64,000 bases of DNA from Nitrospirota bacterium (lineage in GTDB: Bacteria; Nitrospirota; Nitrospiria; SBBL01; JAADHI01), in contig JAJDBX010000018.1 of assembly GCA_029261135.1 (NCBI GenBank), forward strand, positions 62,001 to 126,000, given 5' to 3'. The notes beneath the pieces were generated by a model. The model was not told the DNA's origin and searched no databases. It saw only the letters and a program-made list of their open reading frames with translations. Both the position numbers and the translations under genes were made by a program. Positions within the stretch are counted from its first letter, which is position 1, and the number at the start of each line of letters is the position of its first letter. Below, piece after piece: positions 1-64,000 of the stretch.

Positions 1-471
1 GGCATTATTGGGATTAATTGTGATGGGTTTTGCAAGCGTGATCTGAAGATTCACTGGCTCAATATTTTCTAGATCGGTTAGGGCGCTTCCAAAGAGAACA
101 ACCTTGCCTTTTTCATCAAAGATATCCACTCGAAAGAGGCGATCCGATCCAAGAGGGACATTGAGCAGGAGGTTTACTGATGATTCTCCCGGAGGAACAC
201 TCACTGTTTCTGTGGCCAATTCGATGTTATTGACACTGGTGACGGTCACTTGGATTGACTGCACTGTATTCAAGGCTTCTGTTGCAAAGACTTTTTGCTT
301 TTGATTCAGGTCATTTTTCTGCGGAGATAAGAGCGTGATCCCAACGGGAGTTGTCCTCTCCGCTCCGGCATTTCCTTGTGGAGTCTCAGGCCCTTGGCCA
401 CATGCGCTCAAAAAAAGAAGCAGCAAAAGAGAAATCGGACGAATTATGAGGTAAGGCACTAACTTTTTCAT
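1..471 (-). CDS. Secreted lipoprotein, C-terminus outside window
   Basis: The reading frame opens at an ATG at 471 and stays open for 157 codons to the window edge, so only the N-terminal part is present. It begins with a short basic segment, a hydrophobic stretch and the lipobox LSAC near residue 20, so it should be a lipidated envelope protein. The remainder is rich in Val, Thr, Asn and Leu in alternating patterns that suggest beta strands, with a PPGESSVNLLLNVPLG-type segment like carbohydrate-binding or Ig-like folds. It is the last visible gene of the minus-strand CsgG/TPR cluster, 61 bases after its neighbour. No specific function is recognised. Confidence 0.7.
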   Translation of the reverse strand, partial: MKKLVPYLIIRPISLLLLLFLSACGQGPETPQGNAGAERTTPVGITLLSPQKNDLNQKQKVFATEALNTVQSIQVTVTSVNNIELATETVSVPPGESSVNLLLNVPLGSDRLFRVDIFDEKGKVVLFGSALTDLENIEPVNLQITLAKPITINPNNA

Positions 472-532
472 GATGTTCCTTATAATCAAATAAATAGAAT
501 TTACGAACTAAAAAGTCTTTTCTCTGTTCATT

Positions 533-1798
533 CTACTCCGGTAGGTCGATATTAATTGTGACCGGAACAGTTGTCGTTCCACCTGCTGCGGGGGCGGAGA
601 TGGGGGGCTGGGAAATATTCGGTTTTATGACCGAAGCCGAAATCTGAAAAACAGGCAAGCCTGGCGTCATGGGCCGTATTCCGAAGGCATAGTCTGGCCC
701 ATGAGCCATCATTTCTGCAGCAGAAATAATCTCATCGATGGACTGCGATAAAAGAGGGGTTTCTAAAAGTGCTGTTCTTGCTAATTCAAAATGAGGATCT
801 TCTTCAAGCGCAAGAATAAATTCCCGAGAAGCTTCGCGATAATCTCCTTGGTCGAAATGCGTGAGTCCTTCCGAAAAATGTTGGAATGCTTTTAGATTTT
901 TTGTGTGGATTTTCTCCACCTCAGTCCGGGTTTGACTATCCAGATTCTCCGGGCAATATCCCATTCCGCACAGGAGTTTAAAAACAAGAGTTTTTTCCAA
1001 GGTATAAAAATGGGACAGTGCTCCAGAGGCCTCAGCGACCGAGAGCTCTTTCGCATCTTCCGTTTTGGTGACTAAAGCATTGAGACGCATCGTTTCGTGA
1101 TCGACATCCACCAGGCTTCCTGTCGTAATTTTTGCTGCGCCCACGAGTCTCCCGATTCGAGGAGCGTTCTTGGCGTCCACAATCCCGGATCTTGTTAAGC
1201 TGAGTTCATTTAATATGGCTTGGATTTGGATGCGTTCGACCACCGTGAAGCCTTTGATCTTTGAGAGATCCGTGATGATCATTGCGGCAAGTCCCTTTGA
1301 AAGTGGGGCATAAGATATCGATCCTTTATTGAGAAAGGGATAAACAGCGATTGCTTTTGGATCCACTCTCTCTGATAGATTTTTTTCCCGTTTAATTTGA
1401 TCTTGTGCGACCCGTTTTGCTTCTTTTTGCAAAAGCAGGGTGAGATATCTTGTTATTTTTCGGGCGCCTTCACTCCCTTTTTCAAGACGAACATAAGACT
1501 GCCAGGCCTGAATAGCCTGTAGGGATTCGCCCAAACGAAGATGACTCAAGCCAAGATAAAGCGACTGCAGAGAACTGCTTTCTTCTGGGTTTCCTCGTAA
1601 TGATGAAATAAGGCCTTTGTATCGGCCTGAATGGTAGAGTGCTTTGATCTCTTTGTCGTTCACTTCCTGAGAGGCCCATCCCATCGGGGGGGCAAGGAAG
1701 AAAACCAGGACAAATGCCGTGACCAGAGAAAGAAGACATCCCCGATGAGACGGATGGTTCTTGAGCAATTGTTTAGAAAATAATTTTTGATGAAGCAT
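533..1798 (-). CDS. Periplasmic TPR protein with CsgG/FlgO-like domain
   Basis: This 421-residue protein starts with a signal peptide (hydrophobic residues about 20-42, ending in a GWAS-type cleavage site). Residues about 50-110 and 300-350 look like TPR helices. Residues about 145-275 resemble the CsgG/FlgO/TolB-N fold: a strand AVYPFLN, a helix ending in TVVERIQIQAILNEL, then an IGRLVGAAKITTGSLVDVD segment. The same order recurs in three other proteins of this cluster. CsgG itself is an outer-membrane secretion pore and FlgO a flagellar outer-membrane lipoprotein. Here no lipobox is evident, so the protein is probably periplasmic. A Pro-rich tail follows residue 380. Role in the cluster is inferred from context only. 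Confidence 0.75.
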   Translation of the reverse strand: MLHQKLFSKQLLKNHPSHRGCLLSLVTAFVLVFFLAPPMGWASQEVNDKEIKALYHSGRYKGLISSLRGNPEESSSLQSLYLGLSHLRLGESLQAIQAWQSYVRLEKGSEGARKITRYLTLLLQKEAKRVAQDQIKREKNLSERVDPKAIAVYPFLNKGSISYAPLSKGLAAMIITDLSKIKGFTVVERIQIQAILNELSLTRSGIVDAKNAPRIGRLVGAAKITTGSLVDVDHETMRLNALVTKTEDAKELSVAEASGALSHFYTLEKTLVFKLLCGMGYCPENLDSQTRTEVEKIHTKNLKAFQHFSEGLTHFDQGDYREASREFILALEEDPHFELARTALLETPLLSQSIDEIISAAEMMAHGPDYAFGIRPMTPGLPVFQISASVIKPNISQPPISAPAAGGTTTVPVTINIDLPE

Positions 1799-1859
1799 GT
1801 GGATCCGAGCTCCTCTTCAACTGAAGTATTTTAGCGTTGGTCCCCTTATAAGATGGGCC

Positions 1860-2579
1860 TTAATTGAGTGACTTTATTAATAAAATATCCATTCGGTCTT
1901 GCGCCTCATAATTTTCTGGATTCATAGAGAGTGCTTTTTGATACGCCTTCAAGGCTTCTTCATTACGGTTTTCTTTTTCTAGTTTTTGGCCCAAGCGGAA
2001 AAAGCCTCGACTGCTCATCGGTTTACGGGGCTCAGAACCCCCTACCTTTTTTAGAAAGTGTTTTGTGATGTCTTTTGAAAAAGACTGCTCCAATTGACGC
2101 CTTTCAGAGGCTAAGCCGAGAATAGAACTCGAAGTCGTAACGGTTCCCGTTTGGACTTCAACAACCCGCCCGTCGATGCGAAGGTTTCCGACAATTTCGG
2201 TGAATTCTCCCATGAGTAAATAACGGGCTCCCAACAATTTCCCCAGTTGAAGGCGGTTTTCTTTCCCGGTCAAGCCTTGGCTTGAAAGAGAGAGTTCCTG
2301 CAAAAAGAGTTCGATTGATTCCCGGTCGATGAGTGAAATTTGGGGAGAATCGGCCAATTGTCCCGAGATGTGATCTGTGACGCTTCTTGCCAGTCCAGCT
2401 GTTTCAAGTGAGGGATTGATGCTGTTATTCTCAAAAGGCAGAACGGCAACAGTCAAGAGTTGAGGTCTTTCGGAATGAGATCCCTTCAGGGTGGGTTTAG
2501 AGGAGCAAGCCATTAGGAAAAAAGACATCATCAGATAAATGGAGAATAAGTGAAGCCGTTCAGTCTGTTTTTTTAACAT
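1860..2579 (-). CDS. FlgO/CsgG-like outer-membrane lipoprotein with a TPR
   Basis: I place the start at the ATG at 2579, giving 239 residues, because it yields a clean lipoprotein signal (hydrophobic run, then FLMACSS). The longer frame would overlap the upstream gene by 140 bases; with this start the overlap is only 20 bases, which suggests translational coupling. Residues about 45-170 match the CsgG/FlgO pattern: VAVLPFENNS, then SLIDRESIELFLQELSLS, then LGKLLGARYLLMGEF. One TPR-like unit (NEEALKAYQKALSMNPENYEAQ) ends the protein. It is probably anchored in the outer membrane facing the periplasm. Function is not known. Confidence 0.75.
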   Translation of the reverse strand: MLKKQTERLHLFSIYLMMSFFLMACSSKPTLKGSHSERPQLLTVAVLPFENNSINPSLETAGLARSVTDHISGQLADSPQISLIDRESIELFLQELSLSSQGLTGKENRLQLGKLLGARYLLMGEFTEIVGNLRIDGRVVEVQTGTVTTSSSILGLASERRQLEQSFSKDITKHFLKKVGGSEPRKPMSSRGFFRLGQKLEKENRNEEALKAYQKALSMNPENYEAQDRMDILLIKSLN

Positions 2580-4476
2580 CTTCAAACACCTTGTAGTCTT
2601 TATGCACTGTGGCGGTTTTTTCAGCGAGTTTTCCGTATGAGAGCCCGTCTTCAACGGAGATAATTTCCAGAAGTCCCACTTTTTGTTTACGATGACCAAT
2701 CACTTTTCCGTCCATGACAATGGCACCCCCTTCAGAGATAATTTTCATCTGAACCCCTTTGTGAATACCATGTTTTCTTCCGAGATTGATGATGACTTGC
2801 TTGTCGGCTTCAACTAGTGCAATCTTTCCTTTCAGCGGATAGAGCAATTTGATGCGTTGAATGAGGACTTTTCCCGTCATGCGGGCTAAATCGCTCAGGG
2901 TTTTATTTGAGCCCATTTCATCGGAATAGATGATTTTAACCGAGGAGGTTTCGGGATCAATCACTCGCAGACTTAAACGGATGCCGTCGCTTGTCTCAAT
3001 CAAGTTGCCTGTAATTATCAGGCGTGCCGCCAGTATTTTCCCCAGATTTAATGCTGTTTCAGGGTCGGCCAAGTCGGAAGACCCTAACTGAAGCTCTGTC
3101 AAAAGTTTTTCCATGACCTCACGCTCGACCAAAGAAACACGCTGAGAAGACATCATCTGCGAAGAGATTTCTTGCTGGAGTAAGGCGTCCATCCCTTCGC
3201 GGAGCAACCCGCCTCCAATCGATTTCAATCCCATAAAGGCGATGGTCATGGGGCGAGAAGACCAGCGGTCTGAACGATCGACTGGCAAGACCTTCTCTGC
3301 CTTAAATCGCTCTGACAACTCAGACACAAGGCCATCGATGCGTTCTTGTCTTGCTATATCTTCCTTAAAATCAAGGTGCTGGGCGATTCGTTTTGATAGG
3401 AGCAGTGCAATTTCATCCTTTGGATCAACTGTGAGCGCTTCTCGATACAAGGCGAGCGCTTTCTGAGGTCGCCCTTGTTTTTCATAAAGCGCACCTCTAT
3501 TGGTTAAAATTTCTGTAGAATAGGGATTTTCATTAAGGGCTTGTTGATACATGGATTCGGCAAGCTGATACTCTCCGCGTTCCGAATGGATTCGACCTGC
3601 TTGGTTGTAGGCCTCTGCCCGTTGCCAATCGGTATTGAGTTTTCCTTCAATGGCATGTTTGTATTCCGACAAGGCCCCCTCTTGATCCCCTCGTATTGAC
3701 AGGACATTCGCCTTGATCAAATGAACCAGGCTATTTTGAGGATCCGTTTTTTGAATTTCTTTGCTGAGGGCAATTGCTTTTTGTGTCTCCCCCTTTTTAA
3801 GGTGTACTGCCGCGAGTCCTTCTTTTCCAAGAATCACCTCTGGAGGACTCAGTAAAACCAAAGTTGAAAAAGCCGCTTCTGCCCCATCTAATTTTCCCTC
3901 TGTTAATAAGACCTGTCCAAGTCCGGCCTGAGCCGCTGCATTTTTTGGATCTTTTTTTAATACTTGTGCGTAAAGTGTTTTAGCCAGCTTATTTTTTTTG
4001 AGTTGTAGGCTTCTATTGGCGACCGTCGTCATAAAATGATGGGATGTGGCGCCGCCCCCTTCCAAGGTATCGCTGACGCGGCCGCCCGGGCCCAGAATAT
4101 AAGTGGTTGGAAAAATAAACTGTACCCCATAGGCTTTAAAAATGCTTCCATTGTCTTTCACAATCGGAAAGGGGGCGTGAAAGTTTTTGAAAAAACCATC
4201 CAGGTCTTTTGACTTATTTTTGCTAATGGCGATCACACGAATCCCTGCTTTTTGGTATGAAGCGTAGTCGGCTTTCATCCGTTCCAAGCCCTTGATCGAA
4301 GGTTTAGAGGTCTGTTTAAAAAAATACAGGATGGTCATCGGCTTTTTTTTGCCAGAAGTGAGTTCAGCAAAAGAGGGCGCAAGTACTCCTTTTTCCAAAG
4401 CCGCTTGACTCAAGGAGGGACTTAAAAAGAATAAAAGCATGATGCCAATGAAGATGCTTTGTTGTAAGGGTTTCAT
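2560..4476 (-). CDS. Cysteine-less redoxin / TPR / FlgO-like fusion protein
   Basis: This 638-residue secreted protein has three parts. Residues 1-25 are a signal peptide. Residues about 28-145 look like a TlpA/AhpC-type thioredoxin fold, but where a CxxC or peroxidatic Cys would stand (residues 57-60) the sequence is SKPS, so it should be redox-inactive. Residues about 155-370 are a chain of TPR units, for example AEAYNQAGRIHSERGEYQLA. Residues about 405-540 repeat the CsgG/FlgO-like pattern (IAFMGLKSIG, SLVEREVMEKLLTELQLG, LGKILAARLIITGNL). The C-terminus adds a small beta domain also hinted at in the CsgG-like protein at 7384-8451. Its start overlaps the kinase stop by four bases. Confidence 0.78.
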   Translation of the reverse strand: MKPLQQSIFIGIMLLFFLSPSLSQAALEKGVLAPSFAELTSGKKKPMTILYFFKQTSKPSIKGLERMKADYASYQKAGIRVIAISKNKSKDLDGFFKNFHAPFPIVKDNGSIFKAYGVQFIFPTTYILGPGGRVSDTLEGGGATSHHFMTTVANRSLQLKKNKLAKTLYAQVLKKDPKNAAAQAGLGQVLLTEGKLDGAEAAFSTLVLLSPPEVILGKEGLAAVHLKKGETQKAIALSKEIQKTDPQNSLVHLIKANVLSIRGDQEGALSEYKHAIEGKLNTDWQRAEAYNQAGRIHSERGEYQLAESMYQQALNENPYSTEILTNRGALYEKQGRPQKALALYREALTVDPKDEIALLLSKRIAQHLDFKEDIARQERIDGLVSELSERFKAEKVLPVDRSDRWSSRPMTIAFMGLKSIGGGLLREGMDALLQQEISSQMMSSQRVSLVEREVMEKLLTELQLGSSDLADPETALNLGKILAARLIITGNLIETSDGIRLSLRVIDPETSSVKIIYSDEMGSNKTLSDLARMTGKVLIQRIKLLYPLKGKIALVEADKQVIINLGRKHGIHKGVQMKIISEGGAIVMDGKVIGHRKQKVGLLEIISVEDGLSYGKLAEKTATVHKDYKVFEDVKKTD

Positions 4477-5786
4477 TGTTTTCCCTCCTTTAATAATTTA
4501 AGGTGGATTGGAATTTTTTCTCCTGAAGACACGTCTATCGTGGCCTCCAAGTCATGGTATCCTTCTTTTGTCACAAGGATCTCATGAGATCCAGCAGGAA
4601 GATCAATGGATAGAGGGCTCCTCCCTTTCCCCTGCCCATCGACTGAAACATCCGCAGCTTCGGGCGTGGTTTCAAACACGACCTGTCCCAATAAAATGGG
4701 TGGAGAAGCTTGTTCAGGCTTCGTCAGATGTCTTTCAGGAGCAGACGATTCATTTGCTCCCATCCCGAAGTAAAAAAATATCCCGATTATCCCCAATAGG
4801 ATGAAGGAGAGCCATAAGATGGCATTGGGCCATTGAGTTACTTTCGGTGGGTCATCTGCTGTCGTTTCTATCTTGTCTTCGCTCGGCAATGAAGGCGCAG
4901 TGTCGAGAAAATCAATCTTTTTCAAAGCAGGTTCTGTCAGAGAACCTGTAATAGAATAGGTCGCGGTGGTTTCATCAATGGCGGTGACCAAGGCATCCGC
5001 CATCTCTAGACCCGATGAAAAACGCCGTTCCGGGTCTTTTTCCAAGGCCTCCATCACCACAGCACTGAAGCCTTCGGATACCTCATCAGAAATGAGGTAA
5101 GGGGCATAGGGCGTGGAATTCAAGACTTGGTGCATGATACTTGTGGCTGAATCTCCCTGAAAGGCTTTCTGTCGCGTCAGCAATTCATAAAGCAGGGTTC
5201 CAACTGCAAAAAGGTCTGAGCGCCCATCAAGCGTTTCTCCTCGACATTGTTCTGGTGACATATAAAGGGGTGTTCCTGTTAAATGGTTTGTTTGTGTGAA
5301 AGCCGTGTTATCCAAACGGGCAATGCCAAAATCTGCGATTTTGGTCACATATAAATCATCGGTTAAAAGAATATTTCCGGGTTTGATATCACGATGAACC
5401 ACCCCTTTTGAATGCGCGAAATCCAAGCCATTGCAAATTTGCACGCCAATACGAACAATCTGATCAATGGAGAGGGGCACATTGTTTTTTAGGATTTGGG
5501 CCAAAGAGATGCCTTGGATATATTCCATTACAATGTAGGTGCTGCCGGAATCAGGATCTTCCCAAACATCAAATATGGTCACAATATTGGGGTGAATCAG
5601 GCGTCCGAGGGCAAGGATTTCTTGCTGGAATCGCCGCACCGCTCCCTCATTGGATTCTGATAGATGAGGCCGGAGACACTTTAAAGCGACGGTTCGGTTA
5701 ATTTTTGGATCTTTCCCGAGATAAACCATGCCCATCGCCCCTCTGCCCAGTTCTTCAAGTATTTGATAACGACCCAATGATGTCAT
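4473..5786 (-). CDS. Membrane Ser/Thr protein kinase with C-terminal PEGA domain
   Basis: This is a Hanks-type kinase of 437 residues, counted from the ATG at 5786. Visible motifs are the Gly loop GRGAMG (15-20), invariant Lys36, HRD at 131-133, DFG at 152-154 and SPEQ near 177, so it should be catalytically active. One transmembrane helix lies at about 321-341. The part beyond it carries a PEGA domain (about 368-433: VVFETTPEAADVSVDGQGKG), a surface or periplasmic beta domain common in such kinases. The ATG at 5786 is chosen because an AGGT-type ribosome site precedes it and the kinase fold begins at once. It sits between an envelope protease and TPR/FlgO proteins, suggesting envelope sensing. 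Confidence 0.93.
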   Translation of the reverse strand: MTSLGRYQILEELGRGAMGMVYLGKDPKINRTVALKCLRPHLSESNEGAVRRFQQEILALGRLIHPNIVTIFDVWEDPDSGSTYIVMEYIQGISLAQILKNNVPLSIDQIVRIGVQICNGLDFAHSKGVVHRDIKPGNILLTDDLYVTKIADFGIARLDNTAFTQTNHLTGTPLYMSPEQCRGETLDGRSDLFAVGTLLYELLTRQKAFQGDSATSIMHQVLNSTPYAPYLISDEVSEGFSAVVMEALEKDPERRFSSGLEMADALVTAIDETTATYSITGSLTEPALKKIDFLDTAPSLPSEDKIETTADDPPKVTQWPNAILWLSFILLGIIGIFFYFGMGANESSAPERHLTKPEQASPPILLGQVVFETTPEAADVSVDGQGKGRSPLSIDLPAGSHEILVTKEGYHDLEATIDVSSGEKIPIHLKLLKEGKQ

Positions 5787-5794
5787 CTTTAAAC

Positions 5795-7282
5795 CTATTC
5801 TTTTGATTCCGCCAGGGCCAACCACTGCCCGACTAAGGCCGCATCGCGTGATGCGGGGTTTAGAGCGAGATATCTTTTGTAGTGAATGACGGCTTGTTTT
5901 TTATTCTTTAAATGGTTGTCGTACAAGATGCCCAGATTGTAATGGGCATCTGCATAACTCGGCTGACTGAGTATTGCCCTCAAATAAACGGTTTCTGCTG
6001 TTTCATACTGCTTGAGTCTGCGATACACTTCACCCAAATTATTTAATGTTTGTGCGGAATCAGGCCGAAATTCGCTGCTCATGCGCAATGCCTCAGCGGC
6101 TTCATCATATCGCTTTGCTTCAGCATAAAGCGTCCCAATTTGTAAAAAAGTCTCTCCAAGAAAGTGGCGTGCATCTCGTGCCGGAAGCGCAAAAGAAATG
6201 CCTTGCGCTTTTGGAAGGACCCCGATAATCACGCCCAACACAGCCCCTTCCCGATTGAGTAGCGGGCCTCCACTACTTCCTGGGTTAACGGCAACATCGG
6301 TCTGGAGTAAAGGTTTCTGATCAAAAATCCGTTCTGGCGCACTGATAATCCCTTTAGATGCGGAGTGATTCAAACCAAAAGGACAACCGATAGCCAGGAC
6401 AGAATCCCCTACACTGGGGGATTGTTGTAAATCGAATAAAAGAGGCGTCATCCCTTGGAAAGGAATTTGTAAGAGTGCGAGATCAAGCGTTTCACTGATG
6501 GACAGTAAGGTGGCAGGGTATGCCGTTCCATCTTGAAATCGTGCCATCAAGTGGGTTGCCCGATCCACTTGATGGCGACTTGCGAGGATATAACCCTTGT
6601 CGCCGACAATAAACCCGCTCCCTTCAACTTTTTTCTGCCCCTGCATTCCGGAAATACAAACGACTTGAGGGAAAACACCACGGTTCAGGGGTTTAATTGA
6701 AGGAGAGGCAATAGAGGGTGGTAGAGGTGAAATCGGGGGCTGAACAAGCTGTCCCGCTAAGGGGGCTGTTTCCTCTACAAGCTCAGAAAATGTGGCGACA
6801 TGCTGTGAGTTTCGATGTTCCCCAGGGATCTTCGTCAGCTGCTTGAGTTTATTTTGCGCTTTTCGTGCAAGGGGATGGTTGGGTGAGATTGAAAGAAATC
6901 GTCGATAATGGAACACCGCTTGAACGGTATCCGCTTTTTCGTAAGAATAGAGGTTTGCAAGATTATAATGTGCTTTAAAGTGGTTTTTGTCGATCCGAAC
7001 CACCTCCCGGTAACTTGAAATTGCGTCATCGATTTTTTCCAAACGCTGAGAAATATTCCCGCGTTTAAAAAGGGCTTCTGTATTTTCAGGGTAATTTTTA
7101 ATGGCTTGATCTAAATGCTGAATGGCTTTTTCCCAGCGACCTTGATCGTAGGCGATCAATCCCTCTTCCAGGTCTGTGGGGCCGATACCTTCAGGAGCGA
7201 TATGTCGGAAACATCCATTTAAAACGCTCAAACTGAGTATTAAAATGCTTAGGGATAATCTACTTTTTTTCCTTTTAATCAT
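5795..7282 (-). CDS. TPR lipoprotein with trypsin-like (DegP-type) protease domain
   Basis: The 495-residue product begins with a lipoprotein signal (lipobox LNGC, Cys24). TPR units occupy about 30-150, a Pro/Ser-rich linker follows, and residues about 205-370 form an S1C trypsin-like domain. The catalytic triad is intact: His237 in SRHQV, Asp267 in LDLAL, and Ser337 in NPGSSGGP. More TPR units fill 375-490, in place of the PDZ domains of DegP. It is likely an outer-membrane-anchored periplasmic protease or regulated scaffold. It is the first gene after the promoter at 7347-7375 and is followed closely by the kinase gene. Confidence 0.9.
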   Translation of the reverse strand: MIKRKKSRLSLSILILSLSVLNGCFRHIAPEGIGPTDLEEGLIAYDQGRWEKAIQHLDQAIKNYPENTEALFKRGNISQRLEKIDDAISSYREVVRIDKNHFKAHYNLANLYSYEKADTVQAVFHYRRFLSISPNHPLARKAQNKLKQLTKIPGEHRNSQHVATFSELVEETAPLAGQLVQPPISPLPPSIASPSIKPLNRGVFPQVVCISGMQGQKKVEGSGFIVGDKGYILASRHQVDRATHLMARFQDGTAYPATLLSISETLDLALLQIPFQGMTPLLFDLQQSPSVGDSVLAIGCPFGLNHSASKGIISAPERIFDQKPLLQTDVAVNPGSSGGPLLNREGAVLGVIIGVLPKAQGISFALPARDARHFLGETFLQIGTLYAEAKRYDEAAEALRMSSEFRPDSAQTLNNLGEVYRRLKQYETAETVYLRAILSQPSYADAHYNLGILYDNHLKNKKQAVIHYKRYLALNPASRDAALVGQWLALAESKE

Positions 7283-7321
7283 TTTTTGAGATCTTCCTTG
7301 TGAACTTTATTAAAGGGTGAT

Positions 7322-7375
7322 TGTCTTAGGCCTTGTGAGCGCTTGTATTCTAAGACAGCGCTTTTTAAGCGTCAA
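7322..7375 (-). promoter_or_regulatory. Sigma-70-type promoter with overlapping inverted repeat
   Basis: On the minus strand TTGACG (7370-7375) and TAGAAT (7347-7352) are separated by exactly 17 bases. An 8-bp perfect inverted repeat, tgtcttag at 7322-7329 and ctaagaca at 7350-7357, overlaps the -10 box and could bind a repressor. The promoter would drive the protease-kinase-TPR operon separately from the sigma-54 unit upstream. Confidence 0.6.
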
Positions 7376-7383
7376 GCTCATCC

Positions 7384-8451
7384 CTACTCAAGCACAGGAT
7401 AGGCCTTCCCTCCATAACTTAATTTTTCAATTTCATGCAGCGTTCGATAATCCTCAGCTGTTCCCGATTTTGGAAAGGGCTGAGCAAATCGGACAATGTC
7501 TCCTTTTTTTGGCAGAATACTTCCCCGAACCATACGCGCCTCTGATAATTTGTCTCGTGCGGCGACCACACCCAGTTCACCCACAGGATTTTCTATTAAT
7601 CCGATGACTTGGTTTGTTTCAGGATCGGTCAATACTTTTTTAATTGAAAAAACAGAGAGACGGTCGCCCACTTGGATTTGGGCATTGGTTCCGACATTGA
7701 GATAAATGATTTGATTTTCCACATGGATGACCTTGCCGATCCAATTTGAATACGTTTGCAAGCGTTCCTGAACTGAGGCCAGCACAAAACCTAGACTGTC
7801 GTGGATGACCTTGCGTGTTGCCTTTCCCAGTGGGGTTTTATGAAAAGCGTCTCCCCCAAAGGTTAATGTGGGAAAACTCAGATCGACTGCAAGTGCTTTT
7901 TCCCAGGCTCGGCCTTCAGCGCGCTGAGATCGCAAGATTTCTCCAGTGGATGTGTCGATAATTCTCAGGTCAATCGCGACATGCGCCGCGGTGAACTCTC
8001 CTGAAATCTTGGGGAAAATTCCACTCAACCAACCTGCACGACCGCCACCTCCAACCGCCTTTTGTTCAAACTCAGTGACTTGACCGACAATCAGGTAGTC
8101 CACACCCAATAATTGCCCTACCTGTGCGGCGGTTTCTTTTGTCACCAGTTTGGAATCAGAAAGTTCTTGCTCCCTTAAGATTTGAGACAGGATCGCCCGT
8201 TCCACGACAATCACCTGTCCGGTATCGATCAGCTCGGTCACGAGTTGTGCTGAAAGTCCTCCACCAATATCCCAGCCACCATACATTTGAGCAAATCGGT
8301 CTGTCGCGCCAAATCGTGCAACGGCGACCCTGACCTTTGTTCCACCCCCTAAAGAAGTGGATGCTGCTTCAAGGATTGGCTGGGAAGTGATGAGCAATGA
8401 ATAGATGAATACAACTAAACCTGCGATCGTTACTCTCATTTTTTGCTTCAT
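7384..8451 (-). CDS. CsgG/HfaB-like secretion or assembly protein
   Basis: Starting at the ATG at 8451 (preceded by GGAGAG), the 355-residue protein has a signal peptide ending near LEAAS without an obvious lipobox. Residues about 38-235 follow the CsgG/HfaB pattern: VRVAVARFGATD, the helix with VVERAILSQILREQELS, then VGQLLGVDYLIVGQVTEFEQ and a Gly-rich loop, ending in RKVIHDSLGFVLASVQERL. A C-terminal beta-rich region (about 255-340: VIYLNVGTNAQIQVGDRLSVF-like) is an SH3-type or barrel-like extension. CsgG pores export curli subunits, HfaB anchors the Caulobacter holdfast. The gene follows four small secreted proteins in the same transcription direction, so they are plausible clients; that is inference. 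Confidence 0.82.
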   Translation of the reverse strand: MKQKMRVTIAGLVVFIYSLLITSQPILEAASTSLGGGTKVRVAVARFGATDRFAQMYGGWDIGGGLSAQLVTELIDTGQVIVVERAILSQILREQELSDSKLVTKETAAQVGQLLGVDYLIVGQVTEFEQKAVGGGGRAGWLSGIFPKISGEFTAAHVAIDLRIIDTSTGEILRSQRAEGRAWEKALAVDLSFPTLTFGGDAFHKTPLGKATRKVIHDSLGFVLASVQERLQTYSNWIGKVIHVENQIIYLNVGTNAQIQVGDRLSVFSIKKVLTDPETNQVIGLIENPVGELGVVAARDKLSEARMVRGSILPKKGDIVRFAQPFPKSGTAEDYRTLHEIEKLSYGGKAYPVLE

Positions 8452-8477
8452 GGCGCACTCTCCGTTTGTCACCTTGT

Positions 8478-8954
8478 TTAGCAACGCTTTTCTGTTTGAT
8501 TGATAATATTTACATTCACTTCGTTGTTGATGCTGCCATCATTATTTTCAACATCGGCGTCATTGCTCGAATCGATCACAACATCACCTAAAATCACAAC
8601 GCCCCCTTCACCCGTCACCTTTTCCAAGCGGGATCTAGCACGATCCGCACTGGTGCACTCTGCCCCAGGCGGGGATGAAGGGAAGATATTTGCCCGAACG
8701 CGAATATTTTTTTCAGTTCTTTCTTGGCGTTTTCTAAGGCCACGAAGCTCTTTTTTAAATGCTTTTTCTTCTTTTGCTTTTTCTTTTTCTTCGATTGTCT
8801 TTTCCCCTGCATCATCTTTTTCAGATTCAGCGGCCTCCTGGATTGCGTCTTCACTTAAAAGAGGGGGTGCTGCCAGAGCTTCACGCACAAGCCCCCCGAA
8901 GCATAAAGACAAAAGGAGAAGGATTGTACTCGAGCTGATCTGTGTTTTTTTCAT
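8478..8954 (-). CDS. Small secreted coiled-coil protein with Asn/Val-rich tail
   Basis: From the ATG at 8954 (AAGGAG upstream) the product is 158 residues. It has a signal peptide ending in EALAA, a highly charged Lys/Glu segment (about 30-80) likely to form a coiled coil, and a C-terminal tail of alternating Val/Ile/Asn/Asp ending VNVNIINQ. That tail resembles the endings of the small proteins upstream (FNVNQ), so it may be a divergent relative that gained a coiled coil. It ends 26 bases before the CsgG-like start. I do not recognise a named family. Confidence 0.7.
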   Translation of the reverse strand: MKKTQISSSTILLLLSLCFGGLVREALAAPPLLSEDAIQEAAESEKDDAGEKTIEEKEKAKEEKAFKKELRGLRKRQERTEKNIRVRANIFPSSPPGAECTSADRARSRLEKVTGEGGVVILGDVVIDSSNDADVENNDGSINNEVNVNIINQTEKRC

Positions 8955-9003
8955 GACCTTTCTCCTTTTCATTTAATCGTGTTTTAAAGATCCCATTGAT
9001 AAA

Positions 9004-9354
9004 TTATCGGTTGCTCGACGTTGTGGTGTTGTTTGTATTGTTATGGCTTTTATTCACACCCATGATGATGGTACTTGAAGTGGTATTGATATCCCCCGAA
9101 TTTGAGCCGACTTCCACATGATTTGATGTATTCATTTCAACCCCACTGACTACGATACTGTCTCTTAAGTTGCCGAAGTGTTGTGTCCGCTCCTCGTTCT
9201 GTGCTTCTTCATTGGGAAGTTCTTCATCATCCTCTTCGTAGGCCTCGGATGTATCGCCCTCGCAGGACATTAGACATCCTGCATCAATTGAGGCGATATC
9301 CCCCCAAAAAAACAGCATGCCCAGTATGATTGCCATGGTGATATTTTTGTTCAT
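9004..9354 (-). CDS. Small secreted Asn/Thr-rich protein, third paralogue
   Basis: The ATG at 9354 follows an AAGGAG ribosome site and gives 116 residues. A signal peptide is followed by AGCLMSC, an acidic stretch, then a region similar to the two paralogues upstream: DSIVVSGVEMN and IIMGVNKSHNN correspond to DSVVVKDVTVE and LMQGVDKSHDN. The C-terminus is a low-complexity Asn/Thr/Ser run. It is clearly more diverged than the other two copies. Export through the neighbouring CsgG-like protein and amyloid-like assembly are possible but unproven. Confidence 0.75.
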   Translation of the reverse strand: MNKNITMAIILGMLFFWGDIASIDAGCLMSCEGDTSEAYEEDDEELPNEEAQNEERTQHFGNLRDSIVVSGVEMNTSNHVEVGSNSGDINTTSSTIIMGVNKSHNNTNNTTTSSNR

Positions 9355-9399
9355 TGTCCCAGTCTCCTTTGGTTCAGATGCATCCATATAAAAGACTTT

Positions 9400-9433
9400 G
9401 CCGGGAAGGGGGAGGCTTTCCATCCTTCCCGGC
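9400..9433 (-). terminator. Intergenic hairpin after second small-protein gene
   Basis: A 10-bp perfect stem (gccgggaagg at 9400-9409, ccttcccggc at 9424-9433) encloses a 14-base loop, between the genes ending at 9450 and starting at 9354. No T-run follows on the minus strand, so it may stabilise or process the mRNA rather than end transcription fully. Confidence 0.55.
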
Positions 9434-9449
9434 TCTTGTTTTGAATCGA

Positions 9450-9812
9450 CTACTGGTTTACGTTGAACTCGGTGTTTGTGCGAGAAAAATTGTCGTGACT
9501 TTTGTCGACGCCCTGCATTAAGGCTGTGGAGTTGGCTTGGACTTGGCTGCCGACCACATCTCCGCGAACATGGGCATTGGTGTTCCCGGCTTCCACGGTC
9601 ACGTCCTTGACAACGACACTGTCGGTGGCAAATTGCCCCATGTTATCAACCTGATTTCCGCCGATGTTGTCGCTGTCGTTACGGCTGGTGTCAATATTGG
9701 TCGATTCATCGTCTCCGCCGCAGCCAAAGAAACATCCGGCTTCACTCTGCACTGCTGATCCAAAAACCATGGCTAATCCTAAAAACGCTGCAATTACTGT
9801 CATTTTCTTCAT
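9450..9812 (-). CDS. Small secreted Asn/Gln/Ser-rich protein, second paralogue
   Basis: This 120-residue protein has a signal peptide ending QSEA, then GCFFGCGGDD. The mature part alternates hydrophobic and polar residues and is rich in Asn, Gln, Ser, Gly and Asp (SDNIGGNQVDNMGQF, GDVVGSQVQANSTALMQG). By eye it is about three quarters identical to the first paralogue (9899-10261). The composition recalls curli-type amyloid subunits but the curlin repeat is not strictly present. With a CsgG-like gene in the same direction downstream it is a candidate surface-fibre or matrix protein. The family name is unknown to me. Confidence 0.82.
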   Translation of the reverse strand: MKKMTVIAAFLGLAMVFGSAVQSEAGCFFGCGGDDESTNIDTSRNDSDNIGGNQVDNMGQFATDSVVVKDVTVEAGNTNAHVRGDVVGSQVQANSTALMQGVDKSHDNFSRTNTEFNVNQ

Positions 9813-9846
9813 TTTTATTTCTCCTTTTTATTTGAATTTATTTTGA

Positions 9847-9880
9847 GCTGGGATAGCTGAAGTCTCTCCCCTATCCCAGC
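9847..9880 (-). terminator. Intergenic hairpin after first small-protein gene
   Basis: A 10-bp perfect stem (gctgggatag at 9847-9856, ctatcccagc at 9871-9880) with a 14-base loop lies between the first and second paralogue. Stem and loop sizes equal those of the hairpin at 9400-9433 although the sequences differ. No T-run follows, so partial termination or mRNA protection is more likely than a full stop. Confidence 0.55.
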
Positions 9881-9898
9881 ATGGTTTCTTGCACTCGA

Positions 9899-10261
9899 TT
9901 ACTGATTGACGTTAAAAGTGGTCGTGTTGGTTGAGATGTTGTCATGACTTTTATCCACACCCTGCATCAGCGCCGTGGAGTTTGCTTGTACTTGGCTGCC
10001 AATGACATCCCCGCTAATGTGGGCATGGGTGTTGCCTGATTCAATCGTGACATCCTTGGCCACAACACTGTCGACTGCGAACTGACCCATGTTGTCAATT
10101 TGATCGCCGCCGATATTATCGCTGTCTTCCCGGCTTGCATCGACATTGACGGATTCATCGTCTCCGCCGCAGCCAATGAAACATCCCGCTTCGCTCTGCG
10201 CCACTGATCCGAACACCAAAGCCATTCCCATAAACGCTGCAAAAATTGTCATTTTTTTCAT
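9899..10261 (-). CDS. Small secreted Asn/Gln/Ser-rich protein, first paralogue
   Basis: This 120-residue protein is the promoter-proximal member of the tandem family. It has a signal peptide ending QSEA, then GCFIGCGGDD and a mature region with SDNIGGDQIDNMGQF and GDVIGSQVQANSTALMQG. About 27 of 120 positions differ from the second paralogue, mostly conservative swaps, indicating a fairly recent duplication under purifying selection. A GGAG ribosome site precedes the ATG at 10261. The leader is about 85 bases if transcription begins at the sigma-54 promoter at 10359-10374. Function is unknown; a secreted structural role is suggested by composition and by the CsgG-like neighbour. Confidence 0.82.
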   Translation of the reverse strand: MKKMTIFAAFMGMALVFGSVAQSEAGCFIGCGGDDESVNVDASREDSDNIGGDQIDNMGQFAVDSVVAKDVTIESGNTHAHISGDVIGSQVQANSTALMQGVDKSHDNISTNTTTFNVNQ

Positions 10262-10358
10262 TTTGAATTCTCCTTATTTTTATTATTTGTATTGAATTGA
10301 AAATGAAAGTGCCTCATGCCCCCTCATTGCTCGCCATCGCGTTACGGGATAGGCATAG

Positions 10359-10374
10359 AGCAAGCAGTGTGCCA
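10359..10374 (-). promoter_or_regulatory. Sigma-54 (RpoN) promoter for the small-protein operon
   Basis: On the minus strand the sequence is TGGCAC, five bases, TTGCT, an exact match to the sigma-54 -24/-12 consensus with GG and GC ten bases apart. It lies about 100 bases upstream of the first paralogue in a non-coding stretch of about 320 bases. It is the only good match I found in the window and implies control by an enhancer-binding activator. Confidence 0.8.
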
Positions 10375-10481
10375 AACTTAAAAAGGAGAAAAGACCTCGA
10401 TAAATGGCTTGTTTTATGGGGTTTTAATTTAAAAGGATGTGTTTTTCTTGTTCTCGGAAATTTTTTTTATAGAATTCAGAA

Positions 10482-10497
10482 AAATGGGATTCCATTT
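10482..10497. promoter_or_regulatory. Inverted repeat upstream of the sigma-54 promoter
   Basis: The sequence aaatgg-gatt-ccattt is a perfect 6-bp inverted repeat with a 4-base centre, about 110 bases upstream of the -24 box. That spacing suits an enhancer site for a sigma-54 activator. The rest of 10262-10580 holds only AT-rich leader and no gene. Confidence 0.3.
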
Positions 10498-10580
10498 CTC
10501 AAATAGGACTTTATTTCAGGAGTGGATATAGAAGAAACGAATGACTGCAGTGGAGAGAATGATTCCCTCAGGGAAAATCC

Positions 10581-12113
10581 CTACTCCCACTCAATCGTGC
10601 TGGGCGGTTTTGAGGAGACGTCGTAGACGACACGGTTGATGCCTTGCACTTCATTAATGATACGGTTTGCAATGACTTTGAGGACATCATGTGGAAATTC
10701 ATACCAGTCTGCCGTCATGCCATCCTGGCTGGTCACGGCTCGAAGGGCGATCGCATTTTCGTAGGTCCGTTCATCACCCATGACGCCGACAGATTGTATG
10801 GGAAGATAAACGGCAAAGGCCTGCCAGATTTCATCGTAAAGATCCGCTGAACGAATTTCTTCGTCGAAAATCGCGTCGGCCTCGCGCAAACGCGTAAGTC
10901 GTTCAGGCGTCACCCTGCCGACCACACGGACAGCCAGCCCCGGTCCGGGGAAAGGGTGTCGATAAAGTAGTTCTCCCGGAATCCCCAATTCAACACCGAG
11001 TTTCCTCACCTCGTCTTTAAAAAGGCTTCTGAGGGGTTCGACCACTTTCATCCGCATGCGCTTGGGCAACCCGCCGACATTGTGATGCGTTTTAATGGTG
11101 GCAGAAGGTCCTTTGACCGATATACTTTCGATGACATCGGGATAAAGCGTTCCCTGTACTAAAAAATCAACCTTACCTACTTTTTTGGCCGCTTCATCAA
11201 AAACCGAGATAAAGGTTCGTCCGATAATCTTTCGCTTTTTTTCCGGGTTGATTGTCTTCGCCAATTTTGACAAAAACTGCTCGGAAGCATCCACTTTTTT
11301 AATATTGAGCTTAAGCTGTTTTTTAAAAGTACTCATGACCGTCTTCGCTTCGTTCTTTCTTAAAAGGCCATTGTCCACAAAAATACAGGTAAGTCTTTTT
11401 TTTATGACCCGCTGAACCAATACGGCAGCGACAGAAGAATCGACCCCCCCGCTCAATGCGCAAAGGGCCTTGCTCTTTCCAATGGCAGTTCCAATTTCTT
11501 CTTCGGCCAGGTGAATAAACGAACCCATATCCCAATTCGCTTTGCATCCACAAATTTGATAAAGAAAATTTTGGAGGATAGACATGCCCTCGGGGGTGTG
11601 CACGACTTCTGGATGAAATTGCAGCGCATAAAAATGCCGTTTTTGATTTTCGATGGCAGCGGTTGGCGCGTTTCCTGTTTTGGCGATGGCTCTAAATCCA
11701 GTGGGAACTTTTTCGATCCGATCCCCATGACTCATCCAGACAGGCGTTTGTTTGGGCAAGTCTTTAAAGAGCGGTGAGCGATGATCCAATTTGAGTTCGG
11801 CACGCCCATATTCTCTTTTTTGGGATTTTGCAACCACACCGCCAAGCAAATGAGTCATTAACTGCATCCCATAACAAATCCCCAATACAGGAATAGAGAG
11901 ATCAAAGATGCCGGGGTCACACAAAGGGGCCGCCTTCTCAAAAACAGAAGAGGGGCCACCTGACAGAATCAGACCCGTGGGGCGATATTTTTTTATTTCT
12001 GAAAGTGAAACATGGTAAGGCAAGATTTCAGAATAGACTTTGCTTTCACGAACACGCCGTGCAATTAACTGTGTATATTGCGATCCAAAATCAAGGATAA
12101 GTATCTTTTGCAT
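10581..12113 (-). CDS. guaA: GMP synthase (glutamine-hydrolysing)
   Basis: This 510-residue cytoplasmic enzyme converts XMP to GMP using ATP and glutamine. The N-terminal class I glutamine amidotransferase has Cys80 in GICYGMQ and His167/Glu169 in QFHPEV. The ATP-pyrophosphatase loop SGGVDSS is at about 221-227, and the C-terminal dimerisation domain ends with the usual PPSTIEWE. Length is as expected for the family. It lies downstream of guaB in the same direction, as in many guaBA operons, but separated from it by 182 bases containing the folded element at 12154-12295. Confidence 0.98.
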
Positions 12114-12153
12114 ATCTGTGGAGAACTTTCTTCTTTATCTAAATCGAAATATA

Positions 12154-12295
12154 AGGTGTGGCTATTTCAGTTCATCATGTCGTGGTTGCAAGGCAAAAAG
12201 CCATGAGGATCGGGAACTGACTTTAAGTCCGGTGAGGATCCGAAGCGATTGACAACACAGCAAGCGCGGCGTGAGGGGCTGAAATAGACACACCT
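12154..12295. repeat. Long inverted-repeat, RNA-like element between guaB and guaA
   Basis: Two 17-base arms (12154-12170 and 12279-12295) are reverse complements at 16 of 17 positions. Immediately inside, a further 20 or so bases pair if G-U pairs are allowed for a plus-strand transcript. The centre contains ggatc/gatcc arms and the palindrome gactttaagtc. The right arm ends exactly at the base before the guaB stop codon. The whole is about 142 bases. It could be a small non-autonomous mobile repeat or a structured RNA; no coding frame is evident in it. Confidence 0.65.
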
Positions 12296-13832
<1,537 letters not shown>

Positions 13833-13857
13833 TAGTCCAAAAATTCGATCAGGTGAA

Positions 13858-15351
13858 CTACCCCGACTCACTTTGCCCCCACCCTTCCTGGTCTCCTGCA
13901 TACTGTAGCATTTTTTTAACCCAAGGCAAAAGCAGGTAGGCGGGAAAAGCCAGGAGAAAAGTTAAAAAGAAGTATGGGGCATAACCGAGTGTTTCCGCAC
14001 CAAAACCCCCGGCCCAGCCCGCAACGGATCGGCTGAGCGCAAAGACAGATGACAAGAGCGCATACTCCGTAGCCGAATGCCGCTTGTTCACAATCGCCAT
14101 CAAAAAAGCCAGAAAGGCCGCTGTGCCCAATCCACCTGTAAAGGATTCAATCGCGCTTGCAGAATAAATCATGGCTTTATACTGAAATGTCAGGACAGGA
14201 TGCTCAAGCCCGGTCGGAATAATGGCGGCGGACAGTGCATAACCCAAGTTTGAGATGGCTTGAAAAAGCCCCAAAACCCAAAGGGCTTTAAAAATACTGG
14301 TGCGATCAGTAATCCAACCTCCGATAATCCCTCCTAAAATAGAAAGTACGAGACCGATATTCACAGAAACCAAGCCGATCTCCGTTGCGCTAAACCCGGC
14401 ATCGACCCAAAAAGGTTTAATCATAAAACCCATCGAACTGTCGGCCAGCTTGAAGGTGAGGATGAAAATAATAACGGGTATAAAATGAGGTCTTTTCACC
14501 ATGGCCATCAGGGTGCCGAACATGGGGCCTTCGGTAATGGAGGGAAGGATCTCAATGTTCGTGTCGTTCTTTGAGATATTTTCAATCACGAAACTGATTA
14601 CAAATAAAATCGCTGCAAGGCCAAAAGCTGTGGGCCAAAACAATGTGAAGGTCTTTGACCACTTCGTGGCATTATTGATGAGCCAAAGTGTCCCCAATAA
14701 AAAAAGAAGTACCGTGCCAAAGGCAGAAGGGTGAAGGAAAATCGCTTTCAGCTCTTTCAAGAGGGTGTTTGTTTTTTTTGTCTGAACAACACCCTCTTTC
14801 GGGGCACATAGACAAGCATAACCCACGAGACAGAGCATCACAGCTGCGCTTAAATAAGCGCCAGACCAAGTGATGTAGTCACTTAAAATAAGGACAAAAC
14901 CAGATGCGAGCATCCCGACCCGGTAAAAACCAATCCGAAGGCCGTTTGCCAAACCGAGCTCACCTTTATCCAGCAACTCAATGGTGTAGCCATCGATGGC
15001 AATATCATTGGTCGCAGAAAGCAGTGTAAAGGCCCCGATCGCGATCCACACCCAAGGACCAAAACCCGACTTCGCAGCAAAGATAAGGATCACTCCCCCC
15101 ATTAACACATCTACAAAGAACATCCATCGCCGATGATGCCGGTAATGATCAATCGCGGGGGCCCAAAGAAACTTCAATGTCCAGGACAGACCCAACAAAG
15201 ACATAAAGCCAATCTTCCAAAGCGCCACCCCCTGTTGCCGGAAATGAACAGGGAAAAGGTCATAAAAAATGCCAAGTGGAAATCCTTCAGCAAAATATAG
15301 GATGCCCACCCAAAACAATTTATTTTTTAGAAGATTTTGCGGGACCTTCAA
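13858..15351 (-). CDS. ampG: AmpG-like muropeptide permease (MFS)
   Basis: This 497-residue inner-membrane protein has about 12-14 hydrophobic helices. The start NKLFWVGILYFAEGFPLG and the early motif WTLKFLWAPAIDHYR are typical of the AmpG branch of the major facilitator superfamily. That branch imports anhydro-muropeptides for cell-wall recycling; some members instead carry other solutes. The start is a TTG at 15351 with a weak ribosome site. The gene stands alone with its own promoter and is transcribed towards guaB. AmpG assignment is by motif resemblance; substrate is not proven. Confidence 0.75.
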   Translation of the reverse strand: MKVPQNLLKNKLFWVGILYFAEGFPLGIFYDLFPVHFRQQGVALWKIGFMSLLGLSWTLKFLWAPAIDHYRHHRRWMFFVDVLMGGVILIFAAKSGFGPWVWIAIGAFTLLSATNDIAIDGYTIELLDKGELGLANGLRIGFYRVGMLASGFVLILSDYITWSGAYLSAAVMLCLVGYACLCAPKEGVVQTKKTNTLLKELKAIFLHPSAFGTVLLFLLGTLWLINNATKWSKTFTLFWPTAFGLAAILFVISFVIENISKNDTNIEILPSITEGPMFGTLMAMVKRPHFIPVIIFILTFKLADSSMGFMIKPFWVDAGFSATEIGLVSVNIGLVLSILGGIIGGWITDRTSIFKALWVLGLFQAISNLGYALSAAIIPTGLEHPVLTFQYKAMIYSASAIESFTGGLGTAAFLAFLMAIVNKRHSATEYALLSSVFALSRSVAGWAGGFGAETLGYAPYFFLTFLLAFPAYLLLPWVKKMLQYAGDQEGWGQSESG

Positions 15352-15403
15352 GAGAGCCTGTCGTTAAGATAAGGTGGCCAATGTGGGATCATTTCACAAT
15401 GAA

Positions 15404-15432
15404 ACGATAACGGCTCGGGGGTAAGCTGTCAA
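15404..15432 (-). promoter_or_regulatory. Sigma-70 promoter of the ampG-like gene
   Basis: TTGACA (15427-15432) and TATCGT (15404-15409) on the minus strand are 17 bases apart. The start codon follows about 50 bases downstream. Confidence 0.5.
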
Positions 15433-15487
15433 CTTTGCGCTTCATTGTTGATGGTTTGGTTCTTACTCATCAGGAGTCTGAATGCCT

Positions 15488-15754
15488 TTACAGAACCATT
15501 TTGATTTCTGAGTGCGTTTTCAAAGCGGTATAGATTGTGTTTCGTTCAATTTCACTTTCTACCGTGAGCTCTAGATTGAGAGAAACATATTTCCCTTTTT
15601 TGCTTTTGTTTGAAAGCGCCACACGGTAGGGTTTCTTTGGAATGGCCTCAGAAATGGCCGATTGTACATCGTCTTGACTGAAGCCGATGACTTTATAGGT
15701 CCATTCGCAGGGATATTCGAGTTGCAGTTTTTCTCCGTAATCGTCGAAATTCAT
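15488..15754 (-). CDS. DUF493 (YbeD-like) small regulatory protein
   Basis: The 88-residue product matches the YbeD/DUF493 pattern: an N-terminal YPCEWTYKVIG strand, a helix with DDVQSAISEAI, the strand segment KYVSLNLELTVES and the end IYTALKTHSEIKMVL. The fold is an ACT-like alpha/beta sandwich of unknown biochemical role. Its start codon directly follows the stop of the oligopeptidase gene, so the two are co-transcribed and perhaps translationally coupled. Confidence 0.85.
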   Translation of the reverse strand: MNFDDYGEKLQLEYPCEWTYKVIGFSQDDVQSAISEAIPKKPYRVALSNKSKKGKYVSLNLELTVESEIERNTIYTALKTHSEIKMVL

Positions 15755-17794
15755 CTAATCCTTTAATCCGCTATGATGTAATAGAGCGTCAATTTTGGGT
15801 TCACGGCCTCTAAAAGCCACGAAGAGTTCCATGGGTTCGCGAGAACCGCCTTGCTCCAAAATTGTGGTGAGAAAGCGCTGTCCTGTTTCCGGGTCAAAGA
15901 TGCCGTTTTCTTCAAATTGTGAAAAAGCATCGGCGGAAAGGACTTCGGCCCACTTGTAACTGTAATAGCCTGCCGCATATCCTCCGGCAAAAATATGGGA
16001 AAATCCATGCGGGAAGCGATTAAAGCCGGGGGGTTTGACCACCGAAACCTGCTGACGGACTTCGTCAAGAATCTCGTAAATGCGTTCCCCTTTTTCTTGG
16101 GTATATTCCAAATGGATTCTGAAATCAAAAAGTGAAAACTCCAATTGTCGCACCATCTGCATTGCAGATTGAAAGTTTTTCGCGGCCAAGATGCGTTGAA
16201 ATTTTTCCTCTGGGAGAGGCTCATCAGTTTTGTAATGGCTGGCAATCATATCCAGCGCTTCTCTTTGCCAGCACCAATTCTCCATAAATTGGCTCGGCAG
16301 CTCTACCGCATCCCATGGGACGCCGGAAATACCGGAAACCCCGAGGTAGTCGACTTGGGTCAACATGTGATGGAGGCCGTGGCCGAATTCATGAAAAAGT
16401 GTCAGCACTTCATCATGTGTGAAAAGGGCGGGGTCATCCCCCACAGGTGGAGAGAAGTTACAGGTCAAAAAAGCGACGGGGGTTTGAATCCCGTCAGCTG
16501 TGCGTTTCCGGGTGACGCAGTCCCCCATCCACGCCCCGCCCCGTTTATGTGGTCGTGCATAAAGATCGAGATAAAATTGGCCACGGACTTGGGCTTGCCC
16601 ATCCCGGATTTCATAAAAATGCACATCTTCATGCCAAACATCGATCCCTTCAAGAGGTGTAATGACAAGACCGTAAAGTTTTTTTACGACTGAAAACATG
16701 CCCTTCAGTGCATTATCCACCGAGAAATAGGGTTTCAGTTCTTCCTGAGAGATGTCATATTTATGTTGACGCAATTTCTCAGAATAATAGGCGATATCCC
16801 ATGCCTCCAATTCAACAAGGCCTTCTTCCTCTTTTGCAAAGGCTTCAAGTTCTCCGAGGTCATTTTTTGCGATGGGCAAAGATTTTTCTGCCAAGTCATT
16901 TAGAAAGCGAAGGACTTGATCTGTCGAAGTGGCCATCTTGGTTGCGAGGGAATAGGCACAATAATTGGGAAAACCCAGAAGTTGGGCTGTTTCGTGACGC
17001 AGGGCAAGAATTTCCGACATCATCTTTGTGTTGTCCCACTTACCCGCGTGTGGGCCTTGATCCGAGGCACGCGTGATATAGGCGGTATAGACCTCCTCCC
17101 GAAGGGCTCGGTTTTTCGCATAGGTTATGACAGGAAGGTAAGAAGGAAATTCCAAATTAACCACCCAGCCTTCTAATTCTTCCCGTTCTGCAACTTGTTT
17201 TGCCATCGCGATGGCGGACTCTGGTAGACCTTCGAGGAATGCTTTGTCGGTGATTTGTTTTTTCCAGGCATGGGTCGCATCCAGGAGGTTGTCTGAAAAG
17301 GTACTGCTGAGAGATGAAAGTTTTTGCATGATGGTCTTATACCGTGCTTTGTCTTTTTCGTTCAGCTCGATTCCGGAAAGTCTAAAATCACGGAGAGCGT
17401 TGTCGATAATTTTTTGCTGCGCCTGACTAAAGCTTGCATATTCCGATCCTTCAGCAATGTGTTTGTATGCGCGAAATAGGCCCTCATTTTGTCCCATCTC
17501 CGTCGCATACGCACTTAATTTGGGCAAGCAGGTATTATAAGCATCGCGAAGTGCTTCGGTGTTAACCACGGCATTCATGTGCGACACCGGCGACCAGGCC
17601 CGATCAAGCTTTTCATCCAAAGTCTCTATGGGTTGAATCAAGTTATCCCAAGTGTATTGATCTGTCGCAGCCAAAAGTGCTTCAACTTGACGGCGATTTT
17701 TATCTAGCAATTGCTCAATGGCCGGCACAACATGCTCTGGTTTAATTTGGCTGAAAAGGGGTAAACGGGTATTTTTCAATAATGGGTTCATCAT
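15755..17794 (-). CDS. prlC: Oligopeptidase A, M3 family zinc metallopeptidase
   Basis: This cytoplasmic enzyme of about 679 residues degrades short peptides, including cleaved signal peptides. The HExxH zinc site HEFGHGLHH begins near residue 468, with a downstream Glu on the MENWCW helix as third ligand region. The C-terminal FSHIFAGGYAAGYYSYKWAEVLSADAF is the family hallmark. ATG codons at 17794 and 17791 are both possible; AAGGA lies just upstream, and a TTG at 17797 is also in frame. Length matches PrlC. Confidence 0.95.
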   Translation of the reverse strand: MMNPLLKNTRLPLFSQIKPEHVVPAIEQLLDKNRRQVEALLAATDQYTWDNLIQPIETLDEKLDRAWSPVSHMNAVVNTEALRDAYNTCLPKLSAYATEMGQNEGLFRAYKHIAEGSEYASFSQAQQKIIDNALRDFRLSGIELNEKDKARYKTIMQKLSSLSSTFSDNLLDATHAWKKQITDKAFLEGLPESAIAMAKQVAEREELEGWVVNLEFPSYLPVITYAKNRALREEVYTAYITRASDQGPHAGKWDNTKMMSEILALRHETAQLLGFPNYCAYSLATKMATSTDQVLRFLNDLAEKSLPIAKNDLGELEAFAKEEEGLVELEAWDIAYYSEKLRQHKYDISQEELKPYFSVDNALKGMFSVVKKLYGLVITPLEGIDVWHEDVHFYEIRDGQAQVRGQFYLDLYARPHKRGGAWMGDCVTRKRTADGIQTPVAFLTCNFSPPVGDDPALFTHDEVLTLFHEFGHGLHHMLTQVDYLGVSGISGVPWDAVELPSQFMENWCWQREALDMIASHYKTDEPLPEEKFQRILAAKNFQSAMQMVRQLEFSLFDFRIHLEYTQEKGERIYEILDEVRQQVSVVKPPGFNRFPHGFSHIFAGGYAAGYYSYKWAEVLSADAFSQFEENGIFDPETGQRFLTTILEQGGSREPMELFVAFRGREPKIDALLHHSGLKD

Positions 17795-17801
17795 CAAGTC
17801 C

Positions 17802-18357
17802 TTATTTTCTTTCGGTCAGGGTGTTCTCAAAGTGGTTCTCGATTTTACGATAGTGCGAGCCTTTCCAGTAAATCTGTCGGCAGTGCTCGCAACGATAAAA
17901 ATCATTGTAGTATAAAATTGGTTTCGGTTCTAATTGATTGATGATTTTTTCTTTTTCGATGGCTGACCTTGGGCTCAGCTTGAAGTCCGAAAAAAGGTTA
18001 AGGACTTCTTTCAATTGATCATCAGGGATGATTCGCCCGAATGCAGTAGGCATACTGGATCTCTTTTCTAAATAAAAGCCGTCGGTCTCGCGTTAAAATG
18101 CTTCGATTTTCATCAAGGGAAATGCGGACAATTTCTGGATAAACAGAAACATCGTCACCATCCCGTAAGCGATGGTAACAACCGACTGATTTTCCATTTA
18201 TAAGGATCAAGTCCACTTCTGTATGTGGAATGCCAATGGCTTCTATGAGATCTTTGACCGCAGGCATTTCATGGAAGCAATACATAAATCGCTGTTACTT
18301 TTTTTGGGTCGGGAGGAAATCATTCAGCCTTCCATAAAAACGAAATTGCACCTTCAC
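17802..18357 (-). pseudogene. Decayed Mut7-C RNase with N-terminal ubiquitin-like domain
   Basis: Read from a GTG at 18357, the frame encodes KVQFRFYGRLNDFLP, hits an in-frame TAA at 18295-18297, then continues with PAVKDLIEAIGIPHTEVDLI, the ubiquitin-like domain that precedes Mut7-C in many genomes. At about 18136 the sequence jumps from VSVYP to EIVRIS and SILTRDRRLL, omitting roughly 50-65 residues that normally carry the start of the PIN-like nuclease core. A further one-base shift near 18023 moves the frame to DDQLKEVLNLF and the zinc-ribbon end YRCEHCRQIYWKGSHY. Three independent lesions make this a pseudogene rather than two small genes. Confidence 0.85.
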
Positions 18358-18552
18358 CTATGCTTCCCTTTCTTTAAAAGTACGTAAGATATCACCTGAA
18401 CCAATTTTACACCAATGGTGCGCATCACAGAAAGATCCATCGGTTTTCATTCATATGGATGGATTCAAGAGAAAGGTCATAGGCGCTAGCCAGGAGAGGC
18501 GAAAGGTGGTAAATTTCTGATACTCAAATATAGAGTGATGGAGAATAAAGCA

Positions 18553-19314
18553 ATGTCAATTGATAAATTCCGATTCAAGTCTTGTGTTGTGATGTTTTGT
18601 CTCTATTCATTGCTCTTGTTTTTCAGTGCCTGTGCATCTCTTCCGGTGCCGCTTCCCCTCGAAAACGTCACAGCAATTTCAACTGAAGACCCCATCCACA
18701 ATGAAACTGTCTCCTGGTGGACTTGCCGCTTCAAAATCACCTGGCCCCCAAATACCCTTCCGGATAGCGCGGTCGATCTTCTGCTTGCACATGCTGTTGT
18801 GAAACCGGTCTTGGAAGAGCAAATTGCCAAAATTTCATTATGGCGTTTCCACCGAAGGGCCGGCCCTGATGCTTCAGGCCACCAATTCAGTTTTTTATTT
18901 TATACTGATCCCGCTGTGTCCGAAATAGTCATTGCAGACATTCAAAAAAGCAATGTCTTGCAGCAAACACTGGAAGCCGCTTTCGTCGAAAGCGTGATTT
19001 GTGATGATCCGAGTAACCCACATTCGCCAGAAGTTGAAGCCACAAGTGATCCCAATTGGTCTGTCTCCCTGCAAAAACATTGGCCTTCATTCATCATGGG
19101 GGTCAGTACAATCTGGCTTGGTCTACTTGATGATGCCGTCTCTGATGTGCCTTTGAATCTTAAGGATGCCTCAATACTCCTTGAACAGTATCGGGAAGCA
19201 GAGGCCAAGGTAACCTCAACTTGGTACAAAGAAGGGCAACACGCTTTTTTACACCACTTGAGTGCGGTATTTGGTTACGAACCCTTGCTCATTAGAAAAG
19301 ATATTCAGTTTTAA
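18553..19314 (+). CDS. Lipoprotein of unknown function
   Basis: The start is placed at the ATG at 18553, which has GGAG nine bases upstream. Earlier in-frame GTG/ATG codons at 18535-18540 lie in or before that ribosome site. The 253-residue product has a lipobox FSAC near residue 27. The mature part is Trp-rich (WWTCRF, WSVSLQKHWP) and shows no motif I recognise. It is the only plus-strand gene in its neighbourhood and stands between the Mut7-C pseudogene and a GC-richer island. AT-rich non-coding sequence follows to 19544, with nothing recognisable in it. Confidence 0.7.
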   Translation: MSIDKFRFKSCVVMFCLYSLLLFFSACASLPVPLPLENVTAISTEDPIHNETVSWWTCRFKITWPPNTLPDSAVDLLLAHAVVKPVLEEQIAKISLWRFHRRAGPDASGHQFSFLFYTDPAVSEIVIADIQKSNVLQQTLEAAFVESVICDDPSNPHSPEVEATSDPNWSVSLQKHWPSFIMGVSTIWLGLLDDAVSDVPLNLKDASILLEQYREAEAKVTSTWYKEGQHAFLHHLSAVFGYEPLLIRKDIQF

Positions 19315-19544
19315 AATACTGATAAGCAGATAAAATCTACGCTTGTAAAAGCGATATCAGGTACTTGTGTTAATTGAATTACCCCGTGCTGAATGCGGTC
19401 TCATATGCTCGCAAGAAGGGTGTGCTCGTGGGTATAATTTATCTTACAAAACCTTTTAATGGATTCTGTTTATTCTAATTGATGGGTTTTTTAGATTTGG
19501 AAATGTAATGGACAGGCAATGATGTAAACAAGGCGACGCTTACC

Positions 19545-20621
19545 TTACAATGTTCTCTGGAGTTTCATTTTCTTGGTGACGAAGGGGGAAGTCATGGCGC
19601 GAACCAGTGCGCTGTAGTTGAGCTGGAACGTCATTTCCGAACCGACAGATCGGTCATCGCTGCCCGTCTCCAATATAAGGTGGTCACTGCTGGCCCCCAG
19701 GATCTCTGTCCCGACAGGTGATTTCAGGCCACGTGGGTCGGTATCCTGCTGCCCGATGGCGAGGATGGTTTGCATAATAGAGCCTCGATCTGTGACGGGC
19801 GGTGCTTCTCCAAATGCGGTTTGTGCGATATTGCCGGTGGGTTTCGATGGCTTGACCTTCGATTCGATCACTTCGGCAATGAGCGTGATGGCATCGGTGT
19901 GCAATCCCTCAATCGCTTGGCGATGGACTGTCTCTCGCCCGAGAAGGATTGATTCACCCAGGCGGAGATCGTTGATCCGGCCGGTGTCTTCTCCGCTGAG
20001 TGCCCATTGCAGGTTGGCGGAGTTCCCACCCGACACGATGTCGAGTGTCAAGCTGAATGTTCTCTCGATAGAAGCTGCAAGCTGGGATAGCACTGCCATG
20101 TTCCTAGCGTCAGGTGATACTCCGCTACGGCACGCGAGATTGGTTCCGATGCCTTTGAACTCGATGTTCGGCAGGCTTAGCGTCTCACCTATGATGTTTA
20201 CCAGGTCATTGGGCATGATGCCTTCACGCAGGTCGCCCAGCTCGATCATGAGTATGACCCCGTGTGTACGATGTAATTTCTGCGCTTCAAGCGAAAGTTT
20301 TCTGATAATCGCGATTTCGGTGTTAAAGCTCACATCGGCATGCATTACAACTCGCTTCACCTGGCTAAGCATCGGGGAACGAATCAGCTTCATCACTGCG
20401 GGAACCTGCGCAAGACGCATTGCTTCGATATTCTCGATACGAGAGTCACCCAGGGCATTCACACCCGCTCGCAGCAACACAGCTGCAATCTCAGCTGAGC
20501 CGAGTGTTGCCTTTGTAACGCCTGTCACCAAGATGCCACGACTGGCCAGTCGTTCAACCAGTGTGCGGGCGTTGTGGTAGATCTTGTCGAGGTCAACCTC
20601 CAACCGTGGTGCGGGCATCAT
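19545..20621 (-). CDS. PLP-dependent ornithine/alanine-racemase-like enzyme
   Basis: Starting at the ATG at 20621, which overlaps the upstream stop by four bases, the protein has 358 residues. It shows the alanine-racemase N-terminal barrel: PRLEVDLDKIYHNARTL, then VTKATLGS in which Lys would bind pyridoxal phosphate, the D-S-R-I-E-N segment, and the phosphate site SGGNSAN. This arrangement is that of the Orr/YhfX-type racemases (ornithine racemase branch), not of Alr with its extra C-terminal domain. It is coupled to a DUF1611 gene. Base composition is richer in GC than the surrounding genes, suggesting transfer. The substrate is unknown. Confidence 0.82.
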   Translation of the reverse strand: MMPAPRLEVDLDKIYHNARTLVERLASRGILVTGVTKATLGSAEIAAVLLRAGVNALGDSRIENIEAMRLAQVPAVMKLIRSPMLSQVKRVVMHADVSFNTEIAIIRKLSLEAQKLHRTHGVILMIELGDLREGIMPNDLVNIIGETLSLPNIEFKGIGTNLACRSGVSPDARNMAVLSQLAASIERTFSLTLDIVSGGNSANLQWALSGEDTGRINDLRLGESILLGRETVHRQAIEGLHTDAITLIAEVIESKVKPSKPTGNIAQTAFGEAPPVTDRGSIMQTILAIGQQDTDPRGLKSPVGTEILGASSDHLILETGSDDRSVGSEMTFQLNYSALVRAMTSPFVTKKMKLQRTL

Positions 20622-21814
20622 GCGGCGGCGGGCAGCTTTTTCTTGAGTACCGGGAAGGCAGAAAAAACCATCTCCACCAGTCGTTCGGGGGGCCGGCTCA
20701 GCGCATCCGTGGTCGGGAGACCGAGTTTGCACTCATAATGTGTGATGGCCTCACTCACCTCGTTGTCGCTCATGTTTTCGTGGTTGATCGTCAGACCGAT
20801 GACCTTCGTATCAGAAAAGGTCTGGATAAGATTGATTTCAGTCGCGGGTGTTGGCATCGTCATCTGTTTGAAGTCACAGCGATTGACGCGTCTCGGTGCA
20901 TGCTGCAACACAACGCCATTGGGGCAGCTGCCACGGAGAATGAAGGACGAGGATGAAAAGGCAGGATGACTCAGTGACCCTTGACCTTCGACAATGATTA
21001 CGTCGGGGTTTTCAATTTGGAACGCTTCGACAATAGTCGCTTCCAGCTCGCCGGCGCAAAATTGTGACGGAATGGCATCTAGCGCAATGCCATAGCGAGC
21101 ACCCTGAATTATCCCGGTCTGGCCGGTACCCACCATCACCGCCTTCACTCCACGATCATTGAGGGCGCGGGTCAGAATGGTGGCAGTCGTGCGTTTGCCA
21201 ATGGCACAGTCGGTACCGAGTACAGCGATACGCGGGCAGGTAACCCTGGTGATATCACCGCTGAACATGCGCAAGTCCTTCTTGGACGGGGGTTTTCGCA
21301 CGTCTAGGATCTCTACCTTGCTCGCTGCACACGCGACTTTAAATACCGGATCGTCGTTCAGAAATTCATGGAGCCCGTTTATGATATTCATCCCGTAACT
21401 TATGGCCTCAAGTATGAGGCTACGCTCGTGTATCGATAACATGCCACTGGACGGGGCCATCCCAAAGATGAAGTAATCGGGAATGATGTCGGCCTGTGCC
21501 AGTGAGTCAGCGAGGTCGCGACAAATGGGAATGGCGTTGGGCTCATCGTCGAGCACCATGCCGGTATCAAGGCCCGCTTTTTCACTATCGATAACCGAAA
21601 GGATCCTGTATTTCTCCGAATGCCGGATGAGCCCGTTGGCGGTTTTGCCGTCGATAGCACCAAAATTGGATTCACAATAGACGATTGCGGTGGCGACTCG
21701 TTTCTTATCTTCATTGAATTGAGACGGCAGAGGCATCGAGATGCCATTCCTGGCAACTGGTTTATGTTTGGCTACAGACGCGTTTGATGATGGGGAATTC
21801 GGGTTTGTGAACAT
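20618..21814 (-). CDS. DUF1611 (DgcN-like) P-loop protein
   Basis: From the ATG at 21814 (AGGAG five bases upstream) the product is 398 residues. The N-terminal Rossmann-like domain is followed by a P-loop domain with Walker A GTDCAIGKRTTA near residue 200 and VGTGQTGIIQG, hallmarks of DUF1611. One branch, DgcN, works with the epimerase DgcA in D-amino-acid metabolism. Here the usual enolase-type partner is replaced by a PLP racemase-like gene overlapping by four bases. The pair may act on a D-amino acid or its acyl derivative; this is inference. Sampled lines run to about 55-63 percent GC against about 40 percent in the neighbour at 18.9 kb. Confidence 0.85.
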   Translation of the reverse strand: MFTNPNSPSSNASVAKHKPVARNGISMPLPSQFNEDKKRVATAIVYCESNFGAIDGKTANGLIRHSEKYRILSVIDSEKAGLDTGMVLDDEPNAIPICRDLADSLAQADIIPDYFIFGMAPSSGMLSIHERSLILEAISYGMNIINGLHEFLNDDPVFKVACAASKVEILDVRKPPSKKDLRMFSGDITRVTCPRIAVLGTDCAIGKRTTATILTRALNDRGVKAVMVGTGQTGIIQGARYGIALDAIPSQFCAGELEATIVEAFQIENPDVIIVEGQGSLSHPAFSSSSFILRGSCPNGVVLQHAPRRVNRCDFKQMTMPTPATEINLIQTFSDTKVIGLTINHENMSDNEVSEAITHYECKLGLPTTDALSRPPERLVEMVFSAFPVLKKKLPAAA

Positions 21815-21820
21815 TGTCAC

Positions 21821-22344
21821 TCCTAGAGTCTAAGACCCAGAGGAGGCGACAGGATCGTGTCGACCAGAATTGGCCGAATGTCAACGAGTAGTCCCCGCTA
21901 AGTTGAATTGCTGTGGGAGGGAGTTCCCACTAGATAATAGCTATCTCGATCAATATAACACAAAGCATCACCAACTTGATAAGGAAGAACATAGGACAAA
22001 ACTATTTGACTGTACAGTAGATCATAGAAACGGGTGGGTTCCCCTTGTTTTTTTACAGGCAGGGTTAAGACCAGTGTGATGAGTTATTTCAGAAACCGAA
22101 GTTGTTTGGAACTGAATCTGTCTGATTTTTTTCACCGTAATGATGCGCCAAACTGTGAAAAAGGAACCAAGCCTTGCTTCACTCACTGGGCTTTCAGGCA
22201 TTCTTCTGTGATCACACTGTTTACAAGATTTCGGATATATTCGGAATAAGGTTTCGCCAAAGATTAAAAGTGTGAGGCGAAGGAGAATTTTAAACCTCCA
22301 ATCGTCTCATTTTTTGATGAGAAGGGAGTCCGTCAATGCTTGCA
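21821..22344. other. Non-coding stretch without recognised features
   Basis: About 520 bases lie between the DUF1611 island and the DUF1653 gene. Short open frames on the plus strand (21870-22079, 22034-22249) have no ribosome site, atypical composition and no recognisable motif. I see no repeat ends, RNA gene or clear terminator. It may be the scar of the insertion that brought in the island. Confidence 0.4.
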
Positions 22345-22563
22345 TTAAAATAGCTTTACCCGTTTGAATCGTGGGCCTTTGTAAGTCTCTTTCTTAATCT
22401 CTTCCAGAAACAGGGTTTTTGGACGAATGCAAAGGGTGTAGTTTCCGTAAAGGGCACGGTAGACGACATGTTCTTCTTCTGTTTCGGTATGAATGGCGAC
22501 CCCGATGACTTCGTAATCCTTCCCCTTGTAATGTCGATAGATCCCCGGTTTGATTGGGTCCAT
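22345..22563 (-). CDS. DUF1653 family small protein
   Basis: The 72-residue product matches the DUF1653 pattern: KPGIYRHYKGKDYEVIGVA, HTETEEEHVVYRALYG and a FLEE segment. The family is a small beta-barrel-like domain of unknown function. The start lies one base past the end of the upstream lipoprotein gene, so the two are likely an operon. Confidence 0.88.
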   Translation of the reverse strand: MDPIKPGIYRHYKGKDYEVIGVAIHTETEEEHVVYRALYGNYTLCIRPKTLFLEEIKKETYKGPRFKRVKLF

Positions 22564-22564
22564 T

Positions 22565-23353
22565 CTACAAATCTTTCAATAAGGATTTTTTCTTTTCGCT
22601 ATATTCTTCTTCCGTAATGAGGCCTTTTTCCTTCAAGTGCTTCAAGGTACGAAGCCGATCTTCCAAATTCATGGCCGATTCTATCGTTGTTGCGCTTTCT
22701 AAGACGGGTTCTGGAAAATCAGCATAATCAATGACAAGCCATTGTGGATCAGAGCCTTCAAGCCCGATCACATTTTTAAAGCGACGATGCTTCATCTGCT
22801 TCCCCTCAAGCAGATCAAAAGCATACTTGCCTTTTTCAGTGGGTTTTAGACCGAGGCCGGAGTTTGAAGGATGCCGGCCTTTCCGAAGCGGTACTTTGTA
22901 ATGGTTCAGCCGGAAATGAAGTCGCCCCCCTTTCACAATCAAAAATCCAGTGGTTGCGGAGACCTTGGATGAACTCAGGGGTAAAGTCTGATAAAAGTTA
23001 ATGCGTTCTTCTGGATCGGCTTTTGCGAGGGCCTCAGAAAATTTTAAGGCCACAAAGGAGAGTGTTTCGGGTTTAAAAAGGGCTTCCACTTCCTTCCCCT
23101 TATCTGAAAACAAAGACATTAACATGCCTTTTGAGGGTTGGATCTTTATGGACTTTAAGATCTTTTCTAGTTCGGATTGTGAGAGTTGTGCAGGATGATG
23201 ATAGGGAGGTTCAAAAGGTGGATGGGCAGAGACTTCTTTTTTATCCAACTCGATAAGGATATCTTCCCCTTGATGAACGATGCGTTTTAAATTCGGATCT
23301 GTGGCACAAGCCGTGATCGAAACGAAAAAAAATATTAATACAAGATGCCTCAT
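22565..23353 (-). CDS. Lipoprotein with C-terminal SHOCT domain
   Basis: The 262-residue protein starts with a lipoprotein signal (ITACAT, Cys near 16). A central region of about 180 residues is unrecognised. The last 33 residues (LEDRLRTLKHLKEKGLITEEEY and following) form a SHOCT motif, a short helical module often found at protein ends and thought to aid oligomerisation. It is upstream of a DUF1653 gene. No clear enzymatic motif is visible. Confidence 0.72.
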   Translation of the reverse strand: MRHLVLIFFFVSITACATDPNLKRIVHQGEDILIELDKKEVSAHPPFEPPYHHPAQLSQSELEKILKSIKIQPSKGMLMSLFSDKGKEVEALFKPETLSFVALKFSEALAKADPEERINFYQTLPLSSSKVSATTGFLIVKGGRLHFRLNHYKVPLRKGRHPSNSGLGLKPTEKGKYAFDLLEGKQMKHRRFKNVIGLEGSDPQWLVIDYADFPEPVLESATTIESAMNLEDRLRTLKHLKEKGLITEEEYSEKKKSLLKDL

Positions 23354-23428
23354 GCTTATCCTCCAAATAAATCAAAACAGATGATAAAAAACCAAGGGGA
23401 ACTATTCTATAGACAAAAGGGTTTTTCA

Positions 23429-24154
23429 TCAACCTTCATCAAACTGTTCAAGCCACATCACCGTCGCACCAGAAACGGCAATAGGCATGGCGAAGAAATT
23501 AAGGACGGGAATCATAAGCAGAAAGAGTGCCGCACCGCCAAAACCTAAAACCATGAAGCGTTTTTCTCGGAGGCGTTTTTGCTGTTCTGCAAATAAGATA
23601 TCGTGATTCGCCATGGGATAATCGGCGTATTCTAATGCGAGCATCCATGCGCTAAAGACAATCCACACAAATGAAGCAATAATATTGACCCAGGGAATCA
23701 GAAAAAGCACGAGGAGTGGGACGCTGCGGATAAGGAAATAGGCGATCTTTCTAAATTCGGAACAAAGTGATGGCCAAAGAGTGGATAAAAAGTGCCTCAA
23801 TTGAAAGGGTTCTTTTCCCAGTTTTCCTTTCAATTCCTTTTCGATCCGTTCAGCGAGCAGGGCATTAAAAGGGGCGCCAATGAAATTGGCAATATGGATG
23901 AAGGTAAAAAAAACGAAAATGGAGACCGTCACGGCAAAAAGTGGCCAAAGCAGCCATTCTAACCAATCGAGCCAGCTGGGGAGCATGGCTGAAATTAATG
24001 CGTTAAATTGGTCTGCCCCAAACCAAATTAAGAGGGAAAAAAGCAGCGTGTTAATCAGGAGGGGAATAATGACAAATTGCCGGATGCCGGGTTTTGTGAC
24101 CAGGCGAAAGCCCCGAAACAAATATCCGACCCCTAGAAATGGATTCCCTTTCAT
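23429..24154 (-). CDS. cysZ: EI24/CysZ-family membrane protein
   Basis: The 241-residue protein has four to six hydrophobic segments and the family opening NPFLGVGYLFRGFRLV, followed by a conserved IGAPFNALLAERIE. CysZ is a sulfate permease feeding cysteine synthesis; other EI24 proteins have unclear roles. No other sulfate gene is adjacent, so the sulfate function is a family-based guess. The plus-strand ABC transporter starts divergently 160 bases away. Confidence 0.72.
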   Translation of the reverse strand: MKGNPFLGVGYLFRGFRLVTKPGIRQFVIIPLLINTLLFSLLIWFGADQFNALISAMLPSWLDWLEWLLWPLFAVTVSIFVFFTFIHIANFIGAPFNALLAERIEKELKGKLGKEPFQLRHFLSTLWPSLCSEFRKIAYFLIRSVPLLVLFLIPWVNIIASFVWIVFSAWMLALEYADYPMANHDILFAEQQKRLREKRFMVLGFGGAALFLLMIPVLNFFAMPIAVSGATVMWLEQFDEG

Positions 24155-24269
24155 GTTCTGACCTTTTTTAAAAAAGCACTCATTTCACCTCAAGAACTTC
24201 TGCTAGGAGGCTAGTCCCCAGGGGAGAGTATAGCCTGAAGTTTCCTTGATAATCCTTATAAATTGAAGT

Positions 24270-24304
24270 AAAAAGTGCTTTCTGCTAGGCTCGAAACACT
24301 TTTT
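24270..24304. promoter_or_regulatory. Inverted repeat before the ABC transporter operon
   Basis: aaaaagtg (24270-24277) and cacttttt (24297-24304) form an 8-bp inverted repeat with a 19-base centre, immediately before the GGGAG ribosome site of the permease gene. It may be an operator or a leader hairpin occluding translation. Confidence 0.35.
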
Positions 24305-24317
24305 AGGGAGATTGAAT

Positions 24318-26012
24318 TTGGCAAAACAATTCCTGCTCCGTCGCTCAGTTTTCATTCTGGCTTTTTTTATCTTGGCCGGACTCATTTATGCTTTAGGGCA
24401 AGACCTGAGCTTTCCGACGGACATCATTCATCTGGATACGGCTGTATCTCAACTCCCTCGTTATGCGGTTTATTCTCTCATGCGCATGTTTCTTGCGTAT
24501 CTTTTGTCCTTCTTTTTTTCAATTGCTTACGGTTATATTGCTGCGACATCACCCAAGGCTGAAGGGCCGATGGTGGCTTTTCTCGATGTACTCCAATCCA
24601 TCCCCATCCTTGGTTTTTTTCCTGTGGCCGTCATATTTTTTGTGAGTTTGTTTAATGGGAGCCGCATTGGGGTGGAGGTTGCTTCTATTTTTCTGATTTT
24701 TACCTCGATGTCGTGGAACATGGCCTTTAGTGTTTATGAGTCTTTCAAGACCGTTCCTTCAGATCTAGTAGATGCAGCGGGAGCTTTGGGACTCTCGGGT
24801 TGGCATTGTTTTTCTAAGGCCTTATTCCCGATCTGCATCCCACGACTTATTTATAGCAGCATGATTTCATGGGCTGGAGGCTGGTATTTTTTAATCGCAG
24901 CAGAAATTATTGCCATTGGGCCTGTCAAACATGAACTCCCGGGACTCGGAAGCTTTTTAATTCATTCGACTGAAAATGGACAAGTTGACCGAACGATCTT
25001 GGCCTTACTTCTGCTGGTGGGGATGATTATCCTGTTCAACCTTTTTGTCTGGCAACCCCTTGGGGTTTGGTCTGAGAAGTTTCGTTATGAATTTTCTGTT
25101 TCAGGACCACCGCGTCACTCTTTTTCACTCTTGTGGTATCGCAAAATTTTGGCCACCACTCAGTTTCGCGCGTTACGAAAGCTTTCATTTTTTACCTTAT
25201 CTCCACTTAAAAAAACAATCACCTTGTTTCAAAGGTTTGGGGGTAAAATGACAATTATTGTTATTAAGGGGATGGGGGTGTTGTGTCTTGTGGCCATTTT
25301 TTATGCTGTTTCAAGCCACCTGATTGTTTTTGTTGAGGGATTTTCTAAACCCTTCCCCATTGAGATTCGAAATATTCCCATCGCTATCGGGGCTTCTTTT
25401 CTTCGACTTGTTGTCGCCTACATTCTTGCCCTCTCCTGGACATTGCCGGTAGCCTACTGGGTTGGGCAATCTCCCCCTGCCTTAAAAGTCGTGACGCCCA
25501 TCGCTGAGATTGGTGCGGCGATTCCTGCACCAGCGCTTTTTCCCTTTATCATTCTCTTTGGCATTCATGTCATGGGTGGGATGAATGCTGCGGCCATCCT
25601 ATTGATATTAACGGGGATGCAGTGGTATCTTCTTTTTAATTTGCTCGGCGGCGTTCAAAATATTCCAGCAGATTTGAAGGAAGTGGCACGTTCGCTCGGA
25701 CTTTCGAGATGGCATGCCTTTCGGCGTCTTTTTCTCCCAGCCGTTTTTCCTGCCTTGATTACCGGCAGCATCACTGCCTGGGGAGGCGGTTGGAATGCGC
25801 TCATTGTATCGGAATACCTCATCTATCGCCATGAGATCCATTCCGTGACTGGAATCGGGGCAATGTTGGATCAGGCCATTTACGAATCTGGTGATGCACA
25901 GATGATTTTAATTACCCTCCTCTCGATGATCTTAACGATTACACTCCTCAACCGATTTTTCTGGAGAAAACTCTACGTCTATGCCCTCGGTCATTTTAAA
26001 ATCGAATATTAG
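24318..26012 (+). CDS. ABC transporter permease with two fused NitT/TauT-type domains
   Basis: A TTG at 24318 with GGGAG seven bases upstream is the best start; there is no ATG nearby. The product of about 564 residues contains two complete binding-protein-dependent permease domains. Each carries the EAA-type coupling loop: DLVDAAGALGLSGWHCF near residue 150 and DLKEVARSLGLSRWHAFRRL near 455. Roughly a dozen membrane helices are visible. Such double permeases serve nitrate, sulfonate or bicarbonate-like uptake. The ATPase gene follows after 27 bases. No periplasmic binding protein gene is adjacent. Confidence 0.88.
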   Translation: MAKQFLLRRSVFILAFFILAGLIYALGQDLSFPTDIIHLDTAVSQLPRYAVYSLMRMFLAYLLSFFFSIAYGYIAATSPKAEGPMVAFLDVLQSIPILGFFPVAVIFFVSLFNGSRIGVEVASIFLIFTSMSWNMAFSVYESFKTVPSDLVDAAGALGLSGWHCFSKALFPICIPRLIYSSMISWAGGWYFLIAAEIIAIGPVKHELPGLGSFLIHSTENGQVDRTILALLLLVGMIILFNLFVWQPLGVWSEKFRYEFSVSGPPRHSFSLLWYRKILATTQFRALRKLSFFTLSPLKKTITLFQRFGGKMTIIVIKGMGVLCLVAIFYAVSSHLIVFVEGFSKPFPIEIRNIPIAIGASFLRLVVAYILALSWTLPVAYWVGQSPPALKVVTPIAEIGAAIPAPALFPFIILFGIHVMGGMNAAAILLILTGMQWYLLFNLLGGVQNIPADLKEVARSLGLSRWHAFRRLFLPAVFPALITGSITAWGGGWNALIVSEYLIYRHEIHSVTGIGAMLDQAIYESGDAQMILITLLSMILTITLLNRFFWRKLYVYALGHFKIEY

Positions 26013-26039
26013 ATCTCTTGATGTTTTCGGTTTCATCGC

Positions 26040-26792
26040 ATGAATTTTATCGAAGTCCAAAAAGTGTTTAAGTTCTTTCAACAAGACCGCGTGCTCATGC
26101 CAGTGCTGAAAGAGATTTCCTTCAAAGTCCATGAGGGAGAGTTCATTGCCCTGGTGGGTCCCTCTGGCTGTGGCAAGAGCACCTTGCTTCGTTTATTAAC
26201 AGGCTTAGTACTTCCCACTGAAGGGAGTGTTCTTTACAAAGGAAAGTCACTTACCTCAGTTAATTTGGATTCGGCCATGGTTTTTCAATCCTTTGCACTT
26301 TTCCCCTGGTTAACGGTCATGGGCAATGTGGAAGTGGGTCTGGAAGCCCGTGGGCTTTCTGAAGAAATGCGGCACAAACGTGCGGCAGAATTTATCGATA
26401 AAGTGGGCTTGGACGGATTTGAAGAAGCTTATCCACGAGAGCTTTCAGGAGGAATGAAACAACGGGTGGGTCTGGCACGTGCGCTTGCTGTTGAGCCAAA
26501 GCTCCTCTGCATGGATGAGCCTTTTTCCGCATTGGATCCCCTCACGTCTTTGGCCCTTCGGGAAGAGGTGCTAATGATGTGGGAAGACCATACGATGGCA
26601 GTCAATACCATCATTATGGTCACGCATATGATTGAGGAGGCCGTTTTAATGGCAGACCGGGTACTCGTGCTTTCGCCCAGGCCCGGCACTTTTCTGGCTG
26701 ACATAAAAATTGATTTACCCAGACCCAGGGATAAAAAAGATGTTCGGGTCAATGAAATTAGCGACCAGATTTTTTCATTGATGGCGAGATAA
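26040..26792 (+). CDS. ABC transporter ATPase, NitT/TauT class
   Basis: The 250-residue subunit has Walker A GPSGCGKST (about 40-48), the Q loop in MVFQSFALFPWLTV, signature LSGGMKQR, Walker B LLCMDEP and the H-loop VTHMIEEAV. These match the TauB/SsuB/NrtD class that energises the fused permease upstream. The gene is followed 45 bases later by an AAA-associated protein, which in other genomes is often fused to this ATPase. Confidence 0.93.
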   Translation: MNFIEVQKVFKFFQQDRVLMPVLKEISFKVHEGEFIALVGPSGCGKSTLLRLLTGLVLPTEGSVLYKGKSLTSVNLDSAMVFQSFALFPWLTVMGNVEVGLEARGLSEEMRHKRAAEFIDKVGLDGFEEAYPRELSGGMKQRVGLARALAVEPKLLCMDEPFSALDPLTSLALREEVLMMWEDHTMAVNTIIMVTHMIEEAVLMADRVLVLSPRPGTFLADIKIDLPRPRDKKDVRVNEISDQIFSLMAR

Positions 26793-26837
26793 ATAACCAA
26801 GTACTTTAAGAACAGCCATAAAGGAGATGATCAATAC

Positions 26838-27335
26838 ATGAAGATAGAGCCCCTACCGCAAGTGACTGCGAGTAAGGTGATTGGATTGCTGGAGTTTTTA
26901 AATGATCAAGAAGGAAAAGAAGATATCTACAAATTGGCTGAGTTGGTTCGTTATGAAGTGGGCGAACTTCTCTCGGTCATTAAAATGGGGGAGATGCTCG
27001 GTTTTGCAGAAACCCCCAATGGGGATGTTGTTCTACTTGATCTCGGAAAAAAATTCCTGAAGTGTAAAATGGGAAAAAGAAAGTTATTGATCCGTGAGCG
27101 ATTATCGAAATTGAATCTTTTCCAATCCTTGATCAATTTCTTGAAAACCTCGGAAAACGGCCACTTGAACCGGGAAGCCATTTTAGATGAGCTTTCACGT
27201 TATCTGCCACATGAGGATGTTGAATGCCTCTTTAAAACGGTGGTCAGCTGGGGGCGTTTTGCAGAGCTTTTGGGGTATAATCCTGACACAGAAGTGCTTT
27301 ACCTTGATGAAGAGGCATTCCCTCAGGAAAAATGA
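26838..27335 (+). CDS. AAA-associated C-terminal domain protein of ABC transporter
   Basis: The 165-residue soluble protein has a winged-helix-like start (ASKVIGLLEFLNDQEGKEDIYKLAELVRYEVGELLSVIKM) broken into helices, and later FAELLGYNPDTEVLYLDE. This is the pattern of the AAA_assoc_C family, usually found fused to or beside NitT/TauT ATPases, where it may regulate transport. AAAGGAG precedes the start. The stand-alone arrangement here preserves the operon order permease-ATPase-accessory. Confidence 0.82.
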   Translation: MKIEPLPQVTASKVIGLLEFLNDQEGKEDIYKLAELVRYEVGELLSVIKMGEMLGFAETPNGDVVLLDLGKKFLKCKMGKRKLLIRERLSKLNLFQSLINFLKTSENGHLNREAILDELSRYLPHEDVECLFKTVVSWGRFAELLGYNPDTEVLYLDEEAFPQEK

Positions 27336-27389
27336 GGATGGATACTTTAACATCACTTAACAAATCAACAATGTGAAGGAGAGATAAAC

Positions 27390-28049
27390 ATGAAAAGAAT
27401 AGGGGTAGTCCTTTCAGGTTGTGGATATTTAGATGGGGCTGAAATAAGAGAATCAGTATTGACATTACTTGCTATTGATCGCGCGGGAGCAGAGGCGATT
27501 GCGATGGCCCCAGATATTGACCAGACGCATGTCGTCAATCATCTTACCCAAGAAGAAATGCCAGAGAAGAGAAATGTGCTCGTGGAATCTGCCAGAATTG
27601 CGCGTGGAGATATCCAAGATCTGAAAACAGTTTCAGCCTCAGATTTGGATGCTTTGATTCTTCCCGGCGGTTTTGGTGCGGCAAAAAACCTCTCTGATTT
27701 TGCAACAAAAGGAGCGGATTGCAAGATTCAGCCCGACCTAGAACGGCTGCTCCGAGACGTTTACAAACTCAATAAACCCATCGGGTCAATCTGTATTGCC
27801 CCGGCAGTTATCGCCAAAATGGCTGAAGAAGCCGGAGACGAAGTGACCTTGACCATCGGAGAGGATGAAGATACGGCCTCCGTCCTGATCAAGATGGGGG
27901 TTAACCATGTTAAAACGACTGTTGATGAGGTTGTGATCGACCATGAAAAGAAGCTTGTTTCGACCTCGGCTTATATGCTGCCGGATCGGCTCTCAAAGAT
28001 TGAACGTGGGATCTCACGACTTGTCGATGCGGTCGTCGAAATGACTTAG
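27390..28049 (+). CDS. elbB: ElbB-like DJ-1/PfpI-family protein
   Basis: The 219-residue protein begins KRIGVVLSGCGYLDGAEIRE and has the ALILPGGFGAAKNLSDFA and GSICIAPAV segments that define the ElbB (isoprenoid biosynthesis / glyoxalase) branch of the DJ-1 superfamily. The Cys in GSIC is the expected nucleophile. E. coli ElbB has weak glyoxalase activity and unclear physiology. A GAAGGAG ribosome site lies before the ATG. It follows the ABC transporter genes by 54 bases and may be in the same transcript. Confidence 0.92.
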   Translation: MKRIGVVLSGCGYLDGAEIRESVLTLLAIDRAGAEAIAMAPDIDQTHVVNHLTQEEMPEKRNVLVESARIARGDIQDLKTVSASDLDALILPGGFGAAKNLSDFATKGADCKIQPDLERLLRDVYKLNKPIGSICIAPAVIAKMAEEAGDEVTLTIGEDEDTASVLIKMGVNHVKTTVDEVVIDHEKKLVSTSAYMLPDRLSKIERGISRLVDAVVEMT

Positions 28050-28153
28050 GATCTCCTAATCCACATCAGGCTTTTAAGTCATCGAACGCAACAGGTCATT
28101 TTCTTGTAACTTTTTGTTATTGCTGTGTTTGTTTAATTTGCTTCTAAATCGCC

Positions 28154-28182
28154 TTGCCAACCTTTAGATCTCGGGCTACACT
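28154..28182 (+). promoter_or_regulatory. Sigma-70 promoter of the YqgE/AlgH gene
   Basis: TTGCCA (28154-28159) and TACACT (28177-28182) are 17 bases apart. The expected leader is about 118 bases and contains a perfect 14-bp palindrome, accttttaaaaggt, at 28202-28215. Apart from these, 28050-28306 holds no feature. Confidence 0.5.
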
Positions 28183-28306
28183 ATTAAAGGGCACAGAATG
28201 AACCTTTTAAAAGGTGTTGGGATGGATTCTATTTCTTGAATATATATTATATTTAAGGAATTTATCAGGGATGATGGCTGTGGTTAGATTTTGTATGGAG
28301 TAAGCG

Positions 28307-28873
28307 ATGAATAGGGAACTGACAGAGGCCGTGAGCAAAGGAAAATTACTGGTCGCCATGCCCAAATTAAATGATCCCAATTTTCGTCAAACGGTAATTC
28401 TCCTTTGTGAGTATGGCCCAGATGGCGCGCTGGGTGTCGTTTTAAATCGTCCCACAGAAATGGCCGTTTCGATGCTCATGGAGGGTTTTCAGCATGTCGT
28501 TGGCGAAAAAAAGGTATACGCTGGCGGTCCGGTTGCCCGAAATGGCATGTTGATTCTTTGCCGGAGTACGGAAACGCCCTACGACAGTCACTGCGTTTTT
28601 GATGGTGTATTTGTCCCAAAAGATCTTGAGAAGATCAAGGTAGATGGTGCACTTGGAGAAAGCGGGGAGGTGCGTTGTTACCTCGGATATGCGGGTTGGT
28701 CACCTGGTCAATTGGAGGATGAGCTGGCTGACGGCGCTTGGAGTATTATGCCTTCTGATGCCACATTGGTTTTTGATGCGGATCCGACCTTTCTCTGGGG
28801 TCAGATGATGCGAAAACTAGGTGACCGTTGGGCCTTTTATGCGACAATGCCCGTAGATTTAAGCCTAAATTGA
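28307..28873 (+). CDS. YqgE/AlgH family protein (UPF0301)
   Basis: The 188-residue protein shows the family opening GKLLVAMPKLNDPNFRQTVILL, then GALGVVLNRPT, YAGGPV and the CYLGYAGWSPGQLEDEL segment. AlgH was named as an alginate regulator in Pseudomonas, but the biochemical role is unsettled. GGAG lies ten bases before the ATG. It appears monocistronic or may run on to the DUF4124 gene 96 bases downstream. Confidence 0.95.
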   Translation: MNRELTEAVSKGKLLVAMPKLNDPNFRQTVILLCEYGPDGALGVVLNRPTEMAVSMLMEGFQHVVGEKKVYAGGPVARNGMLILCRSTETPYDSHCVFDGVFVPKDLEKIKVDGALGESGEVRCYLGYAGWSPGQLEDELADGAWSIMPSDATLVFDADPTFLWGQMMRKLGDRWAFYATMPVDLSLN

Positions 28874-28969
28874 GTAAGTTTATTTAAATACAGTCCTTAT
28901 TTCCTTCCTTTTTTTATCCATTTATATTATATATTCCTTTATATTTTACGATTAAACTAGAGGTTTTAT

Positions 28970-29557
28970 ATGAAATTGTTTTCTGGAACAATTTTTTTTC
29001 TTTTTAGTTCTCTCCTTGTTCTCCCCGCCTTCTCCGCAGATTTTTATAAATGGGTTGATGAAAATGGTTCAATTCATTTTACAGGATCCTATGACGATGT
29101 TCCTGAGTCTTACCGCAAAAGAGCGCTCGGCGGAGCATTTAAAACAGACGTCATTCTTAAAGAATTGGATCAGACCTTCCAAACAAAAGGTATCTCTTCT
29201 AAATCAAGAGGTCTCAGAAAATACATCCTCCCCTACAAAGGGCTTGAAGGGATCTCAAATCGAGTGATAGTCGATGTCACTTTTTATGATCGAATCACTG
29301 TCCCGATGGTGCTTGATACCCTGTCTAGTGAAGTCACAATCTCAGAACGGCTTCACCATAAGTTGGTTTTTTTTGATCGTGACCCGGTGAAACTGAATAC
29401 TTCTGTCTATGGCGAGCGCGGAACACCTCCGACTATTCGTACTATCCTCAGTGAAATGGAAGTCGGAGGGATAAAAAACCGTTTTATCCCGGCTAAGGTG
29501 ATTCCTCATCTCTCAAATGTGTATGAGGGAGTTATCGTGTCCAAATTGATTCCTTAA
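28970..29557 (+). CDS. Secreted DUF4124 plus retropepsin-like protein
   Basis: The 195-residue product has a signal peptide ending AFSA, a DUF4124 module (FYKWVDENGSIHFTGSYDDVP, about 24-47), a charged linker, and a C-terminal domain that resembles single-domain retropepsin-like proteases. The place of the catalytic DTG(A/S) reads LDTLSSEVTIS, keeping Asp but replacing Gly with Leu, so peptidase activity is doubtful. DUF4124 is thought to bind cell-wall components. It is followed by a small gene after 35 bases. Confidence 0.72.
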   Translation: MKLFSGTIFFLFSSLLVLPAFSADFYKWVDENGSIHFTGSYDDVPESYRKRALGGAFKTDVILKELDQTFQTKGISSKSRGLRKYILPYKGLEGISNRVIVDVTFYDRITVPMVLDTLSSEVTISERLHHKLVFFDRDPVKLNTSVYGERGTPPTIRTILSEMEVGGIKNRFIPAKVIPHLSNVYEGVIVSKLIP

Positions 29558-29592
29558 AAAAAATATTAATTTTCGAGGAAATTGACACAGAC

Positions 29593-29865
29593 ATGCCACG
29601 ATTCGCTGGCCATGGAGAAAGATGGTGGAGATATTATTTCGCAGAGTTTCGATCTTATCGCAATCAATCAAAAAAACGCGTCAAAGCACTTGAGCAATTT
29701 CTACTCAAAAACAACCTTATCTTCAAATCTTTGAGGGGGGCACTCGAAAATGAGGTGAATTACTCAAATCATCAGTATCGTGAGGCCGGAAAAATGTTGG
29801 AAGCATTGACCCTTCATGCCGGCCTAAACGGGGTTCCCATCGAATGGCGTCGTATAAAAAATTGA
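29593..29865 (+). CDS. Small basic hypothetical protein
   Basis: This 90-residue frame follows the DUF4124 gene and has GAGGAAA about 13 bases before its ATG. The product is rich in Arg, Lys and aromatic residues, with one likely amphipathic helix around NQSKKRVKALEQFLLKN. No signal peptide or known motif is visible. Coding status rests on position, ribosome site and the absence of any competing frame. Confidence 0.5.
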   Translation: MPRFAGHGERWWRYYFAEFRSYRNQSKKRVKALEQFLLKNNLIFKSLRGALENEVNYSNHQYREAGKMLEALTLHAGLNGVPIEWRRIKN

Positions 29866-29918
29866 TTCATCCACATCTGTGAGGGTTCCTGTAAAGACAA
29901 AATTTAATGGAAAAGCTT

Positions 29919-31211
29919 CTACTGAAACATCACTTGTTTATCTCTTGCAAGAGAATGGCGCCACTCTTTCAGTTTTCTTTCAATAAGGGGAGAGGTGTGT
30001 ATTTGCGGTTCAGAATGCAAATAATCGCTTTCGTCTTCCCATTTCGTGACAATGCCCTTGGCTTTCACAAAAGAATCTGAAAATGGCGTGTTCCGATCTA
30101 GGGAATACTGAAAAAATGCACGTCCAAAGTAAGTCATTTCCGAATCGTCACTACAACCGAAAGAAGTACGATCTTCACGAGCGGAGGCAATCACCATCGT
30201 ATGGTCATCTTTAAGATGTTCGATAAACCCCCCGGAATAACAGGCAGAAATGGCGATGACTTTCCACTTGATCCCCGATTCTTTAATGACTTCCGCAAGC
30301 ACATTTGCAGGTAAATTCACTAAGGGAACCCCGCCCAGGCGAATAGAGAGGGTGTGGTCTTTTGAGCCATGACTGGTGAGGTACAAAAATAGAATGTCTT
30401 CCTCAACATTCATCTGGCTTGCAATGTATTGCAGCGCCACTCTGAGGTTGATCACACTTGCAATGGGAACTTCGTGAACAATTGAAGGATGATTGATTAG
30501 ATAGAGTGTGCGATTCTGCATATCAAATGTGGATTCAAAGAGTGCTGTTGTGTATAGGGCTTCATTCATAAAAACATCTTGATGGCTGTCACTGCCAAAA
30601 GAAAGAAAATAGAGATCCGTCACCCCGCTCCGTGAGGGTTCAATGTGACTCATCGATTGCGTCAGCAATTGATATTGATAAAATAAGACCACTTCAGGGT
30701 TTAAGATATCACCGTCTTGATGTGTTAGAACAGATTGCTTCTCATCAAATGCCCCGTGATCCCATACCCCAGTGAGCGTTTTTTGCCGACCTTGTTGATC
30801 CAAAAAAGAAAGGATGCCTTTCCCGTGAAATTGATTGTCCTCAAACTCTCCAACATATTTATCTCCGTTGTCCCTTGTCAGAACACCGAAACCGTAAAAA
30901 GCCCCTCTTTTGAAATCTCCTCGATATTTCGACCCATTGGCAAAAATATAAACCCCTTCGCCGTGGATCACCCCGTTTGAAAAACCACCGACATAACGAT
31001 CCCCATTGATGGTTATCAATGAACCTTCTCCATGGGGAATCCCCTCTTTGAAACTGCCTTCATAGACAGAACCATCTAAAAGGGTGATCTTACAAGGTTT
31101 TCCACAAAGACCATCGTTATTGATCTTATTTAAATTAAGAGAAGCACAGGCTGTAAATAATTGAAATATCAGGAGATAGAGCGCTAATTTTTTCAGTCTT
31201 AAGTGTTTCAT
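29919..31211 (-). CDS. MORN-repeat lipoprotein with C13 (legumain-like) peptidase domain
   Basis: The 430-residue protein has a lipobox FTAC (Cys22), four MORN repeats at about 50-137 (YEGSFKEGIPHGEGSL, YVGGFSNGVIHGEG, YRGDFKRGAFYGFG, YVGEFEDNQFHGKG), and a C13 caspase-like domain at about 195-400. The catalytic dyad is His281 in LTSHGSKDH and Cys324 in ISACYSGGF. C13 enzymes cut or transfer at Asn/Asp; bacterial members are largely uncharacterised. MORN repeats often bind membranes or partners. It should be anchored to an envelope membrane. Its neighbours give no functional hint. Confidence 0.88.
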   Translation of the reverse strand: MKHLRLKKLALYLLIFQLFTACASLNLNKINNDGLCGKPCKITLLDGSVYEGSFKEGIPHGEGSLITINGDRYVGGFSNGVIHGEGVYIFANGSKYRGDFKRGAFYGFGVLTRDNGDKYVGEFEDNQFHGKGILSFLDQQGRQKTLTGVWDHGAFDEKQSVLTHQDGDILNPEVVLFYQYQLLTQSMSHIEPSRSGVTDLYFLSFGSDSHQDVFMNEALYTTALFESTFDMQNRTLYLINHPSIVHEVPIASVINLRVALQYIASQMNVEEDILFLYLTSHGSKDHTLSIRLGGVPLVNLPANVLAEVIKESGIKWKVIAISACYSGGFIEHLKDDHTMVIASAREDRTSFGCSDDSEMTYFGRAFFQYSLDRNTPFSDSFVKAKGIVTKWEDESDYLHSEPQIHTSPLIERKLKEWRHSLARDKQVMFQ

Positions 31212-31322
31212 ATAGGAACATATCCTTTTTAAATCAACTCATTCAAGTATACCAGGAGATTCAGATAATGGGACTTTGTTGGAGCGAAAATAGGATGTTC
31301 ACACTTCGAGGTTTAAAGCGTT

Positions 31323-31994
31323 TTAGGCGGTTGAGGCGATGTTCCCATCAACGATCTTGATCCTGCGATCCACCCGAGAGGAGAGTTTTTCATTATGGGT
31401 CACCAGCACAAAGGTTGTACCTCTTTTTTGATTCAGCGTTTTCAAGAGGTTAAAAATCTCATCACTGGTATGGGTATCGAGGTTTCCAGTGGGTTCATCG
31501 GCCAGAATTAAATCGGGCGATAAAACCAAGGCCCTTGCAATGGCGACCCGCTGCTGTTCTCCTCCTGAAAGTTCGCCCGGTTTATGATGAAGCCTGTCAG
31601 ACAAGCCGACCGAATCGAGTAATTCAAGAGCGGCAGCTTTTAATTTTTTTGCATTCATCCGACGGATCAGTCCGGGCATCATCACATTTTCCAATGCACT
31701 AAAGTCATTAAGCAGATGATGAAACTGAAAGACAAAGCCCACGTGGTCGTTCCGAAATTGATCCAATTGAATGTCGGATTTGGAAAAAAGATCCATCCCA
31801 TCAAACATGATTTTTCCAGAGCTGGGACGGTCCAGTCCTCCCAATAGGGTTAAAAGGGTGCTTTTCCCAACTCCTGAAGCCCCCACGATGGCAAGCATCT
31901 CTCCTTTTTGGATTTCAAAAGAAACTCCTTTGAGAATGTCCAAATCTTTCCCTGCCATTTGGAAAGATCTATGTAAATCAATGACTTGAATCAT
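31323..31994 (-). CDS. lolD: LolD-like lipoprotein-releasing ABC ATPase
   Basis: The 223-residue ATPase has Walker [10 protein letters not shown], the characteristic [18 protein letters not shown] of LolD, signature LSGGEQQR and Walker [13 protein letters not shown]. With the permease encoded ten bases upstream it extracts outer-membrane lipoproteins from the inner membrane, fitting the many lipoproteins in this window. MacB/FtsE-type alternatives are less likely given the context. Confidence 0.92.
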
Positions 31995-32003
31995 ATATTT
32001 CGA

Positions 32004-33308
32004 CTATTCGTAGCGCAGTCCTTCAACGGGGGCCAATTTTGCCGCTTGCCAAGAGGGATAAAGGGTCGCAAGCAATGTAATAAAAAAAGCAGAGCCCGTA
32101 ACCAGCATGACATCAAGGAGATGTAACTGTACAGGGAGATGGCTGATGTAATACACGTCGCCTGGCAGCTCATAAAACGTTTGAAGCAAAAAACTAATCC
32201 CCAAGCCCAAGGGCAAACCCACGACGACCCCGATGCTCCCGATGATTAAACCTTCATAGATGAAAATGCGCGTAATGGATTTTCGTGTTGCCCCCATCGC
32301 CCTTAATATCGAAATCTCTCTCGTTTTTTCAGAGACGGTCATTGTTAAAGTTCCGACAATATTAAAAGAGGCGACCAATATAATTAATACGAGGATGACA
32401 AACATCATGTCCTTTTCCAGTTCCAATGCCGAAAAGAGGTTCCGATTCAGTTCTTTCCAATCACGCGCCTGATAAGGAAATCCCAGCTTTTCTTCGATCT
32501 CTAAAGAAACGGTATCGGCTAAAAAAATATCATCCACTTTTACTTCGATCCCTGTGACCACATCGGACAAATTAAAAAACTCCTGCGCTTCTGAAATAGA
32601 AATATAAGCCAAAGAGGAATCATATTCATACATGCCTGAGTCAAATAAGCCCACAATCCGGAATTTTCGGATTTTTGGCGTAAATCCCCCCGGCCCACCG
32701 AGGGATTGTGTCACGGAGGTACCTTCCTTCCCAACCGGAGAAACAACATGAATCTCATCTCCCCAAAAAACACCCAGACGATTCGCCAATTCCTTTCCGA
32801 TGACTATCCCGGGGAGGTGCTTTTGTGTTCGTTTTTGCTCATTGAGCGTTTCTCCGGTTTTCGAGGCAGGCGGTGGATTTGAGAGAAAGGTGAGATCCCC
32901 TTCAACGATGTTTTCTGCGAGTTTTGTCACGGTTCCCTCTTTTTCAGGATTGATTCCGCGTAAGACCACACCAAAAGCATTTGAAGGCGCGGAAAGAAGC
33001 ACCTGCTTAAAAATAAAAGGGGTCGATGCCACAATGTGCGGGATTGTCCCGATGGATTCAAGCAATGCGCCGTAGTCTTCGATATGACCACGGGTTTGAT
33101 CTGTGATGACAATGTGGGATGTGGTGCCTAAGATTTTATCTCGGAGGTCTTCTTTAAAACCCGTCATGACCGCGAGCGTTGCAATCAGGGCCGCGACCCC
33201 GATCCCGACCCCTCCGATTGAAATTACGGTATTGAGGGAAATGATCTTTTTGCGATGTTTTGATTTAAGATAACGTACAGCGATGTACAACTCATAAGGA
33301 AGGGCCAT
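32004..33308 (-). CDS. LolC/LolE-family lipoprotein-releasing permease
   Basis: Starting at the ATG at 33308, which shares one base with the lysS stop, the product has 434 residues. It opens YELYIAVRYLKSKHRKKIISLNTVISIGGVGIGVAALI, broken into a first helix and a large periplasmic MacB-like domain, and ends with three helices containing TLTMTVSEKTREISILRAMGA. This is the LolC/E arrangement. A single permease gene suggests a homodimeric LolF-like or LolC/E-like complex with LolD. Confidence 0.92.
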   Translation of the reverse strand: MALPYELYIAVRYLKSKHRKKIISLNTVISIGGVGIGVAALIATLAVMTGFKEDLRDKILGTTSHIVITDQTRGHIEDYGALLESIGTIPHIVASTPFIFKQVLLSAPSNAFGVVLRGINPEKEGTVTKLAENIVEGDLTFLSNPPPASKTGETLNEQKRTQKHLPGIVIGKELANRLGVFWGDEIHVVSPVGKEGTSVTQSLGGPGGFTPKIRKFRIVGLFDSGMYEYDSSLAYISISEAQEFFNLSDVVTGIEVKVDDIFLADTVSLEIEEKLGFPYQARDWKELNRNLFSALELEKDMMFVILVLIILVASFNIVGTLTMTVSEKTREISILRAMGATRKSITRIFIYEGLIIGSIGVVVGLPLGLGISFLLQTFYELPGDVYYISHLPVQLHLLDVMLVTGSAFFITLLATLYPSWQAAKLAPVEGLRYE

Positions 33309-34825
33309 CACTCCTCGGTTTGTTCTGAGGGAGGAGAAGGTGGGGTGGCCATTGGCCTCATCTGCGGGAAAAGAATCACGTCTCGAATCGAGTTTTGGTT
33401 GGTCAGTAACATCACAAGCCGGTCAATCCCGATCCCCTCACCTGCCGTTGGGGGTAAACCATATTCTAAGGCCAATAGGTAATCTTCATCCATCTGATGC
33501 GCCTCTTCGTCACCACTATCCCGCTGTTGGCTTTGTGCTTCAAACCGACCGCGCTGGTCTTGAGGGTCATTCAACTCCGAGAAGGCGTTTGCGATTTCGC
33601 GCCCGGCAATAAAAAGCTCAAATCGTTCGGTGAGATGGGGTGCATCCGGTCGCCTTTTGGCCAATGGGGAGAGCTCCGTGGGAAAATCCGTAATAAAAAC
33701 AGGGCCATTGAGCCCGGGTTCCACCCCGGTATCAAAAAGCAATTCGAGCATTTTTCCCAGAGAATGAATGCCATCCAGCTTTAATCCGCTTCTCTTGATT
33801 AAATCACCCACCTTTTTTTCATCCGAACAATCATCCATGCTTATATTGAAATGTTCCGAGATCGCCTCAACATAAGACAGGCGTTTCCAGGGTGGGGTGA
33901 AATCAATCTTCAGATCTTGATACTCAAATTGAAGACTGCCTAAGGTCTCCTCTGCAATCTTTGAAAAAAGTTCCTCTGTAAAAGACATTAGAATATTGTA
34001 ATCTGCATAGGCCATGTAGAATTCGAGCATCGTGAACTCAGGGTTGTGAATGGTTGAAATCCCTTCATTCCGAAAATTTCGGTTGATTTCAAAAACCCGT
34101 TCAAAACCGCCCACAATCAGCCTTTTCAAATAAAGTTCGGGGGCAATTCTGAGATAAAGATCCATTCCGAGGGTATTGTGGTGGGTAATGAAAGGCCGTG
34201 CTGCGGCGCCTCCGGGAATGGGGTGCATCATCGGGGTTTCAACCTCTAAAAACCCTCGTTCTGTCAGAAAAAGTCGAATGGCATTGATGATTTTACTCCG
34301 TACCTCGAATACTTTTTTGACATCAGGGTTTGCAATGAGGTCGAGATAACGCATGCGATAACGCAAGGCGACATCTGTGAGACCATGCCATTTTTCAGGA
34401 AGAGGGTGCAGTGATTTTGAAAGAAAGGTGAGTTGAACCGCTTCAAGGGTCAATTCGTCTGTTTTTGTCCGGAAAAGCTTGCCTGAAATACCGAGTGTAT
34501 CCCCGATATCGAGTTTATCAAAAATCGCGAGCCCCTCTTCATCCAATAAATTCTTTTTAAAGTAAACCTGAAGTTTCCCGGACGCATCGCGAATATGAGC
34601 AAATGCGGCCTTACCAAAACGGCGGAGCGAGATGACGCGACCCGCAATGCGATAGGATATTTCGTTTAAGGCCAGCTCATCCTTTGTCGTTTTGCCATAT
34701 TGTGTCGTAATTTCGACTAGATTGATTTTGCCATCAAAGCGGCCCCCATAAGGCTCAATGCCCATTTCTCGTAGGGCTTCAAGCTTTTGAATCCGCTGTG
34801 CAACTTGGCTATTGTTTTCGCTCAA
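33308..34825 (-). CDS. lysS: Lysyl-tRNA synthetase, class II
   Basis: The 505-residue enzyme charges tRNA-Lys. An N-terminal OB-fold anticodon-binding domain (about 50-150) precedes the class II core with motif 2 in [20 protein letters not shown] and motif 3 [14 protein letters not shown]. The start is a TTG at 34825 with an excellent AAGGAGGA ribosome site. A Pro/Ser/Glu tail of about 15 residues is added at the C-terminus. It heads an operon with the Lol genes, a known linkage. Confidence 0.97.
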
Positions 34826-34865
34826 AAACGTCCTCCTTAAAATACAGCTCAGTCCAAAATTTTAG

Positions 34866-34894
34866 ATTATATGGAAATCATGAAGGCCGGTCAA
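34866..34894 (-). promoter_or_regulatory. Sigma-70 promoter of lysS-lol operon
   Basis: On the minus strand TTGACC (34889-34894), 17 bases, and a perfect TATAAT (34866-34871). The lysS start follows about 40 bases downstream. Confidence 0.65.
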
Positions 34895-34969
34895 GGATCG
34901 GTCGAAGCAATGCAGCAGCCTCCCTCATCTAAATAAAGTATGCTTATTAAAAATGAATGTGTTTCCCTG

Positions 34970-34998
34970 TTGAGAGAAACCGTGTTTCGGGATATACT
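34970..34998 (+). promoter_or_regulatory. Sigma-70 promoter of CpxP-like gene
   Basis: TTGAGA (34970-34975), 17 bases, TATACT (34993-34998), 65 bases before the start codon at 35064. Confidence 0.55.
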
Positions 34999-35063
34999 GT
35001 AGTTTGAGTTTCTGGCAAACAAAAAATGGACCTGTGATTAAGAGTCGAAAAAGGGAGATGATG

Positions 35064-35912
35064 ATGAACTTAAAAAAGATTTTTCTAAACGAAGGGCTAT
35101 TTTATGCGATGGCGAGTCTACTTGTTTTGGGTGCCATCCCCACGACTTCAAACGCTACTGTTCTTGCGGAGGGTAAGGCTGAAGCCATACAAGTATCCGA
35201 AAGTCATTCAGATAAAAGTGGTGAAAAAGAAAACCCTCATGCCCGTTTCAGAGATGGATCAATGGGTGGCATGATGGAGTCTTTCATGGGTTCAAAAGGG
35301 GAAAGTCCGCATGGTCGTGTTTCCAAAAAAGCATCCCCGCATTCAAAAGGAGGCGGTCATTCCCTTTTCTCTGCTGATGGATTAAAAAAATTACTGGAAC
35401 TCAATGAAGCCCAGACCCAAAAAATAAAGAAGGTTTTCTCAAATTATCGTAAAGACAGCATTATGAAAAATGCCTCGCTCCGTGTGGCCCAGATCGAGTT
35501 TGACGAATCTGTTTCCTCAGTCGATTTCAAGGTTTCCGACGTTGAAATGAAAGCAAAAGCACGGGAATCAGCGGCAACAGCACTCACAATGGTTCGTGTG
35601 AACGCGCTTGTTGAAACACGCGGGATTTTATCTAAAGAACAATTTGAAAAATTTATGGCTATGGTCAAACGTCGCATGGGCAGTCAAGGGAAGCACGGCA
35701 AATCGGGTATGCACGGTAAAAAAGGGCGTAGCCATGGGGGCGATGGTTTTGGTGGACACGGATCGAATCGCGGTCACAGCGGCGGCATGACGGGCGGCCA
35801 TGGTGGCTTTGGCAGCGTACACGGTTCAAGTGGCCATCCTTTTGGGAGTAAAAGCCCCATGATGGATGGCCATGGTCAAAAAGGGAGTGGAGATTCCGAA
35901 GAGGATTATTGA
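35064..35912 (+). CDS. CpxP/Spy-like periplasmic protein with His/Gly/Met-rich tail
   Basis: The start is the third of three consecutive ATG codons (35064), six bases after GGGAG; the product has 282 residues. After a signal peptide, residues about 100-200 hold LNEAQTQKIKKVFSNYRKD, an LTxxQ-like motif of the CpxP/Spy/ZraP family of periplasmic chaperones and metal sensors. The last 80 residues are dominated by His, Gly, Ser, Lys and Met (for example GKHGKSGMHGKKGRSHGG), a likely metal-binding tail. Role in metal or envelope stress is inferred. Confidence 0.75.
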   Translation: MNLKKIFLNEGLFYAMASLLVLGAIPTTSNATVLAEGKAEAIQVSESHSDKSGEKENPHARFRDGSMGGMMESFMGSKGESPHGRVSKKASPHSKGGGHSLFSADGLKKLLELNEAQTQKIKKVFSNYRKDSIMKNASLRVAQIEFDESVSSVDFKVSDVEMKAKARESAATALTMVRVNALVETRGILSKEQFEKFMAMVKRRMGSQGKHGKSGMHGKKGRSHGGDGFGGHGSNRGHSGGMTGGHGGFGSVHGSSGHPFGSKSPMMDGHGQKGSGDSEEDY

Positions 35913-36000
35913 TCGATCGCCTGGGGATCACAGAATATATTTCTGTTGAAGTGCCTCGTTATTTGGAGGAATGTGCAAATATTGGAGCATAAATACTCTT

Positions 36001-37242
36001 TTAAAAATAAGTTCTGATTTCGGCATTTAGGGTATAAGGTGCTACTCCGAACTCACTTTCGATAACTGAAGTCGTGGGTTTTTCTCCAATGGGGAGCCCT
36101 GCATTTAACACAAACTCGGACTCATCAGAAAGGGAATACACGCCATTCAGTGAGATAAACAAAGAATGGTCGACCAGATTAATCAGGGTCAAGAGTCCGC
36201 CATTGAACAGAGGGGTGAATTCATAACTTCCACCCAAGGCCGCGTAACGGCGGGCAATGTATGGACTGCTCATTGATGCCGCCCTTGTCAACTAATCTGA
36301 AACAGTCCTCGCGCCATTACCATGATAAAATAGCTCAATTCTGGCATCAAAACTGTTTTTCCAACGGTGCTCAAAACCAATAGCCAACTCGGTATGATTA
36401 TTGGTTTTATTCTCTTCCGGGTTTGCAAAATGTCCTTCGATCCGAAGGCCAAGCCAATCGAATATCTCAGCCTGGATTGAACCGCCGACCATATTTTCTT
36501 CACGTACCTGCCCCACCAACAATCTCCATTCGCTCTCTCGAAAAACAGTTGAGAGTTGCGCAAGGTGCGCATTGCGGCTGTTATGATGTGCATCACGCCA
36601 TCCGGTATCACTTGTTGTATCGGAGCCGTAGCCCAAGACACTTACCATCGTGAGTTGAGACAATGGCCCCAATCGTATTTCAGCGCGGGCTGCATCGACC
36701 CCGGGTTTATACACACGATAAAAAGCTTGTGCGGAAAAAGGAGCAAAAAAGTCATTGGGTGTGAAATAAAAAGTGGTCGCAAGGTTAATGGCCTGTCGTC
36801 CGACCCTGAAATCCAAGCGGTCGAATGAGGCCCGGACATTCAATCGATCAAGGGCAAGGTGAATATATTCGTTTTGACTAAAGCTCTGCTCCAATACAGC
36901 GCTTCTTTCGACATCCAGCGACGTGCCGAAATTCGTTTGATTTCCGATAAGATCCGCAGGAATGTAGGTTTGGTAAGCATTAATTTCAAAACCAAAAGAT
37001 TCACCCCAGGTCCCCTGTGTGATGATTCGTGCAATGCCTGCCAGGCCGGCATCGGTTTTATCCTCATAAAAAAACGCATCCTCAGGGTATCGCAATACCG
37101 ACCCGAAACCCCGAATCACCCCGCGAATATCACCCGCGTTTTTTTCGTGGTCCCATTCATAAAAGGCTAAGCTTTGTTTCGGCACAATGATCAGTAAGAA
37201 CAATATTACAGTTGAGATGAAGCCTGTTTGCCGTCTGTTCAC
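36001..37242 (-). pseudogene. Outer-membrane beta-barrel gene interrupted by an amber codon
   Basis: The frame begins at a GTG (37242) with AAGGA upstream, encodes a signal peptide ending SLAFYEW and a long series of beta strands typical of an outer-membrane barrel, then reads GARTVSD and a TAG at 36292-36294. In the same frame it continues with LTRAASMSSPYIARRYAALGG and more strands to an aromatic end (NAEIRTYF). No base shift separates the halves, so a single nonsense change divides one gene of about 413 codons. It may be a fresh pseudogene, a sequencing error or a readthrough site. The first 316 residues lack the closing strands and would be unlikely to form a barrel alone. Confidence 0.8.
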
Positions 37243-37370
37243 AGGATCCTTTTTTAATCAAAATATTAAGATGAAAAGAGAAAAGAGTTTTACATGTTCT
37301 GTTTAGTATTTCAACGTGTCATGTAAAAGTGCTGATGGATGTGAGAGAGGTCTATATTTCCAGGACTTCC

Positions 37371-38405
37371 TTAAAAAATAAATCCATGAGGGAAGTTGTC
37401 ATTTTCTTCTACTCCAGCGGATCTCTTTGGCTTGGATAATACACTTCCAGTGAGAATTTTTTTGAGCAAGATCTTAAACCGATGTTCAATTTCGAGATCC
37501 GAGGGATCTGATTGCGGTAAAACGAAAAAGACTCCATGAAAATAAAGGGAAATGATTTCAGCTGGCTCAAGCGCTTTTCCAATTATAATAAAGGAAAGCT
37601 TCTTTTTTTGGGGGATGCTGAGTCCTCTAATAAAGCGATCCCACAACTCATACGATTTTCCTGAAGAAAGCTCACAGAGTATAATACGTTTAGATACTGC
37701 TTTTTTATCCGCGAACACATAATTTTGAAATTCATCAAAAGAGGCGGGTTTCTCTACCGAAATGGATTGAAGAGGAAAGTCAGGAATTTCTTTGATCAAT
37801 GGGTCGAAATCGAATGCGTCATTCAACATTACGATGAACTCAATGAGCTGTCCATTTTGATCCTGAAATTCACGATGAGTAGAACGTTTTATTCCTGACC
37901 TTGCTTCATCAAACTTACGGATGGCTTCCATCAGTAAGAATTCAGTATTCATTTCTTCAGGAAGCGCTAAATCGCTGAGGGAAACGACAATATTATCCGG
38001 ATGAAACAAGTCCATCACCGTAAAAGAAAAATCCCCGACCTCCCATTTGACAAGATCATCTATGACCTGTGTGATTTGTTGAATCAGTGCTTCTTTAATA
38101 TCTTCTCGGGTTGCAAAACCCATCTCTTGCAAAATGACACCCACAGCCTTCTCTTCTCGAGCACTTTCTTGAAGGTGTGCCACCTGTTTCATCGCATCAA
38201 AGGTGATACGACCCTGTTCGCATAAGATATTTCCTATATTCTTTAAGTCTGGTTTTATAACACGGATAATTTCTCCATTTCGATAATGGACTTCAGCGCT
38301 GTTTTCTCCATTCTTAAGCGAAAGAATCCCTGATTTTCTAGAGGAGTGGATATATTGAATGGTATCGACAATAGAAAAATCTTCTATTTTTCCAGAAAGA
38401 GCCAT
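37371..38405 (-). CDS. DUF4388 (PATAN) domain protein
   Basis: The 344-residue cytoplasmic protein opens with MALSGKIEDFSIVDTIQYIH, the DUF4388/PATAN domain found in signalling proteins of gliding and other environmental bacteria, followed by a helical region to about residue 150. The C-terminal half has a receiver-like or STAS-like alpha/beta pattern (FIIIGKALEPAEIISLYFHGVFFVLPQ) without the full set of phospho-acceptor residues. It probably serves as an adaptor in signalling. The gene is monocistronic with its own promoter. Confidence 0.75.
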   Translation of the reverse strand: MALSGKIEDFSIVDTIQYIHSSRKSGILSLKNGENSAEVHYRNGEIIRVIKPDLKNIGNILCEQGRITFDAMKQVAHLQESAREEKAVGVILQEMGFATREDIKEALIQQITQVIDDLVKWEVGDFSFTVMDLFHPDNIVVSLSDLALPEEMNTEFLLMEAIRKFDEARSGIKRSTHREFQDQNGQLIEFIVMLNDAFDFDPLIKEIPDFPLQSISVEKPASFDEFQNYVFADKKAVSKRIILCELSSGKSYELWDRFIRGLSIPQKKKLSFIIIGKALEPAEIISLYFHGVFFVLPQSDPSDLEIEHRFKILLKKILTGSVLSKPKRSAGVEENDNFPHGFIF

Positions 38406-38449
38406 TTTTATAATTCTAAGCCTTATTGTTTGTGTGAGGGTTCACTAAA

Positions 38450-38478
38450 ACTAAACCAGAATATTTAAGCCTTGTCAA
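38450..38478 (-). promoter_or_regulatory. Sigma-70 promoter of DUF4388 gene
   Basis: On the minus strand TTGACA (38473-38478), 17 bases, TTTAGT (38450-38455), about 45 bases before the start codon. Confidence 0.45.
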
Positions 38479-38637
38479 ATGAACCTCTTACCCAGATAAA
38501 GTAGAAAAAACAGTATCTTGTCTTTAAAAAGTGACCGTTTTTTGAGGCGCGTTCCTTTCTCTAATTTATAGACTCTTCTTCAAGATCGGATATCCTTATG
38601 TCGTGCGTCTATTCACGAGAGAAAGAAAACAAAAAAC

Positions 38638-39672
38638 ATGACTTTCTTAGAACTCCTGCTTCTCCCAAATAAAACACAAAAAGATCAGGTGCTTTCTGTG
38701 CTTTATTTTCATCAGCATTATCAGGGTGCGTTGTCTCTGACAACAAAAGAAATCAAACAAAGCCTCAAAGAAGCCGAAGTGAAGCGATGGGGCAGAATCA
38801 ATGTTTCCAAAATCGCATCACGCAGCCCAAGCTTTATTGAGAGTCTTGAAGGGGATGATGGGAAAAAATACTGGAAACTGACCTCAGAAGGGAACCAATA
38901 CATCAAGGGTCAACTGGGCCGTTCAAAAGATACACCGCGACCCGATCCGGATAAAGGTGTTGATCGAAGCTCCAGTCTTTCAAAAAAATTGAAATTTGCG
39001 ATTGCCAAAATCCTCCTCTTTTTACTCGCTATCACAACGCTTCCAACGATGGCCTTTCGATGGATCAATCCGCCGACAACTTCTTTTATCATTCAAAATG
39101 CGCTGAAGGCCCCTTCAGAAAATCGGGCTTGTCAGCACATTCTTTATCCGTGGACAGATTGGAACTACATTTCACTGCATGCAGCGATTGCGGTCGTCGC
39201 CTCAGAAGATCAGCTCTTTCCAGTCCATTCTGGATTTGATCTCAAGTCAATCGAGGCAGCGGTGCGGGAGCGCTTTGAAAATGGGCGGACACGCGGAGCA
39301 AGCACGATATCGCAGCAACTGGCTAAAAATCTTTTTCTCTGGTCGGGAAGGAGCTGGCTCCGCAAAGGACTGGAGGTCTACTTTACAACACTGATCGAAT
39401 CCACATGGCCCAAACGTCGGATTCTTGAAACCTATCTCAATGTTGTGGAATTCAGCCCCTGCACCTACGGCATTACCGCTGCGAGTAAAATATTTTTCGG
39501 GAAACCGCCGGCTAAAATAAGACAGATGCAAGCAGCACTACTTGCATCTGTCTTACCAAACCCTAAGAAACTCAATGCGGGAAAACCTTCTGAGCATCTG
39601 TTGAAGCGCTCGGCCTGGGTTCAAAAGCAAGTCAAAAGTTTGGGTGGTATACGTTATTTACGCGGGATTTAA
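38638..39672 (+). CDS. mtgA: Monofunctional peptidoglycan transglycosylase with N-terminal winged-helix-like domain
   Basis: Residues about 150-340 form a GT51 glycosyltransferase: catalytic Glu190 in ASEDQLFPVHSGFD, then GASTISQQLAKNLFLW and RRILETYLNVVEFSP. It polymerises lipid II outside the inner membrane, anchored by a helix at about 119-138. Unusually, residues 1-95 precede the membrane helix and resemble a winged-helix domain (SLTTKEIKQSLKEAEVKRWG, then YWKLTSEGNQYIKGQL). Typical MtgA is about 240 residues and lacks this part, which would lie in the cytoplasm. The extra domain may sense or bind a partner. Confidence 0.88.
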   Translation: MTFLELLLLPNKTQKDQVLSVLYFHQHYQGALSLTTKEIKQSLKEAEVKRWGRINVSKIASRSPSFIESLEGDDGKKYWKLTSEGNQYIKGQLGRSKDTPRPDPDKGVDRSSSLSKKLKFAIAKILLFLLAITTLPTMAFRWINPPTTSFIIQNALKAPSENRACQHILYPWTDWNYISLHAAIAVVASEDQLFPVHSGFDLKSIEAAVRERFENGRTRGASTISQQLAKNLFLWSGRSWLRKGLEVYFTTLIESTWPKRRILETYLNVVEFSPCTYGITAASKIFFGKPPAKIRQMQAALLASVLPNPKKLNAGKPSEHLLKRSAWVQKQVKSLGGIRYLRGI

Positions 39673-39728
39673 AAGCGAAGATCCTCATTGGGCTGATACT
39701 TGATAAACGTGCCTCCAATATTTATGTG

Positions 39729-39989
39729 TTAGAAAAGGTGGAGTTTGACAGTATTATAAAGGTTGTTGAAACCCAACAGACTGATCTGCCTTTGCTTGGG
39801 ATCTTTGAATTGCTCTTGCCTATGCCACATCTCCATTAATGTCCGAATCACCCGTTCTGCTTTGCCCTTGGTCTGAGGCCGTGCAGCGGGTGAACTTCTG
39901 GCCGATACCTTCCAGTGCCCTGTTTGCCAAAAAGGCCATATCTCCTGTCGATCAAGTCGCGTTAACCTGATCTCTTGTGCATCACCATT
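39729..39989 (-). mobile_element. Decayed IS481-type transposase remnant
   Basis: On the minus strand a frame encodes the transposase N-terminus RLTRLDRQEIWPFWQTGHWK, then jumps directly to what should be far downstream sequence (GIGQKFTR), shifts frame, and continues with PQTKGKAERVIRTLMEMWH and RQISLLGFNNLYNTVK to a TAA at 39729-39731. The central catalytic core is deleted. This is a dead integrase-core (rve) transposase fragment. The flanking sequence from 39673 to 40179 shows no other gene and I could not identify the terminal repeats. Confidence 0.82.
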
Positions 39990-40179
39990 TCAAAAACAAA
40001 AAAAACAAATACCTAATCAGGAAAATTCCTAATCTTCTTTCATGATAATCGTCACAAAAGAATGAACTAAAGAACAAGAATACGAAAGGGAAAAACTACC
40101 GGGGAACCTGGAAGCGCACGTCACCGTAATGAGGAGGACACGACACCATAAAACGAGAAAAAATTCAACGAGTAAGCCC

Positions 40180-40650
40180 TTAGACCGGTTGAAAAGCCAT
40201 TGCGGTAAAAAAGAGAAGTACGATGCCGACCAACAAGACCAGCATATTCAAGACCATCGAAATCCCATGTATCCGGCTAAAGGCTTTTGACTTCAGCTCA
40301 AAGTCAGGGGAAGACTTTGAGCCTCTTAAGTCGTCCTTCAGGACTCTTACTTTTGGCCCCATCACAAAGCAGGAATAAAAGGTGATAAGGGTCATAATGC
40401 TTAAAGAAATGACGCGCGCCATATGCCAATCTGTTACGGCGGGTGAAAATAGAGCGAGCGTCCCCAAGGCCAAAATGCTGCACACACATCCCAACTGGTG
40501 ATAGATGGGAAATATTTTTGCTACGACATCTCCCGCCGTTTCACGCGGCAGGCTTTTAAAAATCGCGGGAGCCGCAATAAAGGAAAAGAAAATGATGGCC
40601 CCGATCCAAACCACCAAAGACACAAGGTGGATAAACTGTAAAAAAATCAT
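40180..40650 (-). CDS. DUF4149/CopD-like four-helix membrane protein
   Basis: The 156-residue protein has four hydrophobic segments and opens FLQFIHLVSLVVWIGAIIFFSFIAAPAIF, a pattern of DUF4149 and related CopD-like proteins, with His in the first helix. Related proteins can bind heme or copper but this is not established for DUF4149. It follows a LolA-like gene in the same direction after about 200 bases of featureless sequence. Confidence 0.8.
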   Translation of the reverse strand: MIFLQFIHLVSLVVWIGAIIFFSFIAAPAIFKSLPRETAGDVVAKIFPIYHQLGCVCSILALGTLALFSPAVTDWHMARVISLSIMTLITFYSCFVMGPKVRVLKDDLRGSKSSPDFELKSKAFSRIHGISMVLNMLVLLVGIVLLFFTAMAFQPV

Positions 40651-40853
40651 CTGTCCCCTTCAATGGAAAAGACTTTGGTCTTAAGCGACTTCTGATCCAT
40701 CTGATGACAGGCCTGACTCAGGCTAGGATTTACCACAATAGACCCAGGGAGGATAAGCAGTTTTGGGTGGGGATAAAAATAGAACGGCTTACAGGAAATA
40801 AATCAGCAGCTCCAAATCCCGAGATTGCAGAATTCGGAATAAGGTGAAAAACC

Positions 40854-41675
40854 CTATCGTCCTCCGCCTCTTTCAAGCATACGATCTGAAAATTGAGCAT
40901 CGGTAAGACCGATATCATTTTTGACATCGCTGATCTCAAAAATTGTTTTGTGCTTTGATTGCACATTGACAATATCAACCCGTTTCCAGGCAAAGACTTC
41001 TCCGACTTTTTGCCATGAAATCAGTTGAAGTTTTAAAGGCTTCATGTTCCGGTCATAAAATTCGATTTTGCGCGCATTCCAGTTTTTCTTAGAAATAAAA
41101 TACCTTTTTTTCCCATAGGGGCTGTCCTTGTCTTTGGGGATGCTATCAATAATGTAACAGGGTTCGCTTAAGCCTCGACAGTTCCCGTCTTTATCCCAGA
41201 TGATGACATGGTCATCTTCATCCAATCGCCGGGCACCCATATCTGAAAAGGTCAAATCCGAACCCATGAAGGAATCATTTTTGTCTCGTGTTGTCATACG
41301 CCGAACACTTCGGAGGCTGGGCAGATAGAGCCAGATGTCATCGGGTTTTCCCTTAACGGCATAATCCCAAATCAAAAACCCCGTCCCTTTTTGGTCCGGC
41401 GGAAATTCGGTGTAAAACACACTCTTACTATCCAGACCCTCTTGACCCGCATAGTGTTTGTGGAAGCGAGAGGTCACAATTTTTCGCTCATTTTTCTGTG
41501 CATCAATCAAGAACATGGTTACAGTCGATGTCTGATCCATTGTCATATTTGCGTGACGCCTTTTTTTCATGATCTCTTCCCCAGTCATCTGACCTTCTTG
41601 CGCAAGACTGGTTTCGGCAAAGCCAAAAAAAATCACAAACATCCCCATGAATCCTAAAATTATATTTTTAATCAT
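40854..41675 (-). CDS. LolA-like outer-membrane lipoprotein-sorting protein
   Basis: With the ATG at 41675, placed after GAGGTGA, the product has 273 residues. After a signal peptide ending SLAQEG the sequence contains the half-barrel pattern of the large LolA-like family: VTMFLIDAQKNERKIVTSRF, GTGFLIWDY, DDIWLYLPSLRSVRRM and GSDLTFSDMG. Proteins of this type often pair with RND/MMPL exporters and carry lipids or lipoproteins in the periplasm. No exporter is adjacent here. True LolA is shorter, so this is the COG2834-like outgroup. Confidence 0.85.
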   Translation of the reverse strand: MIKNIILGFMGMFVIFFGFAETSLAQEGQMTGEEIMKKRRHANMTMDQTSTVTMFLIDAQKNERKIVTSRFHKHYAGQEGLDSKSVFYTEFPPDQKGTGFLIWDYAVKGKPDDIWLYLPSLRSVRRMTTRDKNDSFMGSDLTFSDMGARRLDEDDHVIIWDKDGNCRGLSEPCYIIDSIPKDKDSPYGKKRYFISKKNWNARKIEFYDRNMKPLKLQLISWQKVGEVFAWKRVDIVNVQSKHKTIFEISDVKNDIGLTDAQFSDRMLERGGGR

Positions 41676-41976
41676 TTTCAATGTCACCTCTACACCCTAA
41701 ATGTGAATATAATCACATCAAATTAATTCGTAACTTCTGTAGATTCTACTTTTGAGTATATTAAATCAGACCTGAAAGCGCAAGGTTGCGCCAAGGCAAG
41801 AGCTCACATTGACTGGACCTCTTCTCTTTTTTGAGGAAGCCCTGATGAAGTCTCGAATCTATTTTTCAAGAGATAAAATTTTCAGATTCAAGGCGCAGAT
41901 TACAGAAAATAGCCCGCTATCTTCAAAACATGGACCAAAGAAGCTATAAATTTTACCACGAATAATAATGCACGAC

Positions 41977-42007
41977 TTGATCAGATCTTCCTTATAGTGG
42001 TATAAGG
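41977..42007 (+). promoter_or_regulatory. Promoter with inverted repeat over the -10 box
   Basis: TTGATC (41977-41982), 18 bases, TATAAG (42001-42006). The sequence ccttata-gtgg-tataagg at 41990-42007 is a perfect 7-bp inverted repeat covering the -10 box, suitable for a repressor. It precedes the ferredoxin-like gene. The rest of 41688-42048 holds nothing else recognisable. Confidence 0.4.
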
Positions 42008-42048
42008 CTCCCCTTTCAAAGACATTACTCATAAAACAAGGCACAACA

Positions 42049-42345
42049 TTGGATTCAAATGCTTACCATCTCTTTGCCTGCACTGGAACCACTTGCGAAC
42101 ATCAAGGGGCAGAAGAGATCCTGCAGACTTTACAAGCAGAGCTTCAGCATCACGGGCTTTCAAAAAAAGTGCGTGTCACGCTCTGCCGCTGCTTGGGACA
42201 ATGTGGCAATGGGCCGAATATGGTGATTTACCCCGAAGGGATCTGGTATGGCGGCCTGGGCGAAAAGGAAATGAAACAGATCGTCTTAGAACACTTGGTC
42301 GGCGGAAAAGCCGTTCAACACCTCATCCAGATTCCGGTCGATTGA
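42049..42345 (+). CDS. Thioredoxin-like [2Fe-2S] ferredoxin
   Basis: The 98-residue protein starts at a TTG (no ATG is in frame). It has Cys11 and Cys16, then CRCLGQCGNGPNMVIYPEG with Cys46, Cys48 and Cys52. This matches the thioredoxin-fold [2Fe-2S] ferredoxins, in which four of these Cys bind the cluster. The GPN-x-VIYP-x-G-x-WYGG block is diagnostic. The redox partner is unknown. The gene converges with glnD, ending 14 bases away. Confidence 0.88.
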   Translation: MDSNAYHLFACTGTTCEHQGAEEILQTLQAELQHHGLSKKVRVTLCRCLGQCGNGPNMVIYPEGIWYGGLGEKEMKQIVLEHLVGGKAVQHLIQIPVD

Positions 42346-42359
42346 GGGACCTGAAGTTT

Positions 42360-44966
42360 TCAAACCGCTTTCTTTTTAAAATGGGCTTCAATCTTGAGAC
42401 GGACTTGGTCTTTAATCTTCTGAATCGCCTCGGGTTCCGTTATTTTCTTTTGATCGGAACCCAAGACATAAAAAACATCGACGACCTGTTCTAAGCGCGT
42501 CGCGATTTTAGCGGCGTGAATCACAAGTCCCAGCGCCAATATAGATTGTGCAATGATGTACAGAATCCCTTTTTTATCCGCTGAAGAAATATCAATGACG
42601 GTAAAGGTCTTGGAGCTGACATTATCCACTTCGATTCGGATGGCTTGATTTGAGACTGAAGGCTTTTTTTTCGACGAAAAACGCCGACTCTTTTCAAAAA
42701 GGGTCTCAACAGGCACCTCGCCCGTGAGCACCGACTCGACCTCTTTTTTGATCTCTGTAACACGCTCTTTTGAAGTCCCTTTTTCGTGATCTGGATCAAC
42801 AACTTTAAAGGCATCAATCACCATGCCATTGGGATGCGTGAACACTTGGGCAGATAAAATCTGAAGTCCTTTCGCAGACAGAACCCCCACCATTGATGAA
42901 AAAATCCCTTCTGTCAGCCAATCGTAGGTGTAAAGTGTGTATTCCGTCACCCCTTGTTTCGGCTGATAACGGACACCCACTTGAATGGGATTCGTATGGA
43001 GTTGTGAAAGGGGATCTAAATCAAACAGAACCTGTTTAAATGGGGTAATCAAGTAATATCGTGGAATTAAGGTACGCAGAATCTCTTTCAACCACGACTC
43101 CGGGTATTTCCCATGGGCCGCTTTGTAAAGTTTTTCTGTAATCGCTTCCACTTTTTTATGTTCTGGATCAGAGACTTCCCCCACCAGGACCTTTGAAGCT
43201 TCTTCAAAAAAACTGAGTAAAAGTTCTTTTTTCCAACTGGTCCACATGCCGGGGGCTGTGGCTTTAATGTCCGCACTGGTCAAGATAAAGAGCTTTCGCA
43301 GTATTTTCATGCTGCCCACCTGTTTCGTAAATTGCAGCAAAACGGGTTCATTCATAAAATCGCGATACAGCGCCACCTCTGAAAGCATTAAATGGGAGCG
43401 CACTAAAAAAACAAGCGCCTCCTGCTCACTTTGAAGGTAACCCAGCCCCTGAGCAATAGATTCCGAAATCCGTGCGCCGACTTCACTGTGATCTTCCACC
43501 CCACCTTTTCCGATATCATGTAAAAGAAGCGCCAGATGAAGTAAGTCTTTTTTTTGTATTGCGGCATAAATCTCTTGATAAGGCCCTTCCTCGTTGAGAA
43601 ACTGCTCAGCAATCTCAATGGCCCGAAAACTGTGTTCGTCCACCGTGTAGGCATGCGACCGACTTTTCTGCACCAAACAATCGACCTCGGCAAATGCAGG
43701 GATAATCCGCCACAAAAAATGCGTGCGATGCATAATACGGAGTGTTTTTGCAATGCCTCCCGGCTCAGACATCAATGTTTTAAACAATGAAAGTGCACTT
43801 GGAGATAGAGGAAGATCACGCTTTTTTTCAGAAATCTGATAAATGGTTTCTAAAGCAGCGTCTGCAATCCGCACCGAACGTGTTTTCGATAAAAGAAAGA
43901 GTCTCAGAATATTCTGATCGTCATCAAAAAACTGAAAGGGTTTAGGAGACTGTATCGAGAGTTCGTCTGCAAAAATCTGAAACCCCGGCGCAACCTGGCG
44001 TGTCCGCCATGAACGCCGCCACCGTTGCCCCCGGCTTATGGGATAAGCCTCCCGGATAAAGCGATTCGAAATTTCCAAGACGCTTCCCGTGTGTTGATAA
44101 TAAGCGCGCATGAGTCCACGCCGATCTTCAAATTGAAAGAAGGGCCCGATCTCCTCCTGAAGCTCTATGGTCAAGTGATCTGAGGCTTTGCCTGCCAAAA
44201 AATGAAGGTGGTTCCTCAACTTCCAAAAAAAAGTTTGCGCCTGAACCAGGCTCGTATACTCAATATTTGAAAGATAGCCCCATTGGTGAATTTGAGGCAG
44301 GTGATGCGTGTGATAGCGGGCAGCTGACACCCATTTCAGGTAGTGAATATCGCGTAATCCACCGGGACTCTGTTTTATATTGGGTTCGAGCACATAGGGT
44401 GTTCCGCCATACTCCCGTCGGCCCTCATCTCTTCCTTCGCTCAAACCCGAAAGCAGGATCTTGATGCGCTTATCGACAATCTTGGCATAATAAGTCTCAT
44501 GAAAGGTTTTAAAAAGGGTTCGATCTCCGTAAAGAAAGCGAGACTCCAACAGGGATGTTGCGATCAAAATGTCTTTACGGGCAAGCGAAAGGGTCTCTTC
44601 AATCGTTCTGGTGCTGTGCCCCACTTTGTAGCCCAAATCCCAAAGTAAACAGAGCAGCGCGGATGTGGCGCGATCTGTTTGTTCGCGCTCCATTTCTGGA
44701 TATAGAAACATTAGGTCAATATCTGAACTGGGAGAAAGTTCCTGACGACCGTAACCCCCCAGGGCAATTAAGGCTCCCCCCCATTGCTCGGCTTGTCTTG
44801 GATCAAGGGATTGAAACCCTTTCAGCAAGAGGGTATCAGCCAAATTAGAAATAGCTTTGACGACCTCAGCGCCCCCTCCGCCTTTTTGATGAAATACTTT
44901 GATTTCTTCCTGTTTTTCATCAAAAAGGAATTGCAGGTTTCCAAGAATCTCTGTCGATGATTTCAT
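42360..44966 (-). CDS. glnD: PII uridylyltransferase / uridylyl-removing enzyme
   Basis: The 868-residue sensor adds UMP to PII proteins when glutamine is low and removes it when glutamine is high. The nucleotidyltransferase motif GGYGRQELSPSSDIDLMFLYP begins near residue 70 (first 20 residues considered), the HD hydrolase motif LLLHDIGKGGVEDHSE is central, and two ACT domains form the end (TVIDISSADKKGILYIIAQ). Its substrate, a PII protein with Tyr51, is encoded at 51206-51544 in the same direction, beyond the mrp operon. Confidence 0.97.
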   Translation of the reverse strand: MKSSTEILGNLQFLFDEKQEEIKVFHQKGGGGAEVVKAISNLADTLLLKGFQSLDPRQAEQWGGALIALGGYGRQELSPSSDIDLMFLYPEMEREQTDRATSALLCLLWDLGYKVGHSTRTIEETLSLARKDILIATSLLESRFLYGDRTLFKTFHETYYAKIVDKRIKILLSGLSEGRDEGRREYGGTPYVLEPNIKQSPGGLRDIHYLKWVSAARYHTHHLPQIHQWGYLSNIEYTSLVQAQTFFWKLRNHLHFLAGKASDHLTIELQEEIGPFFQFEDRRGLMRAYYQHTGSVLEISNRFIREAYPISRGQRWRRSWRTRQVAPGFQIFADELSIQSPKPFQFFDDDQNILRLFLLSKTRSVRIADAALETIYQISEKKRDLPLSPSALSLFKTLMSEPGGIAKTLRIMHRTHFLWRIIPAFAEVDCLVQKSRSHAYTVDEHSFRAIEIAEQFLNEEGPYQEIYAAIQKKDLLHLALLLHDIGKGGVEDHSEVGARISESIAQGLGYLQSEQEALVFLVRSHLMLSEVALYRDFMNEPVLLQFTKQVGSMKILRKLFILTSADIKATAPGMWTSWKKELLLSFFEEASKVLVGEVSDPEHKKVEAITEKLYKAAHGKYPESWLKEILRTLIPRYYLITPFKQVLFDLDPLSQLHTNPIQVGVRYQPKQGVTEYTLYTYDWLTEGIFSSMVGVLSAKGLQILSAQVFTHPNGMVIDAFKVVDPDHEKGTSKERVTEIKKEVESVLTGEVPVETLFEKSRRFSSKKKPSVSNQAIRIEVDNVSSKTFTVIDISSADKKGILYIIAQSILALGLVIHAAKIATRLEQVVDVFYVLGSDQKKITEPEAIQKIKDQVRLKIEAHFKKKAV

Positions 44967-45120
44967 TGTTCGTTCATAAAATGCTTTAAAAAGTGAGAAA
45001 GACGGAGGATGAGCAATCGCGCTTAGAAGAATATCATATCACGCTTTTATTATCAGAACTCGTTTAGAAATAGGAAGGGCCTACGGCAAAATCGACCGAA
45101 GAAAGTCGTGAATTAAAACA

Positions 45121-45486
45121 TCAATCGCCATCCGGATGAGATTCTGAAAGTGCGGACTCAGGATATTGCTCTTTCAACTCATCTGAAATCGAACGCTCAT
45201 GCATTTTAACGCCGCGCTGATAGGCTGCTCTCGAAATAAGATGGGCCCCGACAGGGGCCGTCAGAAAGGCAAAAACAATGGCCAGAATCGCTTTAAGCCC
45301 GACGGCACTGAAACCAAGATGAACAAAGGAGGCCATCAGGATAAACACGAGGCCCAAAGTGGTGGCCTTGCTCGTGGCATGCATGCGGCAAAAAACATCC
45401 GGCATACGATAAAGGCCCACACAACCCGCAAAAATAAAAAACAGACCCAGGATTAAAAAAACCAAGGTCAGGACGTCACTCCCCAA
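45121..45486 (-). CDS. mrpG: Mrp Na+/H+ antiporter subunit G
   Basis: The 121-residue membrane protein has three helices and the MrpG signature GLYRMPDVFCRMHATSKATTLG (first 20 considered). The start is a TTG at 45486 with AGGAGG eight bases upstream, inside the end of mrpF. A hydrophilic tail follows residue 95. It is the last gene of the seven-gene antiporter operon. Confidence 0.95.
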   Translation of the reverse strand: MGSDVLTLVFLILGLFFIFAGCVGLYRMPDVFCRMHATSKATTLGLVFILMASFVHLGFSAVGLKAILAIVFAFLTAPVGAHLISRAAYQRGVKMHERSISDELKEQYPESALSESHPDGD

Positions 45487-45751
45487 AGATCCGACCTCCT
45501 TTTCCTAAAAACTTAGCCATTGAGACCGTACCGACAAAACCCAGGATGGATAAAACTAAAATCGCATCGTAAAAGATAGCGCTCTTTACTTTCATGCAAT
45601 AGACGGCAATCATGGCAATAATGACCGTTGTGATGGTATCCATCGCGACAACACGATCCGGCAAACTCGGCCCGACCAACAAGCGATAAAAACACAAACA
45701 CAAGGAGAGCACCAAAACGATAAAGGCAATATTTGCATAAAGATCCATCAT
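45476..45751 (-). CDS. mrpF: Mrp Na+/H+ antiporter subunit F
   Basis: The 91-residue protein has three helices and the segment GPSLPDRVVAMDTITT typical of MrpF. AAGGAG lies eight bases before the ATG at 45751, which overlaps the mrpE stop by four bases. Its end overlaps the mrpG start by eleven bases, indicating coupling. Confidence 0.96.
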   Translation of the reverse strand: MMDLYANIAFIVLVLSLCLCFYRLLVGPSLPDRVVAMDTITTVIIAMIAVYCMKVKSAIFYDAILVLSILGFVGTVSMAKFLGKGGRIFGE

Positions 45752-46254
45752 CCCAAGATCTCCTTTGTATACTTTTCAAGTGAATCCCGAATCGATTGTT
45801 CCAGTTCTCTGGCATCTTCGATATGAAGTGCATGAATATATAAAGTTTTTTTATCCTCTGAAATATCCACACTGAGTGTGCCGGGTGTAAGGGTGATGGA
45901 ATTGGCGAGCAGGGTAATCCCTGCATCTGTTTCGACATCCATTTTGTAGGCAATAATTCCCGGTGTCATATTGAGTTTTGGTGAGAGCACAATCTTAACG
46001 ACTTCGAAATTGGCCTTGATCACCTCGATCATAAAAATAATGATGTAGCGAAGCGACTTCGCTAAAAAACCCAAATAATCTTTTGCCGATAGAACACGGC
46101 GCTGCGTGTTTTGATCATCCAAGATGCTTTTGTGTAGATAGATCACCAAGTAGCCCAAGACTGCGCCGATGACAAACTCCGGAAGGTCAAACTTTTCCTG
46201 AAGCAAACACCAAATCACCGCTAAAATAATATTGAGGGAAATATGTTTCGGCAT
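45748..46254 (-). CDS. mrpE: Mrp Na+/H+ antiporter subunit E
   Basis: The ATG at 46254 shares one base with the mrpD stop and gives 168 residues. Two N-terminal helices are followed by a soluble region with NSITLTPGTLSVDISEDKKT, a family hallmark. MrpE is needed for assembly of the complex in other bacteria. Confidence 0.95.
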   Translation of the reverse strand: MPKHISLNIILAVIWCLLQEKFDLPEFVIGAVLGYLVIYLHKSILDDQNTQRRVLSAKDYLGFLAKSLRYIIIFMIEVIKANFEVVKIVLSPKLNMTPGIIAYKMDVETDAGITLLANSITLTPGTLSVDISEDKKTLYIHALHIEDARELEQSIRDSLEKYTKEILG

Positions 46255-47732
46255 CACATTGAACCCATCACGGCTTGAATATAAAGTTCCGGTGAAAAGA
46301 GCTGTTGAGAGGCGGCATTCGTTAGGGTAATAATCGGTTCCGCCGCAAAACCCAGTGCCAGGCAAAGGATCGCCAAGATACCCACAGGGGCCAGAAGATT
46401 AAAGGTGGGAAGCATTTTGGGCGCTTCCTTTTGATCCAATAAACACACCTTTTGCCAAGCCTTCACGAGATAAAAAAGTGTGAAGAGACTGACCACGAGC
46501 GCTACGGCCACCGGCACATAAAATCCCCCGTCGAGACCCGCCTTGATCAGTTGAAATTTCATAAAAAACCCGCTGGATGGCGGGATGCCACCGAGGCCTG
46601 CCACACTAATCAGAAAAAAGAGGGTAAAAAGCGGCGAGATATTAATCATGTTCCCATGTTCAGACATCTCTGCCGTCCCTTTCATTTTTTTCAAAATACC
46701 CGCAGCAAGAAAGAGCGAGGCCTTAATAATCCCGTGGCTGATGGTGTAAAATATTGCAGCACCCATTCCAGCCACTGTAAAAAACCCAACGCCCATTAGG
46801 ACATACCCGATTTGACTCACACTACTGTAAGCCAAGAGCCGTTTCAGATCAGTTTGTGCCAGTGCGCCCATCGCCCCGACAAACATCGTGATGCAGGCCA
46901 AGGTCAAAATAAAGACCTGAAATGTTCCCTGAAGATCGACAAATATCAAACAAAACACCCGTATGATCGCGTAAATCCCCACCTTAATCAAAATACCGGA
47001 TAACATGGCGCTGATCGGGGTCGGGGCAGAAGAGTGCACATCTGGAAGCCAAAAATGGAGTGGCATGATGGCCGCCTTTAAACCAAAGACCCCAAGAAAC
47101 AACATTGCGGCTGCGCTGACCAGGGGATGATCCACGTTAGGCTTAATCTTAAGGGCAAGATCAGCCATATTCAATGTGCCGGCAAAAGCATAAACGCCCC
47201 CCACAGCGGCTAAAAACAAGGTGGAAGACAACAAGCCCATGCTAATGAGTTTGATGCCGGCCTCGATTTGTTTCTTTTCTCCGAGCAGGGTGAGCAGACT
47301 ATAGATCGACATCAACATGATCTCAAACATGACAAAAAGATTAAAAATATCGCCGGTTAAAAAAGCGCCGTTCGTTCCTGTCCACAAAAAGAAAAAGAGG
47401 GGTTGAAAAATGGCATGCTGATCATCGTTCTTCAAATAGCCAAAGGAGTAAAATAGAGCGCAAATCGCGATAATAGAACCCAAGACCAACATAATGCCAC
47501 TGAGTAAATCACCCACCATGACAATGCCGAAAGGCGGTGCCCAGCCGCCGATCCGGTAGATTTGAATACCCTGACCCTGTATTTTTGAGAGCAATGAGAT
47601 ATTCACCCCAATGATTGCAAGGGCGGATATTGCGACAAGAATTCCCCGCGCCACGGGAACAAAGCGAAGCAACAAGAGTAAAATCGCTGTTCCCAGAGGG
47701 ATAAGGATGGGAAGGATTAAGAGGTGGCTCAT
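46254..47732 (-). CDS. mrpD: Mrp Na+/H+ antiporter subunit D
   Basis: The 492-residue protein has about 14 helices and belongs to the NuoM/NuoN-like proton-pumping family, with DIFNLFVMFEIMLMSIYSLL and the LKRLLAYSSVSQIGYVLMG segment containing conserved Lys and Ser. The ATGA overlap with mrpC shows translational coupling. Confidence 0.96.
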   Translation of the reverse strand: MSHLLILPILIPLGTAILLLLLRFVPVARGILVAISALAIIGVNISLLSKIQGQGIQIYRIGGWAPPFGIVMVGDLLSGIMLVLGSIIAICALFYSFGYLKNDDQHAIFQPLFFFLWTGTNGAFLTGDIFNLFVMFEIMLMSIYSLLTLLGEKKQIEAGIKLISMGLLSSTLFLAAVGGVYAFAGTLNMADLALKIKPNVDHPLVSAAAMLFLGVFGLKAAIMPLHFWLPDVHSSAPTPISAMLSGILIKVGIYAIIRVFCLIFVDLQGTFQVFILTLACITMFVGAMGALAQTDLKRLLAYSSVSQIGYVLMGVGFFTVAGMGAAIFYTISHGIIKASLFLAAGILKKMKGTAEMSEHGNMINISPLFTLFFLISVAGLGGIPPSSGFFMKFQLIKAGLDGGFYVPVAVALVVSLFTLFYLVKAWQKVCLLDQKEAPKMLPTFNLLAPVGILAILCLALGFAAEPIITLTNAASQQLFSPELYIQAVMGSM

Positions 47733-48067
47733 CCCCGCTGACCTCTGATTTCTTCGATATTGGCGGTTTTTAAGTCTTTGTAAACGCGAAGCGCAAGTAC
47801 CAGCATAAAGGCCATGGCGGCAAAACCGATCACGATTGCAGTGAGCACCAATGCCTGGGGAATGGGATCCACAAAGGGCTTTGTTTCGTCTCGTCCCAAT
47901 ATCGGGACTTGTCCCGGACCAATCCAGCCTGAACTGATCAGGATAAGATTTGCCGCGTGTGAAATAAGGCCGATCCCCAACACCAGTTTGAGCATGTTTT
48001 TTTGCAGGATCAGGTAGGTTCCGGAGGCGAACAATACGCCGATGACCAAGGGCAATAACATTTTCAT
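47729..48067 (-). CDS. mrpC: Mrp Na+/H+ antiporter subunit C
   Basis: Starting at the ATG at 48067 (four-base overlap with mrpB) the 112-residue protein has three helices. It contains the NuoK-like GIGLISHAANLILISSG segment and DPIPQALVLTAIVIGFA, both diagnostic of MrpC. It forms part of the membrane arm resembling complex I. Confidence 0.96.
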   Translation of the reverse strand: MKMLLPLVIGVLFASGTYLILQKNMLKLVLGIGLISHAANLILISSGWIGPGQVPILGRDETKPFVDPIPQALVLTAIVIGFAAMAFMLVLALRVYKDLKTANIEEIRGQRG

Positions 48068-48486
48068 CGTTCTTCTCCCAAAAGAGTCATGAGCGACACA
48101 CACACGCCGCAGACCACAAAATAGACCCCGAGATCAAAAATAGCGGCGGAGGCAAACTCCCACTCTTCATTAATGAGCGGCATATGGACATGGGCGACCC
48201 CGCTTTTTAGAAAAAAGCCTCCGACAAATAATCCGGCAAGCCCTGTGAGAAAAGAAAGCGCCAAGCCTCCCGAAAAAAGGTAGTAGAAAAATCGGCTTCG
48301 ATTGCGCCAATCAAAGCGTTCACAGCCATAGGCCAGGTAAATCAGCACCAGTCCGGCAGAGGTCATGAGTCCTGCAATAAAACCCCCTCCCGGTAATTGA
48401 TGCCCTCTGAATAAGAGATAAAGAGAAAAGATCATTAAAATTGGAGAGACCAAGCGTGTGATCGTCTGAAAAATCAGTGAGGTCAT
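48064..48486 (-). CDS. mrpB: Mrp Na+/H+ antiporter subunit B
   Basis: The 140-residue protein has four helices and the motif GHQLPGGGFIAGLMTSAG found in MrpB. Start and stop overlap mrpA and mrpC by four bases each. Confidence 0.96.
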   Translation of the reverse strand: MTSLIFQTITRLVSPILMIFSLYLLFRGHQLPGGGFIAGLMTSAGLVLIYLAYGCERFDWRNRSRFFYYLFSGGLALSFLTGLAGLFVGGFFLKSGVAHVHMPLINEEWEFASAAIFDLGVYFVVCGVCVSLMTLLGEER

Positions 48487-50852
48487 TTCGAAGGGGCTCC
48501 CTCTTGAACAGGCTTCGCTTTCTTTTTAAGTCGCAACATGGCATAGATTCCTAGGATCGCAATGGAAAAAACGGCGATTTCAAACATGGTGTCAAAACCC
48601 CGGAAATCAACGATGACCACATTGACCACATTTCGACCCCCCGCCAGTTTTTCGCTGGCTTCCAGATAATAATGGGCAATCGACTCGGTCAGATGGCTGT
48701 CCATCACCATCAACATATAAAACGTCATGACGACACCCACCACGGCAGAGAGTGTGATGTCGGCCATTTTTGTGCTTTGGGAGGGCTTTTCGTCAAAATA
48801 GGTGGGAACAAAATGGAAGACCAGCAAGATCAAAATCACCGAAACAGCTTCAACCAAGAATTGCGTCAAAGCCAGATCCGGCGCACCCATCAGGACATAG
48901 AAAAACGCCACCAGAAAGCCCGTCATCCCGAGTGATAGAATGGCTGAAATACGATTTTCAAATAGGCTCGTGGCGATAGCGGCTCCCATCAAGAGCACAC
49001 AGGTCAGGCCCTGCGCCAAGGTCATCTCTGTCTTTAGGAGGGTATCGAGATTCAATACCCATCCTTTTGACAAAGAGACCCACAAGGTCGAAAGCATCCA
49101 AAAAGACATGATCACAAAAAGATAATGTTTTAAATTTCCACTTTGAATGCGTCGCAAAAAACGCTGGGTCAATGGTGGAATCCCCTCTAAAAATCCTTTG
49201 TTGTAAACGAAGTTCGGACTCAGCCAGGGCAGAACAGCAGAGATGCGATTTTGAACGGCGTTGACTTGTTTCAATCTTTTAAAAAGAAGCACCCCCAAAA
49301 CCACGGTAAAAAAGCTCATGATCAGCGGGGCATTCACGCCATGCCACAAAGCCAGATGAAGTGTTGCAGGCTGTCCTGTGATCGCGGTCGCTGCAGGCTC
49401 AAGAATGCTGTGGCTGAATAATCCAGGGACAAGACCTAAGAGTATCACCACAGTCGCTAAAACTACTGGGGAAAGTAATCCCAATACAGGCGCTTCATGG
49501 GGATGATGCGGCGGATGTTCTGGCGCATCAGTAAAAAATCCCCAGATTAAAAATTTAAAGGAATAGGCAAAGGTGAACAGGCTCGCAAAAACAGCAATGA
49601 GAGGAATCAAGTAAGGAATACCGACAAAAGGAATATGCAGGGTCGATTCATAAAACATCTCTTTGCTGATAAAACCCCCGAAAATCGGCAAACCCGCCAT
49701 CGAGAGACAAGCCACAAAGGCCACCTTAAACGAATGCGGCATCTCCTTTTTAAGGTTTCCCACATAAGTGAGATCACGCGTCCCGCAGCCATGATCAATA
49801 ATGCCAACGATCATAAAGAGTGCCGCTTTAAAAGCCGCATGATTCATGATGTGGACGACAGCTGCTTCAGAACTGTACTGCGTCCCGAAGCCCAGCATCG
49901 CCATAATCATGCCCAGTTGACTGATGGTCGAATAGGCCAGCAAGGCTTTTAAATCGGTCTGTCGGATTGCCATAAGTCCACCGATCAGCATGGTCGTCAT
50001 TCCGATACCACCCACAAGACAGACCCAGAAAGCCGTCCCCGAGAATGCAGGAGAAAGTCTTGCGGTCAAAAAGATCCCGGCCTTGACCATTGTTGCGGAG
50101 TGAAGGTAGGCGCTCACCGGCGTCGGCGCTTCCATGGCATTGGGTAACCAGATGTGAAAGGGAAACTGTGCGGATTTTGTCGCACATCCTAAGAAAATGA
50201 GAAAGAGTGCGGGCATATATAAACTGCTGCTTCGAATCACATCACCCATGGTTAGGATCTTTGAGACATCGAAGGTGCCTGTGATGGAATAGAGCAGAAT
50301 AAAACCCGCCAGCATGGCAATGCCTCCCACGCCTGTAATCACAAGTGCTTTCATGGCACCGTAGCGTGAGGTCTCTTTGTTGTGCCAAAACCCGATAAGG
50401 AGAAAAGAACTGATACTGGTGAGTTCCCAGAATGTGAACATCCCGAATAGATTGTTTGAAAAAACGACCCCGAGCATCGCCCCCATAAACATCAATAGGT
50501 AGAGATAAAACTTCACCTTGTCTTCCTTGTCCGAGAGATACCAAATGGAATAAATCACCACCAATAGGCCAATCCCTGAAATAAGAATCCCGAACAGGAT
50601 GCTCAATCCGTCAATCAGGAAGGAAAGTTCAATGCCATAGGTCTCTACCCATGGGATGTGAAAGGTTAAAGCCCCCTCTATGTTGATCTGATGAATGAAT
50701 GAAAGGATTGACGAGAGACAGATGAGGGGGACAAGAGCCGTGACCCACCCTAATTTTTTACCAAGTTCTATTTTTTGAAGCCAGGGGGACAAAAATAGGA
50801 TCAGTAAAGATGCTGCAAAAGGAAGAAAAATTATGATTAGTGTTGTCAGCAT
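48483..50852 (-). CDS. mrpA: Mrp Na+/H+ antiporter subunit A
   Basis: The 789-residue protein is the largest Mrp subunit. The NuoL-like core has TFWELTSISSFLLIGFWH, the ion-path segment LPNAMEAPTPVSAYLHSATMVKAG (first 20 considered) and LKALLAYSTISQLGMI. The C-terminal extension from about residue 600 (GAPDLALTQFLVEAVSVILILL) is the MbhD/E-like part. The complex expels Na+ in exchange for H+ and supports pH and salt tolerance. The order ABCDEFG is complete. Confidence 0.97.
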   Translation of the reverse strand: MLTTLIIIFLPFAASLLILFLSPWLQKIELGKKLGWVTALVPLICLSSILSFIHQINIEGALTFHIPWVETYGIELSFLIDGLSILFGILISGIGLLVVIYSIWYLSDKEDKVKFYLYLLMFMGAMLGVVFSNNLFGMFTFWELTSISSFLLIGFWHNKETSRYGAMKALVITGVGGIAMLAGFILLYSITGTFDVSKILTMGDVIRSSSLYMPALFLIFLGCATKSAQFPFHIWLPNAMEAPTPVSAYLHSATMVKAGIFLTARLSPAFSGTAFWVCLVGGIGMTTMLIGGLMAIRQTDLKALLAYSTISQLGMIMAMLGFGTQYSSEAAVVHIMNHAAFKAALFMIVGIIDHGCGTRDLTYVGNLKKEMPHSFKVAFVACLSMAGLPIFGGFISKEMFYESTLHIPFVGIPYLIPLIAVFASLFTFAYSFKFLIWGFFTDAPEHPPHHPHEAPVLGLLSPVVLATVVILLGLVPGLFSHSILEPAATAITGQPATLHLALWHGVNAPLIMSFFTVVLGVLLFKRLKQVNAVQNRISAVLPWLSPNFVYNKGFLEGIPPLTQRFLRRIQSGNLKHYLFVIMSFWMLSTLWVSLSKGWVLNLDTLLKTEMTLAQGLTCVLLMGAAIATSLFENRISAILSLGMTGFLVAFFYVLMGAPDLALTQFLVEAVSVILILLVFHFVPTYFDEKPSQSTKMADITLSAVVGVVMTFYMLMVMDSHLTESIAHYYLEASEKLAGGRNVVNVVIVDFRGFDTMFEIAVFSIAILGIYAMLRLKKKAKPVQEGAPSK

Positions 50853-50911
50853 ACCTATGAATGAAACTGCTTCATCCCCAATATGAATAAAAATGTCAAT
50901 TAGGTATCATA

Positions 50912-50939
50912 ACTATAGCATCAAGACCTATTTTGTCAA
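50912..50939 (-). promoter_or_regulatory. Sigma-70 promoter of mrp operon
   Basis: On the minus strand TTGACA (50934-50939), 16 bases, TATAGT (50912-50917). The leader to the mrpA start is about 50 bases. The remaining sequence to 51131 is AT-rich with no gene. Confidence 0.55.
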
Positions 50940-51131
50940 TAAACCCGAGGCTTTAGGCAGAATGATGGATATTTTTGGATTAAAACAAGACTGTAAAAAT
51001 ACAAGATTTATGCGAAAAAAATGAGCGAGACACCATCGCTTTAATTGAAAGCGGGAAGGGTTAAAATCTTGAAACTCCAGCTTTAAGTATGATTGTGTAA
51101 AGAGATAAAAATAGGAGGATGGTCCCTAGAT

Positions 51132-51174
51132 TGTTGGGGAGATTCCAAAAAATAATCATGGAATCTCCCCAACA
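51132..51174 (-). terminator. 16-bp perfect hairpin after glnB
   Basis: Arms 51132-51147 and 51159-51174 pair perfectly over 16 bases around an 11-base loop, 32 bases after the glnB stop. No T-run follows, but the stem is very stable. It probably ends or protects the amtB-glnB transcript. Confidence 0.65.
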
Positions 51175-51205
51175 GGGTAACATCAATTATGAAGGGCTGA
51201 GTAAA

Positions 51206-51577
<372 letters not shown>

Positions 51578-51593
51578 TCAACTGATAAGAAGC

Positions 51594-52910
51594 TTATTGA
51601 TTCGTTGTCTGAAAACCATTGTAGGCGGCTACGCCATGTTCATGCATATCCAGGCCTTCCATTTCTTCCTGCTCGGTCACACGCACACCCATCATGCCTT
51701 TGAGCGCGAAGAAAATACCAAAGGCGGCAGCAAAACAGGTAACACCATATGCAATCACACCCACGAGTTGAACCCAAAGTTTATGATCAGGATTCGTGCT
51801 AAAAATACCCACGGCAAGAGTACCCCATATACCACAAACAAGATGAACAGAAAGGGCCCCGACGGGGTCATCAATTTTGATTTTGTCAAAAAACATGACA
51901 GAAAAGACCACGATCACACCTGCAATCAAACCAATGATAATAGAGGCGGACACTGAAACCGTATCCGCACCCGCTGTAATCCCAACCAGTCCGGCAAGGC
52001 TACCATTCAAAATCATTGAAAGATCGGGCTTTTTTTGCACCATCCAAGACGTCAGCATTGAACTAATGACGCCGGCTGCAGCCGCAAGGCTGGTGGTCAC
52101 AAAAACAAGGGATACTGCACCAGGATCGGCAGAAAGAACAGATCCGCCATTAAACCCGAACCATCCGAGCCAGAGGAGAAAAACCCCAACTGTGGCCAAA
52201 GGCATGCTATGTCCCAGAATAGGTTTGATTTGACCATTGACATATTTCCCAAGGCGCGGCCCGAGGACAAAGACACAAGCCAATGCGCCCCAGCCGCCAA
52301 CACCGTGCACTAAGGTTGAACCCGCAAAATCATAAAAACCCATAGCGTCCAACCAGCCGCCGCCCCATTTCCAGGAACCCACAATGGGGTAGACAATCGC
52401 AACATAAATCGTCGAAAAAATCAGAAAAGAGCTTAACTTGACCCGTTCCGCTACCGCGCCGGAAATAATCGTTGCGGCTGTCGCAGCAAACATGGCCTGA
52501 AAGATAAAGTCGGTGTAATAGGTATAATTGCCATCGGCATAACCAATAAGACCGGCATCTCCGGCAGGGAGGCTGATGCCGATACCGGCAAAACCGATCC
52601 ACCCGTTAAAATCGCCTGGATACATCAGATTAAAACCGCAGAGTGCATAGGTCAAGAGACCAATGGCGACTATTGCGGTATTTTTAAATAGGATGTTAGT
52701 GGTATTTTTGGCCCGTGTCAGGCCGGATTCAAGTGTCGCAAAACCGAGATGCATGATAAAGACCAGGAAGGTCGCAACCAGCATCCAGGTATTGTTGGCA
52801 GTAAACATTTCATGAGAGACCCCACCCGCAAATACAGTTGTTGGCGCGATCAAAGCAAGCACCAAGGCTAGGGAGGGGGCAATATAATTGAAAAGTCTTT
52901 TCTCTTTCAT
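51594..52910 (-). CDS. amtB: Ammonium transporter AmtB
   Basis: The 438-residue inner-membrane channel has a signal peptide plus 11 helices. Typical segments are MHLGFATLESGLTRAKNT, GSTLVHGVGGWGALACVF (with a conserved pore His), LWLGWFGFNGGS, and the second His in SVHLVCGIWGTLAVG. It conducts ammonium, regulated by the PII protein encoded next. I saw no sigma-54 promoter upstream, unlike many amtB genes. Confidence 0.97.
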   Translation of the reverse strand: MKEKRLFNYIAPSLALVLALIAPTTVFAGGVSHEMFTANNTWMLVATFLVFIMHLGFATLESGLTRAKNTTNILFKNTAIVAIGLLTYALCGFNLMYPGDFNGWIGFAGIGISLPAGDAGLIGYADGNYTYYTDFIFQAMFAATAATIISGAVAERVKLSSFLIFSTIYVAIVYPIVGSWKWGGGWLDAMGFYDFAGSTLVHGVGGWGALACVFVLGPRLGKYVNGQIKPILGHSMPLATVGVFLLWLGWFGFNGGSVLSADPGAVSLVFVTTSLAAAAGVISSMLTSWMVQKKPDLSMILNGSLAGLVGITAGADTVSVSASIIIGLIAGVIVVFSVMFFDKIKIDDPVGALSVHLVCGIWGTLAVGIFSTNPDHKLWVQLVGVIAYGVTCFAAAFGIFFALKGMMGVRVTEQEEMEGLDMHEHGVAAYNGFQTTNQ

Positions 52911-52956
52911 TTATTGCTCCTTTAATATGGTTGTTAAAATTCATATACATACTCCC

Positions 52957-52987
52957 CATTGAGCCTATTTGTTGCTCTTCATTGAGC
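52957..52987. promoter_or_regulatory. Direct repeat upstream of amtB
   Basis: The 8-mer cattgagc occurs at 52957-52964 and 52980-52987, a period of 23 bases, about 50-75 bases upstream of the amtB start. It could be a regulator site on one face of the helix. Confidence 0.3.
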
Positions 52988-53012
52988 TTACCGTCGTGGA
53001 CTGTTGATTTCC

Positions 53013-53057
53013 CTTTAATTAAATGGAGGAACTAGAAATTCCTCCATTTAATTAAAG
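53013..53057. terminator. 19-bp perfect hairpin
   Basis: Arms 53013-53031 and 53039-53057 are perfect reverse complements of 19 bases with a 7-base loop (ctagaaa). The outer part is AT-only, the inner part GC-rich. It lies between the amtB leader and a second hairpin. Confidence 0.65.
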
Positions 53058-53075
53058 AGATTCACGATAAACCAT

Positions 53076-53120
53076 TGTTATTACTCCGCATCCCCTTTTT
53101 GGGGATGCGGAGTAATAACA
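53076..53120 (-). terminator. 20-bp perfect hairpin after outer-membrane protein gene
   Basis: Arms 53076-53095 and 53101-53120 pair perfectly over 20 bases with a 5-base loop (ttttt on the plus strand). It begins 17 bases after the stop codon of the outer-membrane protein gene and should end its transcription despite lacking a T-run. Confidence 0.7.
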
Positions 53121-53136
53121 CAGAAAAATCTAAGGC

Positions 53137-54180
53137 TTAGAACAATGCAACAAACTGCAGTGTAATTGCATCAGTCGAGCTGGTTCCAGCGACATCTGTA
53201 TCAGTATCTTTCCACTCAAGTTTTAATTTGAGATTTTCTTCCAGGCTGCACATAGCTGCAACCGTAAGGGTTGTTGGTTCTTGGCCGTTTGATGTTGAAA
53301 GACAGTTGTTCTGATTCGAAGTATTATCGCAATCAACTTGGTCGTAACGGACAGTCAATCCATGTTTGCCATGTTTCGCATGGAGAGTAAGGCCAACGCC
53401 ATCATTCTTTTCATTTGAAACAAACTCTAGTGCATAAAGAAGAGAAAGATCCATAGACGGCATCACGGTTCCTGAAACAACCACATCAACAAGGGCTTCG
53501 TGCTGAGTGGCTGACTTTGCCGCTGAATCAAGGTAGCCAATGGATAATCCCGCCTCAGGCATGGGGTTAATCGCAAAAGTTGCACCAAAGGTATTCTCTT
53601 CCCCAAGGGTTCCTGGGTTTGGACCCGCACCGCCGGAGTCTTGCCAGTCGTTTGCAAAGATGACACTTCCGCTCACCATATCGGCTCCACCCGAAAGCTG
53701 CAACCCGACCAAGTTTGAAGGCACCAGACCAAAAAGCTGGCCGTTAGAGATCTGGAGTTTGTCAGGTGAATCTTGTGATTCAAAGCCTACAGGGGAATTG
53801 AAAATACCACCGGTTAAGTTCAGTCCAAACTCCGAAGCGATTGGAAGCGCCCAATCAAATTTCATTTGCTCAACGTCATCGCCCCCAGCGTTGTTTGCCG
53901 CACCATTAAAATCAAGATCCAAGCGCACGGTCACCGCACCCGCCTTTTTCTCAAAATCAACTTCGACGGATGAGGCGCTAAACTGCAGCTCGTCACAATT
54001 CGTCGAATTTGCCGTACCTGCGGGATTCGAGCACTGATTATCTTGAGCTTCGTCTGTTAAATCAAAATCAATCGAACCAAAACCACTTACCATCAGGTCG
54101 CCTGCATGGCCAATTCCAGCCGCGCTGACAACCAGCAAACCTGTCATCAATACACGCAGAACACTATTGTTCTTTTTCAT
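53137..54180 (-). CDS. Outer-membrane beta-barrel protein (porin-like)
   Basis: The 347-residue protein has a signal peptide ending GHAGD, alternating beta-strand patterns throughout and a C-terminal QFVALF with terminal Phe, the signal for outer-membrane insertion. Two Cys pairs (CSNPAGTANSTNC, and CDNTSNQNNC) may form loop disulfides. It resembles porins that carry anions or small solutes, without a match I can name. The next genes downstream, amtB and glnB, run in the same direction but are isolated by two strong hairpins. Confidence 0.82.
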   Translation of the reverse strand: MKKNNSVLRVLMTGLLVVSAAGIGHAGDLMVSGFGSIDFDLTDEAQDNQCSNPAGTANSTNCDELQFSASSVEVDFEKKAGAVTVRLDLDFNGAANNAGGDDVEQMKFDWALPIASEFGLNLTGGIFNSPVGFESQDSPDKLQISNGQLFGLVPSNLVGLQLSGGADMVSGSVIFANDWQDSGGAGPNPGTLGEENTFGATFAINPMPEAGLSIGYLDSAAKSATQHEALVDVVVSGTVMPSMDLSLLYALEFVSNEKNDGVGLTLHAKHGKHGLTVRYDQVDCDNTSNQNNCLSTSNGQEPTTLTVAAMCSLEENLKLKLEWKDTDTDVAGTSSTDAITLQFVALF

Positions 54181-54318
54181 TCAAATTTCTCCTTAGTCTC
54201 TAAATCTTTCTTGAGTTGAAATCGTGTCGTAATTGATATCCATTAAAGATGGTTCATCACTTAACTTCTGTCCCTACCATCTAGATTTTAAAATGCTCTT
54301 CAGACAGCAGACGCGCGC

Positions 54319-54347
54319 ATCGTAACAAAAAACCCTCTTCAAAACAA
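54319..54347 (-). promoter_or_regulatory. Possible promoter of outer-membrane protein gene
   Basis: On the minus strand TTGTTT (54342-54347), 17 bases, TACGAT (54319-54324). The leader would be about 130 bases. Confidence 0.35.
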
Positions 54348-54427
54348 GCAGAAATTCCATCTTTATTTTTGATCAAAAAAATCCCTTACGTCGATTTCAT
54401 CACTCACTCGAAAAACATTCTATTCTG

Positions 54428-55417
54428 TCATACCGTCTCCATAGGAGAAAGATGGTATTTTTTAATCTTATAAGCAACCTGCCGGGGCGTTAATCCCAGG
54501 AGTCGTCCCGCTTTGGCCTGCACCCATGCACAGCGCTCTAAAGCCTCTAATAGTGCGTCTTTTTCAATGTCTTGTATTGAATCCGATAAAGTCCCCTCAT
54601 TATTTTTTCGGACAGACTTCAAACTCACTTCTTGAATATCATTAAAATAGGCTTCCATCCCTTTCGGGATATTTTTCAGTGTGACCCTTCCTTCGCGCGC
54701 AAGCACTACGAGGCGCTCCATACAGTTTTCTAACTCTCGCACATTACCCGGCCAGTGATACCGGAGCAGCAGGTCTTTCATTTCATCTGAAAGCACCACT
54801 TCTTTTTGATTTTCTCGATTAAATTTTCCGATAAAATGTTCGGCCAAGGGCAGCATATCTTCCACTCTGTCTCGAAGGGGCGGCACAAGAATGGGGATCA
54901 CACTCAAGCGGTAGTATAAATCCTGTCGATAGGTTCCATCGACGATTGCTTTTTCGAGGTCACGGTGCGTCGCCGCAATCACACGCACATCCACAGACAA
55001 GCTCTGCATCCCGCCGACGCGTTCGAAAGTCATCTCCTGTAACACACGTAACAACTTGACCTGAACCGACAAAGGAAGATCCCCGACTTCATCGAGAAAA
55101 ATCGTCCCGCCATCCGCCAATTCAAAACGTCCCTTCCGCATTTGTATTGCGCCGGTAAACGCACCTTTTTCATGGCCAAACAGTTCACTTTCAATGAGCG
55201 TCTCCGATAGCGCAGCACAGTTCACTTTAATAAAGGGCTGATTCACCCGCGGGCTACGTTCATGAATCAATTTCGCCATCAGTTCCTTGCCGGTCCCACT
55301 TTCCCCTCGAATCAAAACAGTGGCCTTGCTTCGTCCAACCAGCGTCAGGTCATTGACAATCTCATTCATGACGGGACTTGCACCAATCAATGGATTGGAC
55401 TTTAGGTCACCTGACAT
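54428..55417 (-). CDS. Sigma-54 activator without sensory domain (PspF/NifA-like)
   Basis: From the ATG at 55417 (AGGA eight bases upstream) the 329-residue protein consists of an AAA+ domain and a Fis-type helix-turn-helix. Walker A is GESGTGKE, the sigma-54 contact loop GAFTGA is intact, Walker B is [11 protein letters not shown], and the end [19 protein letters not shown] binds DNA. No receiver, GAF or PAS domain precedes the ATPase, as in PspF, so activity must be set by a partner or by expression level. Its leader holds a strong terminator. It is a candidate regulator for the sigma-54 promoter at 10359-10374. Confidence 0.93.
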
Positions 55418-55479
55418 ATGGAGCACTTCCTACAAAAACAATCAAAAATATGTTGAAAAAAAACGGTTTAGGTGAGGGC

Positions 55480-55562
55480 AAAAAAAAACGCCCCATTCCA
55501 AAAACAATAAATTTTGGAGCAGGACGCCATCGTCCAGCTGTTCAATTCCGATGAACAGCAAT
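55480..55562 (-). ncRNA. Short terminated leader RNA: attenuator or small RNA
   Basis: Transcription from the promoter at 55569-55598 should begin near 55562. The RNA folds an 8-bp hairpin (55537-55544 with 55552-55559), then a terminator: arms 55489-55503 and 55512-55526 pair with one 2x2 internal loop, directly followed by nine U residues (55480-55488 on the plus strand are A). This gives an RNA of about 83 bases ending some 60 bases before the activator start codon. It could be a stand-alone sRNA or a leader whose readthrough controls the activator gene. Confidence 0.55.
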
Positions 55563-55568
55563 TGGGAA

Positions 55569-55598
55569 ATCATACGCTTTCACCCCTGCCAATGTCAA
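55569..55598 (-). promoter_or_regulatory. Sigma-70 promoter upstream of activator gene
   Basis: On the minus strand a perfect TTGACA (55593-55598), 18 bases, TATGAT (55569-55574). It is the strongest -35 match near the activator. Confidence 0.65.
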
Positions 55599-55658
55599 TC
55601 ACAAACCCCCATTTCGGAATAAAATAGCCCTTTCTTCCAATTTTATGGCCTGCTCGAT

Positions 55659-56462
55659 TTACTCCGATAAAAAAGAAATCAATGCCTCTGCCACAACAGC
55701 GGGTTGATCCATCTGCGGAAGGTGCCCACAGTTAGAGAGCTTAATCAATGTTGAATTGGGTAAGCGTCCGTGTAGATACAAACCATGACGCTCTGAAAGC
55801 CAACGGTCATTTTCTCCCCATAAAATCAGGATAGACTGCTGTAGCTTGGGAAGCAAGACATCAATATTTTTGATTTGATCAATCGAAATGCCTCTCAAAA
55901 ATCGAAAGAGGTTTTTACGTTGTTGAAGCGTCGAAAAGGGCCGAACAACCCGATTGATAAGCGATTCAGTTAAAATACCTTGGTTATACAAGGATCGGGA
56001 AAAGATCGACTTGGCACATTTTTGGATGGCCTGCTTGTTTAATAAATAAGGTAGCAAGCGACCCAAGACCGGGCGACTCGCATTCCGTGCGGCAAAAGGC
56101 AGATCGGGGAGTCCATAAGGATTTAAAAGAACAATTTTCTCGATTCGCGCCAGCTCATGCCCTGCAAGCATGAGCGACAAACTGCCCCCCATTGAGCTCC
56201 CGACCAAAGAAATGCGATTGATCGCTTTATCCTCTAAAAAATGAAGCACCGCCATAACCATGCCAGACAAACTCTCCTGCCAATCTTCGGGAAGCGGGGT
56301 TAAACCAAAACCGGGCAAATCGAACGCGTAGACTGTAAATTGCTCAGAAAGGTAGGGGATCAGACGCTCCCAGGTTTCGAGTGAATCAAAAAGGCCATGT
56401 AATAAAAGTAAGGGCGGCCCCGATCCACATTCGATATAATGCAGTTTAGAATTTACTTTCAT
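55659..56462 (-). CDS. Alpha/beta hydrolase
   Basis: The 267-residue protein (ATG at 56462; an in-frame TTG at 56498 is an alternative) has the alpha/beta-hydrolase fold: oxyanion region LLLHGLFDSLETW, nucleophile Ser in GSSMGG, acid Asp in WGENDRW and His in NCGHLPQMD. These place it with esterase or C-C hydrolase-like enzymes; the substrate cannot be inferred. It is transcribed towards the activator gene. Confidence 0.9.
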   Translation of the reverse strand: MKVNSKLHYIECGSGPPLLLLHGLFDSLETWERLIPYLSEQFTVYAFDLPGFGLTPLPEDWQESLSGMVMAVLHFLEDKAINRISLVGSSMGGSLSLMLAGHELARIEKIVLLNPYGLPDLPFAARNASRPVLGRLLPYLLNKQAIQKCAKSIFSRSLYNQGILTESLINRVVRPFSTLQQRKNLFRFLRGISIDQIKNIDVLLPKLQQSILILWGENDRWLSERHGLYLHGRLPNSTLIKLSNCGHLPQMDQPAVVAEALISFLSE

Positions 56463-56511
56463 CAGAAATGAACTAACAAACACATAAGGCAATGTCAACG
56501 CTTCTTCTTGC

Positions 56512-56540
56512 TTGTTTTTTTAATGAGATCCTTTTATATA
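56512..56540 (+). promoter_or_regulatory. Promoter of cutA-glycosylase operon
   Basis: TTGTTT (56512-56517), 17 bases, TATATA (56535-56540), 29 bases before the cutA start codon, which has its own GGAGA site. Confidence 0.45.
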
Positions 56541-56568
56541 TGGTCTCGTTCCTTCGGAGAATCTCATT

Positions 56569-56889
56569 ATGGACGAAATTGTCGTATTCATCACCACCGC
56601 ATCAAAAGAAGAAGCCGAAAAAATTGGGACTGCTCTCGTGGAACAAAAATTAGCCGCCTGCGCCAATATCCTCCCGCAAATCACCTCCATTTTTTCTTGG
56701 AAAGGGAGAACATGCAAAGAAACGGAATGTCTGATAATTCTAAAAAGCCGTTCGTCCCTTTTCGAAAAATTATCGGCCACCGTCAAAAAAGGCCACAGTA
56801 ATGAAATCCCCGAGATCATCGCCCTACCCATCGTCTCCGGGTCAGAAGCGTACCTAAAATGGCTTCATGAAAACACAAAGCCGATATAA
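56569..56889 (+). CDS. cutA: CutA divalent-ion tolerance protein
   Basis: The 106-residue trimeric protein has the CutA1 pattern: FITTASKEEAEKIGTALVEQKLAACANILP, split here by strands, then SIFSWKGRTCKETECLIILKS and EIPEIIALPIVSGSEAYLKWL. It is linked to copper and other metal tolerance in some bacteria though its role is debated. Its end overlaps the glycosylase start by 23 bases. Confidence 0.96.
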   Translation: MDEIVVFITTASKEEAEKIGTALVEQKLAACANILPQITSIFSWKGRTCKETECLIILKSRSSLFEKLSATVKKGHSNEIPEIIALPIVSGSEAYLKWLHENTKPI

Positions 56890-57547
56890 GGCTTCTAAGC
56901 CCTCCATTGTAGAAGAGATCTACCAAAAGCTTTACGCCCATTTTGGCCCACAACATTGGTGGCCCGCTGAAAGTCCTTTCGAGGTCATCATCGGCGCAAT
57001 CCTCACGCAAAACACCGCATGGACCAATGTTGAAACGGCCATCACAGAACTCCGGAAAAACAATTGCCTCACGCTGGAGGCAATTTTGAATATTCCCCAA
57101 GAAAAGCTGGGCACACTCATCCGTTCCAGTGGTTTTTTTAATCAAAAAGTACGACGCTTAAAAACAATCACCTCATTCATTTTTACCAATTATGAAGGAT
57201 CACTCGATCAAATGTTTTCAGAACCTGTTGAAGTTTTGAGGGAAAACCTACTTACCCTCAATGGGCTTGGCCCTGAAACGGTTGATTCTATTCTCCTTTA
57301 TGCCGGGAAACATCCTGTTTTCGTCATCGACGCATACACCAAACGCATTTTTTCGAGACATTGCCTCATTGATGACAAGGCCTCATATGAAAATATACAA
57401 GATTACTTTACGTCACAACAAAATCATCACACGCAAACCTTCAATGAATACCATGCCCTCATCGTTAAAACGGCCAAAATCTATTGCAAGAAAACAGCAA
57501 GTTGCTCCGACTGTCCACTCCGGTCTATTCCAAGCATTTATCAATAA
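56867..57547 (+). CDS. HhH-GPD DNA glycosylase (endonuclease III-related)
   Basis: The 226-residue protein has EVIIGAILTQNTAWTNVE and the helix-hairpin-helix LNGLGPETVDSILLYAG followed by the conserved Asp in FVIDAYTKRI. The Lys that makes Nth a lyase is replaced by Glu (GPET), so a monofunctional glycosylase such as the MagIII/COG2231 type is more likely, removing alkylated bases. The C-terminal Cys cluster shows only three Cys (YCKKTASCSDCP) before the end. It overlaps cutA by 23 bases. Confidence 0.85.
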   Translation: MKTQSRYKASKPSIVEEIYQKLYAHFGPQHWWPAESPFEVIIGAILTQNTAWTNVETAITELRKNNCLTLEAILNIPQEKLGTLIRSSGFFNQKVRRLKTITSFIFTNYEGSLDQMFSEPVEVLRENLLTLNGLGPETVDSILLYAGKHPVFVIDAYTKRIFSRHCLIDDKASYENIQDYFTSQQNHHTQTFNEYHALIVKTAKIYCKKTASCSDCPLRSIPSIYQ

Positions 57548-57553
57548 GTACAA

Positions 57554-57582
57554 TTGACTTTGTTTCTCAAATTAAGTATCGT
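57554..57582 (+). promoter_or_regulatory. Sigma-70 promoter of OprP-like gene
   Basis: TTGACT (57554-57559), 17 bases, TATCGT (57577-57582), about 100 bases before the start codon at 57684. Confidence 0.5.
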
Positions 57583-57683
57583 CCGAAAATTCAGAAAATA
57601 GATATTGCAAACCCGCCAAATAAAGACCATTTTAAAAATCCAATTCCCAACATCAAAATAAACACATGAAAGTGAGGCAAGAC

Positions 57684-58793
57684 ATGAAAAAAGGAATCAC
57701 CCTAAGTCTTTTAATATTACTCTTCCTCCTTCCGAGACAAAACGTTGCGGAAGGAGCCACGATGTTCCTTGAAAAAGATGGCATCAAAGTAGGCTATGAC
57801 AACGGGTTTTTAATCAATGCAAAAGACCAATTTGAAATGAAGTTTGGCGCATGGATTCAATTCCAGCATGAATATATCGATAATGAAAATGCACCCAACA
57901 CCTCTTCCTTTAAGGTCGCCAAGGGGCGGCTGCGCTGGTCTGGCTTTATGTATAGCCCGAAGTTTGCTTACGTCATCCAGTTGGAACTTGCTGACCCCAA
58001 TAATACGGCTGGAACCAAAGAGGTCTCACTAAAAGATTTCGCGATTGACATTAAACATTATAAAAACGTCAAGGTGCGCCTCGGACAATTTAAAGTTCCA
58101 TTCAACCGTCAGCAAATGGCTTTTTTTGGCGACCTTCAGTTTGTGGATGCCTCACGGGCGTCCAAGGCATTCAACGCGAATCAGGCCAATGCCAGAGATA
58201 TCGGGATTATGATGAACGGCTCACGGGACGACCATCATCTACAATATTTTGTGGGTTTCTTTAATGGAAACGGCATTAATCAACCCGGCAACAATGACAA
58301 CACACAATACCTCTCCGTGGCACGAATTGTATTCAACCCTTTCGGGCCGATGTCAATCTCTGAGTCAGACGTCGCAAATACCCAACAAAAGCTTCTTTCT
58401 GTCGGGGGTGGTTTTGCATATGATGCAGGTAATACGGATGGCACAACACCCGGCTCTGCACGCACCCTCGCACTAGAGGCAGCCTTTAAACACCAGGGAC
58501 GATCACTCCAAGGAGAATATTATTCGCGTAGCGTCAAAGGAAATACTGATGCACGTGGCTTCTACCTTCAAGGCGGGATTTTCATCGTGCCAGAAAAAAC
58601 GGAAGTGGCCGCACGTTATGCAGTCGTCAATCCAGAAGGGGGCGACAATAACCTTGAAGAACTAACCCTCGGGCTGAACATCTTCTTTGCCGGACATCGA
58701 CGCAAGCTTCAGATTGATCTATCCAATATTTCATCAGATGTGAACAATACCGACGATCAACGCATTAGAACACAGTATCAAATTGCATTCTAA
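57684..58793 (+). CDS. OprP/OprO-type outer-membrane porin
   Basis: The ATG at 57684 has GAGG six bases upstream and gives 369 residues. After the signal peptide comes GIKVGYDNGFLINAKDQFEMKFG, then RLRWSGFMYSPKFAYVIQLEL and RLGQFKVPFNRQQM, all typical of the phosphate-selective porin O/P family. The chain ends in QIAF. These porins take up phosphate or other anions; selectivity is not shown by sequence. It is single with its own promoter and terminator. Confidence 0.88.
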   Translation: MKKGITLSLLILLFLLPRQNVAEGATMFLEKDGIKVGYDNGFLINAKDQFEMKFGAWIQFQHEYIDNENAPNTSSFKVAKGRLRWSGFMYSPKFAYVIQLELADPNNTAGTKEVSLKDFAIDIKHYKNVKVRLGQFKVPFNRQQMAFFGDLQFVDASRASKAFNANQANARDIGIMMNGSRDDHHLQYFVGFFNGNGINQPGNNDNTQYLSVARIVFNPFGPMSISESDVANTQQKLLSVGGGFAYDAGNTDGTTPGSARTLALEAAFKHQGRSLQGEYYSRSVKGNTDARGFYLQGGIFIVPEKTEVAARYAVVNPEGGDNNLEELTLGLNIFFAGHRRKLQIDLSNISSDVNNTDDQRIRTQYQIAF

Positions 58794-58798
58794 ATACT

Positions 58799-58832
58799 TT
58801 TTCCGCCAAGTGTTTAAACACTTGGCGGAAAA
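58799..58832 (+). terminator. 34-base perfect palindrome terminator
   Basis: Arms of 17 bases (58799-58815 and 58816-58832) are perfect reverse complements, beginning five bases after the porin stop codon. The outer U/A pairs mean the RNA ends its stem in A residues, and no separate T-run follows. Confidence 0.65.
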
Positions 58833-58905
58833 TTTAGATCCATTTTTCAAAGCTTATCCGGAACAATTCTTTCATTTCCCATCACCAAAAAACACCGAAT
58901 CAAAC

Positions 58906-58935
58906 TTGCAGACCCACTTTTTCCAGTGCTATATT
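58906..58935 (+). promoter_or_regulatory. Sigma-70 promoter of ATP-grasp-like operon
   Basis: TTGCAG (58906-58911), 18 bases, TATATT (58930-58935). The start of transcription would lie near 58942, only about 26 bases before the TTG start. Confidence 0.45.
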
Positions 58936-58967
58936 GACCCACATGACCTATATCGAGAACGGAAACC

Positions 58968-60440
58968 TTGGCCGCTAACAGTACCCTCTCTCTCAGTATA
59001 TTGGCGCAGCAGCGGATCAACGACTGCACCGCGATCAGAGCCGACCTGCAGGAAGGGGGAATCTATCGAACCTTTCAAAATTCGGCATCTGATGGCACTG
59101 ACCCAAATCAAAGTAACGATCTTTGGCGTATCGCGACAAGCCCTTATCCTCTTTCGAAAGAGGAGACGCTTTTCCTTAAATCACTCGGCAAACACCTTCT
59201 CACTTTTTATGAAGCCAGTAATCGCCTCTATTACGAAAGTCTTAATGGACTAGCGCCCCCTTGGGTTGCCGCCTATCTGAACATTGGGAAACCGGAGTCG
59301 GTGACTGAATACGCCCGAATGAACCGTTTTAAACGAGATCTCCCGCAGATCATTCGCCCAGATCTCATTCCCACAGAAACAGGGATGATCGCGACAGAAC
59401 TGGATGCTGTGCCCGGCGGGATGGGCCAAACGGCAGCACTCTCGGCGGCTTATCATGCCACCTTAAAAGACGGAGCTTCTTTGGTCGGCGGGCAGGATGG
59501 GATGGTCATCGGCTTTGAGCGGATGATCCGGGCAATGAGCGACAATCCCAATCCCTTTTTAGTGATTGTGGTCTCCGAAGAATCTAAAAGTTATCGCCCC
59601 GAGATGCTCTGGCTCACAAAAGCCCTCAAAAAACGGGGCCTTTTGACCGTCGTTGTTATCCCCAAATCCGTTATTTTTACGGAAGAAGGTCTCTGGGTTG
59701 AAGTAGATGGAGAAAAAAGACAGGTTGATGTACTTTATCGATTTTTTGAACTTTTTGACCTCAAAAACATTCCAAAATCAGAACTCATGCTCTATGCCGC
59801 AAAAAAGAAACAAGTCATCCTTACCCCGCCAGCAAAGGCTCATCTTGAAGAAAAGAGCCTCTTTGCCCTTTTTCATCATCCAGAGCTCCAAACTTTTTGG
59901 CATCGCCATTTAGGAGCAGAATGTCATGAGGTGCTTCAGGAAATTTTCCCGAAAACCTGGATTATGGATCCCACTGAAGTCCCGCCCCACGCCCTGATTC
60001 CAGATTTGATGCTTTCGGGTCATCCCCTGTCTGATTTTCGCCAATTGGGGAAGGCTTCCAAGAAAGAGCGAGAATTTGCCATCAAGCCGTCCGGTTTTTC
60101 AGAATTGGCCTGGGGCAGCCGAGGCGTTTCTGTGGGACACGATCTTTCAGAAAAAGATTGGCAAGTGTCGATTGATCATGCATTAGCCCGATTTAAGACC
60201 ACACCTTACATTCTCCAAGAATTTCACAAAGGGAAAAAGCTGCGATTAGAATACTATCATTTTGAAAAAGACCAACTCATTGAGATGGAAGGGCGAGCCC
60301 GTCTCTCACCCTATTACTTTATTGAAGGAAAAGAAGCGCATTTGGCAGGGGTATTGGCCACAGTCTGCTCTTTGGAGAAAAAACTAATCCACGGCATGGT
60401 GGATGCCATCATGGCGCCATGTAGCGTTTCTTTATTTTAA
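58968..60440 (+). CDS. ATP-grasp-like protein, possibly glutathionylspermidine-synthase-like
   Basis: The 490-residue frame starts at a TTG; the next Met is over 100 residues in, so a non-ATG start is needed. An ELDAVPGGMGQTAALSAAYH segment, a central VLYRFFELFDL and a later EREFAIKPSGFSELAWGSRGV followed by PYILQEFHKGKKLRLEYY resemble the circularly arranged ATP-grasp fold of peptide-bond-forming ligases. I cannot match it confidently to a named family. It is followed 13 bases later by a glutaredoxin gene, which fits thiol or peptide chemistry. Confidence 0.6.
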   Translation: MAANSTLSLSILAQQRINDCTAIRADLQEGGIYRTFQNSASDGTDPNQSNDLWRIATSPYPLSKEETLFLKSLGKHLLTFYEASNRLYYESLNGLAPPWVAAYLNIGKPESVTEYARMNRFKRDLPQIIRPDLIPTETGMIATELDAVPGGMGQTAALSAAYHATLKDGASLVGGQDGMVIGFERMIRAMSDNPNPFLVIVVSEESKSYRPEMLWLTKALKKRGLLTVVVIPKSVIFTEEGLWVEVDGEKRQVDVLYRFFELFDLKNIPKSELMLYAAKKKQVILTPPAKAHLEEKSLFALFHHPELQTFWHRHLGAECHEVLQEIFPKTWIMDPTEVPPHALIPDLMLSGHPLSDFRQLGKASKKEREFAIKPSGFSELAWGSRGVSVGHDLSEKDWQVSIDHALARFKTTPYILQEFHKGKKLRLEYYHFEKDQLIEMEGRARLSPYYFIEGKEAHLAGVLATVCSLEKKLIHGMVDAIMAPCSVSLF

Positions 60441-60453
60441 TTTTGGAGGAGTT

Positions 60454-60684
60454 TTGAAGCTATACAACATGGAATACTGCCCCTACTGCGTGATGGTTCG
60501 AGAAAAACTTGACAGCCTTGGACTGACCTATGACAAAATAGAAGTTCCACCGATGCAGCATATGCGTCAGGAAGTTTTTGAGGTTTCGGGACAATATACC
60601 GTCCCCGTCCTGGTAGACGAAGACCAGGTATTCGATGATGAAAACAAGATCATTTCTTATCTGGATGACAAATATGGCAAATAA
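60454..60684 (+). CDS. Glutaredoxin
   Basis: A TTG at 60454, just after GGAGG, gives KLYNMEYCPYCVMVREKLDSLGL: the first strand and the CPYC active site of a dithiol glutaredoxin. The later TVPVLVDEDQVFDDENKIISYLD is also typical. The product has 76 residues, a normal minimal glutaredoxin length. It reduces disulfides or mixed thiols in the cytoplasm. It follows the ATP-grasp-like gene in one operon. Confidence 0.92.
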   Translation: MKLYNMEYCPYCVMVREKLDSLGLTYDKIEVPPMQHMRQEVFEVSGQYTVPVLVDEDQVFDDENKIISYLDDKYGK

Positions 60685-60735
60685 AAAAAGATGGACACCT
60701 GAAAGGACGCATTCACTCATGGGAGATTATTCGTA

Positions 60736-61848
60736 GTGGATCAATGGCAAAAGGATCTTAAAGAAAGCATTCATGATGTAGACAGCCTTGAAAAGGTATT
60801 GGGCGTCCCTGCCGATCCGATCCGTGATATTGTGAAAGAATATCCGATGCGGATCACCCCTTATCTCCTAAAGCAAATCAAGGACAAAGGCGATGCCATT
60901 GCCTTACAGGTGATCCCTACTGTTGATGAAGCCTACCCAGAAACGGGTTGTGAGGCAGAAGATCCCCTTCACGAAGAAAAAGACAGTCCCGTCCCCGGTT
61001 TGGTGCACCGTTATCCAGATCGTGTGCTTCTTTTTGTGACCAATCAATGCCCGATCTACTGCCGATTTTGCACACGAAAACGCTTCGTCGGATCTCCCGG
61101 GACACTCACTCCCGAAAACCTGGATAAAGTCGTGGCCTACATTTCAGCCCATACTGAAATTCGTGACATCATCTTTTCCGGGGGCGATCCGTTAATGGTG
61201 GTGGATAAGCTCCTTGAACGCATTCTTTCTGCCCTGAGAGGTATTCCACATTTGGAAATTATTCGCCTGGGCACCCGTGTTCCGGGCACCTTGCCGTCTC
61301 GGATCACACAAGCATTTTGCGACATGGTCAAAAAATATCACCCACTTTACATGAACCTGCACTTTAACCATCCAGACGAAATCACTCCAGAAGTCACGCA
61401 AGCCTGTGGCATGCTGGCTGATGCAGGGATTCCCCTGGGCAGCCAAACGGTGTTAATGGAAGGAATTAATGACGACCCCCAGGTGATGAAGTCGCTGATG
61501 CAAAAGCTTCTGGCGATCCGCGTAAAGCCCTATTATATTTATCAGGCAGACCTGGTTCGCGGCACGAAGCATTTTAGAACCCGCGTTGAAAAAGGCTTGG
61601 AGATTATTTCCGCGCTTCGAGGGCATACCTCCGGGATGGCTGTTCCCCATTTTGTCATTGATGCGCCGCAAGGCGGCGGAAAAGTCGCAATTTTGCCGGA
61701 AGGCACCTTGCTCCACATTGACGATGACGAAGTCATCGTCAAAAACTACGAAGAAAAAATATTCAAATATCCTCAACCGAAACCAACGAAATCCGATAAA
61801 ATCGAAAATGGACTCCCCCTCATGACTTCGCAGGATCGGGAAGGCTGA
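60736..61848 (+). CDS. kamA: Lysine 2,3-aminomutase family radical SAM enzyme
   Basis: The 370-residue protein starts at a GTG with GGGAG ten bases upstream. The radical SAM cluster is CPIYCRFC (Cys105, 109, 112). The segment IFSGGDPLMV and the C-terminal PHFVIDAPQGGGKVAILP, with the PLP-binding Lys, are specific for this family. Lysine 2,3-aminomutases make beta-lysine as an osmolyte or degradation intermediate; EpmB relatives modify lysine for EF-P. The size and tail favour the KamA/AblA type. No ablB acetyltransferase is adjacent. Confidence 0.93.
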   Translation: MDQWQKDLKESIHDVDSLEKVLGVPADPIRDIVKEYPMRITPYLLKQIKDKGDAIALQVIPTVDEAYPETGCEAEDPLHEEKDSPVPGLVHRYPDRVLLFVTNQCPIYCRFCTRKRFVGSPGTLTPENLDKVVAYISAHTEIRDIIFSGGDPLMVVDKLLERILSALRGIPHLEIIRLGTRVPGTLPSRITQAFCDMVKKYHPLYMNLHFNHPDEITPEVTQACGMLADAGIPLGSQTVLMEGINDDPQVMKSLMQKLLAIRVKPYYIYQADLVRGTKHFRTRVEKGLEIISALRGHTSGMAVPHFVIDAPQGGGKVAILPEGTLLHIDDDEVIVKNYEEKIFKYPQPKPTKSDKIENGLPLMTSQDREG

Positions 61849-61858
61849 CTTTAATTCA

Positions 61859-62395
61859 TCAGTATAATTTCAGGAAAGACTGAATCTGATTGGAAAGAAA
61901 TACGGCAATTTCCGAGACTGGAAAAGGCCATGCATAAAGTATCTCGGCTGAGGGATATTCTTTTTGCACACGTGCAATGGCTTCCGGGATATCTCCTTTT
62001 GAGTGTCCCCCCCCCCGTGTCATCATCGGGGTCGTCACCACGACCTTTTCTTCCGTCAAACCCACCGCTTCGCTGATCGCTTGATCAAGATCCGGCGCAC
62101 AAAATTCATTAAACCCCACAATCACCGGACACCCCGACTGAGACGCAAGATCATGCCCAAGCGTCATCGATCCAAAATGGAAAGGATCATTTTCTTTTGT
62201 GCGCGGCCACTGACGCATTTTCAAATCCAAGAGATCATGTTGCTGCAATATCTCTTTTTCGCTCACTTCTCCATGCTTGATCAAAGTGCGTAAATCAAAC
62301 AAGGCTTTGCGTTCACTCTTCGGGAAATCCTTTGGAGGGGTGCCGTGCATGGCCAGGACAATCACAAGCTTTGATTTTTCTTTTTCATGATTCAT
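61859..62395 (-). CDS. CbiX-like sirohydrochlorin chelatase family protein
   Basis: The 178-residue protein has VIVLAMHGTPPKDFP with the first metal-binding His, and VVTTPMMTRGGGHSKGDIP with the second His of the CbiX/SirB family, which inserts cobalt or iron into sirohydrochlorin. The central part is longer and more diverged than in short CbiX proteins. No cobalamin or siroheme gene is nearby. The ATG at 62395 is chosen; a TTG at 62419 is possible. Confidence 0.8.
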   Translation of the reverse strand: MNHEKEKSKLVIVLAMHGTPPKDFPKSERKALFDLRTLIKHGEVSEKEILQQHDLLDLKMRQWPRTKENDPFHFGSMTLGHDLASQSGCPVIVGFNEFCAPDLDQAISEAVGLTEEKVVVTTPMMTRGGGHSKGDIPEAIARVQKEYPSAEILYAWPFPVSEIAVFLSNQIQSFLKLY

Positions 62396-62478
62396 CGGTC
62401 TATTTTTATCGACAGACAAGACCTCATGTCAAGAAAAGAGTGCGTCTTTTCACAACCAAGATCATTCCTCACTGAGGC

Positions 62479-62507
62479 TTGACAGCTCTCCGAGGGATAC
62501 GTACTAT
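62479..62507 (+). promoter_or_regulatory. Sigma-70 promoter giving an apparently leaderless mRNA
   Basis: A perfect TTGACA (62479-62484), 17 bases, TACTAT (62502-62507). The predicted first base of the mRNA is at or next to the GTG start codon at 62515. Confidence 0.55.
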
Positions 62508-62514
62508 ATGCCCT

Positions 62515-63288
62515 GTGAAAATACATTTTCTTAAAATAATCCTCTTCTCTTTGGTGATTTTGATTCCGAATATTGCGCTGGCCGAACGCCCGTTTTTAAG
62601 GCTTGAAACCGCTATCCCGACACAAAGAGGCACCTATCGGCTCGAAAGCGGCTTGACACTGAACCGCCTATCGACAAACCATAAAAGAACAGAATTGAAC
62701 GTTGGACTTCGCTATGGCCTTATTCAAAATTTAGAGTTGGATCTTGAAGCCCCTTTACTTTTTGTCAGTAACAATGGGCAAAATAAAAACAGGCTGGGCG
62801 ATCTGCTCCTCAAAACAAAAATTAGATTTATCAAAGGCAGGGTGGCAAACCCGCTTTCCATTGCAGGTCAAATGATTATTAAGTTTCCAACAGCAGGAAA
62901 AGAGTCCCTCCTTGGAACAACCGGAGTCGTTGATATCGGATTTTTAGCCATTGCCAGCAAAACGTTCTCTCCTGCAACCGCCCATATCAATTTCGGATAT
63001 TATTTTATCGGGAATCCTGAGAGCGGCAACAAATCTGACCAGGTTCGCTACGCCCTCGGTTTAAATTTTAATGTGACAGACAGCCCCTTACAACTCATTG
63101 CTGAGATTTTTGGGCAATCCGATACCAGCAGCTCTTCCCCGACGACACCCGATACCTCGGTTGCCATGGGCGGGTTTTCGCTGCGAGCACGAGAGGATAT
63201 CAAGATCGACACCACCGTCGGCTTCGGCTTAAATCAAGAGTCACCTGATTATATTATTAATTTAGGAGGGACTTATATTTTTGAGTAA
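62515..63288 (+). CDS. Outer-membrane beta-barrel protein, MetA-phenol-pathway-like
   Basis: I place the start at the GTG at 62515: the longer frame would begin inside the promoter -35 box. The 257-residue product has a signal peptide ending NIALAE, then strands with LRLETAIPTQRGTYRLESGL, LRYGLIQNLELDLEAPLLF and GDLLLKTKIRF, resembling the Phenol_MetA_deg/transporter-like barrel family. It ends TYIFE. The family is of uncertain function despite its name. No ribosome site precedes the start, consistent with a leaderless message. Confidence 0.75.
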   Translation: MKIHFLKIILFSLVILIPNIALAERPFLRLETAIPTQRGTYRLESGLTLNRLSTNHKRTELNVGLRYGLIQNLELDLEAPLLFVSNNGQNKNRLGDLLLKTKIRFIKGRVANPLSIAGQMIIKFPTAGKESLLGTTGVVDIGFLAIASKTFSPATAHINFGYYFIGNPESGNKSDQVRYALGLNFNVTDSPLQLIAEIFGQSDTSSSSPTTPDTSVAMGGFSLRAREDIKIDTTVGFGLNQESPDYIINLGGTYIFE

Positions 63289-63298
63289 GACCGAAGGT

Positions 63299-64000
63299 TC
63301 AGACTTGTGCCTGATACGCTTCTTCTACCGCTTCAACAATCTTATGCACTGATAAACCATAAATATTTCTCAAGTATTCCTGATCCCCCACAATACTCGA
63401 AAAACCTGAACCTAAGCCTAGCCTTTTGAGTCTCGTTTTTTTCCCTGAAAGCTCTGCAAGTACTTCTGAAACGGCACTACCCAAACCCCCTGTAATACTG
63501 TGCTCTTCAATCGTCACAATAAGCGGTACTCGTTGCGCGGCTTCCTCTACAGCAACGCGATCAAAAGGCTTCAGGGTATGCATACTATAAAGCGCCACAC
63601 TAAACCCTTTTTGACAGAGCAGCTTCCTCGCCTCGACCACATTTTTTAAAATCCCTCCAGTCGAAATCAACAAGATATCATTCCCTTCAAAAAGTCGAAT
63701 CGCCTTTCCAATCTCAAAAGAAATTCCTTTCTCATGCACCTTTGGCTCTCCACCGCGCCCTAAACGAAGGTAAGAGGGGCCGGGTTTCTCGTAAACCGCA
63801 TAAGTCGCCGCCGCTGCTTCGACCGTATCTCCTGGAGCAACGACCGTCATCTCAGGCAATGATCGCATGATCGCCATATCTTCCGTTGCATGATGACTGA
63901 TACCGAGAGCACCATAACTCAATCCACATCCGATGGCCACGATTTTAACATTGGCTTTGTGGTAACAAATATCATTTCGAATTTGCTCTAAACAACGTAG
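63299..64000 (-). CDS. Transketolase C-terminal subunit, N-terminus outside window
   Basis: The frame is open to the window edge: 20 more codons upstream of the GTG at 63940 continue it (QIRNDICYHKANVKIVAIG), so the visible part is 233 residues and incomplete. GISHHATEDMAIMRSLPEMTVVAPGD is the pyrimidine-binding domain of transketolase, and the C-terminal domain has VTIEEHSITGGLGSAVSEVL. This is the separate C-terminal half of a two-gene transketolase, with the other half expected upstream on the minus strand. It acts in the non-oxidative pentose phosphate pathway or a related route. Confidence 0.92.
   Translation of the reverse strand, partial: LRCLEQIRNDICYHKANVKIVAIGCGLSYGALGISHHATEDMAIMRSLPEMTVVAPGDTVEAAAATYAVYEKPGPSYLRLGRGGEPKVHEKGISFEIGKAIRLFEGNDILLISTGGILKNVVEARKLLCQKGFSVALYSMHTLKPFDRVAVEEAAQRVPLIVTIEEHSITGGLGSAVSEVLAELSGKKTRLKRLGLGSGFSSIVGDQEYLRNIYGLSVHKIVEAVEEAYQAQV

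Follow-up and report, generated by a model that had tools for sequence, protein, structure and literature searches.

A conserved cluster of small secreted proteins and a CsgG-family protein behind a sigma-54 promoter in Nitrospirota: a candidate surface-fibre system

Organization of the locus

The window, that is, the whole 64 kb stretch of DNA that was analysed, carries on its minus strand a sigma-54 site followed by four genes for small proteins, sp1 to sp4, and a gene of the CsgG family (Table 1). A preliminary description placed the end of the operon at the CsgG-like gene. This has to be corrected, as five genes continue beyond it in the same direction and in conserved order, encoding an HtrA-TPR lipoprotein, a kinase with a PEGA domain, a redoxin-like/TPR/CsgG-domain protein, and two further CsgG-domain proteins. 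The gene order around HtrA is conserved, and the H, D, and S motifs are all present in the window copy. The kinase matches Pfam Pkinase (E 2e-54) as well as PEGA, and its HRD and DFG motifs are intact. Large surface-type proteins with DUF1565, fn3, or InlB-like repeats are encoded at the cluster end. No polysaccharide genes were found within the conserved cluster. On the opposite strand, just outside it, lie glycosyltransferase-like and sugar-epimerase-like genes (L034:3-1874).

Table 1. Positions of genes and regulatory features in the window
Feature	Position	Strand	Remarks
Tandem enhancer (predicted upstream activator site)	10445..10482	(-)	two 16-bp boxes, 22 bp apart
Enhancer box 1 TTTCTGAATTCTATAA	10482-10467	(-)	
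Enhancer box 2 TTTCCGAGAACAAGAA	10460-10445	(-)	
Sigma-54 -24/-12 promoter TGGCACACTGCTTGCT	10359..10374	(-)	near-consensus; single 11/12 match in 64 kb window
sp1	9899..10261	(-)	120 aa; apparent signal peptide, then GCFIGC
Stem-loop after sp1	9847..9880	(-)	no U-run; gap MFE -21.2 kcal/mol, z -5.3
sp2	9450..9812	(-)	120 aa; 78% identity to sp1
Stem-loop after sp2	9400..9433	(-)	no U-run; gap MFE -33.4, z -3.9
sp3	9004..9354	(-)	116 aa; distant paralogue
sp4	8478..8954	(-)	158 aa; Lys/Glu-rich N-terminal half; conserved C-terminal domain, last residues KRC
CsgG-family protein	7384..8451	(-)	FlgT_C-like C-terminal extension; without lipobox Cys
Sigma-70-like promoter TTGACG-17-TAGAAT	7347..7375	(-)	between CsgG and HtrA genes; 10/12 match
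HtrA-like protease domain with TPRs on either side, apparent lipoprotein	5795..7282	(-)	Pfam Trypsin_2 + TPR
Hanks-type Ser/Thr kinase + PEGA domain	4473..5825	(-)	start GTG 5825 or ATG 5786
Degenerate redoxin (without CxxC) + TPR + CsgG/FlgT_C-like domain protein	2560..4476	(-)	position in order conserved
Small CsgG-domain protein with TPR, apparent lipoprotein, start uncertain	1860..2699	(-)	L034:8861-9700; PF03783 E 4e-10
CsgG-domain + TPR protein	533..1798	(-)	L034:7534-8799; PF03783 E 9e-12

Promoters, enhancer, and intergenic hairpins

The sigma-54 site proposed ahead of the small-protein genes was borne out. The pattern TGGCAC-N5-TTGCW occurs 5 times in the whole 3.2 Mb genome, versus 2 times for the reversed-pattern control, and the other perfect sites precede genes without an obvious link to the small-protein/CsgG system. 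Among loci whose first sp is sequence-related, the site is kept before that gene in all 12 scanned, at -91 to -124; it lies at -107 in locus L079, and genome G007 has it before the first sp three times. The present analysis also recognised a new element, the tandem enhancer, found at 88-133 bp upstream in all loci of the Manganitrophaceae type. With leave-clade-out matrices, the promoters of the order's sp1-type loci outscore all 300 shuffles in 15/15 cases. The pair in the window is the best in the 64 kb (score 31.6, against 15.5 for the best unrelated pair). The enhancer is absent at L084 and from the Deltaproteobacteria locus, and the match in G008 is borderline only. With rpoN found in the genome, the sequence features of a sigma-54-dependent promoter are present: the -24/-12 element, a predicted upstream activator site, and RpoN. 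Transcription would be expected to start near 10347 and to depend on RpoN. In the gap between the CsgG and HtrA genes, two sister species (L035, L036) have a TTGAC...TAGAAT comparable to the sigma-70-like site of the window. This shared site suggests that, in this genus, the unit driven from the sigma-54 site may end with the CsgG-like gene.

Strong hairpins are predicted in all 15 gaps separating sp genes, those of L084 among them, and their sequences are mutually unrelated. In G008, a hairpin precedes sp4.

The sp/CsgG system is accompanied across genomes by a sigma-54 activator that carries two FHA domains. Its orthologue is found in 12 of the 13 genomes with the system and is lacking only in G016, which is 72% complete; G005, a sister species, keeps it although the system is absent there. 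The activator gene adjoins the cluster in two families, being convergent with the last cluster gene in G013 and with a barrel gene in G008. FHA domains recognise phosphothreonine (PMC6213207). The kinase encoded in the cluster may be linked to the activator and to sigma-54 control.

The small proteins and the CsgG-like protein

The small proteins had been described as three secreted paralogues and a fourth possible relative. The three stand, with sp3 as a distant relative of sp1 (E 3.3e-10 in a whole-genome search) whose orthologues in L035 and L036 take the corresponding place and are 81-82% identical. For sp4, likeness is limited to about the last 40 residues, which resemble the sp C-terminus; paralogy does not extend over the full length. 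The likeness has an hhalign score of 18.3, compared with a mean of 10.6 (sd 2.0, maximum 16.7) for 200 column shuffles, and hhalign's own probability for it is just 3-4%. An apparent N-terminal signal peptide was seen by inspection in all four proteins. The composition of sp1-sp3 is polar, low-complexity, and rich in Asn, Ser, Thr, and Gly, and two Cys are conserved where the mature sp proteins begin. Profile searches matched sp1-sp4 to no Pfam or NCBIfam family. The curlin repeat core QxGxxN is absent from all 27 sp and all 11 sp4 proteins. AlphaFold gave no fold for sp1 with 27 homologues (pLDDT 40).

The identity of the CsgG-like protein is upheld by a nearly full-length match to Pfam CsgG PF03783 (E 4e-31, 197/210 model positions, 108 bits against a cut-off of 20.8). 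Curli CsgG is a lipoprotein with an N-terminal lipobox Cys and forms an outer-membrane beta-barrel to which each subunit contributes two hairpins. In the alignment, the first transmembrane hairpin region is present at a length comparable to that of the true CsgG of G005, which has a lipobox; by inspection, none of nine aligned orthologues has one at the end of the signal peptide. The AlphaFold model is weak (52) and does not resolve the second hairpin. With this low-confidence model as the query, and thus as a rough fold match only, Foldseek placed FlgT at the top and the LPHT ring next, both ahead of CsgG, and also matched CT253, GNA1162, and PelC. The best NCBIfam match is the HfaB equivalog NF037935, at 26.6 bits against a cut-off of 300. 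The protein may form a pore.

Distribution and absence of curli genes

Within the Manganitrophus order of Nitrospirota, the genes keep the arrangement sp-sp-(sp)-sp4-CsgG, and the same gene set does recur beside CsgG homologues in related genomes. Homologues of sp1 occur in 12/147 related genomes, all within one order. The same arrangement recurs, with small proteins that can no longer be recognised, in G008, which belongs to a different family of the order, and in a 'Deltaproteobacteria' MAG. Of 396 Nitrospirota genomes, the sp4 profile (A5) picks out 7, and these are precisely the ones with the close CsgG. In sampled genomes with both locus sides visible, the sp genes always adjoin the close CsgG; in G002, the contig breaks off within the first sp. 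Other Nitrospirota classes have distant CsgG relatives (E about 1e-60), which were rejected as the same system: at the loci read, their neighbours differ (LPP20-like, FecR-like, and others), and the BLAST matches listed there include none to sp or sp4. A literature search found no published report of the sp/CsgG locus. Relatives of the manganese-oxidising Candidatus Manganitrophus carry the system. Formation of Mn oxide nodules and occurrence in biofilms are reported for relatives of Mn(II)-oxidising Nitrospirota (PMC11442690).

The absence of curlin repeats, CsgE, and CsgF, previously noted for the window, extends to the whole genome. The curlin repeat PF07012 is missing from it, and neither CsgF (PF10614) nor CsgE (PF10627) was found in any system-carrying genome, with the E. 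coli control and G005 positive. The minimal curlin repeat is X6QXGX2NX10, and CsgF and CsgE are each missing from some curli lineages (PMC3521004). Among members of the order, G005 has a complete curli operon at a different locus and G012 has CsgF and curlin-repeat matches; neither has the sp/CsgG system. Curli genes occur in 0/13 genomes with the system versus 2/5 without it (one-sided P 0.065), which is only suggestive of mutual exclusion. A shared enhancer was ruled out for the G005 curli operon, which has neither the enhancer nor a good sigma-54 site.

Proposed mechanism and alternative explanations

The explanation favoured here, and considered reasonably probable, is that sp1-sp3 are secreted across the outer membrane by the CsgG-like protein and form a surface fibre or matrix, in a curli-like manner with unrelated subunits. 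The FHA-domain activator would bind the paired enhancer boxes ahead of the -24/-12 site and turn on sp1-sp2-sp3-sp4-csgG, and the Ser/Thr kinase of the cluster probably feeds it through phosphorylation. Sec would take sp1-sp3 across the inner membrane. The hairpins after sp1 and sp2 could let the subunit mRNA outlast the machinery mRNA, giving an excess of subunits. As a proposed chaperone or nucleator, sp4 would hold or deliver subunits, or seed assembly through its subunit-like C-terminus. A CsgG ring would then export the subunits, which may polymerise into fibres, and the HtrA-TPR lipoprotein and further CsgG/TPR proteins would act in periplasmic quality control or as ring partners.

This explanation is favoured because the sp-sp4-CsgG order is conserved and sp4 co-occurs exactly with the close CsgG; because the sigma-54 site, tandem enhancer, tracking activator, and hairpins recur; because PF03783 is matched nearly end to end with the first hairpin region; and because the curli-gene carriers lack the system. 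Counted against it are the absence of an sp1 fold, of QxGxxN, and of a lipobox, the weak CsgG model, the FlgT_C-like domain with FlgT as top Foldseek match, the G005 activator without a system, and the lack of the enhancer at the G005 curli operon and L084. The preliminary reading, in which RpoN controls a distinct system that secretes a surface fibre or matrix, is supported and withstood every attempt at refutation that was run.

The structural matches fit another explanation, in which the CsgG-like protein, like FlgT, LpoB, and PelC, is a poreless ring or scaffold in the periplasm. The small proteins would remain there or be bound to the outer membrane, and the cluster, with its HtrA protease, would serve envelope assembly or stress. 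The Foldseek ranking, the FlgT_C-like extension, the missing lipobox, and the HtrA, TPR, and extra CsgG-domain proteins all point this way. It is nevertheless rather unlikely, given the almost complete PF03783 match and the CsgG-like length of the first hairpin region, and duplicated Asn/Ser-rich secreted proteins with intergenic hairpins suit subunits better than periplasmic factors. The HfaB match, although below cut-off, raises the case of an exopolysaccharide anchor like the Caulobacter holdfast HfaABD, where the exported sp proteins would be a surface coat and not a fibre. HfaA is small, CsgA-like, and multimer-forming, and its targeting needs HfaB (PMC6707917); the surface-type proteins at the cluster end and the sugar genes just outside it would also suit an anchor. 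The conserved cluster holds no polysaccharide genes, however, the HfaB score is far below its cut-off, and neither Pfam nor NCBIfam links sp to HfaA or HfaD, so an anchor of this type appears improbable. Strong divergence between families and the paired N-terminal Cys could also indicate soluble secreted effectors (metal-binding, signalling, or antagonistic) instead of structural proteins, but the polar low-complexity composition, the duplication, and the lack of any recognisable effector domain make this very improbable.

To our knowledge, curli and the holdfast anchor are the main known cases in which CsgG exports surface proteins that form a matrix. If the fibre explanation is true, a third, differently built set would mean that the CsgG channel recruited unrelated subunits more than once. 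A broader proposal, with a slightly less than even chance, is that CsgG-dependent surface fibres of this type form a separate class found in two bacterial lineages or more. Such a class would have subunit families of its own, sp4 as its accessory protein, and a kinase/FHA/sigma-54 circuit through which chemolithoautotrophs that oxidise manganese might couple matrix production to the state of their envelope, and it may replace curli within the order. For work on the matrix of Nitrospirota that oxidise Mn(II), the cluster narrows the candidate genes to a short list, and the proposed kinase-FHA-sigma-54 link is directly testable.

Comparison with known systems

As in curli, a CsgG-family protein adjoins similarly sized small Asn/Ser-rich secreted proteins, and the accessory protein sp4 has a subunit-like C-terminus, much as CsgB resembles CsgA. 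The sp system differs from curli in lacking the curlin repeat, CsgE, and CsgF, in a CsgG with an additional C-terminal domain and without a lipobox, and in having a sigma-54 promoter with an enhancer. HfaABD likewise combines a CsgG homologue, the closest NCBIfam family here, with small surface proteins, but the HfaB score is low, sp1-sp4 have no NCBIfam match, and the neighbours differ. The ring proteins FlgT, LpoB, and PelC share the CsgG-type alpha/beta domain, and FlgT also the type of C-terminal domain. In contrast to them, the protein described here aligns over nearly the full length of the CsgG model, and its gene adjoins subunit-like genes and not flagellar, peptidoglycan, or Pel genes. 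EmbR-PknH-type pairs also consist of an FHA regulator and a Hanks kinase; here, however, the regulator has two FHA domains and is an activator of the sigma-54 class, and the kinase is encoded inside the very cluster proposed as the activator's target.

Organization and conservation of the gene cluster

The gene set comprising the small secreted proteins sp1-sp4 and the CsgG-like protein is real and conserved, together with its sigma-54 promoter and enhancer. The paralogy proposed for sp1-sp3 in the preliminary description is borne out, with 78% identity between sp1 and sp2 and with sp3 as a distant paralogue. The profile search suggested there matched none of sp1-sp4 to a Pfam or NCBIfam family, while the CsgG-like protein matches PF03783 (Pfam) across almost the entire model. 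The operon had been described as ending at this gene, but it is followed in turn by genes for an HtrA-TPR protein, a PEGA-domain Ser/Thr kinase, a redoxin-like/TPR/CsgG-domain protein, and another two CsgG-domain proteins. At the window edge and beyond it lie the genes for a surface-type protein of 1305 aa and a TPR/beta-barrel protein. The redoxin-like protein is probably not an active thiol enzyme, because CxxC is missing in 9/9 orthologues examined. In the G013 counterpart of the 1305-aa protein, fn3 repeats replace the InlB-like ones. A polysaccharide link through the sugar-related genes beside the cluster is possible.

Coordinates of the cluster and of associated features
Feature	Position	Strand	Remarks
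Sigma-54 site, 16 bp	10374-10359	minus	then sp1, sp2, sp3, sp4, CsgG-family gene
Redoxin-like domain	window:2560-4476		fused to TPR and CsgG/FlgT_C-like domains
1305-aa protein, cluster end	L034:3573-7490 (window edge, 1-489)		DUF1565 and InlB-like repeats
Sugar-epimerase-like and glycosyltransferase-like genes	L034:3-1874	opposite	just past cluster
Two extra sp copies, G007	L039:4121-6499		apart from main cluster; each with own sigma-54 site, enhancer, and hairpin then T-run (terminator-like)
Perfect sigma-54 site, L072	G000:C34:24349-24364		just 3' of a gene for a sigma-54 activator; a small gene and a NuoF-like gene lie downstream of the site
Curli operon, G005	L146:6377-12175 (G005:C43)		congener has the new system

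Named relatives of the CsgG-like protein place the window's genome in the Candidatus Manganitrophus order of Nitrospirota, and all 12 genomes with sp1 homologues, out of 147 related genomes, belong to this order. Beside CsgG homologues, where the preliminary description proposed to look, the sp-sp(-sp)-sp4-CsgG block is kept wherever the contig shows it, and contigs that extend far enough also retain the HtrA, kinase, and redoxin-TPR genes downstream. L079, a MAG with the label Nitrospira sp., carries a single sp together with sp4, CsgG, and the genes that follow. In G008, from a different family of the order, a small protein unrecognisable by sequence occupies the same slot ahead of sp4 and CsgG. 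The sp4-domain profile finds 7/396 Nitrospirota genomes, exactly the seven whose CsgG match is better than 1e-130. In a Deltaproteobacteria MAG (L084), two Asn-rich small proteins without a BLAST match to the sp proteins precede sp4 and a CsgG at 56% identity. ICLNNC follows the apparent signal peptide in one of them, resembling ICLIGC in the Manganitrophus sp proteins, and a sigma-54-like site lies 105 bp upstream.

Promoter, enhancer, and intergenic hairpins

The proposed sigma-54 promoter is upheld by a site that each of the 12 scanned loci has between -91 and -124 relative to its first sp gene, with none preceding the second or third, and by a tandem enhancer upstream. The L079 site is weaker (TGGCATGGGATTTGCT, at -107), and each of three dispersed sp copies in G007 has its own site. 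The enhancer, found by promoter alignment, consists of two boxes near TTTCCGGAATCCGAAA, spaced 20-22 bp and located 88-133 bp upstream. With a matrix built without the clade tested, 15/15 promoters score above all 300 shuffles, although the boxes were chosen by eye before scoring, a bias that leaving clades out limits but does not remove. The G008 score is borderline (6/300 shuffles), and the same test detects no tandem enhancer in L084.

Strong hairpins occupy 15/15 gaps between sp genes, L084 included (z -2.2 to -6.8), with sequences unrelated from genome to genome. The gap between the last sp gene and sp4 has one in 5/8 cases, including G008. The window's copies lack a U-run. The hairpins in the sp gaps would fit mRNA processing in which transcripts for the subunits end up in excess.

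Candidate activator and kinase

The window's genome encodes one rpoN and 16 sigma-54 activators. An activator gene adjoins the G008 operon start, and its closest match in the window's genome is a double-FHA activator (FHA domains called from Pfam); the G008 fragment, cut by the contig end, has no FHA match itself. Among 41 genomes searched, full-length FHA-activator orthologues (54-75% identity) occur in every system genome except G016, which is 72% complete, as well as in G005, and in none of the rest. The gene is convergent with the cluster's last gene in G013, and in G008 an orthologue carried on a different contig is convergent with the barrel gene. Since FHA domains recognise phosphothreonine (PMC6213207) and the cluster's Ser/Thr kinase has intact motifs, signalling from this kinase to the FHA activator is proposed as a hypothesis. 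A sigma-70-like site ahead of HtrA in the window's genus could provide an independent kinase supply.

Relation to curli

One likeness to curli is the CsgG-family protein. The window's protein aligns to the true CsgG of G005 at 21% identity, with a first hairpin region similar in length and no lipobox Cys, and a weak structural model groups it with FlgT and CsgG (Foldseek). A difference, noted for the window in the preliminary description, is that none of the genomes carrying the system has curlin repeats, CsgE, or CsgF. In contrast, G005, a species of G007's genus without the system, carries a complete curli operon that encodes CsgE, CsgF, CsgG, and proteins with curlin repeats, and G012, also without it, has CsgF and curlin-repeat matches. 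This contrast in occurrence is suggestive (0/13 genomes with the system versus 2/5 without, one-sided P 0.065). The system is not classed as curli, because the curli subunit, CsgE, and CsgF were tested for and not found. Fibre formation by the sp proteins, a pore function of the CsgG-like protein, and a role of sp4 are put forward as hypotheses, and the system most likely works in a curli-like manner.
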